Under the pieces are notes generated by a model. The model worked only from the letters and a program-made list of their open reading frames with translations, searched no databases and was not told the origin of the DNA. A stretch of 64,000 nt of DNA from Acidihalobacter yilgarnensis (GTDB taxonomy: Bacteria > Pseudomonadota > Gammaproteobacteria > DSM-5130 > Acidihalobacteraceae): positions 896,501 through 960,500 of the forward strand of contig NZ_CP017415.1 of the NCBI RefSeq assembly GCF_001753245.1, given 5' to 3'. Shown here one piece after another: positions 1 to 64,000 of this stretch. The position numbers and the translations under genes were made by a program. How positions within the stretch are numbered: the first letter of the stretch is position 1; every line of letters starts with the position of its first letter.

Positions 1-31
1 GCTTGCCGGAAATCTATCTGAGGCTGCGTCG

Positions 32-1267
32 ATGACTGAAAGGCAGACCAAGCCAGCGCGTGCGGTACTCATTGCCGCTGCACGCTACCGGCGTCACAGC
101 TATGGCAACAATCACCCACTCGACATTCCGCGAGTGTCGTTGATGCTGGACGTGATTCGTAGCTATGGCGCGCTGGACGAGGGTGAGTATGTGGAGTCGC
201 GGCGTGCATCCGTGTCGGAGTTGGAGTGGTTTCATACCCGCGAATATGTTGCCGCGATACAGTGTTGCGAGGCCATGGGCAAGGTAACCGACACCTACCG
301 TCAGCGGCACAATATCGGCAATCTCGAAAACCCGTATTTTCACGACTTCTTCGCCACGCCAGCTACCGCGACCGGCGGCAGTATCCAGGGTGCTGAACAA
401 CTGCTGGCGGGCCGTGTTGCCTTCAGCCCAGCGGGCGGTATGCACCACGCGATGCCCGATCGCGCACAGGGTTTCTGCTATTTCAACGACGCGGCGCTGG
501 CGGTTATCCGCTTGCGCCGCGCAGGGCTACGCGTGCTTTACGTCGACATCGACGCGCACCACGGCGACGGTGTGGAGCATGCCCTGCGTGACGACGCGCA
601 GGCCTTTACCCTGTCATTGCACATGGATACCGACAGGGCCTATCCCTTCGCCGGTGGGAGGAGCGAGGACATTGGCGGGCGGGGCAACGCCATCAACTTG
701 CCGCTGCCGCCGGGTACGCACGACGACGAATACCGGTATGCCTTTGAGCGCGTGTGGCCGGCGGTGCTGGAGGCGGTGCGTCCCGATGCGATCGTGCTGC
801 AGGCCGGTACGGATCCGATCATGCCCGACCCGCTGGGCAAATTCCGCCTGTCGACGCAGGCCTTTCTTGAAGTAGTCGCCCGTATTCACGCCGACGCGCC
901 GTGCCACGCCGATGGCACCCCGCGCCTGCTGGTGATCGGTGGCGGTGGTTATCACCCCCTCGTACTCGCGCGTTGCTGGACCGGCGTCTGGGGGTTGCTC
1001 AGCGGGCGAGTGCTGCCGGCCGAGCTGCCGGCGAAGGCCCAGGTGCTGCTGGCCGAGGTGCGCTGGGGGGCGGAGGATCCGGAGGATGACGACGAAGATG
1101 AGCAGATCGAGCGTGCCGGCACGCCTTATCGCGAACTGCTGACCAGCCGCCTGGACCGTCCGCAGACCGGTCCGGTGCGTACGGATATCGTTGGACGGGT
1201 CGGCCGCCTGTTGGACAGTCACCCCGTATTCCGTTCCGCCACGAGCCATCGCGACGCATTCTGCTAG
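32..1267 (+). CDS. Histone deacetylase-like amidohydrolase (AcuC/HDAC family)
   Basis: A 411-residue member of the arginase/deacetylase superfamily, which removes acetyl or other acyl groups from lysines or polyamines using a catalytic zinc. The family signatures are present in order: GGMHHAMP at 135-142 with the His-His charge-relay pair, VDIDAHHGDG at 171-180 supplying zinc ligands Asp174 and His176, the TDP segment near 260-262 with the third zinc Asp, and GGGGYHP at 303-309 with the transition-state Tyr307. The active site therefore looks intact. The natural substrate cannot be read from the sequence, and acetoin utilization, polyamine deacetylation and protein deacetylation are all possible. 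An acidic stretch follows near residue 350. The next gene starts 34 bases downstream on the same strand, so co-transcription is likely. Confidence 0.9.
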   Translation: MTERQTKPARAVLIAAARYRRHSYGNNHPLDIPRVSLMLDVIRSYGALDEGEYVESRRASVSELEWFHTREYVAAIQCCEAMGKVTDTYRQRHNIGNLENPYFHDFFATPATATGGSIQGAEQLLAGRVAFSPAGGMHHAMPDRAQGFCYFNDAALAVIRLRRAGLRVLYVDIDAHHGDGVEHALRDDAQAFTLSLHMDTDRAYPFAGGRSEDIGGRGNAINLPLPPGTHDDEYRYAFERVWPAVLEAVRPDAIVLQAGTDPIMPDPLGKFRLSTQAFLEVVARIHADAPCHADGTPRLLVIGGGGYHPLVLARCWTGVWGLLSGRVLPAELPAKAQVLLAEVRWGAEDPEDDDEDEQIERAGTPYRELLTSRLDRPQTGPVRTDIVGRVGRLLDSHPVFRSATSHRDAFC

Positions 1268-1301
1268 TCTGCTCACAATTGACCAGGGAATTCGAAAGAC
1301 C

Positions 1302-2471
1302 GTGACCATAGATTCTGCCGCCAGCGCATTGCTACCCGGATATGCCAACGCCAAGGCGACACAGGCCTACGCCCAGGCTCATGTTGAGGCCGGCGATGCC
1401 GCCGAAGGACATTACAGCGACTTCATGCGCGCGCGCATGCGACTGTCTAGCCTCGGCGTGGGCAGCTTTGGCGGCGGCGCCGAGCCGGCGGTGGATGCCC
1501 GTATCGCGGCGGTTGTCGCGGAGGCCTTGATCAAGGGCATCAACGTGATCGATACCGGCGCCCATTACCGTTACGGACGCTCATTGGCGGCGGTGGGTGC
1601 AGGTATCCGCGCGGCGGCGGCGCAGGGCGTGCCGCGCGAGGCTATGTTCCTGATGTCCAAGGGTGGTTTCCTAACCTTGCGCGGCGGGATGCCGGCCGAC
1701 TTGCCGGCCTGGTTCGAGCGCGAAATCGTTACGGCGGGGCTCGGTACGCGTGACGATCTGGCCAAGGGCGCGCATCTGTTGACGCCGGCCTATATCAACT
1801 ACCAACTGGAATTGTCGCGGCATCTGATGGGTGTGGAGACGCTCGATGCCTTCCTCGTCGATCAGCCGGAGGTGCATATTCCAGAAATCGGCAAAGAGGC
1901 AACGCACCGTAAGCTGGCCGCTGTGTTCGAGATGCTCGAGCGTGCCGTGCAAGAGAAACGATTGCGTGTGTATGGCATCAGCACCTTTGAGGGCCTGCGG
2001 GTGGAGACCGACAGCCCGATGTTCGAGTCGCTGACCGCGATGGTTGGGCTGGCCGAGCGCGCCGCACAGCAGGTGACCGGCGATGCGCGGGCCCGCCACC
2101 ACTTCAAGATCGCGATGTTGCCCTTCAATCAGGTGATGTCCGAAGGCTTCACGCGATTCAATACCGCCACCGGACAGGGCAATGTTGCCTCGCCGCTGCA
2201 GGCAGCCTATCAGCTCGAAATCTACATGATGGCCAGCCACACCCTGTTCAAGGGCCATCTGGCCGATCAGTCGGTTGGGCCGGTGGCCGAGCGTCTGGCC
2301 GCGTTGGCCAATCCCGCGCAACGCGCGATGCAGTTCAACCGATCAACGCCAGGTCTTGGTACCGCACTGATCGGCATCAGCTCGCCCGATCACTTGTCCG
2401 ACGTGTTGGCGACGGCGCGAGTGTCGCCGATGCCGCGCAAGGATTATCTGGCAATGTATCAAAAGGCCTGA
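1302..2471 (+). CDS. Aldo/keto reductase family protein
   Basis: A predicted NAD(P)H-dependent oxidoreductase of 389 residues with the aldo/keto reductase TIM-barrel pattern. Early in the protein lies a VIDTGAHYRYG segment, which matches the family's Asp/Tyr active-site region, and a late segment (GLGTALIGISSPDHL) resembles the cofactor-binding end of the barrel. The reading frame is open further upstream into the preceding deacetylase gene, but the GTG at 1302 is preferred because it avoids the overlap and follows a weak AGGGAA. The substrate is unknown. The gene sits between the deacetylase and a MutS2-like gene on the same strand with short gaps, so it may belong to the same transcript. 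Confidence 0.8.
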   Translation: MTIDSAASALLPGYANAKATQAYAQAHVEAGDAAEGHYSDFMRARMRLSSLGVGSFGGGAEPAVDARIAAVVAEALIKGINVIDTGAHYRYGRSLAAVGAGIRAAAAQGVPREAMFLMSKGGFLTLRGGMPADLPAWFEREIVTAGLGTRDDLAKGAHLLTPAYINYQLELSRHLMGVETLDAFLVDQPEVHIPEIGKEATHRKLAAVFEMLERAVQEKRLRVYGISTFEGLRVETDSPMFESLTAMVGLAERAAQQVTGDARARHHFKIAMLPFNQVMSEGFTRFNTATGQGNVASPLQAAYQLEIYMMASHTLFKGHLADQSVGPVAERLAALANPAQRAMQFNRSTPGLGTALIGISSPDHLSDVLATARVSPMPRKDYLAMYQKA

Positions 2472-2497
2472 GCCGCGCAGCCTTCCGGAGGGTTTTC

Positions 2498-4069
2498 ATG
2501 CACGCCGACCTCAAACCACTGGAATTCAACGCTATCCGACGCCTGCTGGAGCGGTTGAGTGCCACGCCCTACGGTGCCGATGCCGCGCGTGGCCTGGAGC
2601 CGGCGCCAGATATTGAAGTCGCGCGTCGTATGCAGCGTGCGGTCGATGTTGCCCGGTTGCTGCTCGATGCCGGTCGGCGCCCGCCATTGGGCGCGTTGCC
2701 GGATATCCGTGCTGCGTTGCGGCAGGCCGCAACGGTTGGTGCTTCGCTATCCGGCCAGGCATTGTTCAACCTGCAGGAGGTGATGGCAGGTTGCGCGCGA
2801 CTGGCCGGAGCGCTGCAGCAGGATGCGGCGATATTCCCTGGACGGCTCGATGATTTACAGCCACCTACCGCGCTGGTCGAGCGCCTTAATCGGACGCTTG
2901 TCGGCGCTGGTAGTCTGCGCGACGACGCGAACGAAGCGCTGGCGGCGTTGTTCGTCGAGCGTCGCCAATTGCGCGAGGAGGCCGAGGCGGTGGTACGTAA
3001 GCGTATGCAGCGTGCCGACGTCAGCGAATTGTTCGAAAATGTAGAAAAGGTCAGTTGGCAGAACGAACGCACGGTGGTGGTCGTGCGGGTGGCCGAAGCC
3101 GAGCGTATCAAAGGCGTGCGCCGTGGCAGCGCGCTGGGTGGGCGCGATGTGGCGATAGAGCCGATGGAAGCCGTACCGGTCAACAATCGGCTGGAGGCGG
3201 TGATGGGCCGCATCGGTACCGAGCAGCAGCGTCTGTTCCGCGATATCACGGCACAGGTACGCACGCATGTGGATGCCTTGCAGGCAATGATTGCGGCGCT
3301 GACCTGGATCGATCTGGCACTGGCAGCAGGTCGGCTTAGTCAAGCCATGAATGCGCACGCGCCACGGCTGACCGACTCGGCCGAGGTTGAGTTGAATGAG
3401 GCCTATCATCCGCTGTTGCTCGTCCAATTTGCTGACGGTACTGGCCCGCAGCCCGTGCCCCTATCGGTACGTCTCGATGATCGCGACCGCTTATTGGTAA
3501 TCACCGGACCAAACACCGGCGGCAAGACCGTCGCGCTCAAGACCCTGGGGTTACTGGTTGCCATGGCCTACTGCGGCTTGCATATACCTGCTGAGCGTGA
3601 CTGTATCGTCGGCCGTTATGCGCGGCTGATCGTCGACGTCGGCGATCACCAGAGCCTGCATCATCACCTGTCGACCTTTGCCGGCCACGTCGAGGTGCTC
3701 AAACGGGTGCTCAACGAGGCCGACGGGCATACCCTGGTATTACTGGATGAATTGGGTACGGGCACCGATCCGGAAGAGGGGGCCGCACTGGCGATGGCGG
3801 TGCTTGATGAGCTTGGCGCACGTGGCGTACAGGGTGTGGTCAATACACATCTATCGCCGCTCAAGGACTATGCGGCTGATCGGGAGGGCGTGCGCAACGC
3901 GTCTATGCACTTCGATGCGGAAACGATGCGCCCGACCTACGAGTTGCGCATTGGCGTGCCGGGTAAGTCTCTTGGCTTGATCATCGCCGAACAAAATGGT
4001 CTGCCGGCTACGCTGGTCGCTGGCGCCCGTAAGCACTTGCAACGCCTGGCTACCACCGGGCACGGCTGA
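2498..4069 (+). CDS. MutS2-like DNA-binding ATPase lacking the Smr nuclease domain
   Basis: This 523-residue protein has the MutS2 architecture up to the ATPase: an N-terminal lever and clamp region with a charged helical stretch at about 140-175, Walker A GPNTGGKT at 337-344, the MutS2-type segment GDHQSLHHHLSTFAGHV at 382-398, and Walker B LVLLDELGTGTDP at 413-425. Ordinary MutS2 proteins run to roughly 780 residues, with a coiled coil, KOW and Smr endonuclease domain after the ATPase. Here the protein stops soon after the ATPase, so it should bind and hydrolyse ATP but has no visible nuclease. In the family such proteins act on recombination intermediates or collided ribosomes. Its role here is unknown. 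An AGGGTTTTC-type ribosome site precedes the ATG. Confidence 0.82.
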   Translation: MHADLKPLEFNAIRRLLERLSATPYGADAARGLEPAPDIEVARRMQRAVDVARLLLDAGRRPPLGALPDIRAALRQAATVGASLSGQALFNLQEVMAGCARLAGALQQDAAIFPGRLDDLQPPTALVERLNRTLVGAGSLRDDANEALAALFVERRQLREEAEAVVRKRMQRADVSELFENVEKVSWQNERTVVVVRVAEAERIKGVRRGSALGGRDVAIEPMEAVPVNNRLEAVMGRIGTEQQRLFRDITAQVRTHVDALQAMIAALTWIDLALAAGRLSQAMNAHAPRLTDSAEVELNEAYHPLLLVQFADGTGPQPVPLSVRLDDRDRLLVITGPNTGGKTVALKTLGLLVAMAYCGLHIPAERDCIVGRYARLIVDVGDHQSLHHHLSTFAGHVEVLKRVLNEADGHTLVLLDELGTGTDPEEGAALAMAVLDELGARGVQGVVNTHLSPLKDYAADREGVRNASMHFDAETMRPTYELRIGVPGKSLGLIIAEQNGLPATLVAGARKHLQRLATTGHG

Positions 4070-4304
4070 ACCGGGAGCCCCGGTGCGGTGACGAGGTGCC
4101 TCCATCGCTACATGGGGCATTTCTCAATCGGATGCTGGTGACCGGATTCTCCCTTCGCTCGTCATCCAGCCCCAAATATCACTCCAGGAGCTGTGTGCCG
4201 GCAGAATATGCATCGGATTCCCACCTGCTTATTGCAATGACACTATGCTATAACCGAGTTTCCGCACAGGTATGAGTGCGGATGTGGGCTTATGGGGAGA
4301 AGGG

Positions 4305-5216
4305 ATGTTCTATCGAATCAGAAATCGCATGGCCCGGCGTAAACTGGATATCGCGCAGCGAAAAATATTGGCGACCCCCCCGTTGCAGAAAACCGAGAGT
4401 ACGGGCCCTGCGGTGCTTTCGATGATCAGGTCGATGGACCTTCACATGTACTTGACCGCGCTCAAGTCGTTTGCACGTCATTGCCCACCGTCTCGGGTCT
4501 ATGTACTCAATGACGGCACACTGGGCGCTGCAGAGCTTGCCGCTCTACATGAACACATTCCATTCGTTGAAATACTGGAGCTGGGCGATTACCAAAGCTC
4601 GAAATATCCCACTGGCGGAACCTGGGAGCGTCTTGCGGCACTTGCGACCTTGAGCGGCGAAGGTTATACGATCCAACTGGATGCCGACACGCTGACCGTG
4701 GGCTCGATTGACGAAGTTGTGCAGACAGCGCGTGAAGGTATCCCCTTTGCCCTGGGTTCCGCGCAAGGCACGCATTTGATTGGGGCCGATGAAGCCAGTC
4801 GCAATGCGCAAAGCTTTCAACGTGAGGGCGATACACACATCCAGGTAGCCGCTGAAATGGCGCTGGGACAACTGGCGGGTGCTGACAGCCTACGGTATGT
4901 CAGAGGGTGTTCCGGGTTTACTGGAATCCCTATGGGAGGGCTGAATGTGGATGCCATCGCGCAGTGGTCGGCACGATTTTCAGCGGTATTGGGCGCGCGC
5001 TGGAGCGAGTGGGGAACCGAACAATTCATGAGTAATTTTCTGATAGCGAACATGCCGGGAAGTCGCGTGTTGCCACATCCGAAGTATGCAACTTGCCCAC
5101 CACAGATGGGGAATGGGAATGCCTTTGTGCATTTTGCAGGCTACTGCCGCTTCGAGGGAGGCCGTTATCAGGGTTTATCCCAGCGCGTTATCGAGGAATT
5201 ACAGTATCAGGCCTAG
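4305..5216 (+). CDS. Putative GT-A-fold glycosyltransferase-like protein
   Basis: A 303-residue protein that I do not recognise by name. It has features of a nucleotide-sugar transferase of the GT-A type: an early LSMIRSMDLHMYLTALKSF segment and a DAD motif within IQLDADTLTVGS, typical of metal and nucleotide-sugar binding. A further ATG exists at 4272, but the ATG at 4305 has a GGGGAG Shine-Dalgarno sequence five bases upstream and is preferred. It lies near a phosphatidylserine decarboxylase, a second glycosyltransferase and wecB, which supports a role in envelope polysaccharide or glycolipid synthesis. About 200 bases without an evident gene precede it. Confidence 0.6.
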   Translation: MFYRIRNRMARRKLDIAQRKILATPPLQKTESTGPAVLSMIRSMDLHMYLTALKSFARHCPPSRVYVLNDGTLGAAELAALHEHIPFVEILELGDYQSSKYPTGGTWERLAALATLSGEGYTIQLDADTLTVGSIDEVVQTAREGIPFALGSAQGTHLIGADEASRNAQSFQREGDTHIQVAAEMALGQLAGADSLRYVRGCSGFTGIPMGGLNVDAIAQWSARFSAVLGARWSEWGTEQFMSNFLIANMPGSRVLPHPKYATCPPQMGNGNAFVHFAGYCRFEGGRYQGLSQRVIEELQYQA

Positions 5217-5271
5217 CGGATATTTTTCCGCAATATGGATTTCCTAAAACACTTATCGACTGACTGACTCA

Positions 5272-5958
5272 ATGCTGTTGATCGACCTTTTAATACTGTC
5301 CGCCTGCGCGATTGCATTGTCATTGTGGGCATTGAATTTCCCCTATCCATCACCATTGATCCGACGCTGGCTGCCAGCGCGGCAGCGCTGGCCCGAGGGA
5401 TTGATCCGAAAATGGTTGCGAGAAGGCGGTTTTGACAAAACCTATTTGCGCTATTTCTATCGTGATCCCGAGCGCCAAGTGCCGGCGGAACCTGGCCTGG
5501 TGGCGCCAGCCGATGGTTTGATTACCTCGCTGGAGACGCGAAATGGCACCCGCTATTTGGTGGTGGCACTGAGTTTCTGGGATATGCACATTCAGCGCAA
5601 TCCACTGGATGGCGTGGTGGAGTCGATTGAAGATGCGGGCAGCGATTATATGGATGGGGAGGGACGGGATTTTGCATTCCTCCAGGAAAAGACATGCCCG
5701 GTACAGAAGCGAATTGCGTTACGCACCGCACACGGCCCGGTGGCGATTCGGTTGATTACCAGCCTGGCGGCCAGGCGTTTGGAGGCGTGGGTCCGTGTGG
5801 GTGAACACGTCGCGCGCGGTCAGCGCATCGGCAAGATATTGCTGGGCAGTACAGTGGTGCTGGAGCTGCCCGAAGACTGGCCGGTTTTGGTGAGGCTGGG
5901 GGAGCGGGTTTGGGCGGGTGAGACAGTGATCGCTAAGGCAAGGAGCGATACCCGATGA
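5272..5958 (+). CDS. psd: Phosphatidylserine decarboxylase-type proenzyme
   Basis: Expected to decarboxylate phosphatidylserine to phosphatidylethanolamine, or a related archaetidylserine-type lipid, at the inner membrane. At 228 residues it is of the short family type. The N-terminus is a membrane-anchoring hydrophobic segment (residues 2-22). Family motifs include FYRDPER (62-68), DMHIQRNP (104-111) and LGST (191-194), where the chain should self-cleave so that Ser193 becomes the pyruvoyl cofactor of the small subunit. The ATG at 5272 gives the usual length. Its stop overlaps the start of the following 55-residue membrane protein (ATGA), which implies translational coupling. Confidence 0.85.
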   Translation: MLLIDLLILSACAIALSLWALNFPYPSPLIRRWLPARQRWPEGLIRKWLREGGFDKTYLRYFYRDPERQVPAEPGLVAPADGLITSLETRNGTRYLVVALSFWDMHIQRNPLDGVVESIEDAGSDYMDGEGRDFAFLQEKTCPVQKRIALRTAHGPVAIRLITSLAARRLEAWVRVGEHVARGQRIGKILLGSTVVLELPEDWPVLVRLGERVWAGETVIAKARSDTR

Positions 5959-6122
5959 ATTTATGGAATGTGGTCGCGGGCGCAGCACTCGTCACAACGG
6001 TTGTCCTGCTCACGTTCGATTACGCCTGGCGGATCACTTCGTTCTCGATTCGCAGGGCGGTACTACCGGTCCTGTTGATTTGGGTCGCTGGTCTGTGGTG
6101 GGTCTATTGGGTGCTAGCCTGA
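5955..6122 (+). CDS. Small two-helix membrane protein coupled to psd
   Basis: A 55-codon reading frame whose ATG overlaps the psd stop codon as ATGA. The product is strongly hydrophobic, with predicted helices at about residues 4-22 and 36-54 separated by a short basic turn (SIRR, 31-34), and it is rich in Trp. The overlap, the clean two-helix pattern and the lack of any charged residue inside the helices argue that it is a real gene rather than chance. I recognise no family. It could be a subunit or stabiliser of the membrane-bound decarboxylase or of a lipid-linked envelope pathway, but that is inference from position only. Confidence 0.6.
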   Translation: MNLWNVVAGAALVTTVVLLTFDYAWRITSFSIRRAVLPVLLIWVAGLWWVYWVLA

Positions 6123-6474
6123 TAAGGCGCAGACGATTGCCGGGCGGCCGTGGCATGTCTGATTCAGAAGGTGCTGTGGGTCGGAGGCGTGCATCTCATT
6201 ATGCTGGAACTCGAAGATTGGTCGATGCCCTGGGAGGGACAGAATCGGTCCATGTTCTCTTGTATTAGTGAATATCTATTCGATTACTTGATTTTAGGCG
6301 GAAAATATTTTCTGCTATCGAAATTTCATGCCTAAAACCGTGGAATTGTAATAATCAAAAAAACAGCTGGTGTGCGACGATTGGTCAATGTCACGGCGTT
6401 TTGCATGATGGCTTCGCTAAAATTATTCGGAATTATCGTGGCGGGTGTTTGACAGGTGTAACGCAGGAGGAAAT
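6123..6474. other. AT-rich non-coding gap before the glycosyltransferase gene
   Basis: About 350 bases with no convincing gene. The DNA becomes clearly AT-rich from about 6270, which suits a promoter region for the downstream glycosyltransferase. A strong AGGAGG ribosome site lies directly before the TTG start of the next gene. Short open frames here show no protein-like pattern. Confidence 0.5.
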
Positions 6475-7725
6475 TTGAGCGATAAGGTTTTGATGATTGC
6501 CTACCACTTTCCGCCTTCCGCCGAAGTCAGTGGCGCTCTGCGTACCTTGGGTATGGCGCGTTATTTGGGGGAATCAGGTCAACAAGTGGTTGTACTGACC
6601 CCACGTGCCCTAGCTTATCCGAGACGAGATCCCTCGACGCTTGGCATGGTGCCATCTTCATGCGAGGTAGTGAGGACCTTTGCCCTGGATATCAGACGTC
6701 ATATCGGTATTCGGGGTCGCTACCCATTATGGCTTGCCCAACCTGACCGCTGGAGTTCGTGGTGGGTGTCGGCAGTGCGCTGTGGCATGCGTATCGTCGC
6801 ACGCGACAAGCCACGCGTCATCTGGTCGACTTATCCGATCGCCACGTCGCATTTGATCGCAGCAAGTTTGCACAAACGATCGGGTATTCCCTGGATTGCC
6901 GATTTTCGGGATCCGGTTGCCGCGCCCGTTGGACAAGAGAAACGCTTGACCGCGAAGACACTCGCATGGGTGGAGCGCGAGACGGTCCGGCAGGCCAGTG
7001 CATGCGTTTTTGTCACGCAGGGTGCGCGTGCGTTGTACGAGGCGCGTTATGCGGATATCGAACATGGTCCCTTCGTCGTCATTCCGAATGGCTTTGACGA
7101 GGAGGCTTTCTCCGGGCTCGCTTGGGCACGTGAGCCAGTGCCGAAGGCTATTGGCGAACCGGTCGTCCTGGTGCACAGCGGCGTGTTGTATCCGCGAGGC
7201 CGCAATCCCGAGGCGTTTTTCAGGGCAATCAGTTCATTACTGAGTGATGGGAGACTGGTACCCGCAGCATTGCGGGTTATCCTGCGCGCCAGCGGGTCCG
7301 AGCCAATGTTTGCGAAAATGGTGGCGCGATATGGCCTGGGAGACGTCGTCGAGTTGGCGCCAGGCACGGATCGTGGCTCGGCGCTTGCAGAGCAATCGGC
7401 AGCTGACGGTTTGCTGCTTTTCCAGGGCAGTGAATTCAACGCCCAGGTGCCAGCCAAGATATACGAATATTTCCGTGTCGGAAATCCGGTGCTGGGGCTG
7501 GTGGATGAGGCAGGAGATACCGCAGCTCTGATCAGGCGAGAGGGCGCGGGTCTGACGGCGAATATCCTGGATAGCGAGGCCATCGCAAATCGTCTGCTTG
7601 AATTTGTTGATGGTATTCGTCAGGCGTCGTTCAAACCGATCAGTCGTGATGCCGTGATGCATTACTCGAGACGAGCGGGTGCGGCACAATTGCATGAACT
7701 GATGGACCGGCTGGCTCCAGTATGA
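6475..7725 (+). CDS. Glycosyltransferase, GT4-like (GT-B fold)
   Basis: A predicted cytoplasmic transferase that moves a sugar from a nucleotide donor onto a growing glycan. The protein of about 416 residues begins near a typical GT4 donor/acceptor-loop sequence (AYHFPPSAEVSGALR), has a central VIPNGFDEEAF segment where the second Rossmann domain starts, and a late VPAKIYEYFRVGNPVLGL segment typical of the nucleotide-sugar site. The TTG at 6475 is chosen because AGGAGG lies just before it. A GTG at 6445 is in frame but has no such site. Specificity is not readable. Together with wecB downstream it points to an exopolysaccharide or O-antigen-like pathway. Confidence 0.78.
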   Translation: MSDKVLMIAYHFPPSAEVSGALRTLGMARYLGESGQQVVVLTPRALAYPRRDPSTLGMVPSSCEVVRTFALDIRRHIGIRGRYPLWLAQPDRWSSWWVSAVRCGMRIVARDKPRVIWSTYPIATSHLIAASLHKRSGIPWIADFRDPVAAPVGQEKRLTAKTLAWVERETVRQASACVFVTQGARALYEARYADIEHGPFVVIPNGFDEEAFSGLAWAREPVPKAIGEPVVLVHSGVLYPRGRNPEAFFRAISSLLSDGRLVPAALRVILRASGSEPMFAKMVARYGLGDVVELAPGTDRGSALAEQSAADGLLLFQGSEFNAQVPAKIYEYFRVGNPVLGLVDEAGDTAALIRREGAGLTANILDSEAIANRLLEFVDGIRQASFKPISRDAVMHYSRRAGAAQLHELMDRLAPV

Positions 7726-7962
7726 GCGAATGGTATATGCATAGAAGGGGGGTGGCGCGGATTCGGGGTGGGTGCGCCGGCGAGTCAATTACGCTATTCG
7801 AAACGTCAGATCGGAGGTCGATGGCGCACGATGTCATCGTCCAACAAGTGAAGAAAATGAAACCTGGGTCGGGTAATGTTAGCCGGGCGGTGGAGTGCCC
7901 GATGCACTTCGATGCATATCCAGGCATGCTCATGTCACTACTGCCCATTACAGGGAGCGTCT

Positions 7963-9081
7963 ATGTCGACCGTTACCGTAGATCTGATCGCCGCGGCACG
8001 CCCGAATTTCATGAAAGTGGCGCCGTTGTATCACGCGCTGATCAGGGAGCCATGGTGCAACGTGCGCCTTGTTCACACCGGACAGCATTACGACAAAAAT
8101 ATGTCGGATACGTTTTTTACGGATTTCAATTTGCCGAAGCCACATCTGCACCTGAATGTCGGTAGTGGCACGCATGCGGAGCAGACAGCGGGTGTCATGC
8201 TGGCCTATGAAAAAGTCTGTCTTGAGGCCCCGCCAGATAGAATCATCGTCGTGGGTGATGTGAATTCGACCATGGCGTGTACGTTGGTGGGCGTGAAACT
8301 TGGAATCCACGTCGCCCATCTTGAGGCTGGTTTGCGCAGTCGTGATCGTAGCATGCCGGAGGAAATCAACCGGCTGGTGACCGATTCGATTGCCGATATG
8401 TTGTGGACTCCATCCCCCGATGCGGATGAGAATCTCAAGGCCGAGGGTGTACCCGAGAGCCGGATCGAATTCGTCGGTAACATCATGATCGATTCGTTCG
8501 AACTGCTGCGCGAAAAAATAGAAACCGATACGACACGCCAATCTCTCGGACTCGACCATGCGGCCTATGGGATTGTGACCTTACACCGGCCCTCGAATGT
8601 GGATAATCCGCAGACGTTGCAGATGTTGGTGAACGAACTGATTGCGGTGAGTGAGCGGGTGCCGCTCGTGTTCCCGGTTCACCCTAGAACGCGTGGTCGG
8701 CTTGTCGCCGCCGGTCTGCTGGCTGAGCTGGAGTGTCATGCCGCAGTGACCTTGCTGGAGCCTCTGGGCTACATCCAGTTCATGAACCTGGTGGTCGGTG
8801 CGTCAGTCGTCATCACGGATTCCGGTGGGATTCAGGAGGAAACGACCTATCTCGGTATTCCCTGCCTAACGCTCCGTGAGAATACCGAGCGGCCGATCAC
8901 GGTCACGCACGGCACTAACCGCTTGCTGCGGCCTTCACAACTGCGTACGGCCGTCGACACCTTGCCAAGTACGCCGCGAGTGGATGCCGTGCCGCCGCAG
9001 TTTTGGGATGGGCATACCGCCGATCGAGTCGTACAAAGCTTGCGTCGTCTTGTTGCCGAGGGCGGTGCATCGACATCGTGA
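7963..9081 (+). CDS. wecB: UDP-N-acetylglucosamine 2-epimerase (non-hydrolysing)
   Basis: Interconverts UDP-GlcNAc and UDP-ManNAc in the cytoplasm, feeding ManNAc-type sugars into surface polysaccharide. The 372 residues carry the full set of family motifs: RPNFMKVAPL near the N-terminus, HTGQHYD, VVGDVNSTMAC, HLEAGLRSRD followed by PEEINR, TLHRPSNVD, and a TDSGGIQEE nucleotide-binding segment followed by RENTERP. The ATG at 7963 follows a GGGAG site with six bases between. An earlier in-frame start would add 29 residues with no family similarity. It completes the 4.3-9.1 kb envelope gene group. Confidence 0.9.
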   Translation: MSTVTVDLIAAARPNFMKVAPLYHALIREPWCNVRLVHTGQHYDKNMSDTFFTDFNLPKPHLHLNVGSGTHAEQTAGVMLAYEKVCLEAPPDRIIVVGDVNSTMACTLVGVKLGIHVAHLEAGLRSRDRSMPEEINRLVTDSIADMLWTPSPDADENLKAEGVPESRIEFVGNIMIDSFELLREKIETDTTRQSLGLDHAAYGIVTLHRPSNVDNPQTLQMLVNELIAVSERVPLVFPVHPRTRGRLVAAGLLAELECHAAVTLLEPLGYIQFMNLVVGASVVITDSGGIQEETTYLGIPCLTLRENTERPITVTHGTNRLLRPSQLRTAVDTLPSTPRVDAVPPQFWDGHTADRVVQSLRRLVAEGGASTS

Positions 9082-9254
9082 GGCGCAGCCGATGACCCGT
9101 TGGCTATCCGCGTATCGTTGTCGCCGATGCAAGCCAGGGTCAAGTAGCCATTCAGGTGGCAAACTATCAAATCCTCCAGCACAGAGGTGTTATGGGATGC
9201 CATGGTGCCCGCCATACCTAATGGGGACCTTCGCATCGGTGGACACCTGCCGGG

Positions 9255-9297
9255 CAATGCGGGCAAACGAAGCATAGGGCTTTGCTTGCCCGCATTG
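9255..9297. terminator. Strong inverted repeat between convergent genes
   Basis: CAATGCGGGCAA at 9255-9266 pairs perfectly with TTGCCCGCATTG at 9286-9297, a 12-bp stem with a 19-base loop that can itself form further pairs. It lies between the end of wecB (+) and the end of the DUF4332 gene (-), where a two-way terminator is expected. There is no clean run of T on either side, so termination is an inference. Confidence 0.5.
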
Positions 9298-9304
9298 ACT
9301 GGTA

Positions 9305-9712
9305 TCAATATTGCAACTTGCCGCCGATCCTTTTGGCTTCGGCCACCCAGCTTTCGATTTCCCCGAGTGTGGGTGCCCGCCCGGCAACTTTGTGCTGCGT
9401 GTTGACTTCGCACATCTTGGTATGAAGGTTGTCGGGTCGGCGCGTAGCCAGTTCCTTGACCGTATCTACTCCGGCTTGTTCGAGCAGGTCTCCGAAGACG
9501 CCCGCGACACCCTTGATCCGGGCAAGGTCGGCGCGATTGGCGAGTTCCAAGATGTCGCGCTCGCGAGTGCTGGTATCGGCGGCAAGCCGCTTGCGTCCGG
9601 CCGGCGTAGCTGCCGCCTCGAGCAGTTTGTCGGATTGGCTGATACCGCTCTTTTTGAGTTTGTCCGCCAATGCTTGGTTCATGCCGCGCAACTTGCTGAT
9701 CGATATCGTCAT
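9305..9712 (-). CDS. DUF4332 helix-hairpin-helix protein
   Basis: A 135-residue protein resembling DUF4332 proteins, which consist of repeated helix-hairpin-helix units. Visible repeats include a first hairpin around GISQSDKLLEAA, a second in LARIKGVAGVFGDLLEQAGV, and a following VKELATRRPDNL unit, similar in pattern to DNA-polymerase-like HhH modules. The biochemical role of the family is not established, although non-sequence-specific nucleic-acid binding is a common guess. The ATG at 9712 (protein MTISISKLRG) is chosen because upstream codons look non-coding. It points away from gadB, which lies further upstream on the same strand. Confidence 0.72.
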   Translation of the reverse strand: MTISISKLRGMNQALADKLKKSGISQSDKLLEAAATPAGRKRLAADTSTRERDILELANRADLARIKGVAGVFGDLLEQAGVDTVKELATRRPDNLHTKMCEVNTQHKVAGRAPTLGEIESWVAEAKRIGGKLQY

Positions 9713-9802
9713 GAGTCTTCCCCTTACGGATGGATACAGCCGAAGCGGCCGTCTATTGGCATAGCACATTCTGCGAACAATGCCATGCCGCCCTGGTACT
9801 CA

Positions 9803-11176
9803 TCAGCCGTGGTGGAAGCGTCCGTCCGCGGTTTTGGGGTGGGTGGGCGGCGATGCCGAGAGTTCGTCGACTACCTTGGATAGGTCGTTCAGCAGCAGGT
9901 CAGCCATGTCGCGCGAGAAGCCCTCGCGTATGACCACACGCAGTACGGCGATGTTCTGGGCCTCTGGCGGCATGGTGTATGCGGGTACCTGCCAGCCGCG
10001 TATACGTAGGCGCTCGGAAACATCGTATACCGAGTAGCGTGAAGCATCCTTGAGGCGAAAGGCGAAGACCGGAATCGCACTACCGTCGCTAAGCAGGTCG
10101 AAGGGGCCGAGCTTGGAGATGCGCGCGGCGAGTTCGGTGGCCGTGTCCCGCAGCGTTGACATGATACGCGTATAGCCCTTTCGGCCGAGACGGAGGAAAT
10201 TGTAGTACTGGCCGACGATCTGGTTGCCGGGGCGGGAAAAATTGAGGGTAAACGTGGGCATGTCGCCGCCGAGGTAGTTGACGTGGAACACCAGGTCCTC
10301 GGGCAGGTGCTCCTGGCTACGCCATACGGCCCAGCCGACGCCGGGGTAGACCAGGCCGTATTTGTGGCCCGATGCGTTGATGGAGACGACGTTGGGCAGG
10401 CGGAAGTCCCAGCGCAGGTCCGGGTGAATGAAGGGTGCGACGAAACCGCCGCTCGCGGCGTCTATGTGCAGCGGTACGACCAGGCCATGCGTTTTGTTGT
10501 GCGCGACCACGGCATCGTGAATCGCCTCGATGGGTTCGAACTCGCCGGTGAAGGTAGTGCCGAGGATGGCCACAATACCGATGGTGTTTTCGTCGATACG
10601 CTCAAGCACCTCCTCCGGCGTGATCACGTAGCGTCCCTCACGCATGGGGATGTAGCGCGGTTCGACCTCCCAGTAGCGACAGAATTTTTCCCACACGACC
10701 TGCACGTTGGCGCCGAGGATCAGATTGGGTTTGTCGGCAGACTTGCCGGAGGCCTCGCGGCGCGCGCGCCAGCGCCACTTGAGCGCCATGCCGGCGAGCA
10801 TCACTGCCTCGCTGGAGCCGATTGCCGACACGCCTACCGCCGCACCGTCATCAGGGACGTTGAATAGACGCGCGATCATGTTGACGCAGCGGGTCTCGAT
10901 CTCGGCGGTTTGTGGGTACTCATCCTTGTCGATCATGTTTTTGTCGAAGGTCTCGGCCATCAATCGCTCAGCCTCAGGCTCCATCCAGGTGGTGACGAAG
11001 GTGGCCAGATTGAGGCGTGCGTTGCCGTCGAGCATGAGTTCATCGTGGATCAGTTGATAGGCGGTTTGCGGCGCCATCTCACCATCCGGCAAGGCATATT
11101 TCGGCACCGGCTCGGACATGGCGCGGGAGCCATAGGTGGGGGCGAGATCGGTATCTGGTAGTAATTTCTTGACCAT
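9803..11176 (-). CDS. gadB: Glutamate decarboxylase
   Basis: A PLP-dependent enzyme that converts glutamate to GABA and consumes one cytoplasmic proton per turn. The 457 residues match the bacterial GadA/GadB length. Visible family features are an N-terminal MSEPVPKYALP segment, IGSSEAVMLAG for cofactor phosphate binding, HIDAASGGF with the PLP-pyridine Asp, and INASGHKYG with the PLP lysine. The ATG at 11176 has a GGAG ten bases upstream. The frame is open further upstream only inside gadC. It lies seven bases after gadC on the same strand, so the two form one acid-resistance operon in the order gadC-gadB. Confidence 0.93.
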   Translation of the reverse strand: MVKKLLPDTDLAPTYGSRAMSEPVPKYALPDGEMAPQTAYQLIHDELMLDGNARLNLATFVTTWMEPEAERLMAETFDKNMIDKDEYPQTAEIETRCVNMIARLFNVPDDGAAVGVSAIGSSEAVMLAGMALKWRWRARREASGKSADKPNLILGANVQVVWEKFCRYWEVEPRYIPMREGRYVITPEEVLERIDENTIGIVAILGTTFTGEFEPIEAIHDAVVAHNKTHGLVVPLHIDAASGGFVAPFIHPDLRWDFRLPNVVSINASGHKYGLVYPGVGWAVWRSQEHLPEDLVFHVNYLGGDMPTFTLNFSRPGNQIVGQYYNFLRLGRKGYTRIMSTLRDTATELAARISKLGPFDLLSDGSAIPVFAFRLKDASRYSVYDVSERLRIRGWQVPAYTMPPEAQNIAVLRVVIREGFSRDMADLLLNDLSKVVDELSASPPTHPKTADGRFHHG

Positions 11177-11183
11177 GTTCGAG

Positions 11184-12635
11184 TTACTCCGGTTTGGCGG
11201 CGATTGTCCAGGTGGGACGGCGCCAGCGGTGAAGCAGCAGGGGGATGATGAGCATGATGGTGAGGGTGGCGAGCATGGCCGGTGTGTAGGCATCCTCGGC
11301 AATACCGCTACCGGGCGGCAGCAAGCCGATCAACAGGCACGCAAGCGTAGTGGCAAAACCGGTGCCGGCAACCAACCATAGGCCCCAGGTGCGCCCGCCC
11401 GGCACGCGGTAGGGGCGGGGCGCGTCGGGTTCGCTGTAACGCAGGCGGATGGCAGCAGCAAACAGCATGAGATACATGGCTGCATAGAGCACGACCGCCG
11501 CCGAAGTGAGCAGGAGGAAGGCGGTATTCACCGAGGGTACGATGAGAAATATCAGGGCCACCGTGCTCATGGCCAGCGATTGGACGACGAGCAGGTTACG
11601 CGGTACTCCGTGTGCGTTCACGGCTTGGAGTGGTCGCGGCAGATTTCCAGCACACCCCGCGGCCCATAACCCCTTGATTGGGCCTACCACCCAGGTACTG
11701 ACTTGACCCGCGGCGCCGAAGGCCACCAGTAGCGCGAATACCGGCGCGAGAGCCGGCAGATGGGCGAGATCGAGCAGCCGGGCGAGGGCTTGCGTGGCGC
11801 CCGAGACCAAGTCGAGCTGTTGAACCGGAATGATCGCCGCTACCGCCAGTCCGCCCAGCAGCGTTACCGCAAAACCGAGCACGGCGGCGGCAAACACGGC
11901 CATCGGATAGTTTCGGCGTACGTTGCGCACTTCGCGCGCATGGCTGGCGGAAACCTCGATGCCGACCACGCCGAAGATGAAGCTCAGAAACAGCACCAGC
12001 GATTGCTGCGGGTGGGCGAGTGGTAGCCAATTCGATGCGGCCGATGAGAGGTTCAGGTGCAGCGGATGGCCCTGGATGACGTACCACGTGGCAAGGGCGA
12101 TGAGCACCAGGCTCGGCAGCAATACGCCGGCACCCAGGCACACGCTGGAGATCAATCCGGAGGCACGTGTGCCGCGCAGATTGACCAGCGTTGCCGTCCA
12201 ATATACGACCAAGATCACGGCGACGATGAAATAGCGGTCGCTCGCCAATTTGGGGTCAATTGCCCAGGCGAGGCTGGCGGCGACGTAAGACAGAATGGAG
12301 GTGATGCCGAATAGACTTTGCACCCACTGCAACCAAACCGCGACGAAACCCCAACGTGTGCCGAAGGCCTCCTCGACCCAGTGGAACACGCCATTGCGCG
12401 GCCAAGTGGTGGCCAGCTCTGCTGATACCAGCGCAATGGGTATGAGAAAGGCGAATACCGTGACCGCGTTGAAGAACACCATCTGCAACCCCGTCGCGGC
12501 CATCATTGGCATGTTGCGCAGGGTCAGGAACAGTGCTGCGGTCATCAGCGTGAGCGTGACCACGCCAAGACCACCACGGGCATTGTCACGATGACCGTGT
12601 GGATCGGTGCTCGCCACGGGCGCGCGCGTATTCAA
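11184..12635 (-). CDS. gadC: Glutamate/GABA antiporter, GadC-type
   Basis: An inner-membrane APC-superfamily antiporter of about 483 residues with twelve predicted helices, expected to import glutamate and export the GABA made by the adjacent GadB. GadC-like stretches are RNGVFHWVEEAFGTRWGF near helix 3 and STWVVGPIKGLWAAG in the region corresponding to helices 8-9. The protein ends with a short tail after the last helix (RPTWTIAAKPE), so the long C-terminal plug that closes Escherichia coli GadC at neutral pH is not visible. The start is uncertain: a TTG at 12635 gives the whole frame, and there is no strong ribosome site. The tight link with gadB supports the assignment. Confidence 0.85.
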   Translation of the reverse strand: MNTRAPVASTDPHGHRDNARGGLGVVTLTLMTAALFLTLRNMPMMAATGLQMVFFNAVTVFAFLIPIALVSAELATTWPRNGVFHWVEEAFGTRWGFVAVWLQWVQSLFGITSILSYVAASLAWAIDPKLASDRYFIVAVILVVYWTATLVNLRGTRASGLISSVCLGAGVLLPSLVLIALATWYVIQGHPLHLNLSSAASNWLPLAHPQQSLVLFLSFIFGVVGIEVSASHAREVRNVRRNYPMAVFAAAVLGFAVTLLGGLAVAAIIPVQQLDLVSGATQALARLLDLAHLPALAPVFALLVAFGAAGQVSTWVVGPIKGLWAAGCAGNLPRPLQAVNAHGVPRNLLVVQSLAMSTVALIFLIVPSVNTAFLLLTSAAVVLYAAMYLMLFAAAIRLRYSEPDAPRPYRVPGGRTWGLWLVAGTGFATTLACLLIGLLPPGSGIAEDAYTPAMLATLTIMLIIPLLLHRWRRPTWTIAAKPE

Positions 12636-12822
12636 TACGATAGGTTTCCCGGCAGTCTGGATCTGGATGACACAAGCGGGTTCGGGCTTTGTCCTAGGTG
12701 CTCAGGCATGCTGGGTGGCGTCATATATCGTTCTCCTTTTTCAATGATGTGCTGCGTTGCAGGCACCGCATCTGCCGCAATCCGAAAGCGGATTTTGCTC
12801 CGTTCCCCGTGGCGCGCGACGC

Positions 12823-12951
12823 TTACAGTGGTTTGGCGAGGTGCTCGCCGATAGCCACGGGACGCCTGTCGGTCAGGACACTGGCCAGCACCTGTGCATC
12901 ACAAGATTTTTCGATTTGCTCATTATGGTTCGCGTAGGACCAGCCATTCAT
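12823..12951 (-). CDS. Possible 42-residue protein of unknown function
   Basis: A short open frame upstream of gadC whose ATG overlaps the stop of the preceding 82-codon frame as ATGA. The product begins MNGWSYANHNEQIEKS and continues VLASVLTDRRPVAIGEHL. The amino-acid mix looks protein-like, but no family is recognised. It may be a real small gene coupled to its neighbour or the shifted tail of one broken gene. Confidence 0.25.
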   Translation of the reverse strand: MNGWSYANHNEQIEKSCDAQVLASVLTDRRPVAIGEHLAKPL

Positions 12952-13196
12952 GTTCGGTACGTTTTCCTCCGTTCAGGCGAAGGTTTGTGCGGTGTTTTAT
13001 CAACATCACTTTCGTGGTTGTGCGCCACCCAATGATCGGCTATGACACGTTTCGATGCCGACGCGATCTTGGACGTCAGGGCTTCACGTGCGAAGGTGCT
13101 GCCGAGCGCACAAGGCGTGTCGGTCATGTACGGAATTCTCGGTAAATCTGATTTCACCACTTCACAATAAGGCTCCCAGATGCGCTCGATCAGCAT
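12948..13196 (-). CDS. Possible 82-residue protein of unknown function
   Basis: An open frame whose product begins MLIERIWEPYCEVVKSDLP and becomes basic near the end. The frame remains open and protein-like for several codons before the first ATG (reading NFNEIHELCDRSLD), which hints at an older, longer gene now missing its start. I do not recognise it. The 42-codon frame follows with an ATGA overlap. Position upstream of gadC raises the possibility of a small acid-response gene, but nothing in the sequence proves it. Confidence 0.3.
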   Translation of the reverse strand: MLIERIWEPYCEVVKSDLPRIPYMTDTPCALGSTFAREALTSKIASASKRVIADHWVAHNHESDVDKTPHKPSPERRKTYRT

Positions 13197-13806
13197 ATCG
13201 AGGGACCTGTCGCATAATTCATGAATTTCATTGAAATTATCGTGATGTATTCATTGCGTGAGAATGAACGTCCTGCCACACGGTGCATTGATACATTCCG
13301 ATAGGGCGTGGCGTATCGTGCATGCCGACTGATATACCCCCCGTAACGCCTGGCCATGGGGAGTGTGTCGGTTTGGGTGGGCTGCTCGAAGTCGAAGAAC
13401 TCAGGGTGGAATCGTGTGGTGATGCACATTTTATGGCCCATCTTCATCATGGCTTCAAATTGCCTTGCGTGGTACTTGCCTTGCGCATGTTGATGCCGAT
13501 AATGGGATTTTGATTGGACATGAAACCGACTGCAATTTCCATCGAATTTAGGGTGAAAAAATCGCCCCTGGCTATTCATGCGACTGATCGTGATCGAATT
13601 CGTTCAGTGGATAGCCTAGAGTGTTCGTAATCGCATGCGGATTTCGGTGGGTTTTTATTATTGAGAGGCTGCTGCCGGAGCGTGTCTGCTATCGTCCGTA
13701 ACGTAATATTCGCCATGCATACCGCGTTGCGAATGTTATATTCGTGGTCGGCGTAACCTCATCGCCACCCTTGCACCATTACCTTGTTGATTTCGGAGTA
13801 TTTAGA
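13197..13806. other. Intergenic region before the VIT transporter gene
   Basis: About 600 bases with no supported gene. Open frames here have an unusual His/Arg-rich or low-complexity make-up and no start site worth trusting. Near the right end, AATATTCGC at about 13707 and GCGAATGTT at about 13730 form an imperfect inverted repeat close to the probable promoter of the metal transporter gene, a possible regulator site. Confidence 0.4.
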
Positions 13807-14508
13807 GTGACCACAACCCACCGTGAAACCCATCGGACGCAGCGCATTGGCTGGTTACGAGCCGCCGTTTTGGGTGCGAATGACGGCATTATTTCCACTG
13901 CTAGCCTGATTCTGGGCGTGGCCGCCTCGAATGCATCGCATTCGGCGGTCCTGGTTGCCGGTGGTGCGGGTTTGATGGCCGGGGCGATGTCGATGGCCGC
14001 TGGAGAATATGTATCAGTGAGTTCCCAGGCTGATACCGAGCATGCCGATATCGAGCGAGAACGTCATGAACTGGCGACCAACGAACCGCATGAACGTGCC
14101 GAATTGGCTGCGATTTATGTCACGCGTGGTTTAGATCGGGCGCTGGCCGAGCAGGTCGCCGATCAGTTGATGGCCGGGGATGCGCTGGCCGCGCATGCGC
14201 GTGATGAGTTAGGTATCTCCGAGGTGCTGAACGCCCGTCCGGTGCAGGCGGCATTGACCTCTGCCGCGACCTTCTCGGTCGGCGCGGGCCTGCCACTGAT
14301 CGCTGCATTGTTGGCGCCTACCGCAGTACTCGCCGTGTGGGTGGCTGCCGCATCATTGGTGTTTCTTGCCGTGCTCGGCGCGTTGGCTGCGCGCACCGGT
14401 GGTGCGCCTGCGCTGGTCGGTGCCGTTCGCGTGGCGTTCTGGGGGGCTTTGGCCATGGGTGTGACCGCTGGTGTGGGCGCATTGTTTCGTGTTGGCGTAG
14501 GTGGATAG
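13807..14508 (+). CDS. VIT1/CCC1-family iron/manganese transporter
   Basis: A membrane protein of 233 residues of the VIT1/CCC1 family, which moves Fe2+ or Mn2+ out of the cytosol. Typical features are the first helix with AAVLGANDGIISTASLILGVA, the second helix with GAMSMAAGEYVSVSSQAD, a soluble acidic and His-containing middle section (about residues 80-150) with several Glu pairs that could hold metal, and three hydrophobic segments toward the C-terminus. The GTG at 13807 follows CGGAG by eight bases and is preferred over a GTG 63 bases upstream. It stands alone on its strand before ilvD. Confidence 0.85.
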   Translation: MTTTHRETHRTQRIGWLRAAVLGANDGIISTASLILGVAASNASHSAVLVAGGAGLMAGAMSMAAGEYVSVSSQADTEHADIERERHELATNEPHERAELAAIYVTRGLDRALAEQVADQLMAGDALAAHARDELGISEVLNARPVQAALTSAATFSVGAGLPLIAALLAPTAVLAVWVAAASLVFLAVLGALAARTGGAPALVGAVRVAFWGALAMGVTAGVGALFRVGVGG

Positions 14509-14603
14509 CACGAGAGGTTTGGCGAGATGGTCCCGATTCGGTCTAAACTGGCCGTTTCATGGCCGCGCGTGCGGCCCGGATACCGCTAGCCCAGAGGTTT
14601 GAC

Positions 14604-16460
14604 ATGCCGCAATACCGTTCATGGACCACTACCCGCGGCCGAAACATGGCGGGCGCGCGCGCCTTGTGGCGCGCCACCGGCATGAAGGACGGCGACTTCA
14701 ATAAACCGATCATTGCGATCGCCAACTCGTTTACCCAGTTTGTGCCGGGTCACGTGCACCTCAAGGATCTCGGCCAGCTGGTTGCGCGTGAGATCGAGGC
14801 GGCCGGTGGTGTGGCCAAAGAGTTCAATACCATCGCCGTTGACGACGGCATCGCCATGGGTCACGGCGGCATGCTCTATTCTCTGCCCTCGCGCGAGCTG
14901 ATCGCCGATGCCGTGGAATACATGGTCAATGCGCACTGTGCCGATGCGCTGGTGTGTATCTCCAACTGCGACAAAATCACGCCCGGCATGCTCAATGCCG
15001 CACTGCGGCTGAACATCCCCACGGTATTCGTCTCCGGCGGGCCCATGGAATCCGGCAAGGCAGTGATCGGCGGCAAGACCGTGCACCTCGATCTCGTCGA
15101 CGCCATGGTATCGGCCGCCAATCCGCATGAGAGCGATGAGGATGTGGACATCATGGAGCGTTCGGCCTGCCCAACCTGTGGGTCCTGTTCTGGCATGTTT
15201 ACCGCGAACTCCATGAACTGTCTGACTGAGGCGCTGGGGTTATCGCTGCCGGGTAACGGTTCGCTGTTGGCCACGCACGCTGATCGCGAGGCGTTATTTC
15301 GCCGCGCCGGGCGCCAAGTGGTCGAGCTGGCGCGTCGCTATTACGAACAGGACGATACCCAGGTATTACCGCGTGCCATCGCTACCTTCGAGGCCTTCGA
15401 GAACGCGATGAGCCTGGACATTGCCATGGGTGGATCGACCAATACCGTGTTGCATTTGCTGGCTGCCGCCGAAGAAGCCGGTGTTGATTTCACGATGAGC
15501 GACATGGATCGTCTGTCGCGCCAGGTACCCAATCTGTGCAAGGTTGCGCCTTCTACTCCGCTGTATCACATGGAAGACGTGCATCGTGCCGGTGGCGTGA
15601 TGGGCTTGCTCGGCGAACTGGATCGCGGCGGATTGTTACATCGCGACGTGCCCACGGTACACAGCGCGAGCATGAGCGAGGCGCTGGATACTTGGGACGT
15701 GTGCCGGACACGCGATGAGGCCGTGACCACGTTGTATCGCGCCGGGCCCGGCAATGTGCCTACGCAACAGGCCTTCAGCCAGGACAAGCGTTGGCCGACG
15801 CTCGACCTCGACCGTGAAAACGGCTGCATTCGAGATATCGCGCATGCCTATAGTCGAGACGGTGGCCTCGCCGTGCTTTACGGCAATCTCGCGGTTGACG
15901 GTTGCGTGGTCAAGACCGCGGGTGTTGACGCATCCATCCTGCGCTTTTCCGGCCCGGCGGTCGTCTGCGAAAGCCAAGAGGAGGCGGTTGAGAAGATTCT
16001 CGATGGCGCGATCAAGGCCGGCGATGTGGTTATCATCCGCTACGAAGGGCCGCGAGGGGGGCCGGGCATGCAGGAAATGCTCTATCCCACCAGTTACCTG
16101 AAATCGCAGGGTCTGGGCAAGGCCTGTGCGTTGATCACCGACGGACGCTTCTCCGGCGGCACCTCCGGATTGTCGATCGGCCATGTGTCGCCAGAGGCTG
16201 GTGAGGGTGGCGCGATCGGTTTGATTGAACCGGGCGACCGGATCGAGATCGATATTCCGGCGCGGAGCATCCGCATCGCGGTCAGCGACGAGGTGCTGGA
16301 GAGCCGGCGTGCGGCCATGGAGGCGCGCGGCGCAGCAGCCTGGAAGCCAGCGAACCGCACGCGCGAGGTATCGCCCGCGTTGCGCGCCTATGCGGCGATG
16401 ACTACCTCGGCCTCGCGCGGCGCGGTACGCGACGTCAGTCAACTCGAAGACAAGCGCTGA
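14604..16460 (+). CDS. ilvD: Dihydroxy-acid dehydratase
   Basis: Fourth step of branched-chain amino acid synthesis, dehydrating 2,3-dihydroxy-isovalerate and its isoleucine counterpart to the 2-keto acids. At 618 residues it matches E. coli IlvD. The iron-sulfur cysteines are seen in [12 protein letters not shown] and in [15 protein letters not shown], and the late GGPGMQEML and [11 protein letters not shown] segments are characteristic. The ATG at 14604 after AGAGGTTTGAC gives the family N-terminus ([19 protein letters not shown]). An upstream in-frame start adds 15 unrelated residues. The next gene starts eight bases downstream. Confidence 0.96.
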
Positions 16461-16468
16461 GGTTCAGG

Positions 16469-17248
16469 GTGAGTGCCCGTGCACCGAGCCTGTTCGTCTC
16501 CCATGGCTCCCCGATGATGCCGTTCGAGCCGAGTCGTGTGCGTGAGTTCTTGCGGGCGCTGGGCGTCGAGTACCGGCCGCGCGCGATTCTGTGCGTGTCG
16601 GCGCACTGGGAAACCGGCGATCCTATGCTGGGCGGCGCTTCCTGGCCGCCCACTATTCACGATTTCTATAATTTCCCGCCGATGCTCTATGAACAGCGCT
16701 ATCCAGCGGCCGGTGATCCTGCCTTGGCTGCGCAGGCGCTTGCGCTGTTGAACGGCGCGGGATTTATGGCAGCGATGGATGGCGAGCGCGGCTTCGACCA
16801 TGGTGCCTGGGTGCCGCTGATGTTGATGTATCCAGAAGCGGATATTCCGGTGGTACAGCTTTCCGTACAACCGATGCGGGATGCCGGCCACCACCTGCGA
16901 TTGGGCAGGGCGCTGCGTGGCTTGCGTGATGAAGGTGTGTTGATCCTGGCGAGTGGCGGTGCCACCCACAATCTTGCCGACCTGCGCCAATCGTCGGAGG
17001 GGGAGCCGCCGGTCGCTTATGCCGGCGATTTCGACGATTGGTTGTGCGCGGCAGTGACGACTGGGGACGAAGCGGCGCTGGTCGCCTACCTCGAAGCTGC
17101 GCCTGAAGCGCGGCGCAACCACCCGACCCCCGAACACTATCTACCCTTGCCGGTGGCCCTGGGTGCGGCATACGACCCGAATGGCCGGGTATTACACCGT
17201 TCCTTTGGCTTCGGCACGCTGTCGATGAGCGCCTTCGCCTGGGATTGA
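16469..17248 (+). CDS. Extradiol ring-cleavage dioxygenase, DODA/YgiD type
   Basis: A 259-residue member of the class III extradiol dioxygenase family related to 4,5-DOPA dioxygenase and E. coli YgiD. It starts with the typical APSLFVSHGSPMM, with the metal His, followed by CVSAHWET with a second His, then DHGAWVPL around the middle and a late SGGATHNL segment. These supply the zinc or iron ligands and catalytic His of the family. The physiological substrate in bacteria is largely unknown. The GTG at 16469 follows ilvD by eight bases, suggesting co-transcription. Confidence 0.85.
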   Translation: MSARAPSLFVSHGSPMMPFEPSRVREFLRALGVEYRPRAILCVSAHWETGDPMLGGASWPPTIHDFYNFPPMLYEQRYPAAGDPALAAQALALLNGAGFMAAMDGERGFDHGAWVPLMLMYPEADIPVVQLSVQPMRDAGHHLRLGRALRGLRDEGVLILASGGATHNLADLRQSSEGEPPVAYAGDFDDWLCAAVTTGDEAALVAYLEAAPEARRNHPTPEHYLPLPVALGAAYDPNGRVLHRSFGFGTLSMSAFAWD

Positions 17249-17275
17249 TGGATTGAGGTGCCGGGCCCCGCATCA

Positions 17276-17863
17276 TCAGTGATGAATCAGGTGCTCCAGT
17301 TCGGCCACGCTCTGTGCAATGCCGGAAGGTTTGAGTTCGGTTCCCATCTGGCGTCCAATCTGGCTGAGCGAAAACACGCCGCGCACGACCGGCCCGCCGT
17401 GCGTATCGTGCTCGACGACCAGGGCATGTTGTCGGTCGGCCTCGCGTAACGCTTGCACTACATCCGATACCCGCGCCCGCTCCACCTCGCGCATGTCCAT
17501 CACCTGTACCTCTGCCGCTGAGGTCATGATGTGCTCAACCCGCAGTTGATCATGGGAAATATGCTCGCGGGCGGCCATGGTCATGGGTTTTTCACCCATC
17601 AGGTCTCGATCGGTGATCAAGCCGACGACCGCGCCGTTGCGGTCCAATACCAGCAACAGGCGCACACCGGTATGGATCATCCGTTGATGCGCATTGTCCA
17701 GGCTGGCGCCGTCGACGGTGGTTACCGCCTTGATGCGCTGCAGGTCGGTCATCACGTCCAGTGCCGGATTGTCTGCTGAGACGTGCTCCGGTAGACAGGT
17801 TTTGCAAATGGCCACGGTCGTGCCGGCCTGCAGGGGATGGGGGTGCAGTCGCTGTGTTGGCAT
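17276..17863 (-). CDS. CBS-domain pair protein
   Basis: A 195-residue protein consisting of two CBS modules, which in other proteins bind adenosine nucleotides and act as energy sensors. The first spans about residues 37-100 and contains LVLDRNGAVVGLITDRDLMG. The second, about 108-175, contains VSDVVQALREADRQHALVV and GVFSLSQIGRQ. No catalytic domain is attached, so it probably modulates a partner or stores a ligand. It converges with the dioxygenase gene and is divergent from uup. Confidence 0.85.
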   Translation of the reverse strand: MPTQRLHPHPLQAGTTVAICKTCLPEHVSADNPALDVMTDLQRIKAVTTVDGASLDNAHQRMIHTGVRLLLVLDRNGAVVGLITDRDLMGEKPMTMAAREHISHDQLRVEHIMTSAAEVQVMDMREVERARVSDVVQALREADRQHALVVEHDTHGGPVVRGVFSLSQIGRQMGTELKPSGIAQSVAELEHLIHH

Positions 17864-17964
17864 GTCGTGACTCCTTTCGGAACGTGAGCTTTCTGTCCGG
17901 TGGCGACGGCCTGCTGTCTGCTAAGATGTCGCCACCCTTCGCTGTACTTTTGAGATTCGACCCT

Positions 17965-19866
17965 ATGTCATTGCTGACCCTGCGAGCCGTCACCCTCACT
18001 CTGGGCGGTGCTCCGCTGCTTGATCGCGTCGATCTTAATGTCGAACCCCACGAGCGCCTGTGCTTGGTTGGGCGTAACGGCGCAGGCAAGTCGACGTTGA
18101 TGCGCTTGATCGCGGGCGAGCTGCAGCCAGACAGTGGTGAGATCGTGTGCCGCGGCGCCCTGCGCATCGCCTATCTTGGACAGGAAATTCCCGTTGACGT
18201 TCGCGGTACGGTTTATGAGGTGGTTGCGGATGGCCTTGGAGAACTTGGTGCGCTCTTGGCCGAATTCCACCGCCTGAGCGAGGCGCTTGGCGCCAGCGCC
18301 GAGGTGGCCGACCTGGATCGTCTGGAGCGCGTGCAACACAGCCTTGAGGCGAAGGATGGCTGGACCCTGGGGGCGCGAGTCGATGCGGTGATTTCGCGAC
18401 TGGAATTGCCGGGCGAGGTTGCTTTCGAATCGCTCTCTGGTGGCCTCAAGCGCCGCGTGCTGCTCGGCCGCGCGTTGGTCAGTGATCCTGAGATGCTGTT
18501 GCTCGATGAACCTACCAACCACCTTGATATCGAAGCCATCGAGTGGCTGGAGGGTTTTTTGCGCAATTTCGCTGGCAGTGTGATGCTGGTGACCCATGAT
18601 CGGGCCTTCGCGGCTGCCTTGGCGACGGCCGTACTTGATCTCGACCGCGGTCAATTGACGCGCTATGCCACCGATTATGCGGGCTATCTGCTGCGCAAGG
18701 CCGAGGATCTGGAGAACGAAGCCGCTCAGTCTGCCGAGTTCGACCGGCGACTGGCTATCGAAGAAACCTGGATACGGCAGGGTATCAAGGCTAGACGTAC
18801 GCGTAATGAAGGTCGGGTCCGCGCGCTCAAGGCGATGCGTGAGGCGCACCGCGAGCGCCGCGAGCGTGGCGGACAGGTGCGCCTTGCCGTCGATGCCGGT
18901 GGTGCCTCCGGACGCCTGGTTGCGGAGGCCGAGGCTGCGCAGGTCGCGCTCGGAGGACGGGCGGTGATCCGCGACCTTAATTTGACGCTCTTGCGTGGTG
19001 ACAAGCTCGGCATCATCGGCCCCAATGGTGCCGGCAAGACCACGTTGCTGCGTTTGCTCACCGGTGCATTGCAGCCGGACTCCGGCAGCGTGCGCCTAGG
19101 TACGCAACTTGCCGTGGCCTACTTCGATCAGCAGCGTGAGCAGCTTGATCCCAACAGTACCGTCGTCGATGCGGTGGGCGAAGGGAGTACCCAGGTCACC
19201 ATCAACGGGCAGTCCAAGCACATCATGGGGTATTTGCAGGATTTTCTGTTCAGCCCATTGCGGGCGCGTACACCCATCCGAGCACTTTCCGGCGGAGAAC
19301 GTAATCGCTTGTTGTTGGCGAAGCTGTTCACGCGTCAGGCAAACCTGTTGATCATGGACGAACCCACCAACGATCTCGATGTGGAGACACTGGAGTTGCT
19401 TGAGGGTTTGCTCGTGGAATACAGCGGCACCTTGATTTTGGTGAGCCATGACCGCGCCTTCCTCGACAACGTGGTGACCAGCACCCTGGCCTTCGAGGGC
19501 GAGGGTCGCTTCGTGGAGTACGTGGGAGGATATCAGGACTGGTTGCGCCAGCGTCCACAGGCATTGGTCTCCGCGCCGCCAACCGCTGCCTCTGTAGCGA
19601 CGGTTGGGCGAGGCACGCAGCCCGCATCCCTCAAAGCGGCGCGCAAATTGAGCTATAAGGATCAGAGAGAACTGGAGCTGCTGCCCGAACGGATCGCCGA
19701 GTTGGAGCGAGAGCAGGCTGCCCTTGAAACTGCACTGGGCAAGCCCGAGCTGTATCGTGATGCCGAGGGCGTACGCGAAACACGGCTTCGTCTGGAGGGG
19801 ATCGCTACCGAATTAGGCATCGCTTTTGCCCGTTGGGAGCAATTGGAAGCGTCCACAAACGGATGA
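17965..19866 (+). CDS. uup: ABC-F ATPase Uup
   Basis: A soluble ATPase with two ABC domains and no membrane part, expected to act on ribosomes or on DNA/RNA intermediates. The 633 residues contain Walker A GRNGAGKST and signature LSGGLKRR in domain one, and GPNGAGKTT and LSGGERNR in domain two, with Walker B-like LLLDEPTNHLD and LIMDEPTNDLD. The linker is Arg-rich (KARRTRNEGRVRALKAMR), and a C-terminal coiled coil of about 70 residues matches the Uup subgroup rather than other ABC-F proteins. The ATG at 17965 gives the usual N-terminus. Upstream in-frame codons lie in the promoter region. Confidence 0.93.
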   Translation: MSLLTLRAVTLTLGGAPLLDRVDLNVEPHERLCLVGRNGAGKSTLMRLIAGELQPDSGEIVCRGALRIAYLGQEIPVDVRGTVYEVVADGLGELGALLAEFHRLSEALGASAEVADLDRLERVQHSLEAKDGWTLGARVDAVISRLELPGEVAFESLSGGLKRRVLLGRALVSDPEMLLLDEPTNHLDIEAIEWLEGFLRNFAGSVMLVTHDRAFAAALATAVLDLDRGQLTRYATDYAGYLLRKAEDLENEAAQSAEFDRRLAIEETWIRQGIKARRTRNEGRVRALKAMREAHRERRERGGQVRLAVDAGGASGRLVAEAEAAQVALGGRAVIRDLNLTLLRGDKLGIIGPNGAGKTTLLRLLTGALQPDSGSVRLGTQLAVAYFDQQREQLDPNSTVVDAVGEGSTQVTINGQSKHIMGYLQDFLFSPLRARTPIRALSGGERNRLLLAKLFTRQANLLIMDEPTNDLDVETLELLEGLLVEYSGTLILVSHDRAFLDNVVTSTLAFEGEGRFVEYVGGYQDWLRQRPQALVSAPPTAASVATVGRGTQPASLKAARKLSYKDQRELELLPERIAELEREQAALETALGKPELYRDAEGVRETRLRLEGIATELGIAFARWEQLEASTNG

Positions 19867-20345
19867 TCTGCGAGCGCCTGGATCATAGCGGATACGACGT
19901 TGATGCTATCTGGTACAGAGCGTATAAGGATTGACTGGTGATCGTCGCGGATGGGGCGTATAGTGCGCGGCTCAAACAGTGCGTTTTGCGCGTTGGTATA
20001 TATTCGTCCGCCACACCCGTCCCAGTCCTGGCGCCCCTTGGCCCGGTGATTGGTGATTGCTCCACGGGACCCGTCGTTCGGGGTTGCAACCTGGGCCGTT
20101 CGCAACCCACCCGCGCCTGTGGACCTGAAGCGTCTTTTGAATTTTAAGGCGAATGAAAGACTTCAAAACCTGTTCGGGTAATCCATCCACCGGATTTCGG
20201 CGATTGCCGACCGGATGAATACGTGTTTCCGCCTCGGCGAGAGCCAAACCGTTTATGGCGTGAGCCAACCCGGTGTCTCCTCGTTTGGGGCCATGTAGGT
20301 ATTCCCCGCCATGGCGGGTGATCGCTTGGAAAGAGGAAAACTATC
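19867..20345. other. Long leader before the DEAD-box-like gene
   Basis: About 480 bases with no supported gene. GC-rich repeats such as GGGTTGC/GCAACCC (about 20080-20106) allow stem formation. If the promoter lies near 19930-19965, where a TTGACT and a TATAGT occur at poor spacing, the downstream mRNA would have a leader of some 380 bases. Long structured leaders are common on RNA-helicase genes, but no known leader class is recognised. Confidence 0.4.
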
Positions 20346-21653
20346 TTGGCAGAATCATTTGCAGACTTGACGCTCGCGGACCCCTTGTTGGCAGCGATTG
20401 AGGAACTTGGACTTGTCGCCCCCAACGAGATGCAATCTCAATTGATTTCCGCGGTACTGGCCGGGCGCGATGTGCTGGCTGTCAGTCCTGCGGGCAGCGG
20501 TGGTACAACGGGTTATCTGCTGGGCCTAATGCAACACCTGTTGGCACAAGCACCCCCCGAAGGACGTGGCCCACGTGCATTGGTATTGGCGCCAACGCGG
20601 GATCAGGCCATGCAGGTTGGCCGCATGATCAAACAGCTCGGACACGATACCCGTTTACGCTTTGGCACGGTGGTCGGTGGCAGGCCTTACCCGACCCAAC
20701 ATCAATTGCTGCGCCGCCCACTCGACATATTGGTGGCTACGCCAGGACGTCTGATGGATCATATTCGTCGTGGGCGAGTGCCGTTCGAGCGTCTTAAACT
20801 GCTGTTGCTCGACAAGGCCGATCAGATGCTGGATATGGGTTTGGGCAGCGAGATCTATAGCCTTGTGGATGCCGGCGGCTCGAATCTCGAGCAGACCATA
20901 ATCCTCTCCGATGCGCCCAACGACGCCGTGGGCCTGTTGGCTGCGCGGTTGACGCGTGATCCCCAGCGTGTGGGGTTGGCAGCCGAGCTAGCCGCTCCGG
21001 CAGTGAGCGCACCGGCGCTACCCACGACCGAATCTGCTTCCGCCGAAGATATCGACGATCTCGACGAGGACGAAAGACAACCGGCGGGACTGGGTGACAC
21101 TGACGCGCAACCGCGAGCACATGCCCCGCGTGCCAAATCTTCGCGGGGTTCGCGCCGTTCGGGGTCGGGCAATAACGGCAATAACGGCAATGGCGCCCAA
21201 GGCAATAAATCCAGTGCGGTGGGCAAGCCGCCGCGTGGTCCGCGTCCCCCTCGTCAGAGTAACAACGGTAACGGTAACGGACAGAAACCCGCTGCGCAGG
21301 CGCCTGCCAAAACGGCTGGCAAGCCGGCTAAAGGCGGGCTACGCGGACCTGGACGCCGCGTGGTGGCCGGTGGTGGTGCCCAGCAGCCGGGACAAGGTGG
21401 CCGGGGGCGGCGCCCCTCAGGGGTGCGTTTCCCTAGTGATTATGCCTCTGGGCCAGGTGGTCCCGCCAAGGCAGCACCGGTCGAGCCGCGCGGGCCGCAG
21501 CCGAACGAACCGGTGCAATATTCCGCAGACTACGGTTTTTCGGTGGCCCCTGGCGCGCGTAAGCCGGTCAACGTGGTGTATCGCACCAAGAATCGCCGTC
21601 GCCGCGATGACGACGACGAGGGTGACAACAAGAGCGAGAACGGCAGCGATTGA
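20346..21653 (+). CDS. DEAD-box helicase-like protein with degenerate active site and disordered tail
   Basis: 435 residues. Residues 1-215 follow the first RecA domain of DEAD-box RNA helicases: Q-motif glutamine (Q30), a motif I relic AGSGGTT at 49-55, APTRDQA (Ia) at 82-88, VVGG at 109-112, and TPGRLMDH (Ib) at 132-139. Key catalytic residues are missing. The motif I lysine is Gly53, motif II reads DKAD (156-159) instead of DEAD, and motif III SAT reads SDA (188-190). The second RecA domain is absent and replaced by about 220 residues rich in Gly, Asn, Arg, Pro and Ala with RG-like spots, ending in a basic then acidic tail. It is therefore probably an RNA-binding protein without ATPase activity. 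A TTG start follows AGAGGAAAA. Confidence 0.8.
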   Translation: MAESFADLTLADPLLAAIEELGLVAPNEMQSQLISAVLAGRDVLAVSPAGSGGTTGYLLGLMQHLLAQAPPEGRGPRALVLAPTRDQAMQVGRMIKQLGHDTRLRFGTVVGGRPYPTQHQLLRRPLDILVATPGRLMDHIRRGRVPFERLKLLLLDKADQMLDMGLGSEIYSLVDAGGSNLEQTIILSDAPNDAVGLLAARLTRDPQRVGLAAELAAPAVSAPALPTTESASAEDIDDLDEDERQPAGLGDTDAQPRAHAPRAKSSRGSRRSGSGNNGNNGNGAQGNKSSAVGKPPRGPRPPRQSNNGNGNGQKPAAQAPAKTAGKPAKGGLRGPGRRVVAGGGAQQPGQGGRGRRPSGVRFPSDYASGPGGPAKAAPVEPRGPQPNEPVQYSADYGFSVAPGARKPVNVVYRTKNRRRRDDDDEGDNKSENGSD

Positions 21654-21677
21654 AACCTAGTGGCGTACGCGGGGCGC

Positions 21678-22436
21678 TTAACGTGTCTCGCGGTGGACCG
21701 CAAAAGGCCCCCATGCCTGATCGGTCGGCATGATTTCCAGCGTGTTGATGTTCACATGTGCGGGTAGCTCGGTGACCCAATGTACGGCCTCGGCGATGTC
21801 TTCGGCGAGCAGCGGTCGCGTGCCCGCGTAGACCGATTCAGCCTGTTCGGCATTCCCCTTGAAACGCACCAGGGAGAATTCAGTCTCGGCCATCCCTGGT
21901 TCGATGTTGGTTACGCGTATGCCGGTCCCTAACAGGTCGGCGCGGAGATTGCGCGAAAATTGCTGAACAAAGGCCTTGGTCGCGCCATAACAATTACCAC
22001 CGGGATAAGGCCAACTGGCTGCGACTGAGCCAAGGTTGATTACGTGTCCACGTGAGCGCTCGCACATGCCAGGCAGCACCGTTCTGGTCACCGTCATTAG
22101 ACCCTTGATGTTGGTGTCGACCATCGCCTCCCATTCATTGAGGTCAGCTCGTTGAGCAGGTTCTAGGCCGAGCGCGAGCCCCGCATTGTTCACCAGGATG
22201 TCGATGTCGGCGAACATTGGCGGAAGGTTGGCGACAGCGCTTTCGACACCCGCGCGGTCTCGCACGTCTAGCGTCAGCGGTAACAGGGTCGCGTCGGGCA
22301 AGGAATCGACCAGTGCTTCGAGGCGATCACTACGGCGGCCGCTGGCGATGACATGGCAGCCGGCTTGTGCGAAGCGCCTGGCGATAGCCTCGCCGAAGCC
22401 GGAGGTGGCGCCGGTAACGAATACGGTTTTGGTCAT
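21678..22436 (-). CDS. ydfG: NADP-dependent short-chain dehydrogenase, YdfG-like
   Basis: A 252-residue classical SDR. The cofactor loop TGATSGFGEAIA lies at about residues 8-19, NNAG follows in the middle, and the catalytic set is a Ser in LGSVAASWPYPGGN and the YGATK pair. The GR-R motif after the second strand (ASGRRSDR) favours NADP. Overall sequence and C-terminus (the LPAHVNINTLEIMPTDQAWG region) resemble E. coli YdfG, which oxidises 3-hydroxy acids such as L-allo-threonine and reduces malonic semialdehyde. It converges with the DEAD-box-like gene. Confidence 0.88.
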   Translation of the reverse strand: MTKTVFVTGATSGFGEAIARRFAQAGCHVIASGRRSDRLEALVDSLPDATLLPLTLDVRDRAGVESAVANLPPMFADIDILVNNAGLALGLEPAQRADLNEWEAMVDTNIKGLMTVTRTVLPGMCERSRGHVINLGSVAASWPYPGGNCYGATKAFVQQFSRNLRADLLGTGIRVTNIEPGMAETEFSLVRFKGNAEQAESVYAGTRPLLAEDIAEAVHWVTELPAHVNINTLEIMPTDQAWGPFAVHRETR

Positions 22437-22471
22437 GTTTCAAACTCCAGTACAAATATAGATCGGGCGGC

Positions 22472-23182
22472 CTAGTGTTCCAGCCATCCGGGCAGTGACG
22501 ACGAGGCCTGACACAGCGCGCGACGGTGGCTGCGCCAAGCCGGGTCGGCAGCTTCGACGACGGCCCAGAAGGCGGGTGAGTGGTCGAGATGGCGGATATG
22601 CGCGAGCTCGTGAATGATGACGTGCCGCATCAGCGCTGGGCTCAGCAACAGCAGCTTGGCGTTCAGGCTGATGTCGCCGTGCCGGTTGCAGCTACCCCAT
22701 CGAGTCCGTTGCAGACGCACACTCACACGTCCGTGGCGCAAGCCCATTCGCTCGGCCTGTTCGGCGATTACCGGCAGGTAGGCCGCATGAGCGCGGGTAC
22801 GCAACCAATTGGTGAACAGCGTCCGCCAGACGTCATGCGTGCGCCAGTCGCCAGTCAGATACAGGCCGTTACACGTTTCGCGCAGATGTGGACGTTCCCG
22901 GCTTTCCGATACGAAGTGTACGGCCAGATCGAGCCCCAGTGCCGGTAACGCCACGCGCTCGGGTGGACCCGGAGGCGTGGGCGGCGGCAGGCGCGCGAGT
23001 TGCCGTTCAATCCACTCGCGCTGCGTTTCGACGAAGGCCAGCGCGCGCGCGCGACTGATACCGGGGGGGAGCGTTACGACCACCCCGCTACGCGGTGATA
23101 CGCTGATGCGCAGGCGCTTCGCTCGATACGAATGGCGAAATTCGCAGTCATCGAGCCAAGCGATCGCGGATGTAGCAGTCAT
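22472..23182 (-). CDS. YgjP-like zinc metallopeptidase (DUF45/WLM)
   Basis: A 236-residue protein of the YgjP family with the zinc-binding HELAHIRHLDHSPAFW segment (HExxH plus downstream His) in the C-terminal third and the preceding WGSCNRHGDISLNAKL segment common in this family. The N-terminal half has the typical KRLRISVSPRSGVVVTLP pattern. It is predicted to be a cytoplasmic metalloprotease of unknown substrate. The ATG at 23182 is chosen. An earlier ATG at 23215 would add 11 residues. It is divergent from the protoporphyrinogen oxidase gene. Confidence 0.83.
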   Translation of the reverse strand: MTATSAIAWLDDCEFRHSYRAKRLRISVSPRSGVVVTLPPGISRARALAFVETQREWIERQLARLPPPTPPGPPERVALPALGLDLAVHFVSESRERPHLRETCNGLYLTGDWRTHDVWRTLFTNWLRTRAHAAYLPVIAEQAERMGLRHGRVSVRLQRTRWGSCNRHGDISLNAKLLLLSPALMRHVIIHELAHIRHLDHSPAFWAVVEAADPAWRSHRRALCQASSSLPGWLEH

Positions 23183-23338
23183 GGCGTGAAGTGATCGGGT
23201 GTGAGTGGTGGGCATGCGCCTTCATAGCCCGGCGAGTGTAGAACGATCCTGCCGGGCTGCGCTACCCGACGCCGGTTTGGCAATATTGTTCGGAATCGGG
23301 TACAAGGTAGGTCCGCGCATATTCCTGATGATCGCTGC

Positions 23339-24700
23339 ATGAACGATTTTCTTATCGTCGGTGCGGGTATATCCGGCCTGACACTGGCCTGGTCGCTGCA
23401 CCGACGCGGCGCGCGCGTCCGCATACTGGAAGCCGGCACGACGGCGGGCGGGAAAATCCGTAGCCGTCTGACCGATGGCTACCTGTCGGATGCCGGCCCC
23501 AATTCCCTACTCGATCGTGGAGAGGGGTTGAGCCGTTTGATCGACGCACTCGATCTGCGGGGGCACGCCGTTGAAGCAAATCCCTTGGCCCAACGCCGTT
23601 ATGTGACACGCGCTGGGCGCATGATCGCCTTGCCCGCCAGTCCGCTGGCTTTTTTGCGTACGCCGTTGTTCAGTCTGCGCGCCAAGCTTCGCCTGCTGAG
23701 CGAGCCTTGGCGGGGACACGCGGAAACCGACGAGAGCGTTGCGAGTTTTGTCCGGCGACGGTTGGGGCCGGAGTTTCTCGACTGGGCGGTTGACCCCTTT
23801 GTGTCCGGTGTCTATGCAGGAGATCCTGAGCGGCTTTCGGTGCGTGCGGCGACTGGGCGTATCTATGCGCTTGAGGCGGAGGCGGGTTCGCTCTTCCGAG
23901 GCGCCCTGCGGCGCGCCAGGCAAGGACGTGCTAGTGGGCCGGTGCCGCAGGGGCGATTGATCAGCTTTCGAGGCGGCGTTGGCGAACTGCCTGCAGCATT
24001 GGCTTCGGCGCTGGGTAGTGCGCTGGCCACCAACACCCCAGTGACCGCTTTACGACGCACTGATCGGCATTGGGTAGCGGAAACATCCAAGGGCATTGAG
24101 TCTGGATCGACTCTCATCTTGGCTACCCCAGCCTTTGTGGCGGCAGAATTGCTGGAGCCATTCGATCTTGACCTCGCGACTCGTTTGCGTGCCGTCGAAT
24201 ATCCGGGCGTCGTCAGCCTCGCGCTCGGCTTTGCGCGGGAGCAGATCAGGCATCCGCTGGACGGTTTTGGGCTTCTGATTCCGCGGCGAGAAGGGTGCGA
24301 GACGCTGGGCGTCCTGTTCTCGTCAACACTGTTCCCAGGTCGGGCGCCTGCTGGCCACGTACTGCTGACGGCCTTCATTGGTGGTGCCCGCAATCCTGGG
24401 GCACCCGCGCATGAGGACGCCGCCCTAGTCGCGCGCGTGGTCCAGGATCTACAACCCTTGCTGGGCGTAATTGGAACGCCTGCGTTCAGTGCGGTGAATC
24501 GCTGGCCGCAAGCCATCCCCCAGTACACGGTCGGTCATCTGGAACGGATGGCAATGATCGAGCAGGGCTTGGCGGCCTTGCCAGACATCCACGCTGCGGC
24601 TAATTGGCACGGTGGTGTCGCGGTTGGGGATTGCATCAACAACGCCCTGGCATTGGCCGAGCGTCTAGTGCCGACTGAGGCGCCGCACGGTGAGGTGTAG
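23339..24700 (+). CDS. hemY: Protoporphyrinogen oxidase (HemY-type, FAD)
   Basis: Catalyses oxidation of protoporphyrinogen IX (or of coproporphyrinogen III in some lineages) in haem synthesis. The 453-residue flavoprotein has the N-terminal FAD site IVGAGISGLTLAW, the second part of the amine-oxidase fingerprint RILEAGTTAGGKI, a central GDPERLSVRAA segment typical of this enzyme, and the late FAD segment WHGGVAVGDCINNALALAE. The length is right for an oxygen-dependent PPOX. The ATG at 23339 starts directly with the FAD-binding strand. The next open frame begins four bases after the stop. Confidence 0.9.
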   Translation: MNDFLIVGAGISGLTLAWSLHRRGARVRILEAGTTAGGKIRSRLTDGYLSDAGPNSLLDRGEGLSRLIDALDLRGHAVEANPLAQRRYVTRAGRMIALPASPLAFLRTPLFSLRAKLRLLSEPWRGHAETDESVASFVRRRLGPEFLDWAVDPFVSGVYAGDPERLSVRAATGRIYALEAEAGSLFRGALRRARQGRASGPVPQGRLISFRGGVGELPAALASALGSALATNTPVTALRRTDRHWVAETSKGIESGSTLILATPAFVAAELLEPFDLDLATRLRAVEYPGVVSLALGFAREQIRHPLDGFGLLIPRREGCETLGVLFSSTLFPGRAPAGHVLLTAFIGGARNPGAPAHEDAALVARVVQDLQPLLGVIGTPAFSAVNRWPQAIPQYTVGHLERMAMIEQGLAALPDIHAAANWHGGVAVGDCINNALALAERLVPTEAPHGEV

Positions 24701-24703
24701 CGA

Positions 24704-25409
24704 GTGAAGGCCTTACCGCCGGCGCAAAATGACATGAATGCGAATCCAACGTTGCGCGCCTTTGTCGACGGTGTCCGAGTTGATCGGCAGGCGAGCCTGA
24801 GCCCGGGCGGGGCGGCCCGGCGGCATAAGCCGTTATATCGTATGGGGGGCGAATCTGGTTCGGTCATCGGTGTGGTGCGCTATGCACCAGGAAGGTGCCT
24901 TAGCGCGCATCCACATTCTGCCGATGAGGCATTTTTTATGCGTTCGGGTGTGTTCTCGGATGAGCGAGGCGATTACCCGGCAGGTAGTGGGTTGCTCAAG
25001 CCGGAAGGCGTTGTGCACGCGCCTTATTCGGCGTCCGGGTGGGAATTCGCGGTCGGCCTGCGTCAGTACCCTGGTGCAGGCGGTGCGCGGCGGCGACAGT
25101 CTGCGTATGCCATGGCGACATGGTGTGCCGGTATCGACGTATCCGGTTTGAGCTTACTGCCGTGCTACCGCGACCTTGGCGCGTCTGGCGTCTGCCACCA
25201 TACTGCCCAGGCTGACTTTTCCTTCGAGCGTGGAATGCTTCGTGCTTGAAGGTTCGTTGCGCGCGGCAGGTGACGTGTCGTACGGCCCCGGCACTTGGCG
25301 CTTGGTTGGGGTTGCCCCTGCACAGCGCGCATACACCGCCCAGCGGGTCGGGTGCGTTGTATTATCTACGCCAGAGCCAGTGCTCTGGCGATATCTACGA
25401 GCAATTTGA
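24704..25409 (+). pseudogene. Two-cupin ChrR-like protein interrupted by a frameshift
   Basis: Two overlapping frames together make one protein of about 230 residues like the C-terminal cupin region of ChrR-type anti-sigma or zinc-cupin proteins. The first frame (24704-25249) holds cupin one, with the metal-binding cluster HPHSADEAFFMRSG. The second (from about 25176 to 25409) holds cupin two, with SSVECFVLEGSLR and a following GTWRL segment, but is one base out of phase. The switch falls near 25165-25180. Either a single-base change inactivated the gene or the read is wrong there. Cupin two lacks an obvious His pair. It follows the hemY stop by three bases, so it was probably co-transcribed. 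Confidence 0.6.
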
Positions 25410-25441
25410 ACCGGATTAGGTCCGATGGTGAGGATGTTGGC

Positions 25442-26050
25442 ATGAATAACGCGTTGCGCGATCAACTGCTCAAAGCGGGATTGATAACGGAGGATCAGGT
25501 CAAGGTGGCGGATGATAAACCGCGACGTGAGCCGTCTCCACGCAAACCCAAGCGAGCGGACGCAGAACGTAAACGTGAGCGACGGGTAACAGAGGATACT
25601 CGCCCACCGCGCCGCAAACCTACGCCAGAACCTAGCGCTGCACGTGTCCGGTCGAAACCGACGAACGGGGGTAAAGCAGCGAAAGCGAGCAATCCCGCAC
25701 AGACGCCTAGCCCCTATGCCCATCTCGACAAGGCACAGCGCGAGGCCGTGCGCCGCTTTCTGCGCGAACAGCGTGTCAATGCGGGTGATGGCGAGACGCC
25801 GTATCACTTTCAAGAAGGCGCCGCGGTGCGCAAAATATGGGTGACGGCGGCGCAAAGGCAGATGCTGGCCGACGGTGCGTTGGTGATCGTGCCGCGCAAT
25901 GAGCGCTACTACGTGATTGACGCCGCACAGGTGGAGCCTTTGCAAGTGCTTGATCCCAAGGTCAAGATCATCCGTGCTGACGCACTGAGCGATGAGGATG
26001 AGGATCCGGCCTACAAGGATCACCCGATACCGGATGATCTGGTCTGGTAA
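25442..26050 (+). CDS. DUF2058 (YaiL-like) protein
   Basis: A 202-residue protein of the gammaproteobacterial DUF2058 family. It starts MNNALRDQLLKAGLI with the usual first helix, has a Lys/Arg/Pro-rich linker at about residues 20-90, then the conserved domain with PYHFQEGAAVRKIWVT and RYYVIDAAQVEPLQ. The family associates with nucleic acid or ribosomes, but the function is not settled. The ATG at 25442 gives the family start. Frames open further upstream are in the cupin pseudogene. Confidence 0.85.
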   Translation: MNNALRDQLLKAGLITEDQVKVADDKPRREPSPRKPKRADAERKRERRVTEDTRPPRRKPTPEPSAARVRSKPTNGGKAAKASNPAQTPSPYAHLDKAQREAVRRFLREQRVNAGDGETPYHFQEGAAVRKIWVTAAQRQMLADGALVIVPRNERYYVIDAAQVEPLQVLDPKVKIIRADALSDEDEDPAYKDHPIPDDLVW

Positions 26051-26169
26051 TCGTATTCGATTCTTGATCCTTGCAGAGCAGCAGCTGCGGTCGTCGTTAT
26101 ACTTCCAAGGGCGTCCGTCGTGGGTTCAGGGCTTCCGGCATCTGATGAATCAACTGCTAAGCTAAAGGA

Positions 26170-26185
26170 GGACGCATGTGCGTCC
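26170..26185. promoter_or_regulatory. Palindrome GGACGCATGTGCGTCC
   Basis: A perfect 7-bp inverted repeat with a two-base centre in front of the small unknown gene, overlapping a Shine-Dalgarno-like AAGGAGG at 26165-26171. The centre is too short for an RNA hairpin, so a dimeric regulator site is the more likely reading. Confidence 0.35.
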
Positions 26186-26227
26186 CAAACGCTGCTGCCG
26201 CAGCTCCGCTGCATGGTGGTCGGCAAT

Positions 26228-26581
26228 ATGAGCGACGCAAGCATGATATCGATAGTCCCACCGTCGCAAGACAAAAAAATCCAGGTCATCGTGCGAATCG
26301 AACCTGGTTGTCTCGGCGCCACTGGAGCCGAGCATATCGATGCGTTTTGCCGTTTCGCAGAAACTGAATTCGAAATCGTTGACCCCGGCTTTACATGCTG
26401 GACGTTTCTGCCGAGAAACGATAAATCCTTAGCTGAGATCGAATATCAATTGACCAACAAGCGTCTCAATCGCGCGCAGGCGTTTCAATATCTCAGTGTC
26501 TTTGGAAAGCAGTTGGAAGATTTCGAAGAGCAATTGCACCTGCATTTGGCGGATCTGATCGATCGTTATAGGTCACGTTGA
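26228..26581 (+). CDS. Conserved-looking small protein of unknown function
   Basis: A 117-residue protein, MSDASMISIVPP at the start, with a beta-rich centre (KKIQVIVRIEPGCLGATG), a hydrophobic segment GFTCWTFLPRNDKS and a helical C-terminal half ending with an acidic amphipathic stretch (LEDFEEQLHLHL). Codon use looks coding. I do not recognise a family. The start is uncertain: ATGs at 26210, 26228 and 26243 are all in frame and none has a good ribosome site, while the frame is open to a GTG at 26120. Possible regulation by the palindrome upstream is inference. Confidence 0.5.
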   Translation: MSDASMISIVPPSQDKKIQVIVRIEPGCLGATGAEHIDAFCRFAETEFEIVDPGFTCWTFLPRNDKSLAEIEYQLTNKRLNRAQAFQYLSVFGKQLEDFEEQLHLHLADLIDRYRSR

Positions 26582-26939
26582 TTATCACCTAGTGTTGTCT
26601 GAGTTGAGTGGTTCGATAAAACTTCCACCGTCATGCTTGACGCGCGCAACGATTGATTTCACATAAACGGCAGCACAAATTTGTCAGGTCGTCGATTCTC
26701 GTGAAAAAAATTGGTGTTTCTGACAGGGTCGCCTCTGGATGTGTCGTTCATGTGCAAAAAAATTAATGGGTTAATTAATCATGTAGTGGCGGTATATTCG
26801 CTTGATATTTACTTGATAAGCGTCAAGTGTCCGGTTGTTCCCTATGGTGTATGAAAAAGGCTAGGGGATGACGTCATGAGTATGCTGTATATGCTATTTG
26901 CTGATGATGGCGGCTTGCCTCGCGAAAGGAGCCGAATCC
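26582..26939. other. AT-rich intergenic region
   Basis: About 360 bases without a gene, clearly richer in A and T than the surroundings. It holds CTTGA at about 26810 and TCAAG at about 26826 as an inverted pair, and the palindrome ATGACGTCAT at about 26869, both plausible protein-binding sites before the nitroreductase-like gene. AAAGGAG ends eight bases before the chosen start of that gene. Confidence 0.4.
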
Positions 26940-28058
26940 ATGTCACCGAAGCGGTTATGCGGCCATTGGTTTAAGGGTGTATCTGGGGGCAAACGTAGCA
27001 TGGGTTCGCTGACGCCAACGCGCGAGAAAATATTGGCTGCGGCCGTTGCCGCACCATCGGCCGATAATTCACAGCCCTGGCAGTTACGCTGGCGAGGGGG
27101 CGCACTTGAATTGTGGATCGACGAAGAGCGATCCGGGCATGATTCAGATTCATCGTATTTATTGAGCGATCTTGCGCTGGGTGCCTGTATAGAAAATATT
27201 TGTATCCAAGCTAGCGCCTTGGGTTATGTATCTCATGTGGCGCTGATGCCAGAACTCGATCATGAGCCACGTAAGGTGGCGATCATCACTTGGAGTGCAG
27301 CACCGAAACTGGACGTTGATTTGGCCGCGGTGATTCCTTGTCGGCATACGGATAGGCGCTTCCCATGGGGCCCGGTCGCCGAATCCTCAGTAGTGCGGCT
27401 GCAATCGGTTGGCATAGATGATGGTACTGCCCGTATCCAGCTGATTCCGGCTGGCGAAGCCAGGGCGCGTGCCTCACGTATCCTGATGCGGGCTGAGGGA
27501 TTGCGTTTTTCCAGCCGAACCTTACATGCGGAACTCTTCAGGGCTATACGGTTCGATGTCGGTTGGCACCAAACATGCGCGGAAGGGCTTGCACCAGGAA
27601 CGCTGTTTATCGAGCGTTTGCTTCGCCTACCGTTCACGGCGTTGCAGTACTGGCCCATAATGCGCAGCCTCAATGTCCTTGGCGCAGCTTCAATGCTCGC
27701 CTGGCGTGGCGCCTATCTGCCAGTATCAAAATCCCCGCTCCTTTTTCTATTGACCGCAGAGTCGCTCCAGCGCTCCCACGTTTTAGCTTCGGGGCGCCTG
27801 TTGGAGCGTTTTTGGCTGAGAGCAACGGCACTCGGCCTGGCTGTGCAACCCTTCGCTGCATTGGGGGCGGCCGCTTACGGCACGGTGCCTATCGAATCCC
27901 GCCTGGAGCGTCGTCGTCAATCATTGAAAGCGAGCGTGGAATCGATTTCTAAGTCGGGAGTCGGTTTGGTTTTTTTGCGGGTGGGTCAGGCGGATGCCAG
28001 TAGACCGCCGATGCGTAACGCGCGCCGTGAGGTCGTAGATCTTTTGATGGAAGCGTGA
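26940..28058 (+). CDS. Nitroreductase-like flavoprotein (Acg-type)
   Basis: A 372-residue protein resembling the large nitroreductase-fold proteins of the Acg/DosR-linked type. FMN-contacting elements are suggested by AAPSADNSQPWQLRW near residues 35-50, LSDLALGACIENI around 75-90, and a later LERFWLRATALGLAVQPFA where the isoalloxazine would sit. Such proteins bind FMN, and some sequester rather than turn over flavin. The substrate is unknown. The ATG at 26940 is preferred because AAAGGAG lies eight bases upstream. ATG 27000 is also possible. Confidence 0.7.
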   Translation: MSPKRLCGHWFKGVSGGKRSMGSLTPTREKILAAAVAAPSADNSQPWQLRWRGGALELWIDEERSGHDSDSSYLLSDLALGACIENICIQASALGYVSHVALMPELDHEPRKVAIITWSAAPKLDVDLAAVIPCRHTDRRFPWGPVAESSVVRLQSVGIDDGTARIQLIPAGEARARASRILMRAEGLRFSSRTLHAELFRAIRFDVGWHQTCAEGLAPGTLFIERLLRLPFTALQYWPIMRSLNVLGAASMLAWRGAYLPVSKSPLLFLLTAESLQRSHVLASGRLLERFWLRATALGLAVQPFAALGAAAYGTVPIESRLERRRQSLKASVESISKSGVGLVFLRVGQADASRPPMRNARREVVDLLMEA

Positions 28059-28461
28059 TCGCCATGCACACATATGAAGCGATGCGTCGAAATTTCTTAC
28101 GCCAGTCTGATCACATTCAATCGATTTGAGTGGATGTATACGACCTTTAGCATGACACGAGGGTAGTAGGCGAGTGTGGCCATTGGGTTCAGTCAATATA
28201 TTGAGCGGACACCTTGTCGATATTCTTTACGTGTTGGTATGGCCTCTCCTGAAATCATTCAGTGAAGCGTCTGAGGCTTATGAAAAATCATTATATATAA
28301 CAGATGGTTGCGCTTAATATTGCCGGACAGGCCCATGCTGGCCCGATAAATGCTTTATCCATGGTGGCGAGGTTGATTTTGGATGGGCCGGGCTAAGGTA
28401 CATCGGATCAGGCAGCTCTGCTGCGCAACGTATTTCACTGTATTTCTGGAGGTTTAACGCG
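28059..28461. other. Leader and promoter region of the PEP-CTERM gene
   Basis: About 400 bases without a gene. It holds the sigma-54 promoter candidate listed separately and roughly 280 bases upstream of it where an enhancer-binding protein such as PrsR could bind. No clear repeated box is visible to me. Confidence 0.5.
28339..28354 (+). promoter_or_regulatory. Sigma-54 (-24/-12) promoter candidate
   Basis: TGGCCCGATAAATGCT matches the sigma-54 consensus TGGCACG-N4-TTGCT at all but two bases, with the invariant GG (28340-28341) and GC (28352-28353) separated by the required ten bases. Transcription would start near 28364, giving a leader of about 100 bases before the PEP-CTERM gene. In PEP-CTERM systems the sigma-54-dependent regulator PrsR, encoded at 35-36.3 kb here, is the natural activator. 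Confidence 0.6.
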
Positions 28462-29247
28462 ATGAAAAGCTTACAAAAAAGCAGATTGATTCTCAGTGGC
28501 TTGATTATGGCGGGGGCCATGGGGATGGCTCAGACGGCATCGGCAACGGCCATTGATGGTATTAACTTGCCCGCTGGGAACGGTTTTACTAGCACCAACG
28601 GTTGGGAAACATTGGTGAGTGGAACAGGCCAGACGGTTACGGGTTGGGGTATCGTCAACAGCTTCAACAACTCCGCCTCTAGCTATTGCGCCGGCGGCAC
28701 TGCCTGTCAGTTGACCTATTACTTTACCGGCGATGTGACTAAGTTTGATCCGACGGCTACCAATGGTAACAAGATCATTCTGGACAATGTGAATGCGTAT
28801 TTCTACGCCAACCCAACCTTTACGTACAATGGTTCCGCGCAGAGTATGGCGGCTGCGAACGTGACGGACGGAAGCTTGTGGTTGCAGGCGGCGGGTCATA
28901 CCAGCCTTGTCAATGGTGAAACAGGCCAGATCTTTGGTACGGCGGTGGGTACGACTGCGCAGACTTACAGCGGTTTCGGTGCCGGTCTGCTGGATGCAAC
29001 AGGTGGTCCTGCTGCACCTTACTTCATCCCGTCGTATACGGACGGGCTTACAAACAACCTGGCTGCCTTCCTGCTGACCATGACTTACAATCACTCGGCG
29101 GGTAATACGGTAGTGCAAAATCAGGTCATGACCGCGAATTATAATGCGGTGCCTGAGCCGAGTGACCTTGGCATGATGGGACTTGGCCTACTGATGGTCG
29201 GTTTGATGGGGCTGCGCTTCCGCCAGTCACGTTACCGCCGCGACTGA
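28462..29247 (+). CDS. PEP-CTERM sorting-signal exported protein
   Basis: A 261-residue exported protein. The N-terminus is a signal peptide (MKSLQKSRLILSGLIMAGAM, cleavage near ASATA). The middle is rich in Gly, Asn, Thr and Tyr with few charges and one Cys pair (YCAGGTAC). The C-terminus is a PEP-CTERM tripartite signal: VPEPSD, a hydrophobic helix LGMMGLGLLMVGLMGL, and a basic tail RFRQSRYRR. It should be exported by Sec, processed by an exosortase (not in this window) and released into or onto exopolysaccharide. A TGGAGG ribosome site precedes the ATG, a sigma-54-type promoter lies upstream and a terminator follows, so it is a single-gene unit. Confidence 0.9.
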   Translation: MKSLQKSRLILSGLIMAGAMGMAQTASATAIDGINLPAGNGFTSTNGWETLVSGTGQTVTGWGIVNSFNNSASSYCAGGTACQLTYYFTGDVTKFDPTATNGNKIILDNVNAYFYANPTFTYNGSAQSMAAANVTDGSLWLQAAGHTSLVNGETGQIFGTAVGTTAQTYSGFGAGLLDATGGPAAPYFIPSYTDGLTNNLAAFLLTMTYNHSAGNTVVQNQVMTANYNAVPEPSDLGMMGLGLLMVGLMGLRFRQSRYRRD

Positions 29248-29303
29248 GCTGCAATTGAATATCCTCCCCGTATGACTTGAAGTCACACATGGGAGAGTAC
29301 TTG

Positions 29304-29330
29304 AGGCGCCCCAAGTGGGCGCCTTTTTAT
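29304..29330 (+). terminator. Rho-independent terminator
   Basis: AGGCGCCC (29304-29311) pairs perfectly with GGGCGCCT (29317-29324) around a five-base loop and is followed by TTTTATTG. It ends the PEP-CTERM gene transcript. Confidence 0.9.
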
Positions 29331-29411
29331 TGTTTATGCAGTGGTAATCTGGCGATGAAGTAACTTTGGGGGTAATCCCCCCATTTTTAGCGATGTTCAG
29401 AAATGGAAGGG

Positions 29412-29684
29412 TTAAGCCACCAGGGCGAGCTTCTGTTTTGGGGTGATGCCTCCGAGGGCCATGTTTGGCCGTTCGTGGTTGTAGGTCCAGAGCCAGCGGG
29501 TGGCGAAGTTTTGGACCTCGTGGATCGACTCGAACAGGTATTGGTTCAACCAGTCGTAGCGCACGGTGCGATTGTAGCGCTCGATATAGGCGTTCTGCTG
29601 CGGTTTGCCGGGTTGGATGAAGTTGAGCGCAATGCCGTGCTTAGCTGCCCAGTCGGCGAACGCGTGGCTGATAAACTCGGGCCC
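29412..29684 (-). pseudogene. IS3-family transposase OrfB, C-terminal fragment
   Basis: The distal part of the DDE integrase domain, from GPEFISHAFADWAAKHG to the end of the protein. It holds the catalytic Glu in NAYIERYNRTVRYDWL and the usual tail WTYNHERPNMALGG. The catalytic core is cut off from the N-terminal part by the inserted element, exactly after the codons for IRCDN. No start codon of its own belongs to the IS3 element. Confidence 0.9.
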
Positions 29685-29770
29685 ATAGTACATATCGAAG
29701 CATGAGCCGTTGGGCAGCCATCATCGAGAAGAGCATCCTGAGGGTTCTCACACACCACAGGAGATTCGCG

Positions 29771-31051
29771 ATGATGACTACCCGCAATGATGCTACGCCA
29801 GCGGCCACCTGGGTGGCGATCGATATTGCCAAGCGTACCCATGCCGTTCTCATCGAAACGCCTGATGGCAAGCATCGGCGCTTCCGGATGAACAGCTTGC
29901 AGGAAGACCATCAGCGGTTGGTCGATCTGCTGCATTTGTGCCCTGCTCCGGTTCGTATCGCCTTTGAACCGACCGGGGATTGCCACCGGACACTGGCGTA
30001 CCGTTTGCTCAAGGAGGGTTTCGATGTCTGCCTGGTTTCCTCGATCGCTGGCGCTCGTTACCGCGAGGCGCTGTTCAACTCGTGGGATAAGAACGACCCG
30101 AAGGATGCCGCAGTGATCCTCGCCCTGCTCAAGCAGGGCGTTACTCAGCGCTATGTCGATCCGCTAATCGCCGGCCACCATGGGCTGCAGGAGCTGTCCA
30201 AAACCCACTACCAGATCAGTCTGGCCCGAACGCGGCTCCAACACAGCCTGATGACACACTATTTGCCGCTGTATTTCCCGGAGAGCGAACGCTACTTCCA
30301 CTCCACGCAGGCGGAGTGGTTTGCACGCTTCCTGATCCGTTTCCCGACGGCGGCCTCAGTGCGTGCGTTGTCCTTTGAGGCGTTCGAGCGCGAGGCCTGG
30401 GACGTGGTTGGGCGCAAGGTCAACAAACGCTCGTGGATTCGGGAACTGTACGATACGGCGTGTACCAGCGTTGGCTTGCCGATCGCTGGCGACGATGTGG
30501 CCATCGAGACGTTTCGGCTCCAACTGCGCCGTTATCAGCAACTGATCGAACAACGCGAGGCCCTGGCCGAGACCGCGCATCGCCTGCTGCAGGGACGCCC
30601 CGATTACGAGTCGTTGCGATCCATTCCCGGTATAGGGCCTGTGCTCGCCCTCACTATCTTGGCCGAGGCAGGCGATTTGCGCCGTTTTTCCCATCACCGG
30701 CAGTTTCTCAAGTACTGCGGCCTGGACTTGTCCAAGTCGCAATCAGGCCAGTTCCGTGGCCAGGAGAAGTTGTCCAAGCGCGGCAACGCCAGACTGCGCT
30801 TCGCCTTCTGGTTCGCCGCCACCATCGCCGTGCGCATGCGTGAGAACAGCTTCCGGCAAAAGTACGAGCGTTATGTGCAACCCGACCCGCTCAACGCCGA
30901 TCGCAAACGCAAAGCGTTGACGGCGGTCGCGGCCAAGATGGCGCGGGTCGCTTACAGCCTGGTCAAGCATCGAACCACGTACCGCTGTTATTTCGAAACG
31001 AGTTTGCCCCGTGGATCGACCCCTCTCTGTAGGGCCGTTGGGACCGATTAG
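29771..31051 (+). CDS. IS110-family DEDD transposase
   Basis: A 426-residue recombinase with the RuvC-like N-terminal domain: Asp in VAIDIAKRTHAV, Glu in AFEPTG, and the Asp pair in WDKNDPKDAAV. The C-terminal Transposase_20 domain contains IPGIGPVLALTILAEAGD and the catalytic Ser region in LSKSQSGQFRGQEKLSKRGN. The start at 29771 is chosen because AGGAG lies eight bases upstream. The frame is open up to a possible ATG at 29702. It inserts the element by a bridge RNA-guided mechanism in the best-studied relatives. The gene appears intact. Confidence 0.92.
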   Translation: MMTTRNDATPAATWVAIDIAKRTHAVLIETPDGKHRRFRMNSLQEDHQRLVDLLHLCPAPVRIAFEPTGDCHRTLAYRLLKEGFDVCLVSSIAGARYREALFNSWDKNDPKDAAVILALLKQGVTQRYVDPLIAGHHGLQELSKTHYQISLARTRLQHSLMTHYLPLYFPESERYFHSTQAEWFARFLIRFPTAASVRALSFEAFEREAWDVVGRKVNKRSWIRELYDTACTSVGLPIAGDDVAIETFRLQLRRYQQLIEQREALAETAHRLLQGRPDYESLRSIPGIGPVLALTILAEAGDLRRFSHHRQFLKYCGLDLSKSQSGQFRGQEKLSKRGNARLRFAFWFAATIAVRMRENSFRQKYERYVQPDPLNADRKRKALTAVAAKMARVAYSLVKHRTTYRCYFETSLPRGSTPLCRAVGTD

Positions 31052-31165
31052 GATCCCGTAGATAATGTTCGGGCCTTCCACGGGACCCCATGCTGTTTTA
31101 AGCACGGTCGAGGCCGCTTGGCGGACCTCGTGTTCACTATGGTTAGATCAGGGGATCTTTTCGAT
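31051..31165 (+). ncRNA. Candidate bridge RNA (seekRNA) of the IS110/IS1111-type element
   Basis: Directly after the transposase stop, TCCCGT (31054-31059) pairs with ACGGGA (31080-31085) to close a 20-base loop. The loop contains GATAATG (31061-31067), matching the left flank of the insertion site on the minus strand (GATAACG) at 6 of 7 bases, and TCGGGCC (31069-31075), the exact complement of the right flank (GGCCCGA). Next comes a strong hairpin at 31109-31130. Then ACTATG (31136-31141) matches one element end plus the crossover base, and GTTAG (31142-31146) complements the other end. This is the target-loop/donor-loop arrangement of bridge RNAs. RNA ends and the promoter are not determined. 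Confidence 0.6.
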
Positions 31166-31277
31166 CGTGGAAGCCCACGGGCATCGTTCGATAGCGGCGG
31201 ATACAGCCATTCAAGGACGTCCAGCACGGCCTAGGCTGCTTTCGCCTGTACCTCAGCGCTTGACTCTACAGTTAGCA

Positions 31278-31833
31278 CGTTATCGCAGCGGATCGCCCGC
31301 GGCTTGCCGCGCCATTCGATGACCCGATCCAGCGCCCGCACAACCCGTTCGGCCGGTAGCGAGAAGTCGGCCTCGATGCACAATCCTTCGCGGTTGTAGT
31401 CGTCAATGACGTTGAACAGCCGATACGGGCGCCCATCCTGTAAGCTGTCGTGCATGAAATCCATCGACCAGCTCTGGTTGATCGCCTCGGGCACGGCCAA
31501 TGGCTCGGGCTTGTCGCGCACGATCCGTCGCTTGGGCTTGATCCGCAGATTGAGCGCCAGCGCCCGGTAGATGCGGTACACGCGCTTGTGATTCCAGGCA
31601 AAGCCCTTGACGTTGCGCAGGTGCAGAAAGCACAGCCCAAAGCCCCAGTTGCGCTGCTTGTGCGTCAGCCGAACCAGCCAGTCGGCGATGCGCGCGTTCT
31701 CTTCCGACAGCTTCGCTTGATACCGATAGCATGTCTGACTGATCCCAAACGCACGGCAGGCCAGGCCGATGCTGATAGCCCGTTGCGCCACACAGTCTTG
31801 GGCCCTCTCCCGGCGCGAAGAGGGCCTTACCAT
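31278..31833 (-). pseudogene. IS3-family transposase OrfB, N-terminal fragment
   Basis: The proximal part of OrfB with the HTH_21 region ([15 protein letters not shown]) and the first catalytic Asp in [10 protein letters not shown], the second in IRCDN at the break. The frame then runs on into the inserted element and stops. It starts one base back from the orfA phase at GGAAAATGG, so a -1 slip on AAAA would fuse OrfA and OrfB in the intact element. Confidence 0.9.
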
Positions 31834-32093
31834 TTTCCCTCAAGGGCTTCCTTGCGAATCTCCGAAACCAGACGCTCCTCGGCGTACATCTTCTTCAGTC
31901 GCCGGTTCTCGTCCTCCAGCTCCTTCAGGCGGGCCATCAGCGAAGCGTCCATGCCGCCGTACTTGGCCCGCCACTTGTAGAACGTGGCGCTGCTCATGTC
32001 GTGCTCGCGGCACAGCTCAGGCACGGGCGTGCCGGCCTCGGCCTGCTTGAGAATGCTGATGATCTGGCTGTCCGTGTATCGCGATTTCTTCAT
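31827..32093 (-). CDS. IS3-family OrfA (HTH protein)
   Basis: An 88-residue DNA-binding subunit. The helix-turn-helix is in [18 protein letters not shown] and the following [15 protein letters not shown], and a leucine-zipper-like helix with [19 protein letters not shown] follows for multimerisation. The sequence is typical of IS3-family OrfA proteins such as the IS407 group. The gene is intact and could still repress the element's promoter. Confidence 0.92.
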
Positions 32094-32170
32094 GCGGAAT
32101 CTCCTTACCGGTGAGTATCGGAAAATTCCACTTCTGAACGCTACTACTTTGTAGGGCGGATTACCATTTA

Positions 32171-34960
32171 CTATGAAGGTTCCAATTTCTTGAGAAGTGA
32201 TTTCGCGGCCATTTTTTCAGGGAAATTATCTTTATTTTTGATAATGGATTTTAGTATGGAGGATGCTTTTTCTTCATTACCGGTGTCTGCAAGCGCAACT
32301 GCATAATGGTATTGAATGGTACCGCTGCTGGGTACTTTTTTTGCTGCATCCTGAAGCAACGGTAGCGCTGATTTTGGATGTTTGAACTGGACCAATATCC
32401 ATCCATAAGTGTCGCTGATGAGGGGGTTGTTGGGGTCTAAATTGTGAGCTTCGTCTGCAAGTCTAATGGCATCTTGATCCCCGTATTTTGAGCGGATCCA
32501 AGCAAGATTATTCAAAATAACGGGGTTTTTTGGGTTGCTTTTAAGGGCGATCTGATATTGTTGTTCTGCGGATTTGTCATCGCCATTTGTTAAGTAATAA
32601 CCGGCTAATGCAAAACGTACGACAGAATCTGCAGGGTTTGATTTGAGCCAAGTTAGCAGTGGTTGTTCTGGTTCTTTGGTGCGGGCACGAACATTAACGG
32701 TGAATGCAGCTAATGCCAAATCTCGAGATGGGCGGATGGAGATCGCTTCTTTATATGCTTGTTGAGCAGCTGAATAGTTGCCACTCATGCTGTAGAGTTG
32801 CCCGTTCAGTGCGGCAGCGTCAGCTTTTCCATTGGGTAGTTTTGAGAGCGTTTCAGTTGTCAAAAAAGCGGCCTTGATTTCTTTGTTGTGCCATTGGGTA
32901 AGTGCGAGCGCTCTTAGGCCAGGTATGAAATCTGGTTTTATTTTGATGATTTCTTTTAGGGTTTTTTCAGCAGCACCCCATTGCTTGAGTTTTGCCTGCA
33001 CGGAAGCCATATTTAGACTGAAATAAGGATTTAATGGTTCTGCCTGATGTATTGTCGTGAAGGTATTTAGAGCATTTTCATCTTGATGGTTGGCGAGCTG
33101 TGTGTTAGCCATCAAAGTGAGTATTCTGGGATTTCCTGGTGCAAGTGCAACAGCTTTTTGGATAGTATCAAGTGCAGCGGTTGCGTGGCCGGTGGCAAGT
33201 TGAAACTGTGTAATAGCAAGGATGGGCTGAATAGATTTTGGGTTGCTCGTATGTGCGCGCTCTAACCACTTCATCGCCGCGTTGGTTTCGTTGCGGTTCG
33301 CAGATATTCTTGCTAAGGCCATTAGGGCTGTAAGATTGCCGGCGTCGTTACTGATTGTTAGCTTGTAATATTTTTCGGCGCCATTAATTTTTCCTTCGCG
33401 TAATTTTAGGTCGCCAAGTTGATTGGTGATCGCGGTATTTTTCGGAGAATATTTTAATCCAGAAGCAAGGGTCTGTTCTGCTTGTTGGTTTGCATTTGAA
33501 AGAGTGAAGATGGCGGCGGATAGTTGTAGCGCGTCTGGATTGTTTGGATGACGGCGCTCGATATCATGTGCAATAGCTATCGCCTTAGCGAATTGTTTTT
33601 CACGGACATAGGCTGCGGCTTTCAGGCTCAATGTGTTCAGTTGTCCATGCTCATTATTTTTGATATCATTTAATATGGAAAGCGCTTCTCCTTGTTTGTG
33701 ATCGAGCATGAGTGCTTGGGCTAAAGCAAGACGTATGGTATTTGAATCTGAATTTTCAGATGCAGATGCCTGTATGTTGGATAGGGTCTTAATTGCTTGC
33801 TCTGGGGAAGAAAATAAAGATAAAATTAGGCTGGCGGCTGTGTTTGGGGGCGCGCCCTCGGTAATGGTCTTTATAGCTTGTGCATTATCACCGGATTTTA
33901 TTTGCAGAGATGCCAGCATCCTTCTTGCTGTCAAATCTCCCGGATTTTGTGCTAATGCTCCTACCAAGTGATTTGCGGCGAGTATATCTTGCTCTTGGGC
34001 CATTTCACTTGCGCCGAGCAGAGTAAGTGCATTTGTATTGTAAGGATTTGAGTTAAGTGCGATTTGGAGATGCTTGGCTGCTATTGGGTAGTCCTTCATT
34101 TCATACGCGAGTAAACCTTTTAGATAGTTTGGGTAGCCAGCATGTGGAGCTACCTTTAACATGGTTTCAATGTTAGCCATGGCTTCGGATCTTTGTCCGA
34201 GAGCAATTTGTACTTGTGCGAGTTTCCCATGGGCAATAAAAATCTGTTCCGGCGATATGCTTGGTGATCCTATCGACAATGCTTTCAAGAAGCTTTCAGC
34301 TGAATTTTGGATGCGTTGTTGATCGTATTCCGCATATCCTTTGACAAGCCATGCCTGCGCATTTTTGCTATCTACAGCTATCGCACGGTCAGCGGTTTTA
34401 ATGGCTAGAATCGTGTCGCTGTTTTGCAGGGCAAGATTGGCTTGGCCTGCCAGCGCGCGAGAGTTTTTTGGGTCTGTATCCAGGGCCATTGAATAGAGTT
34501 CGTTTGCTTTCTGAGTGTTTTTTAATCCGGTCTCCGCGTCTCCTTGAGCTGCATAGATGTCGGCTTTTTGTCCGGGGCTCGAGGTCTGGTCAGGATGCAA
34601 TACAGCAAGTGCTGATTTGTAATCCGAAATCTGAATCAGTGCAGTTGCAAGTGGTAGTTCGTACTCAAGAGGTGTGGCACCGAGCTTTTGTGCTTGTTTC
34701 AACTGTGCGATTGCCGCCTCAGGATCGCCGAGGCTCAACAGGAGTGCGCCCAATGCAACTCGTGCTGGCGCATACGCTGGAGTTTTGTTGATGAGGCTTT
34801 TTAGCTCTATCAGTGCTGCTCTGTTTTTGCCGGATTCTAGATATTCGTGTGCTTTTTGAAGTTGTGTCTGCGGTGTGGAATTTGAACCGCATCCGGAGAG
34901 GGATAGGGCAAAAATAAGCGGAATAGATAATCTCTTAAAGAGAGATCGAGAAATTTTCAT
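32171..34960 (-). CDS. prsT: PEP-CTERM system TPR-repeat lipoprotein PrsT
   Basis: A 929-residue lipoprotein with a signal peptide and lipobox (LSLSGCGS, lipidated Cys near residue 24), followed by TPR repeats along almost the whole length (for example NSRALAGQANLALQNSD and NPVILNNLAWIRSKYGD). Length and layout match the PrsT family found with XrtA exosortase clusters, where it is thought to sit in the outer membrane or periplasm as a scaffold for exopolysaccharide assembly. It starts 27 bases after prsR on the same strand and is probably in one operon with prsR and prsK. Codon use is notably AT-rich compared with genes outside this cluster. Confidence 0.9.
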   Translation of the reverse strand: MKISRSLFKRLSIPLIFALSLSGCGSNSTPQTQLQKAHEYLESGKNRAALIELKSLINKTPAYAPARVALGALLLSLGDPEAAIAQLKQAQKLGATPLEYELPLATALIQISDYKSALAVLHPDQTSSPGQKADIYAAQGDAETGLKNTQKANELYSMALDTDPKNSRALAGQANLALQNSDTILAIKTADRAIAVDSKNAQAWLVKGYAEYDQQRIQNSAESFLKALSIGSPSISPEQIFIAHGKLAQVQIALGQRSEAMANIETMLKVAPHAGYPNYLKGLLAYEMKDYPIAAKHLQIALNSNPYNTNALTLLGASEMAQEQDILAANHLVGALAQNPGDLTARRMLASLQIKSGDNAQAIKTITEGAPPNTAASLILSLFSSPEQAIKTLSNIQASASENSDSNTIRLALAQALMLDHKQGEALSILNDIKNNEHGQLNTLSLKAAAYVREKQFAKAIAIAHDIERRHPNNPDALQLSAAIFTLSNANQQAEQTLASGLKYSPKNTAITNQLGDLKLREGKINGAEKYYKLTISNDAGNLTALMALARISANRNETNAAMKWLERAHTSNPKSIQPILAITQFQLATGHATAALDTIQKAVALAPGNPRILTLMANTQLANHQDENALNTFTTIHQAEPLNPYFSLNMASVQAKLKQWGAAEKTLKEIIKIKPDFIPGLRALALTQWHNKEIKAAFLTTETLSKLPNGKADAAALNGQLYSMSGNYSAAQQAYKEAISIRPSRDLALAAFTVNVRARTKEPEQPLLTWLKSNPADSVVRFALAGYYLTNGDDKSAEQQYQIALKSNPKNPVILNNLAWIRSKYGDQDAIRLADEAHNLDPNNPLISDTYGWILVQFKHPKSALPLLQDAAKKVPSSGTIQYHYAVALADTGNEEKASSILKSIIKNKDNFPEKMAAKSLLKKLEPS

Positions 34961-34987
34961 GTTAGGGTCCTGTGTCTGATTTATTGG

Positions 34988-36340
34988 TTAGTCTTGATGT
35001 ATATTATGACGTTTCAGCAGATCGTAGAGAGTGGGTCTCGATACCCCTAATAAATCCGCGGCGCGGGTGAGATTTCCTTCCGAAATGGCAAGTATGCGCT
35101 CAAGGGCTTCGTGTTCTGCTGAAAAACGGATTTCTTTAAGTGTAGGCAGCATACCGCTGGCGGGTTTTGAAAGACCCAGGTCTTGACTGCTGACCATTTT
35201 TCCCTCGGCCATGATGACCGCTCGATTTATGCGATTTTCGAGTTCTCGGACATTACCTGGCCATGGGTAGGTTTCAATGGCTAGTATGGCATCTGACGTA
35301 AAGCCTCTCATTGAGCGCGCATGTTTGAGCGACGCCTGCCGCAAAATAGATTGAGCTATGGGTATCGAATCACCGTTCCGTTCCCGCAACGGGGGAACGT
35401 CGATCGTGATTTCACTGATGCGGTAGTAGAGATCTTCTCTGAACAGGCCATCCTTGATACGTTCTTGAAGGTTTTGATGCGTAGCACATAAAATTCTTGT
35501 GTTAATGGGGATTTCAGTTCGGCCGCCAATTCGCTCGATGACTCGTTCTTGCAAAAAACGCAACATTTTGGCTTGAAGTTCCACGGGCATATCACCAATT
35601 TCGTCGAGAAACAGCGTACCCTCGTGGGCACTTTCAATTTTTCCTGGTGTTTGTTTTACTGCGCCGGTGAAAGCCCCTTTTTCATGACCAAATAATTCGC
35701 TTTCGAGTAAATTGTCAGGGATGGATGCACAATTTATGGCAACGAATTTTCCATGCTTATGCGTGCTAAGTTCATGTAGTGACCTGGCTATAACCTCTTT
35801 ACCAGTTCCAGTTTCGCCAATAATTAACGTGGTTGCCTGAGTGGGGCCAACTTTTTCGATAAGGCGTACAATACCTAGCATGCTTTGGCTGCTAGCGATT
35901 AAGCCGGCCAAAGCTGATTTTGAAGATTGGCTTAGCGATTTGTATTCGTGCTCCAGCGACCAGATGTGCTGTGCGCGATCAATAATGATATTTAAAATGT
36001 CGATGTCGAGCGGTTTTTGATAAAAATCCCAAGCACCCAATCCGATTGCACGCACGGCACTTGTTTGGTCCCCATTTCCCGTGACGACTATCACCTTTGT
36101 ATCCGGTGCATATGCCAATATTTCCTGCAGGGTTGCTATGCCTTCTTCGATTCCATTGGCATCAGGTGGTAAGCCGAGATCCTGTAGGACCACAGAAGGG
36201 TGATGTAACCTGATTTGCGTGAGGGCGGATTGACGGGTATCGGCGAAATGCGGTGCATATTTTTCAAGCGACCAGCGTAGCTGACGCATCAGGCCCGGGT
36301 CGTCTTCAACTACTAATAAGCCCTGTGAATCTGGATTCAT
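34988..36340 (-). CDS. prsR: PEP-CTERM sigma-54-dependent response regulator PrsR
   Basis: A 450-residue NtrC-class activator. The receiver domain (about 8-125) contains LLVVEDD and the likely phosphoacceptor in VVLQDLGLPP. The AAA+ domain has Walker A GETGTGKE and the sigma-54 contact GAFTGA. The Fis-type HTH at the end reads LTRAADLLGVSRPTLYDLL. The ATG overlaps the prsK stop (ATGA), so the two are coupled. PrsR-type proteins activate PEP-CTERM structural genes. The sigma-54 promoter at 28339 is a likely target. Confidence 0.93.
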   Translation of the reverse strand: MNPDSQGLLVVEDDPGLMRQLRWSLEKYAPHFADTRQSALTQIRLHHPSVVLQDLGLPPDANGIEEGIATLQEILAYAPDTKVIVVTGNGDQTSAVRAIGLGAWDFYQKPLDIDILNIIIDRAQHIWSLEHEYKSLSQSSKSALAGLIASSQSMLGIVRLIEKVGPTQATTLIIGETGTGKEVIARSLHELSTHKHGKFVAINCASIPDNLLESELFGHEKGAFTGAVKQTPGKIESAHEGTLFLDEIGDMPVELQAKMLRFLQERVIERIGGRTEIPINTRILCATHQNLQERIKDGLFREDLYYRISEITIDVPPLRERNGDSIPIAQSILRQASLKHARSMRGFTSDAILAIETYPWPGNVRELENRINRAVIMAEGKMVSSQDLGLSKPASGMLPTLKEIRFSAEHEALERILAISEGNLTRAADLLGVSRPTLYDLLKRHNIHQD

Positions 36341-38444
36341 GAGTTCGTTTCGGCTTCTAGTGAATCGTCTGAGATGGGTGTGGTGAGGAACCATAGGCGA
36401 AATTTTGTACCGACACCTGGATCACTTTCAACTTCAACATCGCCACCATGTAGCCTAGCAAACGTGCGTGCCTGATAGGCACCAATACCCATACCACGTG
36501 ATGATTTTGTTGAATCGAAAGGGGTAAAAAGCCGATTGCGGATAAAATCCTGGGTCATTCCACAGCCGGTATCGCTGACATCTATCATGATGTAGGGTGC
36601 CTGGACCGTGATGTGAATTTCAATGGTGTCGTCATTTGTACATGCATCCTGTGCATTGCGTATGAGATGTAGTAACACCATTGCGAATGCGTGATTGTCG
36701 ATGACGATCTCCATGTTCGAAGTGTGCGCATCGATTTTGAGCGTTGGACACGGTAGCCTGTCATGACTGGTTGAGATGGCATTTTCTATCAGCTTTCCAA
36801 TTTTAAATTTAGCTTTTCGTCTGGATTCTTTTCCATCTTGAAGTTGATTGAGTATATGTGACATCCGCTGAACTGAATCGTCGATTGTTGCGATCATATC
36901 GTCAACAAAAACTGGGTTGTGTTTATGCCTATTGGCATTCTGAACCAGTAGGGATTGTTGTGCGATAAGGTTTTTGAGGTCGTGCATCAGAAACGTGCTG
37001 AGTTGGTTGAATGTTTGGAATTGCCGTGCTTGTGACAATGACTGCGAAATTTCATATTGCGCAAGGTATGCGGCAATTTGCTGTGCCGCAGTTTTAAGAA
37101 GGTCTAGATCTTCCCAACTTAAGTTATGGGGCGCACGCGATTCGGTAAGGATGACGAATGATATGAGTTTGGATTCATGCGATAAGGGTATGATTAGCCA
37201 CCATTGGTTGAGCGATATCAACCATTCCGGGTAGTGATTTCTCGAATCGCTTGGATTGTTATCATTCCTCGAGTCTATGATCCAGTTATGCTCAGTTAGT
37301 AGTTTAACAAGTGGGCTTTCGGGTGATGTGTGTGTATTCTCTGGTAATGGAAAGTTCCAGTTTGATATGGGCTTGAAATATTTTTCCTGATCTTGTTTTG
37401 CCCATATGGCCCCGCCCGGACTATCGACGATTTCGGCTAGTGCCTTGATCGCTTTTTCATAGGGTGATGAAAGGTCATCGATCCGGTAGAGTCGGTTTAT
37501 TAATCGATACCATTCGACTCTGTAGTCATATTGATAAGTGAAGAAATTTTTTACAAGAAAGACGCGAGCGGTCGCCCTCATTTTTCCAGACGAAAGCAAT
37601 ATAAGAAGTGCAATAAGTGACGCCGAAATGAAAAGAATAAGCCAAAATTTTCCCCATGTGCCCCCCAGTAACGTATGTAATAGCCACCTGCCGAAATCGT
37701 AATGAGGTATGTGCCTACGCTGAGGAGTGTCGCTGTACGAAATGCGGCCTGGCGTGAGATGAGGAAATTTCTGGTCCATTGCGGATTTCTGGTAGTGGCA
37801 ATCATCAGCATGGGGGCGGCCATGGCGACTACGGCTCCTCTGGCATCCCAAAATGCAGCACTTATTCTGTGATAGAGGAGCGCCTCCGAATATAAAAATA
37901 TGTCATATCCGACTTGGATGCCAATCCCAATACATAAATATTTCAATGCCCAACGCCGTTCTGGGGCTATATTGCGACACACTTGTTCAAGTAGCGCCAG
38001 TTCGATGATGGAGATGACCAAGCCACCTGAAATTAGGTTATTCGGCAGCGTTGTAGTGATGTCTGATAATCCGCTGGGTATGCTCAGGGATGGCACAAAT
38101 ACATATGAAATCCATGCAATGGGCGCAAGTGCAGCTATGTAGGGCAGGATGGCAATCCAATTGTGTCTATCGTCAGTTCGTTGCAAAAGCGTCGATAGTA
38201 AATACAACCATCCACCATCACGGATCGCTTCGCTGATGATGACGGCGGGCCATGGTAAAAAAGTGGGGTAGATGGACCACAATGCAGCGGTAGCCAGCCA
38301 GAGGATATTCAATGCGCAGGCTGCAATCAGTGCGATCCCGAGTGATTGACGACCCCAATTGAAAATCTGGAAGGTGAGCAAGCCTAGGAATGCAATGGTT
38401 CCTATGCCGTAGCTTGTCGCCATGATCCAGTTAGATGTATGCAT
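36337..38444 (-). pseudogene. prsK: PEP-CTERM histidine kinase PrsK, frameshifted
   Basis: Two overlapping frames give one PrsK-like kinase of about 700 residues. The first (38444 to about 37660) encodes seven to eight membrane helices, ending in SAGGYYIRYWG. The second continues with GTWGKFWLILFISASLI, a GAF-like section, the H-box FLMHDLKNLIAQ, the N-box LIRNAQDAC, DTGCGM and SSRGMGIGAYQAR. The phase changes at a run of six C (37661-37666 on the plus strand). A seventh base would restore one frame. This could be a recent mutation, a phase-variable tract or a sequencing error. The kinase would sense an unknown signal and phosphorylate PrsR. Confidence 0.85.
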
Positions 38445-38512
38445 TAGTGCCTTTTATTCGAGTTTTGCATTTGCAATGGTGCCGTGTGTGATCCGAGCTA
38501 TCTGGCTGGGTG

Positions 38513-39919
38513 TTATCTTCCGCCTTTCCCTAGGAGGATGACTTCGACGGTTCCCAATAATATATAGAGATCGAGAATTAAGTTGGCATTTTTTGCGTAA
38601 TATAAATCGAATTGCAGTTTTTCAAGGGCGTCACGGTCATTGGCTCCATATGGATATGAGAGTTGTGCCCATCCTGTTACACCAGGTCTTACTCGGTGCC
38701 TCAGATCGTAGTAATTGATTTCTTTGCGGAGGTTTTCAACAAACTCAGGACGTTCCGGGCGGGGGCCGACGAGGCTCATGTGACCTAGAAATATATTGAA
38801 AAGTTGAGGCAGTTCATCTATGCGGTATTTTCGGATGAATGCACCTACACGCGTGACGCGGTTGTCATTAGTGTTGGCCCAGCGAGCCTTGCCATCGGCT
38901 TCTGCATCCGGCCGCATACTGCGTAATTTTAAGATCTGAAACAGTTTTCCCTTGTAACCGACGCGTATCTGCTTGTACAGCACTGGCTTATTGAAGCCAT
39001 CTTCGATCCAGATGGCGAGGATGGCGGCTAACATGATTGGCCATGATAACGCCAAGATGGCGAGTGATAGCACTAGGTCGAAAGCACGCTTGATGACTTG
39101 TTTCCCGCGGCTTTGCTCGAAGCCATCTGAGAAAACAATCCAGGTTGGATTCATCAAGTCGGTTTGCAATTTCCCCATATATCGCTCGTAAAATGTTACT
39201 GCATTGGAAATTCGGACGCCTTCAAGCTTGAGTTTGAGCAGGTCGTCTACGGGTAGCGATAGGCGACGTTCATCGGGGACGACAATGATTTCTTCAACTT
39301 TGTTGGCGTGCGCAATTTTTGCAATGCTGTCGCCAGCCAGTGGAATTACGATTTCATTGGTCACTTGTATCGTTTCGTCGGTTGCAGGTATGCAGCCAAT
39401 GATTCTGAATAGTCGCCGATCTGATTTGCGTTGCATGCGTTCCAGAAGGCTGCTTGCATTCTTGCCGGCTCCGTAGAGGAGGACGCGCCGCTTGAAGGCT
39501 TCTTGGTCGAGCGCGGAAATGAAGAGGATATGCGTGCTAGCGATGCCAGCAAATGAAATCAGCCCCGCCAGGGCCATGATTCCTCGGCCTATGTATAAGG
39601 AAGGGAAGATGTAATAAATGACGGATAGCATCACTGCGGCCAGTCCGACAGCCACCAGTACTTGTAAAATGATTTGGTCGACAGTGCCTCTGATCTGATG
39701 TCGGTATAGGCCTATTGCGAAAAGACAAAGTGTCATGCCGAGGGCGAAAATAAGCGAATGCATGAATAGTCCGTGCACCATGGCATGCAGGCGTTCGGAT
39801 CCGTGCATTCTTATCCAGGTGGCTAGATAGACTGAGCCAAAGGCGATGCTTGCCTGAAGTGCAACGAGGATTGCGATCCCCTTGGATAGGTGATTGCCGA
39901 AATTCTTTGTGGCTAGCAT
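38513..39919 (-). CDS. Undecaprenyl-phosphate sugar phosphotransferase, PEP-CTERM-associated
   Basis: A 468-residue polyprenyl glycosylphosphotransferase that would put the first sugar phosphate on the lipid carrier for exopolysaccharide. Four or five helices occupy the first 120 residues, followed by a nucleotide-binding-like part (VLLYGAGKNASSLLERM). The catalytic sugar-transferase domain has KRAFDLVLSLAILALSWP, LYKQIRVGYKGK, and RPERPEFVENL. This domain order is typical of the sugar transferases that accompany PrsK/PrsR clusters. It is 68 bases upstream of prsK on the same strand. Confidence 0.88.
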   Translation of the reverse strand: MLATKNFGNHLSKGIAILVALQASIAFGSVYLATWIRMHGSERLHAMVHGLFMHSLIFALGMTLCLFAIGLYRHQIRGTVDQIILQVLVAVGLAAVMLSVIYYIFPSLYIGRGIMALAGLISFAGIASTHILFISALDQEAFKRRVLLYGAGKNASSLLERMQRKSDRRLFRIIGCIPATDETIQVTNEIVIPLAGDSIAKIAHANKVEEIIVVPDERRLSLPVDDLLKLKLEGVRISNAVTFYERYMGKLQTDLMNPTWIVFSDGFEQSRGKQVIKRAFDLVLSLAILALSWPIMLAAILAIWIEDGFNKPVLYKQIRVGYKGKLFQILKLRSMRPDAEADGKARWANTNDNRVTRVGAFIRKYRIDELPQLFNIFLGHMSLVGPRPERPEFVENLRKEINYYDLRHRVRPGVTGWAQLSYPYGANDRDALEKLQFDLYYAKNANLILDLYILLGTVEVILLGKGGR

Positions 39920-40680
39920 TAATATGACCTGATGTTTGGTGGCGGTTTATAGCGGCCGAAGTTCTACCGACGTTGCGAAATTCGAGGCTTGTTGCCGGTT
40001 GACCATTAATTGGGAAGTTGTGCCGGTAGGTATCCATGTTTGAGATGGCATGTAACTGACTGGCATGTTGCCGTATCCGATAGCGAATGCGGACGTGTTC
40101 TGGCGTGACCGCAATACTATCCACAATCCATTTGTTCGACTGTATGGACGTACGCGTGCGCGGCAAATGAATGCTGGAGAGTGAGTGGTCGTAGGCCAGA
40201 TCTGTGGCACGCGAAGGAATTTCCCGAGGGGTAGTGAGCGCCGGGTCAACTGATGACATCAGCGTTGCCGGCTTTTCGGCCATGCCGCGTATTGCTGCTG
40301 ATGGCTGTTGCTTGCCTATTGCCACCCAAGATTAGCCCTCCCCGATGACATGTCGATGTGTGTGGGTCCTGGTCCACTGCCAGTGATCGCGATTCTGCAG
40401 GCTGTGCGGGTGCCATGTCTGGGCCACCCGTGGTCGAGGACCTGGCGTCGCCGGTGGGGCAAGCGCTGCAGGCTCGCTTGAGACGCCATTTTCGACTGGA
40501 AAGCTCACCGCCCTGAGCGGACGCTACGCCAGAGATCCGCGACACGCGAGGCGTCAAGCAGTCTTCAGCATTGCATCTCCTTCGGGACGGCGTGCAATCG
40601 GTACGCGCCTTAGGGAGAGCCCGCTACCCTAGCCCAAGTAAAGCGCACTGATGGTTAGGTTGTCCAGTGCACGCTAGCGC
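39920..40680. other. Gap without an assigned gene before the sugar transferase
   Basis: About 760 bases. On the minus strand a frame starting at a GTG at 40325 stays open to 39537 and has some protein-like character (for example SNKWIVDSIAVTPEHVRIRY), but it runs 380 bases into the sugar transferase gene, so it is at best partly real. Another minus frame ends at 39947 with SVELRPL. TGGCAC (minus strand, 40415-40410) with GC ten bases after the GG is a weak sigma-54-like element. Nothing here is recognised as a known gene. Confidence 0.4.
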
Positions 40681-43494
40681 TTACCCAGTATTGCGCTGAC
40701 CGGTGGCGATGGCGTTGATGGTGCGTAGTAACGGATTGAGCCAGCGCGTGCGCGCGTCCGTCTCTTGGGTTTCGTCACGCACTCGCTTGAGCAGCGTGAT
40801 TTGGATGTGATTGAGGGGGTCGAGGTAGGGATCGCGTCGGGTCAGCGATAGCGCCAGCGTTGGATTCTCCGCCAGCAGATTATCGTTGTCGATGACGAGC
40901 AGTATCTCATTGACTGTACAGATATATTCCTCGTGGATCTGGTCATAGATTACCTGCGACTGCTCGCGGTGCTGGCTGAGCGCGATGTATTCCTGGGCAA
41001 TACGCATATCGGCCTTGTAGAGCGACATTTGGGTATTGGACAGTAGCGAGCGGAAGAATGGCCATTCGGCATACATGCGGCGTAGGCAGGTCAGGCGCTC
41101 CGGGTCTTCGCCTCGCCAGCGTTTCAGGGCTGAGCCGATGCCGTACCAGGCCGGGATGGTGTGGCGAGATTGCGCCCAGCCGAAGACCCAGGGGATGGCG
41201 CGGATCGAACGCTTGCTGCGGTCGCCCTGGCTGCGATGCGAGGGGCGGGAGCCGATATTGAGCTGGCCGATCTCGCTGACGGGAGTGACTTCGTAGAAGT
41301 AATCGAGCAGGCCCGGTGTCCGGTCGATCAGATCGCGATAGGCCTCTTCGCCGAATTCGCCGAGGGCGGCGGCCACCTCCAGATAAGGCGGGCGGTCCTC
41401 GGCGACTTCCTGGATCAAACTAAGGCTGGCTTTCATCAAGCCGGTGCAGCCCATGGTCAGTTCGTAGATCGCGGTTTCGGGGTTGCCGTATCGGTAGTAC
41501 AGCACCTCGCCTTGTTCGGTGAATTTGATCTGCCCCTGCACGGTGCCGGGAGGTTGCGCCATGATGGACTCATGGGTCGGGCCGCCCCCGCGACCGACGG
41601 TACCGCCGCGGCCATGGAACAGTCGGCAGCGTACTTGGTGACGCTGGGTGATCGCGAGGATCTTCTTCTGTGCCGCATAAAGCCCCCAGGTGGAGGCGAG
41701 GATGCCGCCGTCCTTGCAGGAGTCGGAATAGCCGAGCATGATTTCTTGGATGTTGCCCGAGGCTTGCAGCATATCGCGGTAAACCGGGATATCGAAGAGT
41801 TGTGAAAGAACGGCTTCGGTCTGCTCCAGATCCTCGATGGTCTCAAACAAGGGGGAAACGCGCAGATGGCAGAATCGCTCCCGTCCACCCGGGCCGCAAA
41901 GCCCGGCAAGACGTGCGAGGAATAGCACCTCCAGAACGTGGCTTGCCGTATGGGTCATCGAAATCACGTAGCTGCCGAACGCTTCACTGCCGGCTTCCTG
42001 GCGGAGCCGCGCGATGGTGTGCATCGTTTCCAGCGTTTCCTGGGCGCGCTCGTCCAGTGCCGTAGCGTTAACCGGAGGCAGTTCGGGTGCGGAGAGCCAT
42101 GCGGCGAGTTGTCGTTGACGTCCGGGTTCGTCGAGGGATGCATAGTCGCACCCGGAGAATATCTGGGTTGCGATTGCATGGACGGTATGGCTGTGTACGC
42201 TCGATTCTTGGCGCACGTCCAAGGCTAACAGGTGGAAGCCGAAGGTCTCGACCAGGCGGATCAGATCCTGCAGTTCGGCGTTGGCGATCAGATGGTCGCC
42301 ATGGCTGATCAGGGATTCACGGATCAGTTGCAGGTCGGCCAGTAGTTCTTCCGGGCCACCGTATGCGCCGGGTGCTACCGTGTGCCCTGCATTGGCGATG
42401 CGCTTGCGTACGGACTCGAGGTTGAGACGTAGCCGGTAGCGCATGGTGTAAAGCTTGCGCCGGTAGGGTTCGTGTCCGAAGCGGCGTCGGGTCTCGTTTT
42501 CGTAATCCTCGCCGCCAAGGGTGCGGTCCTGTTCCAGGCTTTCAAGAAAGGCAGCAGAAGGTTGGCACAACCGGCTGGAATGTATCAGGCGCTTGCTCAG
42601 GTCGACCAGTCGGCGGTGGTATTCCTCCAGGATTTCACGCATCTGCAGGCGCATCGCCAGAGCAGTGGTTTCCGGTTTGACGTTGGGGTTGCCATCGCGG
42701 TCCCCGCCGATCCATGAGCCGAAACTGATGAAACTGGGTATGCGTACAGCGTCCGGGCCGTAGCAACGGGTGACCGCCTGTTCCAGATAGCGGTAGGTAG
42801 TGGGCAGCGCATCGAACAGGCTCTCTCGGAAATAGTACAGGCCATTGCCGATCTCGTCGCGGACCTCGGGGCGTCGCGTACGGACCTCGTCGGTTCGCCA
42901 CAAGGTCAGTATTTCGGTGCGCAGGCGCTCCATGATTCGGTCGCGTTCGGTCTTGCCCCAGCGCCGCAGACTGAGGCGGTCGTTGGCGAGGAAGACGCGC
43001 CGTAAGGCTTCCATGATGGTGCGCCGCCGCGCCTCGGTGGGATGCGCGGTGATGACCGGGTTGTAGCACAGCCGATCAAGCAGTGCCTGCATTTGTACGG
43101 GCGTCACACCATGCTCGCGCATTTCCTCCACGGTTTGCGCGAACGAACCTTGCCAGAGCCGCAGGCCGCGGTCGATCTGCTGGCGCCGCCAGCGGTGAGC
43201 GAAGTCCTCTTCTGCGATATTGACCAAGCTGAAGTAGGTGCTGAAGGCACGAATGACCTCTTCGAGCGTGTCGCTGTCCAGGCGGCCGATGAAGGTCATC
43301 AGGCGCTCGCGCCGGACGGGGTCTTCCTCGCGTCGCAGACTGATGTAGCCCTTGCGCAAGGTTTCGACGGCGGCGTAGACGCGATGTCCGGCGTGTGTGC
43401 GCAGAACCTCACCGAGCAGCGCACCGAGAAGTTTCACACGGGCACGCAGAATCTTGTCGTAGGACCCCGAGGGGCTCACTGCTGTGTCTGGCAT
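40681..43494 (-). CDS. ppc: Phosphoenolpyruvate carboxylase
   Basis: Carboxylates PEP to oxaloacetate with bicarbonate to refill the TCA cycle. At about 937 residues it has the family's catalytic sections: VITAHPTEARRRTIMEALRR with the essential His, GYSDSCKDGGILAS, and FHGRGGTVGRGGGPTHESI with the catalytic loop. The last three residues are NTG, as conserved in PEP carboxylases. The ATG at 43494 is chosen. A TTG at 43557 is in frame but adds unrelated residues. It lies downstream of glgA on the same strand. After its stop, GCACTG and CAGTGC (minus strand) form a possible hairpin. Confidence 0.95.
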   Translation of the reverse strand: MPDTAVSPSGSYDKILRARVKLLGALLGEVLRTHAGHRVYAAVETLRKGYISLRREEDPVRRERLMTFIGRLDSDTLEEVIRAFSTYFSLVNIAEEDFAHRWRRQQIDRGLRLWQGSFAQTVEEMREHGVTPVQMQALLDRLCYNPVITAHPTEARRRTIMEALRRVFLANDRLSLRRWGKTERDRIMERLRTEILTLWRTDEVRTRRPEVRDEIGNGLYYFRESLFDALPTTYRYLEQAVTRCYGPDAVRIPSFISFGSWIGGDRDGNPNVKPETTALAMRLQMREILEEYHRRLVDLSKRLIHSSRLCQPSAAFLESLEQDRTLGGEDYENETRRRFGHEPYRRKLYTMRYRLRLNLESVRKRIANAGHTVAPGAYGGPEELLADLQLIRESLISHGDHLIANAELQDLIRLVETFGFHLLALDVRQESSVHSHTVHAIATQIFSGCDYASLDEPGRQRQLAAWLSAPELPPVNATALDERAQETLETMHTIARLRQEAGSEAFGSYVISMTHTASHVLEVLFLARLAGLCGPGGRERFCHLRVSPLFETIEDLEQTEAVLSQLFDIPVYRDMLQASGNIQEIMLGYSDSCKDGGILASTWGLYAAQKKILAITQRHQVRCRLFHGRGGTVGRGGGPTHESIMAQPPGTVQGQIKFTEQGEVLYYRYGNPETAIYELTMGCTGLMKASLSLIQEVAEDRPPYLEVAAALGEFGEEAYRDLIDRTPGLLDYFYEVTPVSEIGQLNIGSRPSHRSQGDRSKRSIRAIPWVFGWAQSRHTIPAWYGIGSALKRWRGEDPERLTCLRRMYAEWPFFRSLLSNTQMSLYKADMRIAQEYIALSQHREQSQVIYDQIHEEYICTVNEILLVIDNDNLLAENPTLALSLTRRDPYLDPLNHIQITLLKRVRDETQETDARTRWLNPLLRTINAIATGQRNTG

Positions 43495-43620
43495 GTCGGA
43501 TGGCTCATGGCGTCCGGGATCGTCTCGCAGGGCGGGATTGCCGTGCGCAGGACTCAACCGGGTGTGGGCGCGGAGGCCAGGATTATACGGATTTTACTGG
43601 TTTTGTTAAGCAGTTCATGG

Positions 43621-45062
43621 CTAGCTTATTGATTTATATAGTGTTGAATAAGCTTGCGCACTGCGTGTCCAGCTGAAATCCGACCGTGTGCCACTACGAA
43701 TCAGTATCTCCCAGTCGGGGGTGTTCCAGAGGACGAGTAGACGTTCCAGGCCTGCTCCAAGGGCCTCGGCGCTTGGCGCGTCGAACAGAAAGCCATTGGC
43801 GGTGCCGGCGGCGAGATGATCGGGTGTGGCATCGATGATGGTGTCGGCGAGGCCACCGGTACGGTGAGCCAGTGGCGGTGTGCCGTAGCGTAGGCTGTAC
43901 ATCTGATTCAGCCCGCAGGGTTCGAATCGCGAAGGCATCAGAAAGGCATCTGCGCCGGCCTCGATATGATGTGCCAATGTTTCGTCGTAACCGATACGGA
44001 CCGCGAGGCGATCGGGATAGCGCGTGGCCAGTGCACTCAGCGCGAGCTCGAAGCGTCGTTCGCCGCTACCGAGGATGACGGCGCGGGCGCGGCCTTGTGC
44101 CAGTAGCGGCTCGATCGCGGCGATGACGAGGTCGATGCCCTTTTGTTCCACCAGGCGTCCGATGAGTCCGAGCAGTGGGGGGCGTGCTCGGATTCGTTTA
44201 GATCGAGTGCCTCGCACAAACTCGCGCGGCATTGGCGTTTGGCAACCTCGTCGATTGGATCGAAGGGGGTTGGCAGATAGGTGTCGGTACGGGGATTCCA
44301 AGCGGTTTCATCGATACCGTTGATAATGCCGCTGAGTACATCGACGCGGTGGGTGAGCAGGCCTTCGAGCCCGTAACCGAAATCTGGCGTGAGAATCTCT
44401 TTGGCATAAGTCGGGCTGACGGTGGTAATGCGATCGGCGAAAACCAATCCGCCTTTGATAAAGGATAACTGGCCATAAAATTCAAGCCCATCGGGACGCC
44501 ACAGTGTCTGGGGTAGGTCGAGTTCGTGCAACGCCTCGGGAGGGAATAGGCCTTGATATGCGAGGTTATGGATGGTGAATACGGTGGCAGGGCGTTCGGC
44601 GCGCCCGTTCAATAGCGCCGGTGCAAGGCCTGTTTGCCAGTCGTTGCAGTGCAGTAGCTCGGGCCGCCAGCGCAGATCGGCCTCGCCCATGGCCAGCGCC
44701 GCGATCGCACGTCCGAAAAGCCCGAAGCGCAGGTGATTGTCCTGCCAGTCGCGCCCGTCGGGTGCGCGATAGGGATTGCCGGCGCGCTCGAAATACAGTG
44801 GAGCGTCCACCAGATAGACTGGCAGGCGGGTGCCGGGCAGAGTACCGGAAAGGAGTTGCCATTCGCTGGGTTTGCCATTGAGTGGCGGAGTACCTAGCGA
44901 TTTCCAGCGTCGTGCGCGTTTGATAGCCGGGTAGGCGGGGAGGACAAGGCGTACATCGTGCCCCAAGCCGGCAAGCGCCTGCGGCAGACTGCCGCTGACA
45001 TCGGCTAGCCCACCAGTCTTGATCAGGGGGTGGGCCTCACTGCTCGCAAAGAGTATTCGCAT
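43621..45062 (-). pseudogene. glgA: Glycogen synthase GlgA, frameshifted
   Basis: The ADP-glucose-dependent glycogen synthase is complete in content but split between two frames. The first piece starts MRILFASSEAHPLIKTGGLADVSG, with the KTGGL substrate motif. The second carries GLIGRLVEQKGIDLV and PSRFEPCGLNQMYSLRYG with the catalytic Glu and ends near residue 480. The phase changes at six G on the plus strand (44177-44182), where a seventh base would restore a single frame. It may be a true inactivation, a variable tract or an error. It is upstream of ppc and divergent from zwf. Confidence 0.85.
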
Positions 45063-45094
45063 ATGTCTTCTTGGGTATGAAAGGGTGGTGCTGC

Positions 45095-45113
45095 ACCGGC
45101 CGGACCGGCCGGT
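45095..45113. repeat. 19-bp inverted repeat in the glgA-zwf region
   Basis: ACCGGCCGG, one base, then CCGGCCGGT: perfect nine-base arms, 33 bases upstream of the glgA start. It could be an operator or the arm of a leader hairpin. Confidence 0.6.
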
Positions 45114-45129
45114 CAGCCCGGATCTGGCC

Positions 45130-45159
45130 GTCTATATTCCAGGCTGTCTATATTCGAGG
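45130..45159. repeat. Tandem 14-bp direct repeat with 16-bp period
   Basis: GTCTATATTCCAGG (45130-45143) and GTCTATATTCGAGG (45146-45159) differ at one base. Spaced one and a half helical turns apart between the divergent glgA and zwf genes, they look like paired binding sites for a regulator of sugar metabolism. Confidence 0.5.
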
Positions 45160-45358
45160 ATCGCTTTGTCTTTTGGATTGTCTGAGTATATGGAGGTCAG
45201 GGCAGATATGAGTATGCTCGGTTGTGTTCCCGTGTGAGGGCTGCGACCATTTGCCCCGATCTCGTGTGAAAGTGTGCCGGAACGTGATAGGCGTGGCGAG
45301 TGCCACGCAGTCATGTCCGGGCCGAAACCATCTCCCCCAGCCCCTGGAGGCTCTTTCG

Positions 45359-46864
45359 ATGGTCGATCCCTGCACCTTCGTCATCTTCGGCGCTACTGGC
45401 AATCTTGCCGAGAATAAATTGCTCCCCGCACTTTACCATTTGGATCGCGCTGGTCGTCTGCCTGAAGGGCTGAATGTGATTGGAATCGGTCGCCGTGACT
45501 GGGACGACGCACATTGGCGTGGCGAAGTGGTCACCAGCCTGCGGCAGCGGGTGCGGGGCGAACCACCTGACGAGGGCGCGTTCGAGCGTTTTGCCGGACG
45601 CCTGCATTTCGTCAAGGGCGATCTGGGTGAGCGCACGTGTTACGAGGCACTCAGTACACGCGTGACCTCAGAGCCCGGTTTTTCGCCGAATGTAGTCTTC
45701 TACATGGCCATTCCGCCGGCCGATTTTGGCGTGGTCAGCCAATATCTTTCCGAAACCGGGCTTAGCCAGGAAGGCAGTGGTTGGCGGCGGCTGGTGGTCG
45801 AAAAACCTTTTGGTTACGACCTCGAGAGCGCACAGATGCTCGACCAGCGCCTGCACCGTTGTTTTGCGGAGGAGCAGGTATTCCGCATCGACCACTACCT
45901 GGGCAAGGGCACGATCCAGAATATCCTGGTTTTTCGCTTCGCCAATCTGCTGCTCGAACCGTTGTGGAATCGCAACTACATCGACCATGTGCAGATCGTG
46001 CATGCGGAATCCCAAGGTACCGGCGGTCGGGCAGAGTATTATGACAACGCGGGCGCGCTGCGCGACATGATTCAGAGCCATCTGATGCAGATGCTCACCC
46101 TGGTGGCGATGGAGCCGCCGGCGGTGATGGAGGCCGAGGCCCTGCGCGACGAGAAGGTGAAGGTCCTGCGTTCCATCCGCCCGATCCCGCAGGCAGCGGT
46201 GCATGCGCACGCCTTTCGTGCCCAGTACGCGGCCGGTACGACCGGCGGTGAACGGGTGCCCGGTTACGTCGATGAGGAGGGCGTGGCGCCCGGGAGCACC
46301 ACCGAAACCTTCGCCGCACTCAAGCTTTATATCGACAATTGGCGCTGGCGTAACGTGCCCTTTTACTTGCGTACCGGCAAGCGCATGGCGGCCAACCGTT
46401 CGATGGTCAGCGTGCGCTTCAAGCACCCGCCGCAACAACTTTTCCGCGAGACCGCGATCGAGCAGCTATCCCCCAACTGGGTACTGCTCGGCATCCAGCC
46501 AGAGGAGTGTCTGCGCATGGAGATCCAGGTCAAGGAGACCGGTCTGGAGATGCGTACGCGCACCGTGCAGCTCGACGCGAGCTACGACCCGGATGGGACG
46601 CCGCTCGACGCTTACGAGGCCTTGTTGCTGGATGTGATCGCGGGCGATCATTCGTTGTTTCTGCGCTACGACGAGGTTGCTTGGGCTTGGCAGGTGGTCG
46701 ATCCGGTGCTGCGCGTCTGGGCTACCGAGCGCGACTTTATCCACACTTATTCGGCGGGTACCTGGGGGCCGCGAGAGGCAAACCGATTGTTCGACCGCGA
46801 CGATCAACGTTGGCGCAATGAGGTTTCCCTGCCGGTCGAAGCTGACGAGGACAAGCGCCGATGA
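45359..46864 (+). CDS. zwf: Glucose-6-phosphate 1-dehydrogenase
   Basis: Makes NADPH and 6-phosphogluconolactone from glucose-6-phosphate, entry to the oxidative pentose phosphate or Entner-Doudoroff route. The 501 residues carry the nucleotide site [19 protein letters not shown], the substrate section [21 protein letters not shown] with the catalytic His region, and the downstream [10 protein letters not shown]. The ATG at 45359 has GGAGG nine bases upstream. The stop overlaps the pgi start (ATGA), so the genes are translationally coupled. Confidence 0.96.
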
Positions 46865-48537
46865 GCAAGGCAATGCGATTGAACGAGCTGCCCGTATGGC
46901 AGGATCTGGCACGGCATCATGCGGCGATCCGCGATACCCACATGCGTGAACTGTTTGCTGCCGACCCCGTGCGCTTCGAGCGCTTTTCGTTACAGCTCGA
47001 CGATTTGCTGCTCGATTATTCGAAGAACCGCATTACGGACGAAACCCTGGCGCTGTTGTTTAGGCTCGCCGGCGATCGCGATGTGGGTGGTTGGCGCGAC
47101 CGCATGTTCGCGGGAGAGGCGATCAACGTGAGCGAGGGCCGGGCGGTGTTGCATGTCGCCCTGCGTAATCGCACCGGCCGCCCGATTCGCGTGGCCGGTG
47201 AGGACGTCATGCCCGGCGTCCAGGCCGTCCTGACACAGATGCGCGAGTTCGTCGAAGCAGTGCAAACCGGGGTTTGGCGCGGCTTCGCCGGCGACGAGAT
47301 CACCGATGTCGTCAATATCGGCATTGGCGGCTCCCACCTGGGACCGGAGATGGTCTGCGAGGCCTTGCGTCCCTACGCCCACCCGCGTATTCGGATGCAT
47401 TTCGTATCCAATATCGATGGTACGGACATTCTTGAAACGCTGCGTCAGGTTGCACCGGAGCAAGTGCTGTTCGTCGTCGCTTCCAAGACCTTTACCACCC
47501 AGGAAACCCTGACCAACGCGCATACCGCGCGCGCGTGGCTACTCGATTACTTCGGTGATGAGGCCGCGGTGGCGCGGCACTTCGTTGCTGTGTCCACCAA
47601 CGCCGAGGCGGTGCACGCCTTCGGCATCGACACCGCCAATATGTTTGCGTTCTGGGATTGGGTTGGAGGGCGCTACTCGCTGTGGTCGAGCATCGGCCTG
47701 TCAATCGCGCTCTATCTGGGTATGGATGCCTTCGAGGACCTGCTGGCGGGAGCACACCGTATGGACGAACACTTCCGTACGGCGCCGCTTGAGGCCAGTA
47801 TGCCAGTGATTCTCGCCCTGCTCGGTGTGTGGTACATCAATTTCTTCGGCGCCGAGACCCACGCCATCCTGCCCTATGACCAATACCTGCACCGCTTCCC
47901 CGCTTATTTCCAGCAGGGCGACATGGAGAGCAACGGCAAGCATGTCGACCGCGAGGGGCGTCCGGTGGACTGGCAGACCGGGCCGGTGGTCTGGGGCGAG
48001 CCGGGTACCAACGGCCAGCACGCTTTTTATCAGTTGATTCACCAGGGCACGCGTCTCATTCCTTGCGATTTCATCGCGCCCGCGATTTCGCACAATCCGG
48101 TCGGCGCGCACCATGACATCCTGCTATCGAATTTCTTCGCCCAGCCGGAGGCGTTGATGCGTGGGCGTACGCTGGAGGAGGTACGCGAAGAGCTGCGTGG
48201 GCAGGGGTTGCCCGCCGAGGAGATAGAACGTCTCGCGCGACACAAGGTCATGCTGGGTAACCACCCGAGCAACAGCCTGATGCTGCGCCGTATCACGCCT
48301 CATGCCCTGGGCATGCTGACGGCCCTGTATGAGCACAAAATCTTCGTGCAGGGGGTTATCTGGGGCATCGACTCCTTCGACCAATGGGGTGTCGAGCTGG
48401 GCAAGCAGTTGGCCAAGGCCATACTGCCCGAGCTCGGCGGGGACGCAGTGGTCGACACCCACGACAGTTCGACCAATGGTTTGATCGCCTACTACAAACA
48501 TCAACGCGCGACTCCCGGCGGATCGCACTCAACCTGA
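46861..48537 (+). CDS. pgi: Glucose-6-phosphate isomerase
   Basis: Interconverts glucose-6-phosphate and fructose-6-phosphate. The 558 residues match bacterial Pgi. Recognisable sections are [42 protein letters not shown], the catalytic [14 protein letters not shown], and [16 protein letters not shown] near the end. It is coupled to zwf by an ATGA overlap and precedes the GltB-domain gene. With glgA and ppc close by, this is a hexose-phosphate and storage-carbon cluster. Confidence 0.96.
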
Positions 48538-48653
48538 GGGCCGCTCTGCGGCGGGCGTCATGTGTGCGCTATGCTCCTGACATACCGGGTGCGTGCCGGG
48601 ATCTGAATCGGATGGTTGGGGGGGGTGTGGCGATAGAGGCGTCTCGTATATTG

Positions 48654-50150
48654 ATGGATCTGGTCTGGATCCTCGCGGTGATCTTCATTTTTGCGCTGGG
48701 CCTGCTGATGGCCTCGATCATCGTGCTGTATATCCTCGACGCGACCCAAACCCGGCACGCTATTCGTCACAATTATCCGGTCATCGGGCGCTTCCGCAAT
48801 CTCTTTGAAACCCTGGGAACATTCTTCCGCCAATATTTTTTCGCGATGGACCGCGAGGAAATGCCCTTCAATCGTGCGCAGCGCGCCTGGGTCTATCGCG
48901 CCGCTAAGGCGCTCAACACCAACCAGTCCTTCGGCTCGACGCGCGATTTGCGCCAGACGGGCACGCTACTGTTCGTCAACTGCCCCTTCCCCATGTTGGA
49001 GCAGGATATCGCGGTGCCCGGACCGGTCACCGTCGGTGCCGGATGCCGAGAACCCTATGTAACCGCCTCGGTATTCAATATTTCCGGAATGAGCTACGGC
49101 GCGATCTCGCGCCCGGCAATCCAAGCTCTGGCGGCGGGTGCGCGCGAGGCGGGCTGCTGGCTGAATACTGGTGAGGGCGGTCTGGCGCCGGAGCATCTGG
49201 CGAGCGGCTGCGACCTGGTATTCCAGATCGGTACCGCTAAGTACGGCGTGCGCGAGCCGGACGGTAGCCTCAGTGACGAGCGGCTGCGTGCGGTTGCGGC
49301 CTATCCCCAGGTGCGCATGTTCGAACTCAAGCTCAGTCAAGGTGCAAAGCCGGGTAAGGGTGGCATTCTGCCCGCGGCCAAGGTAACACCGGAGGTCGCC
49401 AGCGTTCGCGGGATTCCGATCGGTGTGGATTCGATCAGTCCAAACCGCTTTCCCGAAATTGACAGCGAAGAGGCCTTGCTCGATCTGATCGCGCACGTGC
49501 GCGACATAACCGGCAAACCGGTCGGTTTCAAATGCGTGCTTGGCGCCTATGGGTGGCTGGATGATCTTTTCTCGTTGATCTGTCGTAGAGGGATCGGCAG
49601 TGCGCCGGATTTCATCACTCTGGACAGCGCCGAGGGTGGTACCGGGTCGGCGCCGGTTAGCCTGATGGATTACATGGGGCTGCCGCTGCGCGAGAGCCTG
49701 CCGATGCTGGTCGACAAGCTGCACGAATACGGTCTGCACGAGCGCGTGAAGGTGATCGCCTCGGGTAAGTTGATCAATCCCGCCGACGTTGCCTGGGCGC
49801 TCTGCGTGGGGGCCGACTTCGTGACTTCGGCGCGCGGATACATGTTCGCACTCGGCTGTATCCAGTCGCTACGCTGTCACACCAATCATTGCCCGACCGG
49901 GATCACGACCCACGATCCTCGCCTGCAGAAAGGGCTCGATCCCACGCTCAAGGCCGAGCGGGTTGCCCACTATGCCCGCGAAATCGTGCGCGAGGTCGGC
50001 ATCATTGCGCATTCCTGCGGCGTTGGGCAGCCACGGCAGCTCGGGCGTATGCACTGTCGTATCGTCGGCGAAGACGGCCGCAGTCTCAGCCTGGACGAGC
50101 TGTACCCCATCCCGGAAACGCGCACCGAGTATCTGCGCGCAGTACGTTGA
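48654..50150 (+). CDS. GltB-domain FMN protein (glutamate synthase-like)
   Basis: A 498-residue membrane-anchored flavoprotein. One hydrophobic helix at the start (VWILAVIFIFALGLLMAS) is followed by the FMN-binding TIM barrel of the glutamate synthase central domain, with SGMSYGAISRPAIQAL, the SQGAKPGKGGILPAAKVTPE active-site region, LDSAEGGTGSAP, and CIQSLRCHTNHCPTG with the three Cys for a 3Fe-4S cluster. It lacks the amidotransferase domain, so it is not a complete GltB. Members of this stand-alone group have no proven reaction. The start is uncertain: an ATG at 48612 is in frame, and between the two lies a run of eight G (48618-48625). Confidence 0.8.
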   Translation: MDLVWILAVIFIFALGLLMASIIVLYILDATQTRHAIRHNYPVIGRFRNLFETLGTFFRQYFFAMDREEMPFNRAQRAWVYRAAKALNTNQSFGSTRDLRQTGTLLFVNCPFPMLEQDIAVPGPVTVGAGCREPYVTASVFNISGMSYGAISRPAIQALAAGAREAGCWLNTGEGGLAPEHLASGCDLVFQIGTAKYGVREPDGSLSDERLRAVAAYPQVRMFELKLSQGAKPGKGGILPAAKVTPEVASVRGIPIGVDSISPNRFPEIDSEEALLDLIAHVRDITGKPVGFKCVLGAYGWLDDLFSLICRRGIGSAPDFITLDSAEGGTGSAPVSLMDYMGLPLRESLPMLVDKLHEYGLHERVKVIASGKLINPADVAWALCVGADFVTSARGYMFALGCIQSLRCHTNHCPTGITTHDPRLQKGLDPTLKAERVAHYAREIVREVGIIAHSCGVGQPRQLGRMHCRIVGEDGRSLSLDELYPIPETRTEYLRAVR

Positions 50151-50168
50151 GCGGCGCGTGGCGCGCGC

Positions 50169-51047
50169 TTAGCTGTGCCCGCGACTGAGCACCAGCGAGG
50201 CTGCCGCCGTCCGCGTTTCGACCCCGAGTTTTTCGAATACATGCTCCAGGTGCTTGTTCACCGTGCGTGGGCTGATATCGAGGATCTCGCCGATCTCTCG
50301 ATTGGTCTTCCCCAGCGTTACCCAGTAGAGCACTTCGGCCTCACGCGTGGTCAACGGATAGCTGCGCGCCAAAACCTCGGGTTCGGGCAAGGCGGCGTGG
50401 CGCTGGATGCAGAGCAAGCCCGGTTCGATGAGGCTGAACAGCAGGCGTTCGCCCCCGTGCCACAGGGCATAGGGCGTTTCCATGACGTCCGAGCCTTGCA
50501 GCCAGTGACGCAGCGGTAGCGGCAGACGGTCGTCGTCCACCAGCGGTTGCAGCCAGCGCTGGGCAAGTGGCGTGGCCCAGGCAATTTTATGTCGCGCGTC
50601 GAAGGCGACGATGGCGCGACCGGCTGAATCGATCGCCGAGCGGGTATGGGTCATTAGGCGGGCACGATGCATGTGCGTGGCAATGCGCGCCAGCAGCTCG
50701 TCAATCACGACAGGCTTGGTCACGTAGTCGACACCGCCGACCTGAAAGCCCTGCACGATGTGCTCGGTATCGCTCAGGCCGGTCATGAAAATCACCGGAA
50801 TGTCGCGCGTTTCCAGGCCTTGCTTGAGCCGTCGGCAAGTCTCGAAGCCATCGATGCCGGGCATGCGGGCATCCAGCACGATCACGTCGGGCGCCAGACG
50901 TCGGACGCTTTCGATCGCAGCAAAGCCGTCGGTGGCCACGCGGACGTCGTAGCCCTGCTCCTGCAGGCTGTCGTGGATCACCTGGAGGTTGTCCGGTGCG
51001 TCGTCGACGAGTAACACGGTGCCTGTACCTGTTGCCGAGTTATACAT
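50169..51047 (-). CDS. LuxR-type response regulator of the amide two-component system
   Basis: A 292-residue regulator. The receiver (about 10-125) has VLLVDDAPDN with acidic pair Asp15-Asp16, phosphoacceptor Asp59 in VIVLDARMPG, and Lys111 in TKP. A PAS-like middle section spans about 135-215. The LuxR/NarL HTH is at 231-288 with LTTREAEVLYWVTLGKTNRE and SPRTVNKHLEHVFEKL. Its ATG lies eight bases inside the end of the sensor-kinase gene, so translation is coupled and it is the obvious partner. It probably controls the divergent transporter-formamidase-amidase operon through sites at 54.6-54.7 kb. Confidence 0.88.
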   Translation of the reverse strand: MYNSATGTGTVLLVDDAPDNLQVIHDSLQEQGYDVRVATDGFAAIESVRRLAPDVIVLDARMPGIDGFETCRRLKQGLETRDIPVIFMTGLSDTEHIVQGFQVGGVDYVTKPVVIDELLARIATHMHRARLMTHTRSAIDSAGRAIVAFDARHKIAWATPLAQRWLQPLVDDDRLPLPLRHWLQGSDVMETPYALWHGGERLLFSLIEPGLLCIQRHAALPEPEVLARSYPLTTREAEVLYWVTLGKTNREIGEILDISPRTVNKHLEHVFEKLGVETRTAAASLVLSRGHS

Positions 51048-54000
51048 CTTGATCGGTACGCTCCAGCTGTCGCATGTAATCGTTCAGCCGAAAATGCTGC
51101 ACATGCAGGCGTAGGCGTTGCGTAAACGCGACAAGCCGCGCATCTCCCTGCTCAAGCGCATCCAGGCGCTCGAGTATGCCTCGGATATGGCCGAGGCTGC
51201 CGAGGTCGTGTAGTTCGCGCAAGATTTCCGCGTCTGGGCGAATCTGTGGCGACGACAATGGGAGGGCTTCGCGGGCCAATGCCTCGGCGACCGGTTGCGT
51301 GCCGACGGCCTGATGAATGTCGCGCCGGGTGATCCATTCAAGGCCCAGCCGCGCCTGCAGGCGGCCGAGCAGGGCATCGATGTCTACCGGTTTGCTCAGG
51401 AAGTCGTCGTGTGTAATGCCCGCCGCGTTGTCGCGCCCCCGCTCTTGCACGTTCGCGGAGATGACCAAAATTGGGGCCACAGACAGGGCGTTTTCACGCA
51501 GCAGTCGGCCGGTTTCCCAACCGCCAAGTCCCGGCATATTGAGATCCATGAATATGATATCCGGCTGGAAGGCGGCGACGGCACGCAGTGCATCGACACC
51601 CGACTCGGCCTCGACAACCTCGAAACCGAGCGGTCTGAGCACACTCAGCAGGAGGCCGCGATCAACTACCTGGTCATCGACGACCAGGATGCGCCGCCGC
51701 TGCCCGACATAACCGGTGACGTCCGGTGGCGGTAGGATCGTCATATGCCCTGGATCGCGTACTTCAGGCAGAAACAGGCGGAGCCGGAACAGACTGCCGC
51801 CGGTTTTGAGGCCGTGTACGGTCAGTTCACCGCCCATCAGCGTGGTTAGCATACTTGCGATGGTCAAGCCGAGGCCGGCGCTGCTGCTGGCATATCCCGC
51901 GGCGTTATCGCCGCGCTCGAAGGGTAGGAAAATACGTTCTCTATCGGCGTCTGAGATACCGATACCGGAGTCTTCGATTTCGAAGCGTGCCATTTCGCCG
52001 CGATAGTACAGGCGGAAAACCACACGCCCTCGGTCGGTGAACTTGATGGCGTTGCCCAGGATGTTGATCAGAATCTGTCCAAGGCGTTTCTTGTCGATGC
52101 GAACGACCTTGGGTAGCTCGTTGTGGACCTCGTAGACGAATTCGATCCCTTTTTCGCTTGCCTGCAGGCGGAACATGTCGGCGAGCTGGGCGACATGTTG
52201 TGGGAAGTGGATCTGTTCTTGCTCGATGGCTAGCTTCCCGGCCTCGATCTTGGAAATGTCGAGTAGACCGTCGATCAAGGACACCAGGTGTTCGCCGCTG
52301 CGGCGGATGACACGCATGGCCTCGCGTCGATTGGCTGGTACCTGCGGGTCGTGTTCGACGATCTGTGCATAGCCCAGGATGCTGTTGAGCGGTGTGCGTA
52401 ACTCGTGACTGATACCCGTCAGATAGCGGCTTTTGGCCTGATTGGCGCGTTCGGCAACCTGAATGGCGGTCTGTAATTGCGCATCGGTCTGGCGATGCGC
52501 CTCGATTTCGTTCATCAATAGATGGGTCTGCCGGTTGGATTCGTCCTGCGCGACATAACGGCTTTCGACGGTGAGCACCAGCCACCAGCAACCGGCCGCA
52601 GCGAACATCAGCAGTACCACATAGAATTTGAGCAGGATAGAGCGTAGCGCGGCCAGCGTCGAAGGGTCGGCCGCGCCGGTGGCCTGCTGCAGGTAGAGCA
52701 GCGAAAGCATGATGCCCAGCGCCAGGGCGGTGGTCAGGATCAGGAGCAGGTAGTAACCGAGACGTGTGTTGATGCGCGCCGACAGCGGGCGCGGTAGCAG
52801 CCAATGCAGGGCATTGACGAACTGCTCGGGCAAGCCGGCGCCGGGCCGACACAGGTCGTGGCAGCGGGCATCAAGCGTGCAGCACAGCGAGCAGATCGGG
52901 CCACGATAGGCGGGGCAAGTGGCCATATCCTCGCCCTCGTATTCCTTCTCGCAGATGACGCAGCGCTGGGCCTTTGCCTCCTCGGGCTGTTCCGGCGTGC
53001 GTGCGAGGTAGTAGCGGCCACGGGTCAGCCAGGCAATGACCGGGGCGACGACGAAGGCAGTGCCGAGGGCGATAAAGGCCGAAAAAGACTGTGCGAGGGG
53101 CCCCAGCCAACCCGAGAACGCCACGATGGATAAGGTGGAGGCAATCAGCAGGGCACCGATACCGACTGGGTTGATGTCATAGAGATAGGCACGCTTGAAT
53201 TCGATGCCGGGCGGACTGAGGCCCAACGGTTTGTTGATCACGAGATCGGCGACCAGTGCGCCGACCCAGCTGATCGCGATGTTCGAGTACAGCCCAAGGA
53301 CATGTTCCAGGGCGTCGAACACGCCCATTTCCATCAGCAGTAGGGCGATCAGAACGTTGAATACCAGCCAGACGATACGGCCGGGGTGGCTGTGGGTGAT
53401 GCGTGCGAAAAAATTGGACCAGGCCAGGGAGCCGGCGTAAGCGTTGGTGACGTTGATCTTGATCTGCGAAACCACCACGAACAGCGCAGCGACGGCAAGT
53501 GTCCAGGCAGGGGAGTCGAAGACATAACCGAAACCGACCTTGTACATGACCGCCGGCTGTTTGGCCTCGGCAGCGGTGAAGCCGGTGCGCAGGGCGAGGT
53601 AGGCGAGCAGTGCGCCAGCCATGAGCTTGAAGGCTCCGAAGACGATCCAGCCGGGGCCCGCGAAGATCACTCCAGTGAACCAGCGCAGACGGTTTCCCGC
53701 CTTGAGGGGTGGCATGAAGCGCAGGTAGTCGACCTGTTCGCCGATTTGCGCGATCAGGGCGAGGGTGACGCTGGTGGCGGCGCCGAAGGCGAGCAGATTG
53801 AAATGTCCGCCGGTGCCACTTTCGCCACCGAAGGCCATGAGCTGCTGGATGACGCCGGGGTCCTTCCAGAGCACGCAGATATAGGGCAGGACGAGCAGGA
53901 ACAGCCATAACGGCTGCGTCCAGATCTGCAGGCGGTTGATTACGGTGATGCCGTAACCGACCAGCGGGAGCACGATGAGGGCGCTGAACAGGTAGGACGG

Positions 54001-54489
54001 CGTGATGGCGACACCCAGATAGAGGTGCAGCGCCTGGGCCATGATCGTGGCTTCAATGGCGAAGAATATGAAGGTGAACGAGGCGTATATCAGTGAGGTG
54101 ATCGTCGACCCGATATATCCGAAGCCCGCGCCGCGGGTCAGTAGGTCCATATCGAGATTGTATTTGGCCGCGTAATAGGCAATGGGCAGGCTGGTCATGA
54201 ATACCATGAGGGCCACGGCCAATGCTGCCCAGAAGGTATTGATGAATCCGTACTGCACCGCAAGGGTGCCGCCGATGGCTTCCAGTGCCAGGAACGAGAC
54301 CGCGCCGAAGGCCGTATTGGCGACGCGGAAAATAGACCACTTGCGGAAGGTCCGTGCGGTGTAGCGCAGGGCGTAATCTTCAAGCGTTTCGTCGGCTACC
54401 CAGGATTTGTAGTCGCGGCGGATCTTGATGACCCGTCTCTGCGGTGCAACCCCGGGCGCCGCAGCGCCGCGTGGACCCTTCATATTCAC
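51040..54489 (-). CDS. NCS1 permease-histidine kinase-receiver fusion (putative amide sensor)
   Basis: 1149 residues. Residues about 30-495 form a complete NCS1-type permease with twelve helices, very close to the divergent transporter (identical LLTRGAGFGY at 116-125 and SQIKINVTNAY at 341-351). At 510-547 follows a cysteine module CxxC-x11-C-x7-CxxCC-x5-C-x3-C, identical in spacing to that of the transporter. Two more helices (about 578-600 and 618-641) lead to a coiled coil, HisKA with His695 in GISHELRTP, an HATPase domain with ILINILGNAIKF, DSGIGI and GLGLTI, a receiver (932-1045) with Asp982 and Lys1033, and a helical C-terminal region. It presumably binds the transported substrate and signals to the overlapping response regulator gene. 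The N-terminus is MNMKGPRGAA. Confidence 0.93.
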   Translation of the reverse strand: MNMKGPRGAAAPGVAPQRRVIKIRRDYKSWVADETLEDYALRYTARTFRKWSIFRVANTAFGAVSFLALEAIGGTLAVQYGFINTFWAALAVALMVFMTSLPIAYYAAKYNLDMDLLTRGAGFGYIGSTITSLIYASFTFIFFAIEATIMAQALHLYLGVAITPSYLFSALIVLPLVGYGITVINRLQIWTQPLWLFLLVLPYICVLWKDPGVIQQLMAFGGESGTGGHFNLLAFGAATSVTLALIAQIGEQVDYLRFMPPLKAGNRLRWFTGVIFAGPGWIVFGAFKLMAGALLAYLALRTGFTAAEAKQPAVMYKVGFGYVFDSPAWTLAVAALFVVVSQIKINVTNAYAGSLAWSNFFARITHSHPGRIVWLVFNVLIALLLMEMGVFDALEHVLGLYSNIAISWVGALVADLVINKPLGLSPPGIEFKRAYLYDINPVGIGALLIASTLSIVAFSGWLGPLAQSFSAFIALGTAFVVAPVIAWLTRGRYYLARTPEQPEEAKAQRCVICEKEYEGEDMATCPAYRGPICSLCCTLDARCHDLCRPGAGLPEQFVNALHWLLPRPLSARINTRLGYYLLLILTTALALGIMLSLLYLQQATGAADPSTLAALRSILLKFYVVLLMFAAAGCWWLVLTVESRYVAQDESNRQTHLLMNEIEAHRQTDAQLQTAIQVAERANQAKSRYLTGISHELRTPLNSILGYAQIVEHDPQVPANRREAMRVIRRSGEHLVSLIDGLLDISKIEAGKLAIEQEQIHFPQHVAQLADMFRLQASEKGIEFVYEVHNELPKVVRIDKKRLGQILINILGNAIKFTDRGRVVFRLYYRGEMARFEIEDSGIGISDADRERIFLPFERGDNAAGYASSSAGLGLTIASMLTTLMGGELTVHGLKTGGSLFRLRLFLPEVRDPGHMTILPPPDVTGYVGQRRRILVVDDQVVDRGLLLSVLRPLGFEVVEAESGVDALRAVAAFQPDIIFMDLNMPGLGGWETGRLLRENALSVAPILVISANVQERGRDNAAGITHDDFLSKPVDIDALLGRLQARLGLEWITRRDIHQAVGTQPVAEALAREALPLSSPQIRPDAEILRELHDLGSLGHIRGILERLDALEQGDARLVAFTQRLRLHVQHFRLNDYMRQLERTDQDV

Positions 54490-54955
54490 CCTGTTCCCGA
54501 ATGATGTGTGCCCCGGACGCTGCTCACGTCAGCTGTCCCGTGTGTAACCGCGGACACTGCCGCCCCTTCTCAGCCGGAGACCCCCGTGAATCAGCATGCG
54601 GTGGACCTGCATATCTCACTATACGTCGGATGACGTACTTGGCGTCACTTGGAATAATTTAATTCCTTTTTATTCAATAAATTAATCCGTTTTTTGGGTG
54701 TTTTGTATAGTGAGGCAAATGACGTATTCCGGCAGCGGATGGGGATTTGTAAGCTGCTTATCGTCGGCGTGAGGCCCTGCTGTCGCGGGCTGACCGGGAT
54801 TGGCTGGGTGATGCGCAAGAGTACTTGTCGACATCCTGCAGTGCCGGTCGTGGATTTGCAGGGGCATGCGGCGACCTCCGGGCAGTCTTTCCAGCGTCGG
54901 CATCGGCTTTTGAGGCCGAGTTTGCGGGATCCAGTCACAGTTGAGGAAGCGAATC
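54490..54955. other. Divergent control region between sensor and transporter genes
   Basis: 466 bases between the kinase (-) and the permease (+) start codons. The middle (about 54650-54710) is very AT-rich and should hold promoters for both directions. No protein is evident. Regulator-like repeats are listed separately. From 54730 to the permease start the leader is GC-rich, about 220 bases long, and without recognised structure. Confidence 0.5.
54616..54725. promoter_or_regulatory. Paired operator-like sites around an AT-rich core
   Basis: TCACTATAC at 54616-54624 and its exact reverse complement GTATAGTGA at 54705-54713 flank an AT-rich stretch. Each is followed within some 15 bases by ATGACGTA (54630-54637 and 54718-54725). 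In addition CGTACTTGG and CGTCACTTGG stand in tandem near 54634-54652. The arrangement suits two binding sites for the LuxR-type regulator serving the divergent promoters, but this is inferred from symmetry only. Confidence 0.45.
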
Positions 54956-56635
54956 ATGAGCACACCATCAACGGCAATACCCAAGGGGCGAGCGAGCGGA
55001 CGTTCGTTCAATAAATTCGTCAGCAATCCAGTCCTTGAAGATTATTCGCTGCGCTATGCACCCACTTCGTTCAGGAAATGGTCCGAGTTTGCAGTGGCAT
55101 CCACGGCACTCGGCGGCATTGCGTATCTTGCAGACCAGGCCATCGGCGGCTCGTTGGCGATCCAGTTTGGCTTCACCAACGCGCTATGGGGCATTCTCGC
55201 CGCCGCGCTGGTTATTTTCCTGACGGGTATTCCGATCGCCTACTATTCGGCGAAATACAACGTCGACGTTGATCTGCTGACCCGTGGCGCGGGTTTTGGT
55301 TATTTGGGCTCGACAATCACCTCGGTCATCTACGCCTCGTTCACCTTCATATTCTTCGCGCTTGAAGGTTCGATCATGGCACAGGCCTTGTATCTGTATT
55401 TCCACATACCCCTGCCTTGGGGCTACGCACTGGCGTCGCTGATCATCATTCCGCTGGTCGTATTCGGCATGACCCTGTTGTCCAAGCTACAGGTTTGGAC
55501 GCAGCCGATCTGGATTACCCTGTTGTTCGCACCGCTGATCGCGGTGTTGTTCGGTGACCACAAGGCGCTTGCCGACTGGACCTCGTTTGCAGGGCATGCG
55601 CCGTCATCCGGTTTCAATCCGCTGTTGTTCGGCGGTGCTGCCGGTATCGCGCTGTCGTTGATCGCGCAGATCGGCGAACAGGCCGATTATCTGCGTTTCA
55701 TGCCTGCGAAGAAGCCCGGCAGCGCCTGGAAGTGGTGGTTGGCGGTGATGCTGGCCGGTCCGGGTTGGGTCATTCTGGGCGCCAGCAAACAGCTGATGGG
55801 TTCGTTGTTCGCCTCGGTGGCAGCCTCCCACGGCACGCCGTTGGCACAGGCGAACGAGCCGATCCAGATGTATGTCACCGGCTTTCATTACATCTTCCCC
55901 AGCGCCTTTGCCGCGCTGACCGTCGCGACCTTCTTTGTGATCCTGTCGCAGATCAAGATCAACGTCACCAATGCCTATTCGGGTTCGCTGTCCTGGTCCA
56001 ATTTCTTCTCGCGCACGCTGCACACCCATCCGGGCCGTGTGGTCTGGATCTTCTTCAATGTCGGCATTTCGCTAACGCTGATGGAAGCCAATATGTTCAG
56101 TGTACTCGGGCACATCCTCGGCTTTTATTCGAACGTCGCGGTGGCTTGGGTGGGTGCGGTGGTTGCGGATCTTGTCATCAACAAGCCGTTGCTCAAGCTG
56201 AGCCCGTCCTATATCGAGTTCAAGCGCGCGCATCTGTACAACTTCAATCCGGTTGGTTTCGGCTCGATGGTGATCGCCTCCATTATTTCCATCCTGGCCT
56301 TCTTCGATTTCTTCGGTGCCTATGCACAGGCGTTCTCGACCTTCATCGCGCTCGGTGTGGCCTTCGTGCTGTCACCGATTATCGCGATCATCACCCAAGG
56401 CAAATACTACATCGCACGCGACCCGCACTACCACGCGGGCACGCACCACGATGTACTGAACTGCAGCTCCTGCGGTTTCGAGTACGAGAAGGAAGACATG
56501 GCTTGCTGCCCGCACCATCAGGGCCCGATCTGCTCGTTGTGCTGCTCACTGGAATCCTCCTGCCATGACATGTGCAAAAAGCCAGACACGATCAACGGCA
56601 TGCCGGTAGTCACCATGCCCGAGCGCTGCGGCTAA
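54956..56635 (+). CDS. NCS1-family permease with C-terminal cysteine module (putative amide/urea-type transporter)
   Basis: A 559-residue inner-membrane transporter of the nucleobase-cation symporter-1 family, with twelve predicted helices. Family-like segments are LLTRGAGFGYLGSTIT (107-122), IAQIGEQADYLRFMP (236-250) and SQIKINVTNAY (331-341). After the last helix, residues 503-540 form CxxC-x11-C-x7-CxxCC-x5-C-x3-C, a possible zinc or iron-sulfur knot. Family substrates are purines, pyrimidines, hydantoin or allantoin. With formamidase and amidase downstream, a small amide is more likely here. The ATG at 54956 gives a protein colinear with the kinase's permease half. Confidence 0.88.
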   Translation: MSTPSTAIPKGRASGRSFNKFVSNPVLEDYSLRYAPTSFRKWSEFAVASTALGGIAYLADQAIGGSLAIQFGFTNALWGILAAALVIFLTGIPIAYYSAKYNVDVDLLTRGAGFGYLGSTITSVIYASFTFIFFALEGSIMAQALYLYFHIPLPWGYALASLIIIPLVVFGMTLLSKLQVWTQPIWITLLFAPLIAVLFGDHKALADWTSFAGHAPSSGFNPLLFGGAAGIALSLIAQIGEQADYLRFMPAKKPGSAWKWWLAVMLAGPGWVILGASKQLMGSLFASVAASHGTPLAQANEPIQMYVTGFHYIFPSAFAALTVATFFVILSQIKINVTNAYSGSLSWSNFFSRTLHTHPGRVVWIFFNVGISLTLMEANMFSVLGHILGFYSNVAVAWVGAVVADLVINKPLLKLSPSYIEFKRAHLYNFNPVGFGSMVIASIISILAFFDFFGAYAQAFSTFIALGVAFVLSPIIAIITQGKYYIARDPHYHAGTHHDVLNCSSCGFEYEKEDMACCPHHQGPICSLCCSLESSCHDMCKKPDTINGMPVVTMPERCG

Positions 56636-56731
56636 ATTTTCTCCACGAACCCGTGTGCGCCGCCCTACAAGCGGCGGTGCACACGAAAAGCCGCGCATAT
56701 CCGAAAACCGCTTCGTCTAGGGAGAAATACA

Positions 56732-57955
56732 ATGGAAACCTTAATCAAGGTTGATTTGAACAAGACGCCGGAGGAGCAGGCCGACGTATTACACAATCGC
56801 TGGCACCCCGACATTCCAATGGTCGCGGTGGTGAAGCCGGGCGCTGAGTTCCGCATCGAGTGCATTGATTGGACCGGCGGGCAGATCGGAAACAACGACA
56901 GCGCCAACGATGTGCGCGACGTCGATCTGACCAAGGTGCATTATCTCAGTGGTCCGATCGGGGTCGAGGGCGCCGAGCCGGGCGATCTGTTGGTAGTCGA
57001 TATTCTTGACGTTGGCGTGCTGCCGGATTCAGCCTGGGGATTCAATGGACTCTTCGCCTTCGAGAATGGCGGCGGGTTTCTCACGGACCACTATCCCGAG
57101 GCGAAGAAATCCTGCTGGGATTTCCATGGTATCTATACCTCCTCGCGTCACATTCCCAACGTCGAATTCGCTGGCGTGATGCATCCGGGCTTGATCGGCT
57201 GCCTACCGTCGCAAGAGCTGCTTGCCGAATGGAACAAGCGCGAGGGCGCCCTGGTTGCCACCGACCCGGATCGAGTACCGCCTTTGGCAGCGCTGCCCTA
57301 TGAGGAAACCGCGCTGATGGGCCGCATGACGGGGGAAGCGGCCGTGAAGGCGGCGAAAGAAGGTGCGCGCACCGTGCCGCCACGCGAGCATGGCGGTAAT
57401 TGCGACATCAAGGATCTCACTAAGGGCTCCAAGGTTTATTTCCCGGTTTACGTCAACGGTGCGGGCCTGTCCATGGGCGATATTCACTTCTCCCAGGGCG
57501 ACGGCGAGATTTCCTTCTGCGGCGCCATCGAAATGGCTGGTTATCTCGATTTGCGCGTCAGTTTGATCAAGGGTGGTGTGGCCAAATACGGCATCAAAAA
57601 CCCTGTCTTCAAGCCCAGTCCATTATCACCGAAATACGAAGATTATCTGATCTTCGAGGGTATTTCCGTCGACGAGAATGGCAAGCAGTTCTATCTGGAT
57701 GCCCATGTCGCATACAAGCAGGCCTGTCTGAATGCGATCGAATACTTGAAGAAATTCGGTTATTCCGGCGAACAGGCGTACGCGATCCTGGGCACCGCGC
57801 CGGTACAGGGGCATATCAGCGGAATCGTTGATATTCCGAATGCCTGCGCGACGCTTTGGCTGCCGACAGGCATCTTCGATTTCGATCCCAATCCGAGCGC
57901 AGCCGGCCCGCAGATCATGGTCGAACCCGGCGTCAGCCTTGCTTCCACCAGCTGA
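56732..57955 (+). CDS. fmdA: Formamidase (acetamidase/formamidase family)
   Basis: Hydrolyses formamide to formate and ammonia. The 407-residue protein follows FmdA-type formamidases closely: MPETL-like start (METLIKVDLNKTPEEQ), HNRWHPDIPM, the ECIDWTGGQIGNNDSANDV section, FHGIYTSSRHIPNVEFAG, and PREHGGNCDIKDL, the metal-site region. A GGGAG ribosome site precedes the ATG. It is 96 bases downstream of the transporter and 22 bases upstream of fmdB, so the three form one operon. Oligomeric enzymes of this family are cytoplasmic. Confidence 0.95.
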   Translation: METLIKVDLNKTPEEQADVLHNRWHPDIPMVAVVKPGAEFRIECIDWTGGQIGNNDSANDVRDVDLTKVHYLSGPIGVEGAEPGDLLVVDILDVGVLPDSAWGFNGLFAFENGGGFLTDHYPEAKKSCWDFHGIYTSSRHIPNVEFAGVMHPGLIGCLPSQELLAEWNKREGALVATDPDRVPPLAALPYEETALMGRMTGEAAVKAAKEGARTVPPREHGGNCDIKDLTKGSKVYFPVYVNGAGLSMGDIHFSQGDGEISFCGAIEMAGYLDLRVSLIKGGVAKYGIKNPVFKPSPLSPKYEDYLIFEGISVDENGKQFYLDAHVAYKQACLNAIEYLKKFGYSGEQAYAILGTAPVQGHISGIVDIPNACATLWLPTGIFDFDPNPSAAGPQIMVEPGVSLASTS

Positions 57956-57977
57956 TTACAGATCGAGGGAGACAACG

Positions 57978-58337
57978 ATGCCTCTATATGACTACGCCTG
58001 TCCCAGTTGCGGCGAATTTTCCGAGTTTGCCGCAATCAATCGCTCGGCCGAGCCCGCATCCTGCCCAATGTGTGGTGGGTCGGCATCCCGTGTGATCGGC
58101 GCGCCCGCACTGGCTTTGATGTCTTCGGCCCTCAGGCAGGCACATACACGCAGCGAAAAGAGCGCACATGCGCCTGCCCGAACATCCACACGGGGTTGCG
58201 GTTGCCACGGTAGCCACACTTGCAATAGCGCCGTCGTCAAGCGTGTGAACGATACGCGCATCTCGCGAGGCGGGACTGCCGGAAGCCAGATGAAGACCGG
58301 GGCGGCGGGTGCTCGACCATGGATGTTGGGGCACTGA
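57978..58337 (+). CDS. fmdB: FmdB-type zinc-ribbon protein
   Basis: A 119-residue protein with the FmdB zinc ribbon at the N-terminus: MPLYDYACPSCGEF (CxxC) and, 19 residues later, CPMCGGSASRVIGAP (CxxC). The rest is low-complexity and contains an extra cluster GCGCHGSHTC. FmdB proteins accompany formamidases and were proposed to regulate or mature the operon's products. The biochemical role is not proven. A GGGAG site precedes the ATG. It sits between fmdA and amiE in the same operon. Confidence 0.85.
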   Translation: MPLYDYACPSCGEFSEFAAINRSAEPASCPMCGGSASRVIGAPALALMSSALRQAHTRSEKSAHAPARTSTRGCGCHGSHTCNSAVVKRVNDTRISRGGTAGSQMKTGAAGARPWMLGH

Positions 58338-58448
58338 CATCGGCATGCGAGCGCGCTGGCGTTGCTGCTCACTATGAAGGTCAATGCGATCGTCGGGTGA
58401 TGCCCGAACATTCGATTGCCATTCCATTTATTCGGAGAGATTTCTGTC

Positions 58449-59492
58449 ATGAGACACGGTGATATTTCATCCAGCGCGGATACGGTCGGCGTTGCCGTTG
58501 TGAATTATAAAATGCCGCGCTTGCATACACGTGCGGAGGTCCTGGAGAACGCCCACAAGATCGCCGATATGGTGGTGGGCATGAAGCAGGGGCTGCCGGG
58601 TATGGATCTGGTTATTTTCCCGGAATATAGCACCCACGGCATTATGTACGATGCCAAGGAAATGTATGAAACCGCCTCTTCGGTGCCTGGTTCTGAAACC
58701 GAAATATTTTCCGCGGCCTGTCGCAAGGCAAAAACTTGGGGTGTGTTTTCGTTGACCGGGGAGTGTCATGAGGAGCATCCCAATAAAGCACCTTATAACA
58801 CACTGATACTGATCAACGATCAGGGCGAAATCGTGCAGAAATATCGCAAGATCATGCCCTGGTGCCCAATCGAAGGTTGGTATCCGGGTGGTAAAACCTA
58901 TGTGACCGAAGGGCCGAAGGGACTGATGGTCAGTTTGATTATCTGCGATGACGGCAATTACCCGGAAATCTGGCGCGACTGCGCAATGAAGGGCGCAGAA
59001 CTCATCGTGCGTTGCCAAGGTTACATGTATCCCTCCAAAGAACAGCAAGTCGTCGTCGCCAAGGCGATGGCCTGGATGAATAACAGCTATGTTGCGGTAG
59101 CGAACGCCACCGGCTTCGACGGCGTGTATTCCTATTTCGGTCATTCCGCGATTGTCGGTTTCGATGGCCGTACGCTCGGTGAATGCGGCGAAGAGGAATA
59201 CGGTATCCAGTATGCCGAGCTTTCCGTCTCCCAGATTCGTGATTCGCGAAAGCATGGTCAGTCTGAAAATCATCTCTATAAGCTTCTGCACCGCGGCTAT
59301 ACCGGCATGATCAATTCGGGTGACGACATTAATGGTGCACTGGAATGTCCCTACGAGTTTTATAAAACCTGGGTGACCGACCCTGCACTGGCACGTGAAA
59401 ATGTGGAAAAAATAACCCGTAGCACGCCTGGTACCGCCGAATGCCCGATTGTAGGCATCCCTAATGAGGAAACGCTTGGCGGACATAAATGA
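58449..59492 (+). CDS. amiE: Aliphatic amidase
   Basis: Hydrolyses short-chain amides such as acetamide and propionamide to the acid and ammonia. At 347 residues it aligns without gaps to the Pseudomonas-type enzyme, even in numbering: catalytic Glu59 (FPEY), Lys134 (KYRK) and Cys166 (IICDDGN), with [13 protein letters not shown] following. The ATG at 58449 gives the family N-terminus [20 protein letters not shown]. It is the last gene of the transporter-fmdA-fmdB-amiE unit, and the two amidases together cover formamide to C3 amides as nitrogen sources. Confidence 0.96.
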
Positions 59493-59527
59493 CCGCCTGG
59501 AAGAATAAGTAATAAAGACGCAATATT

Positions 59528-59560
59528 CAGGATCGCAGCGACGGGATCGCTGCGATCCTG
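59528..59560. terminator. Perfect 14-bp stem after amiE
   Basis: CAGGATCGCAGCGA (59528-59541) pairs with TCGCTGCGATCCTG (59547-59560) over a five-base loop. It lies 35 bases after the amiE stop. There is no T tract, so it may act as a terminator with Rho or as a 3' RNA stabiliser. Confidence 0.55.
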
Positions 59561-59796
59561 CGCGGAAAAAATACGCATGGCATTCCTTGTCGATAAATTT
59601 ACCCAGCATTTATCTGTCGCAATTTTCACAGTCTGGTGGGTGACGTCGTCTATACGGTGTTGATGGCCGTATCGGGTGGCAAGCGTACCGCGTATTGATG
59701 CGCAATTGACCATTCGGAGAGTGTGATTCATGCAAGGCTACAAAATATTCTAGCGATGCACTCAAGTCACTGCTCGCAAGTTGAAGTGACCCATAA

Positions 59797-59825
59797 GCCA
59801 TCTGGGTTTGCGGAACCGAGATGGC
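59797..59825 (+). promoter_or_regulatory. Hairpin directly upstream of the vWA gene start
   Basis: GCCATCT (59797-59803) pairs with AGATGGC (59819-59825), and inside it GGTT pairs with AACC around TGCGG. The ribosome site GAGAGAA follows at once, so the hairpin could limit ribosome access. The remaining 59561-59796 holds no gene that I can see. Confidence 0.4.
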
Positions 59826-59837
59826 TGAGAGAATAAC

Positions 59838-61682
59838 TTGTCGGTCGAATTCATGTCAGTGCGAGGTCATGAGCCAGCGGTCGCGGAAGCGTGCGTTAGG
59901 GACGGGTGCGCGGCAGTACTGCTGGATGACGTGCGTTATCGTCTGCAGCTTTATTTGATCGCATTATGGGGCCGGGATTTCGCCATCGAGCCGCTGAGTG
60001 ACGATGCTACATCGCCTTTGACGCAACGTCCTTGTTTGCGTGGAGACACCATCCATCTGCCGTCCAGGATCGAAGCAGGCGAGGAGGTGTCGGCAATGGC
60101 GCATTACCGCGCCGCTGCGGTACACGCCGCTGCGCATGCGATCTACTCCCACGCCTTCGATGCGCAGGACCTCAAACCGCGCCAGCGCCTGTTGGTCGAG
60201 CTGATCGAGGATGCGCGTGTCGAGTATCTTGCCATTCAGCGTTTTCCCCGACTTCGATACCTGTGGGCATCGTTACTCCCCCCGAAACCGTCGACAGCAA
60301 TGCCGTTCCCGGCGCTGATTTGGCAATTATCCAAGGCGTTACTGGCGCCAGAGGCGGCCTATCGCGGCGATTTTTGGATTGACAAGGGCGTGGGACTGTT
60401 TTTAGAAAGACGCGCGTGCATGGAGGATCCGACTATTTCGCGTGAGATTGGCTTGCGCCTGGCTCACGATCTCGGGCAGATGCGTTTGGCAATGGACGAG
60501 GGCGGGACGTTGCCGCTATTGGCGAGTTATCGGGACGATAATCGACATCTGTGGCTGCAGGTGCGCGAAACGCTGTCCGAGGATGCCCAGAATGCGGCAG
60601 AGTGTATGCCCGCAAGTCGTCCAGAGGCCTTTTTGGAAGAGGCCACAGAAGGGCGTCGGCTCGCCTTCTCGGAAATCGCTCTGACGGGTGAGGGTGGCGA
60701 TGTGGGTTACCGGGTAGAGGTGACATCGGATGATGCGAGCCTGTCTTTCTATCAATCGACCGCGCCCTGCCCAGAGCCGAACCGCATGCGCTACCCCGAA
60801 TGGTTTGAGGATCTGGGATTCGAGCGCCAGAACTGGTGCACGGTACGCGAGCAGTCCGCACCCACTTCGGATACCGTCGAAGCGGAGCGCGCGCTGGGGG
60901 AGCGCCAGGTGTTGCTACGCCGTCTACGCAACGTAATAGGTGCCCTGCGCATGCGCCGGATAGTGCGCTTGCGGGCGCAGGAAAGTGGCGACGATCTGGA
61001 CCTGGATGCTGCCATCCGCGTGTTGGCCGAATGGCGGACTGGCCGCGTGCCCGATGCCTACGTCTATCAGCGTAGACGGATACAGAACGACTCGTCACTG
61101 AACACGTCGTTACTGCTGGATTTGTCCGAGTCCGTTAATACGCCGGTATCGGCAGTCGGTCGACGGGTGCTCGATCTTGCCCGCGAGGCCGTTCTTCTGC
61201 TTGGGCAGACAGTGGATGGATTGGGGCACCCATTGGCGGTGGCCGGATTCCGTTCGAATGGGCGCCATGAAATCGACTATCTGCGCGTGAAGGGCTTCGA
61301 CGAAGATTTCGATGCCGAGGCACGTGGCCGGCTGTATGGTCTGACGGGCGGCGGATCGACACGGATGGGGGCAGCGATCCGACATGCGACGGCCTCGCTG
61401 GCTGCCGAAACGGGAAGCCACCGATTATTGCTCGTGGTAACCGACGGGGTACCCGCGGATATTGATGTATTCAACCCGGATCACCTGGTCTCCGATGCAC
61501 GCCATGCCGTGATGCAGGCGCGTCGGCAAGGCGTTCAGGTGTTTTGCGTCAGCCTGGACCCTCGGGCGGATGTCTACGTATCGCGCATCTTCGGCCTGGC
61601 TCACTATCTTGTGCTAGACCAAGTGGAATATCTGCCTGAGCGATTGACGCGCTTGTTCCTGAAATTCGCGAGTACGGCGTGA
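59838..61682 (+). CDS. NorD/CbbO-family vWA-domain protein
   Basis: A 614-residue protein with a C-terminal von Willebrand A domain: MIDAS motif DLSES in LLLDLSESVNTP, GGGSTRMGAA for the conserved Thr, and VTDGVPADID for the Asp. The N-terminal half (for example HAIYSHAF and EDARVEYLAIQRFPRLRYL) matches the region shared by NorD and CbbO proteins, which work with a MoxR-type AAA+ ATPase to insert metals into or activate nitric oxide reductase or RuBisCO. No AAA+ partner, nor nor or cbb gene, is in the window, so its client is unknown. A TTG at 59838 follows GAGAGAA. An ATG at 59853 is the alternative. Confidence 0.8.
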   Translation: MSVEFMSVRGHEPAVAEACVRDGCAAVLLDDVRYRLQLYLIALWGRDFAIEPLSDDATSPLTQRPCLRGDTIHLPSRIEAGEEVSAMAHYRAAAVHAAAHAIYSHAFDAQDLKPRQRLLVELIEDARVEYLAIQRFPRLRYLWASLLPPKPSTAMPFPALIWQLSKALLAPEAAYRGDFWIDKGVGLFLERRACMEDPTISREIGLRLAHDLGQMRLAMDEGGTLPLLASYRDDNRHLWLQVRETLSEDAQNAAECMPASRPEAFLEEATEGRRLAFSEIALTGEGGDVGYRVEVTSDDASLSFYQSTAPCPEPNRMRYPEWFEDLGFERQNWCTVREQSAPTSDTVEAERALGERQVLLRRLRNVIGALRMRRIVRLRAQESGDDLDLDAAIRVLAEWRTGRVPDAYVYQRRRIQNDSSLNTSLLLDLSESVNTPVSAVGRRVLDLAREAVLLLGQTVDGLGHPLAVAGFRSNGRHEIDYLRVKGFDEDFDAEARGRLYGLTGGGSTRMGAAIRHATASLAAETGSHRLLLVVTDGVPADIDVFNPDHLVSDARHAVMQARRQGVQVFCVSLDPRADVYVSRIFGLAHYLVLDQVEYLPERLTRLFLKFASTA

Positions 61683-61836
61683 TCGCCCTGCTGGCGTATG
61701 TCTGTGGGAGGCTGCCGCTAAGATACCTCCCCAGATGTGTAGGTGACTTGCCCAGCGTCAAACGTAAGCCGGCAACAGGCCTCCGTTCATGAGCGCGGCA
61801 TGTTCTGCCTACGGAAAATCTCAAGAGGATTGATGG

Positions 61837-62088
61837 ATGTCAGGCTATCAGGATGCCGTCGAGTATATTGCTGGGCAAATCGTGGATGGTCAACTCAAAC
61901 CCGGGGTGCAGCTGGTTTCCGAGCGTCAACTCAGTGAAGAATTGCATGTTTCGCGTCAAACCCTGCGCGCAGCCCTGATCAAACTGGAGGCGGATGGTCT
62001 GATCTACGGAGTGAGTCGGCGCGGTTGGTTTGTGAGCCCTCCACGTCGTCAATTCCGGATACAACGTCGTGCCGACGGCCTGGAATGA
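61837..62088 (+). CDS. GntR-type winged-helix DNA-binding protein without effector domain
   Basis: Only 83 residues: MSGYQDAVEYIAGQIVDGQL, PGVQLVSERQLSEELHVSRQ and LRAALIKLEADGLIYGVSRRG form the complete GntR winged helix, and the protein then ends with a short basic tail. The ligand-binding domain of HutC/PhnF-type regulators is missing. It has an AGAGG ribosome site and may be a functional short regulator, or the remainder of a longer gene. It precedes the eutC remnant and could have regulated it. Confidence 0.75.
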   Translation: MSGYQDAVEYIAGQIVDGQLKPGVQLVSERQLSEELHVSRQTLRAALIKLEADGLIYGVSRRGWFVSPPRRQFRIQRRADGLE

Positions 62089-62093
62089 GGCTC

Positions 62094-62924
62094 ATGCCAC
62101 AGACAGAACAGGCGCTGAAGTCAGCAGGCCTGTGAGCGCCGGTCGCCACAGCAGGTCATAGGCCTTTTTACGTCGTTACACCGATGCGCGTATCGCCCTG
62201 GGGCGCGTTGGGAGCAGTCAACCTACACAAACGCTGCTGGATTTTCGCTTGGCGCATGCCCAGGCGCGCGATGCGGTACACCGCCCGCTTGATGTCACCA
62301 CTCTGTTCGCACAATTGGCGATATTCGATCTGCCCATGCGGTCTATATCGAGCAATGCGCCTGATCGCGCGACGTATTTGCAGCGACGAATCTGGGGCGT
62401 GAATTGACCTTGTCCACACGCGCGATCTGGCAGCCGAGTCGGGCGCGACGGCTGGTTGTGATGTCGCGTTCGCCATCGCCGATGGCTTGTCGTTTATGGC
62501 GGTAGAGCGCCACGCGCCCGCATTGCTGGCGGCGGCGCTGCCTGCGTTGCATGCTGAACATTGGCATATCGGCCCACTGGTGGTCGCGCGACAGGCGCGC
62601 GTTGCCATGGGAGATGCGGTGGGGCATGCATTGAATGCCGAACTTGTTGTCGTACTCATTGGCGAGTGACCGGGACTGAGTTCTCCGGACAGTCTCGGTG
62701 TTTATTTGACGTATCGCCCGCGCCCGGGGCGTAGCAACGCCGAGCGCAATTGCGTCAGCAATATTCGTCCCGAGGGCCTTGCGTGTGACGCTGCTGCTCG
62801 CAAGCTCGTGTACTTGCTCCTGGAGGCGCGCCGTCGGGGCTTGACGGGTATCCACCTCAAGGATGATGCACCTCGCTTGCTTGCCGATGGCGCATCGCCC
62901 CGCGATGACACTTCGATGATCTGA
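62094..62924 (+). pseudogene. eutC: Ethanolamine ammonia-lyase small subunit (EutC) remnant
   Basis: Across three frames the translation follows EutC: YTDARIALGRVGSSQPTQ and FRLAHAQARDAVHRPLDV (62179-62290), then APDRATYLQR. A one-base shift near 62390 and its reversal near 62405 follow, then DVAFAIADGLS (62459-62491), AELVVVLIGE, a TGA at 62667-62669 in place of the usual Arg codon, and [10 protein letters not shown] to [12 protein letters not shown] and [16 protein letters not shown]. At least three lesions make it non-functional. No eutB large-subunit gene lies upstream. It would have released ammonia from ethanolamine with adenosylcobalamin. The first recognisable residues begin at about 62162. 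ATG 62094 is a possible original start. Confidence 0.82.
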
Positions 62925-63206
62925 ATCGCGCACGCTATGAAGCGTGTGGGAAGACGTTTGATGTTTTGCTCATGAGCTTGGAGCAGAGGAAGACGGCGAG
63001 AGGTTGGTTGCCCCATACGGCAAAGCCGGTCCGGCAGCGCAATTTTCTAATAGTTCGTTGTTTGTTGTTTTCATTGGATAAGGAAATAATTTCTCATTAC
63101 TGTCATGTTGTCTTAACGATTAGTTAACCATTGCCAGAATACCATTCTCCCCTTGGATGCGAGGCGCGTTCTAGCGCTTCAATGAAATAACCATGGAGGA
63201 TGGGCA

Positions 63207-64000
63207 GTGAGTATCAAGGGTAAGGGGGTGTTGGGTGGCGTAGCGGCATTGGGCGTGGGTGTGGTGATGCTCGGCGGGATCGTGCCTGCTGCATACGGAC
63301 AGGACGATGGTGGAAAATCTGTCACGCAAATCAAGAAGGTGATTAAAGCGGTACTTCCCGAAAAGGCGGTCGCTACAGTGAGTAAGACCAAGGTGGAACA
63401 TACCAGCCCATCGAGCAATCTGCTTTCGATCCTGAAGAATATTCCAGGGTTCAATGTGATGAGTGTGGGGCCTGGTAATTTGCTGTCGGGTGATACTGCC
63501 TTTACGTTGAATGGATTCAGTAGTTCGCAGGTGGGCTCTACATTCGATGGCGTGCCTATCATCAATACGTTTCTGGGTGGAGTTTACGGCCAAGGTGACG
63601 ACCATGCGGTAACGCCGATGACCACGGGGCAGATCTCTGGCGTACAGGTTTACAGCGGCGCCAATACACCGCAACAGAATTCACTCAACTCTCTCGGTGG
63701 GACGATCAATTTTTCACCCAAAATGCCGAGTCTGAAGTCGGGTGTTGACGTCGGTTTGAGTGGCGGATCCTATGCGCGGCAGGGCGGGAATAACTCGGTA
63801 AGCATGCAGGCCAATAGTGGAGCGATCAAATCCCTGGATGGATTTCGTTTGCTGGCACGCTATGGTCATACGAATGAGACTGGCTTTCAGCGTCAGGTCT
63901 ACGCGCATTTGAATTCCTATTATCTGGCTGCGATTCAACCATTCAATGAAGGCCTTTCCAAGCTGAGCCTGATCGTTATTCATAACGATGAAAAGGCACG
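63207..64000 (+). CDS. TonB-dependent outer-membrane receptor, 5' part
   Basis: The gene runs off the end of the window. 264 codons are present. A GTG start follows GGAGG by seven bases. The signal peptide ends near VPAAYGQDD. The plug domain follows: SSNLLSILKNIPGFNVMSVG (TonB receptor pattern), LNGFSSSQVGSTFDGVPI and ISGVQVYSGANTPQ, then LGGTINFSPKMP, and the first barrel strands (GVDVGLSGGSYAR, FRLLARYGHTNETG). No clear TonB box is seen before the plug. The substrate is unknown. Iron or cobalamin receptors are common in this family. Confidence 0.85.
   Translation, partial: MSIKGKGVLGGVAALGVGVVMLGGIVPAAYGQDDGGKSVTQIKKVIKAVLPEKAVATVSKTKVEHTSPSSNLLSILKNIPGFNVMSVGPGNLLSGDTAFTLNGFSSSQVGSTFDGVPIINTFLGGVYGQGDDHAVTPMTTGQISGVQVYSGANTPQQNSLNSLGGTINFSPKMPSLKSGVDVGLSGGSYARQGGNNSVSMQANSGAIKSLDGFRLLARYGHTNETGFQRQVYAHLNSYYLAAIQPFNEGLSKLSLIVIHNDEKA

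Follow-up and report, generated by a model that had tools for sequence, protein, structure and literature searches.

A divergent NCS1-like permease fused to a hybrid histidine kinase, a candidate sensor of urea or short amides

The stretch of DNA analysed here (the window, 64,000 nucleotides) contains on its minus strand a gene (51040..54489) that encodes a permease fused to a hybrid histidine kinase in one protein of 1149 aa. The frame is open throughout, starting with a GTG at 54489 (an ATG is codon 3), and its architecture is matched in two congeners. All parts of the gene lie on the minus strand. The N-terminal part is an NCS1-like permease domain (about residues 24-497; 52999..54420), assigned by its identity to a free-standing permease, by hhalign and by fold. 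This is followed by a module of eight cysteines (residues 510-547; 52849..52962) with the pattern CxxC-x11-C-x7-CxxCC-x5-C-x3-C, and by two extra helices predicted by a low-confidence AlphaFold2 model (about residues 576-604 and 609-684; 52438..52764). These helices are numbered 568-596 and 601-676 in the model, the protein residue being the model residue plus 8, and the second would be continuous into the kinase's HisKA domain, again at low confidence. Pfam places HisKA at residues 685-751 (52237..52437; E 1.7e-16), HATPase_c at 799-907 (51769..52095; E 6.4e-20) and the receiver, Response_reg, at 934-1044 (51358..51690; E 2.5e-20), all above cut-off. The phosphorylatable residues were located by the motifs SHELRTPLN (from 694, giving His695) and FMDLNMPG (from 980, giving Asp982), and the protein therefore has everything that defines a hybrid histidine kinase: HisKA with its histidine, a HATPase, and a receiver with its aspartate. 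The first-pass annotation had described this same succession of domains within a single gene, and the intact frame and Pfam domains agree with it. A sequencing error at the permease/kinase junction, hiding a stop or a frame change, is very unlikely, because both congeners (n=2) retain an intact fused gene together with the free permease (91-92% identity for the free permease, 91% for the nearest sensor).

A gene for a LuxR-type response regulator (receiver plus GerE by Pfam; 50169..51047, minus strand) shares 8 bases with the kinase gene, in keeping with the usual though not universal pairing of hybrid kinases with a regulator encoded next to them. Divergent from the sensor and separated from it by a 466-base gap is a free-standing paralogous permease of 559 aa (54956..56635, plus strand), which carries the same cysteine module. 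Residues 16-548 of the sensor align to it with 55% identity over 539 columns, the cysteine module included, and the colinearity that had been claimed for the two permeases is thereby confirmed. Further along the plus strand are the formamidase FmdA (56732..57955; NCBIfam NF045496, 789 bits), an FmdB-type zinc ribbon protein (57978..58337; PF09723 and TIGR02605) and the aliphatic amidase AmiE (58416..59492; NF009802, 708 bits). Labelling of the window's genes turned up neither a urea-type binding protein nor a urease gene; elsewhere in the same genome there is a match to urease alpha, possibly a broken gene. A scan of positions 54400-59900 for promoters and terminators returned matches no more frequently than in shuffled sequence.

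The assignment of the permease to NCS1, also proposed in the first-pass annotation, was upheld by profile comparison, by fold and by a matching free homologue, but not by the Pfam model of the family itself. Even with the threshold relaxed to E 10, PF02133 gave no match to either of the window's permeases, and at E 0.001 it gave none to the 44 representative fusions; one other gene of this genome does match it. Of five free relatives, two pass its cut-off of 23.5 bits, namely L094, a urease-linked free homologue located last in a Klebsiella urease cluster (37.8 bits), and L169, a distant relative (36.4 bits), while L113, L170 and L057 (the Methylovirgula free permease) are unmatched. When a family profile of 46 rows (6 free, 40 fused) was compared by hhalign with an NCS1 profile of 5 rows, the two matched along 324 colinear columns with a probability of 96.5% and an E of 8e-10. 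The same family profile scored 0.4% against an SSF control profile, which rules out a kinship with SSF/SLC5. The AlphaFold2 model of residues 9-685 is a weak one (8 sequences, mean pLDDT 61, pTM 0.63); its top matches among solved structures are CodB (Z 26.5) and Mhp1 (Z 25.0, 24.1 and 21.5), and the next family is ApcT (21.1). From the profile-profile match, the fold and the free homologue that passes the PF02133 cut-off, we infer that the permease is a divergent branch of NCS1. In Pfam scans of the window proteins and representative fusions, PF00474 (SSF) and the Amt family were both absent. The name STAC did not appear among the matches listed in the Pfam and NCBIfam scans, whose libraries may lack a STAC model. 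Searching the solved structures by sequence gave no relative of the free permease, and the 46-row profile found no permease relative there, giving instead two weak matches to zinc proteins within the cysteine part.

A search with the free permease as query matched 17 of the 369 class genomes (E 1e-20), 57 of the 398 phylum genomes (E 1e-5) and, within the order, 4 of 5. All but one of the 58 phylum places with E < 1e-100 lie in open frames of at least 894 aa; the remaining one is the free gene of the window itself. The fused form is the rule in these draws and the free form the exception, and the fusion family is widespread though patchy in Pseudomonadota. Plasmids also carry the family: 527 plasmid records were matched, free or fused, 342 of them from Klebsiella. 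The fused gene is annotated in plasmid records as 'ATP-binding protein', 'response regulator' or even ArcB. Our set of 84 fused loci comprises 74 contributed by the window and by the searches of class, phylum and order (one of these, L112, was found by the order search alone), 6 from a contig scan and 4 from plasmids; the weak places G572, G663:C9, G545 and G586 were left out.

To label the neighbours of the fused genes we ran phmmer with reference proteins taken from the window and from plasmid loci (at least 45 bits), counting an ABC transporter only if its binding protein and another subunit were present. Around 74 fused genes, the window's among them, we found a urea/amide ABC transporter at 52, a formamidase at 42, AmiE at 23 and urease at 14. 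At least one such neighbour is present at 65 of the 74 loci, which disposes of the possibility, considered in the first-pass annotation, that homologues never have amidase or other nitrogen genes beside them. The proportion was 64 of 68 for loci with 6 kb of upstream room, and 34 of 39 once the set had been thinned at a permease identity of 75%; five of the nine loci without such neighbours have less than 6 kb of upstream sequence. No urea/amide-type binding protein, formamidase, amidase or urease was found at any of 20 loci around unrelated kinases, a rough control since these loci are shorter (mean about 15 kb) and come mostly from other phyla. In Methylovirgula plasmid pHY1, fmdA, fmdB, the kinase, the regulator, the free permease and an amidase occur together; the B. 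vietnamiensis fusion adjoins an amide ABC transporter, FmdA, FmdB and a nitrilase-family protein; the S. meliloti fusion on pSymB, which is accompanied by a regulator, adjoins urtABCDE; and the Klebsiella plasmid fusion adjoins urtABCDE and a formamidase. At 78 of the 84 fused loci a response regulator is encoded downstream, on the same strand and no more than 1 kb away. Because its relatives recur beside genes for the uptake and breakdown of urea and small amides, the fusion is probably a sensor through which such genes are activated.

As to the ligand, the amidase genes of the window point to formamide or acetamide there, and across the family urea appears as possible a ligand as amides. The ligand might instead be urea alone, or a nucleobase-like compound as for classical NCS1 proteins, with the link to amidases being secondary. 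Urea ABC transporters and urease at many loci fit such a ligand, as do three of the eight free homologues, which adjoin urease genes (of the other five, four adjoin fmd or amidase genes, three of these in one genus, and one neither); classical members of NCS1, to judge from structure titles, bind cytosine or hydantoins. The frequency of formamidase (42/74) and AmiE (23/74) argues against it, however, as does the window itself, where neither of the urea-related genes was labelled, and we regard this as a genuine but minor possibility.

Between the sensor and the free permease lies an operator-like palindrome, ATACGTCGGATGACGTAC (54621..54638, no strand assigned), of a kind that is enriched upstream of the homologues. 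The pattern TACGTC-N4-GACGTA is common to the intergenic regions of the window and the two congeners. TACG-N8-CGTA occurs upstream of 33 of the 84 fused genes, where its density in these loci predicts 1.4, and every other spacing from 0 to 20 between TACG and CGTA occurs at two loci at most. A matrix with the consensus ATACGTCAwwTGACGTAT scores at least 12 upstream of 52 of the 84 genes, whereas random stretches drawn from these loci would give 1.6; the matrix was trained on loci less than 70% identical, but was seeded with TACG-N8-CGTA as discovered in these same loci, so that the discovery is not independent. The 32 regions scoring below 12 include those of S. meliloti and of three Pseudoduganella/Duganella loci, in which sensor and transporter genes are not arranged divergently. 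The palindrome is present at 52 of 77 loci with a LuxR-type regulator and at none of 5 without (L007 and L168, at contig ends, were left out), and the Fisher p of 0.005 is only a guide because the fused loci are related. None was found in the 450 bases before the free permeases L057, L093, L094, L110 and L113.

In the 3.57-Mb genome of the window, the palindrome core TACGTCNNNNGACGTA has a single exact match, the one between sensor and permease. Allowing up to one mismatch gives 3 places, fewer than the 11 of a reversed control pattern, and the core is therefore remarkable only in its exact form. Within the window, ATACGTCNNNNGACGTAT with up to 3 mismatches was found twice against 1.8 expected, that is, at chance level, and the looser TACG-N8-CGTA occurs three times (47374, 54622 and 61059), so that single matches mean little. 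The case for a candidate operator rests on the exact core and on the homologues.

The output side of the fusion varies. Among the 44 representatives (one per 75% identity cluster of 82 fused proteins, L007 and L168 being left out), 43 carry HisKA and HATPase by Pfam, 39 have a receiver and one has PAS. L097 is a permease-PAS-GGDEF-EAL protein with no kinase; L100, of the same 75% identity cluster, is permease-PAS-PAS-kinase-receiver; L096, L135 and L144 are permease-kinase proteins without a receiver, which is also missing from L004 and L005. The eight-cysteine pattern, by comparison, is present in all 84 fused rows, and each of its cysteines is conserved in at least 97% of the 83 rows compared for residue conservation (L168 left out). 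Free amide-type permeases have all eight as well, and the three urease-type free permeases keep four. The module is thus not specific to kinases, and that it binds a metal is a guess. Sensors share 129 conserved positions, and at 82 of these the 8 free permeases have the identical residue, often a charged or polar one; E146, E251, Q252, D254, N346 and N349 (sensor numbering) are among the 82. These shared columns suggest that a similar type of ligand is probably recognised by sensor and transporter alike, and that transport may have been retained in the fused permease.

The same columns could be taken to mean that the permease half is mainly a transporter, with the kinase answering another, cytoplasmic signal, such as nitrogen status or a metal or redox cue perceived through the nearly invariant cysteines, so that uptake is coupled to regulation. 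CbrA provides a precedent: according to PMC7096432, it transports histidine, yet its SLC5 domain is dispensable for signalling and its kinase activity is unchanged by histidine. The permease half of a fusion need not, then, be the ligand sensor. Still, the same eight cysteines occur in free amide-type permeases that have no kinase, and in 43 of the 44 fusions Pfam detects neither PAS nor any other input domain. Moreover, the outputs change from hybrid kinase to plain kinase, PAS-kinase and PAS-GGDEF-EAL while the permease and cysteine module stay constant, a pattern expected of an input unit. We consider the cytoplasmic-signal explanation unlikely and favour a sensing role for the permease half.

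The history of the two window permeases was examined with two trees. In a quick tree, from which L168 and L170 were left out, all 83 fused rows fall on one side of a single branch (support 99). A careful tree of 34 of the 92 rows, built on an alignment cut before the cysteine module, separates 26 fused from 8 free permeases with support 100/98 and in 100% of 200 bootstrap trees. The window sensor groups with sensors of other families and not with its neighbour, so the two are not sisters, contrary to the first-pass proposal that the neighbouring transporter had been duplicated to give the sensor. Despite the 55% identity, colinearity and divergent adjacency of the two genes, a recent local duplication and fusion runs counter to both trees and we regard it as extremely improbable. 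With the fusions on one side of a well supported branch, sensor and free permease would have separated long before, and on these trees they are old paralogues. The fusion looks to have been gained once from a free permease, on a root that uses the distant, free-standing L169 as outgroup and rests on one very long branch.

Taken together, we think it likely that the fused protein is an NCS1-fold transceptor kinase for urea or short amides, acting via the adjacent regulator on the palindromic operator. The permease fold would be the input domain, its ligand being urea or short aliphatic amides, with formamide or acetamide the likeliest in the window. As the ligand binds or passes through, the permease would change its conformation, and the change would be relayed through the cytoplasmic cysteine module to the helical hairpin, whose second helix leads into the kinase. 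The kinase would autophosphorylate at His695, with the phosphate possibly moving on to its own receiver at Asp982, and would phosphorylate the LuxR-type regulator encoded by the overlapping gene. The regulator would then bind ATACGTCAwwTGACGTAT between the divergent genes and turn on uptake and hydrolysis genes: in the window the free permease, fmdA, fmdB and amiE, elsewhere the urea/amide ABC transporters and urease. The His-to-Asp phosphotransfer and the DNA binding of a LuxR-type protein would follow from the known families, while the ligand, the sensing role of the permease half and the direction of control (activation) are predictions from sequence. Binding of the operator by the regulator is likewise predicted, as is a window regulon of fmdA-fmdB-amiE plus the permease under an amide ligand. 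For the family as a whole, we lean with some caution towards an NCS1-fold urea/short-amide transceptor family of Pseudomonadota and Klebsiella plasmids, with one fusion, varied outputs and a conserved operator of 16-18 bp. If true, this would be a dedicated urea/amide two-component system, and would supply the missing regulator of the plasmid urea transport cluster of urinary Klebsiella lineages.

How does the proposed sensor compare with known systems? CodB and Mhp1 of the NCS1 family share its fold and a colinear profile, but the sensor adds a cysteine module and a kinase and is missed by PF02133. AmiC/AmiR of P. aeruginosa controls aliphatic amidase in answer to amides, as proposed here, but does so with a soluble binding protein and an antiterminator and without a kinase.

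The closest likenesses are fusions of transporters to signalling modules. CbrA of the Pseudomonas CbrA/CbrB system joins a transporter domain and a histidine kinase in one polypeptide and has been termed a transceptor (PMC13022988, PMC7096432). CbrA has an SLC5 domain, a STAC linker and a PAS domain, however, whereas the window sensor has an NCS1-like domain, a cysteine module and a helical hairpin, and the gene neighbours differ. CrbS/CrbR and RpuS/RpuR are SLC5/STAC kinases with LuxR-family regulators; they too combine a transporter-like domain with a kinase, and they control the use or uptake of their own compound, including a free permease (PMC5436829, PMC9100948). Csal869 is an SSF-PAS hybrid kinase with a predicted partner, EupR, of the NarL/FixJ type (PMC2964678). 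These three systems are concerned with acetate, pyruvate and ectoines, not amides, and have another permease family and linker. In Ks-Amt5 of Kuenenia, an ammonium transporter fold has been re-used as the receptor of a fused histidine kinase, with loss of transport (PMC5764959); as in our proposal, a transporter fold serves as receptor for a nitrogen compound, but the fold is Amt and the compound ammonium. AmtE of Azoarcus, an Amt domain fused to GGDEF/EAL (PMC8467165), resembles L097 in placing a transporter domain on c-di-GMP modules, L097 having an NCS1-like domain and PAS where AmtE has Amt.

Among the open-access matches listed we found no description of an NCS1-kinase sensor; one may exist in the subscription literature, most of which lies outside that scope. 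The words NCS1 and urea are absent from the main texts of the RpuS and CbrA structure papers, and the main text of the Klebsiella CG307 preprint, which describes a urea transport cluster UrtABC/AmiF, uses neither 'histidine kinase' nor 'two-component'. The family bears on the question of whether the transporter-like halves of fused kinases sense, to which CbrA perhaps answers no and Ks-Amt5 yes. With a free and a fused permease of one family side by side and a predicted operator between them, ligand, transport and signalling could be separated by swaps. The family also names a candidate regulator for many urea and amide uptake operons. Transporter-kinase fusions are already known, and the NCS1-like type linked to urea and amides would add a further variety.

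In two loci, one of them in Klebsiella (L094, L110), the urease genes ureDABCEFG are followed by a free homologue of the permease, a family member that lacks the kinase. In the Klebsiella record this gene is annotated as a cytosine permease, and an IS element is inserted within the urease cluster. The placement of the free homologue after ureDABCEFG suggests that it is an unrecognised urea permease.

One fusion (L097:7152−10820, reverse strand) joins the permease and cysteine module, both as in the kinase sensors, to PAS-GGDEF-EAL. This protein would link c-di-GMP to a urea/amide-type permease; a search of the 20 kb locus for urea/amide ABC transporter, formamidase, amidase and urease genes found none. 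Another genome (L101) encodes two fused sensors, separated by about 9.5 kb and each accompanied by a regulator of its own.

In one congener of the window organism there is a third, divergent copy of the permease, free-standing and 581 aa long (L113:8806−10548, forward strand); it is 51% identical to the window's free permease, and none of its neighbours received a label from the reference proteins. The window's own genome contains a urease alpha match around C1:3235621 (L194). Its open frame is just 170 aa, with a 482-aa frame nearby in a different phase, and this urease gene may be broken. Elsewhere, within the window, a glycogen synthase (43621−45062, reverse strand; named from its translation) reads as two overlapping frames, 44037−45062 and 43621−44301, an apparent frameshift.

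A fused sensor also lies on a Klebsiella pneumoniae MGH 39 plasmid (L092, 65529−91124), within a cluster that encodes a urea ABC transporter and formamidase; this cluster contains a regulator frame absent from the PLSDB table and a palindrome scoring highly against the matrix. The plasmid cluster looks like the Klebsiella urea transport cluster to which the CG307 preprint gives the name UTS.
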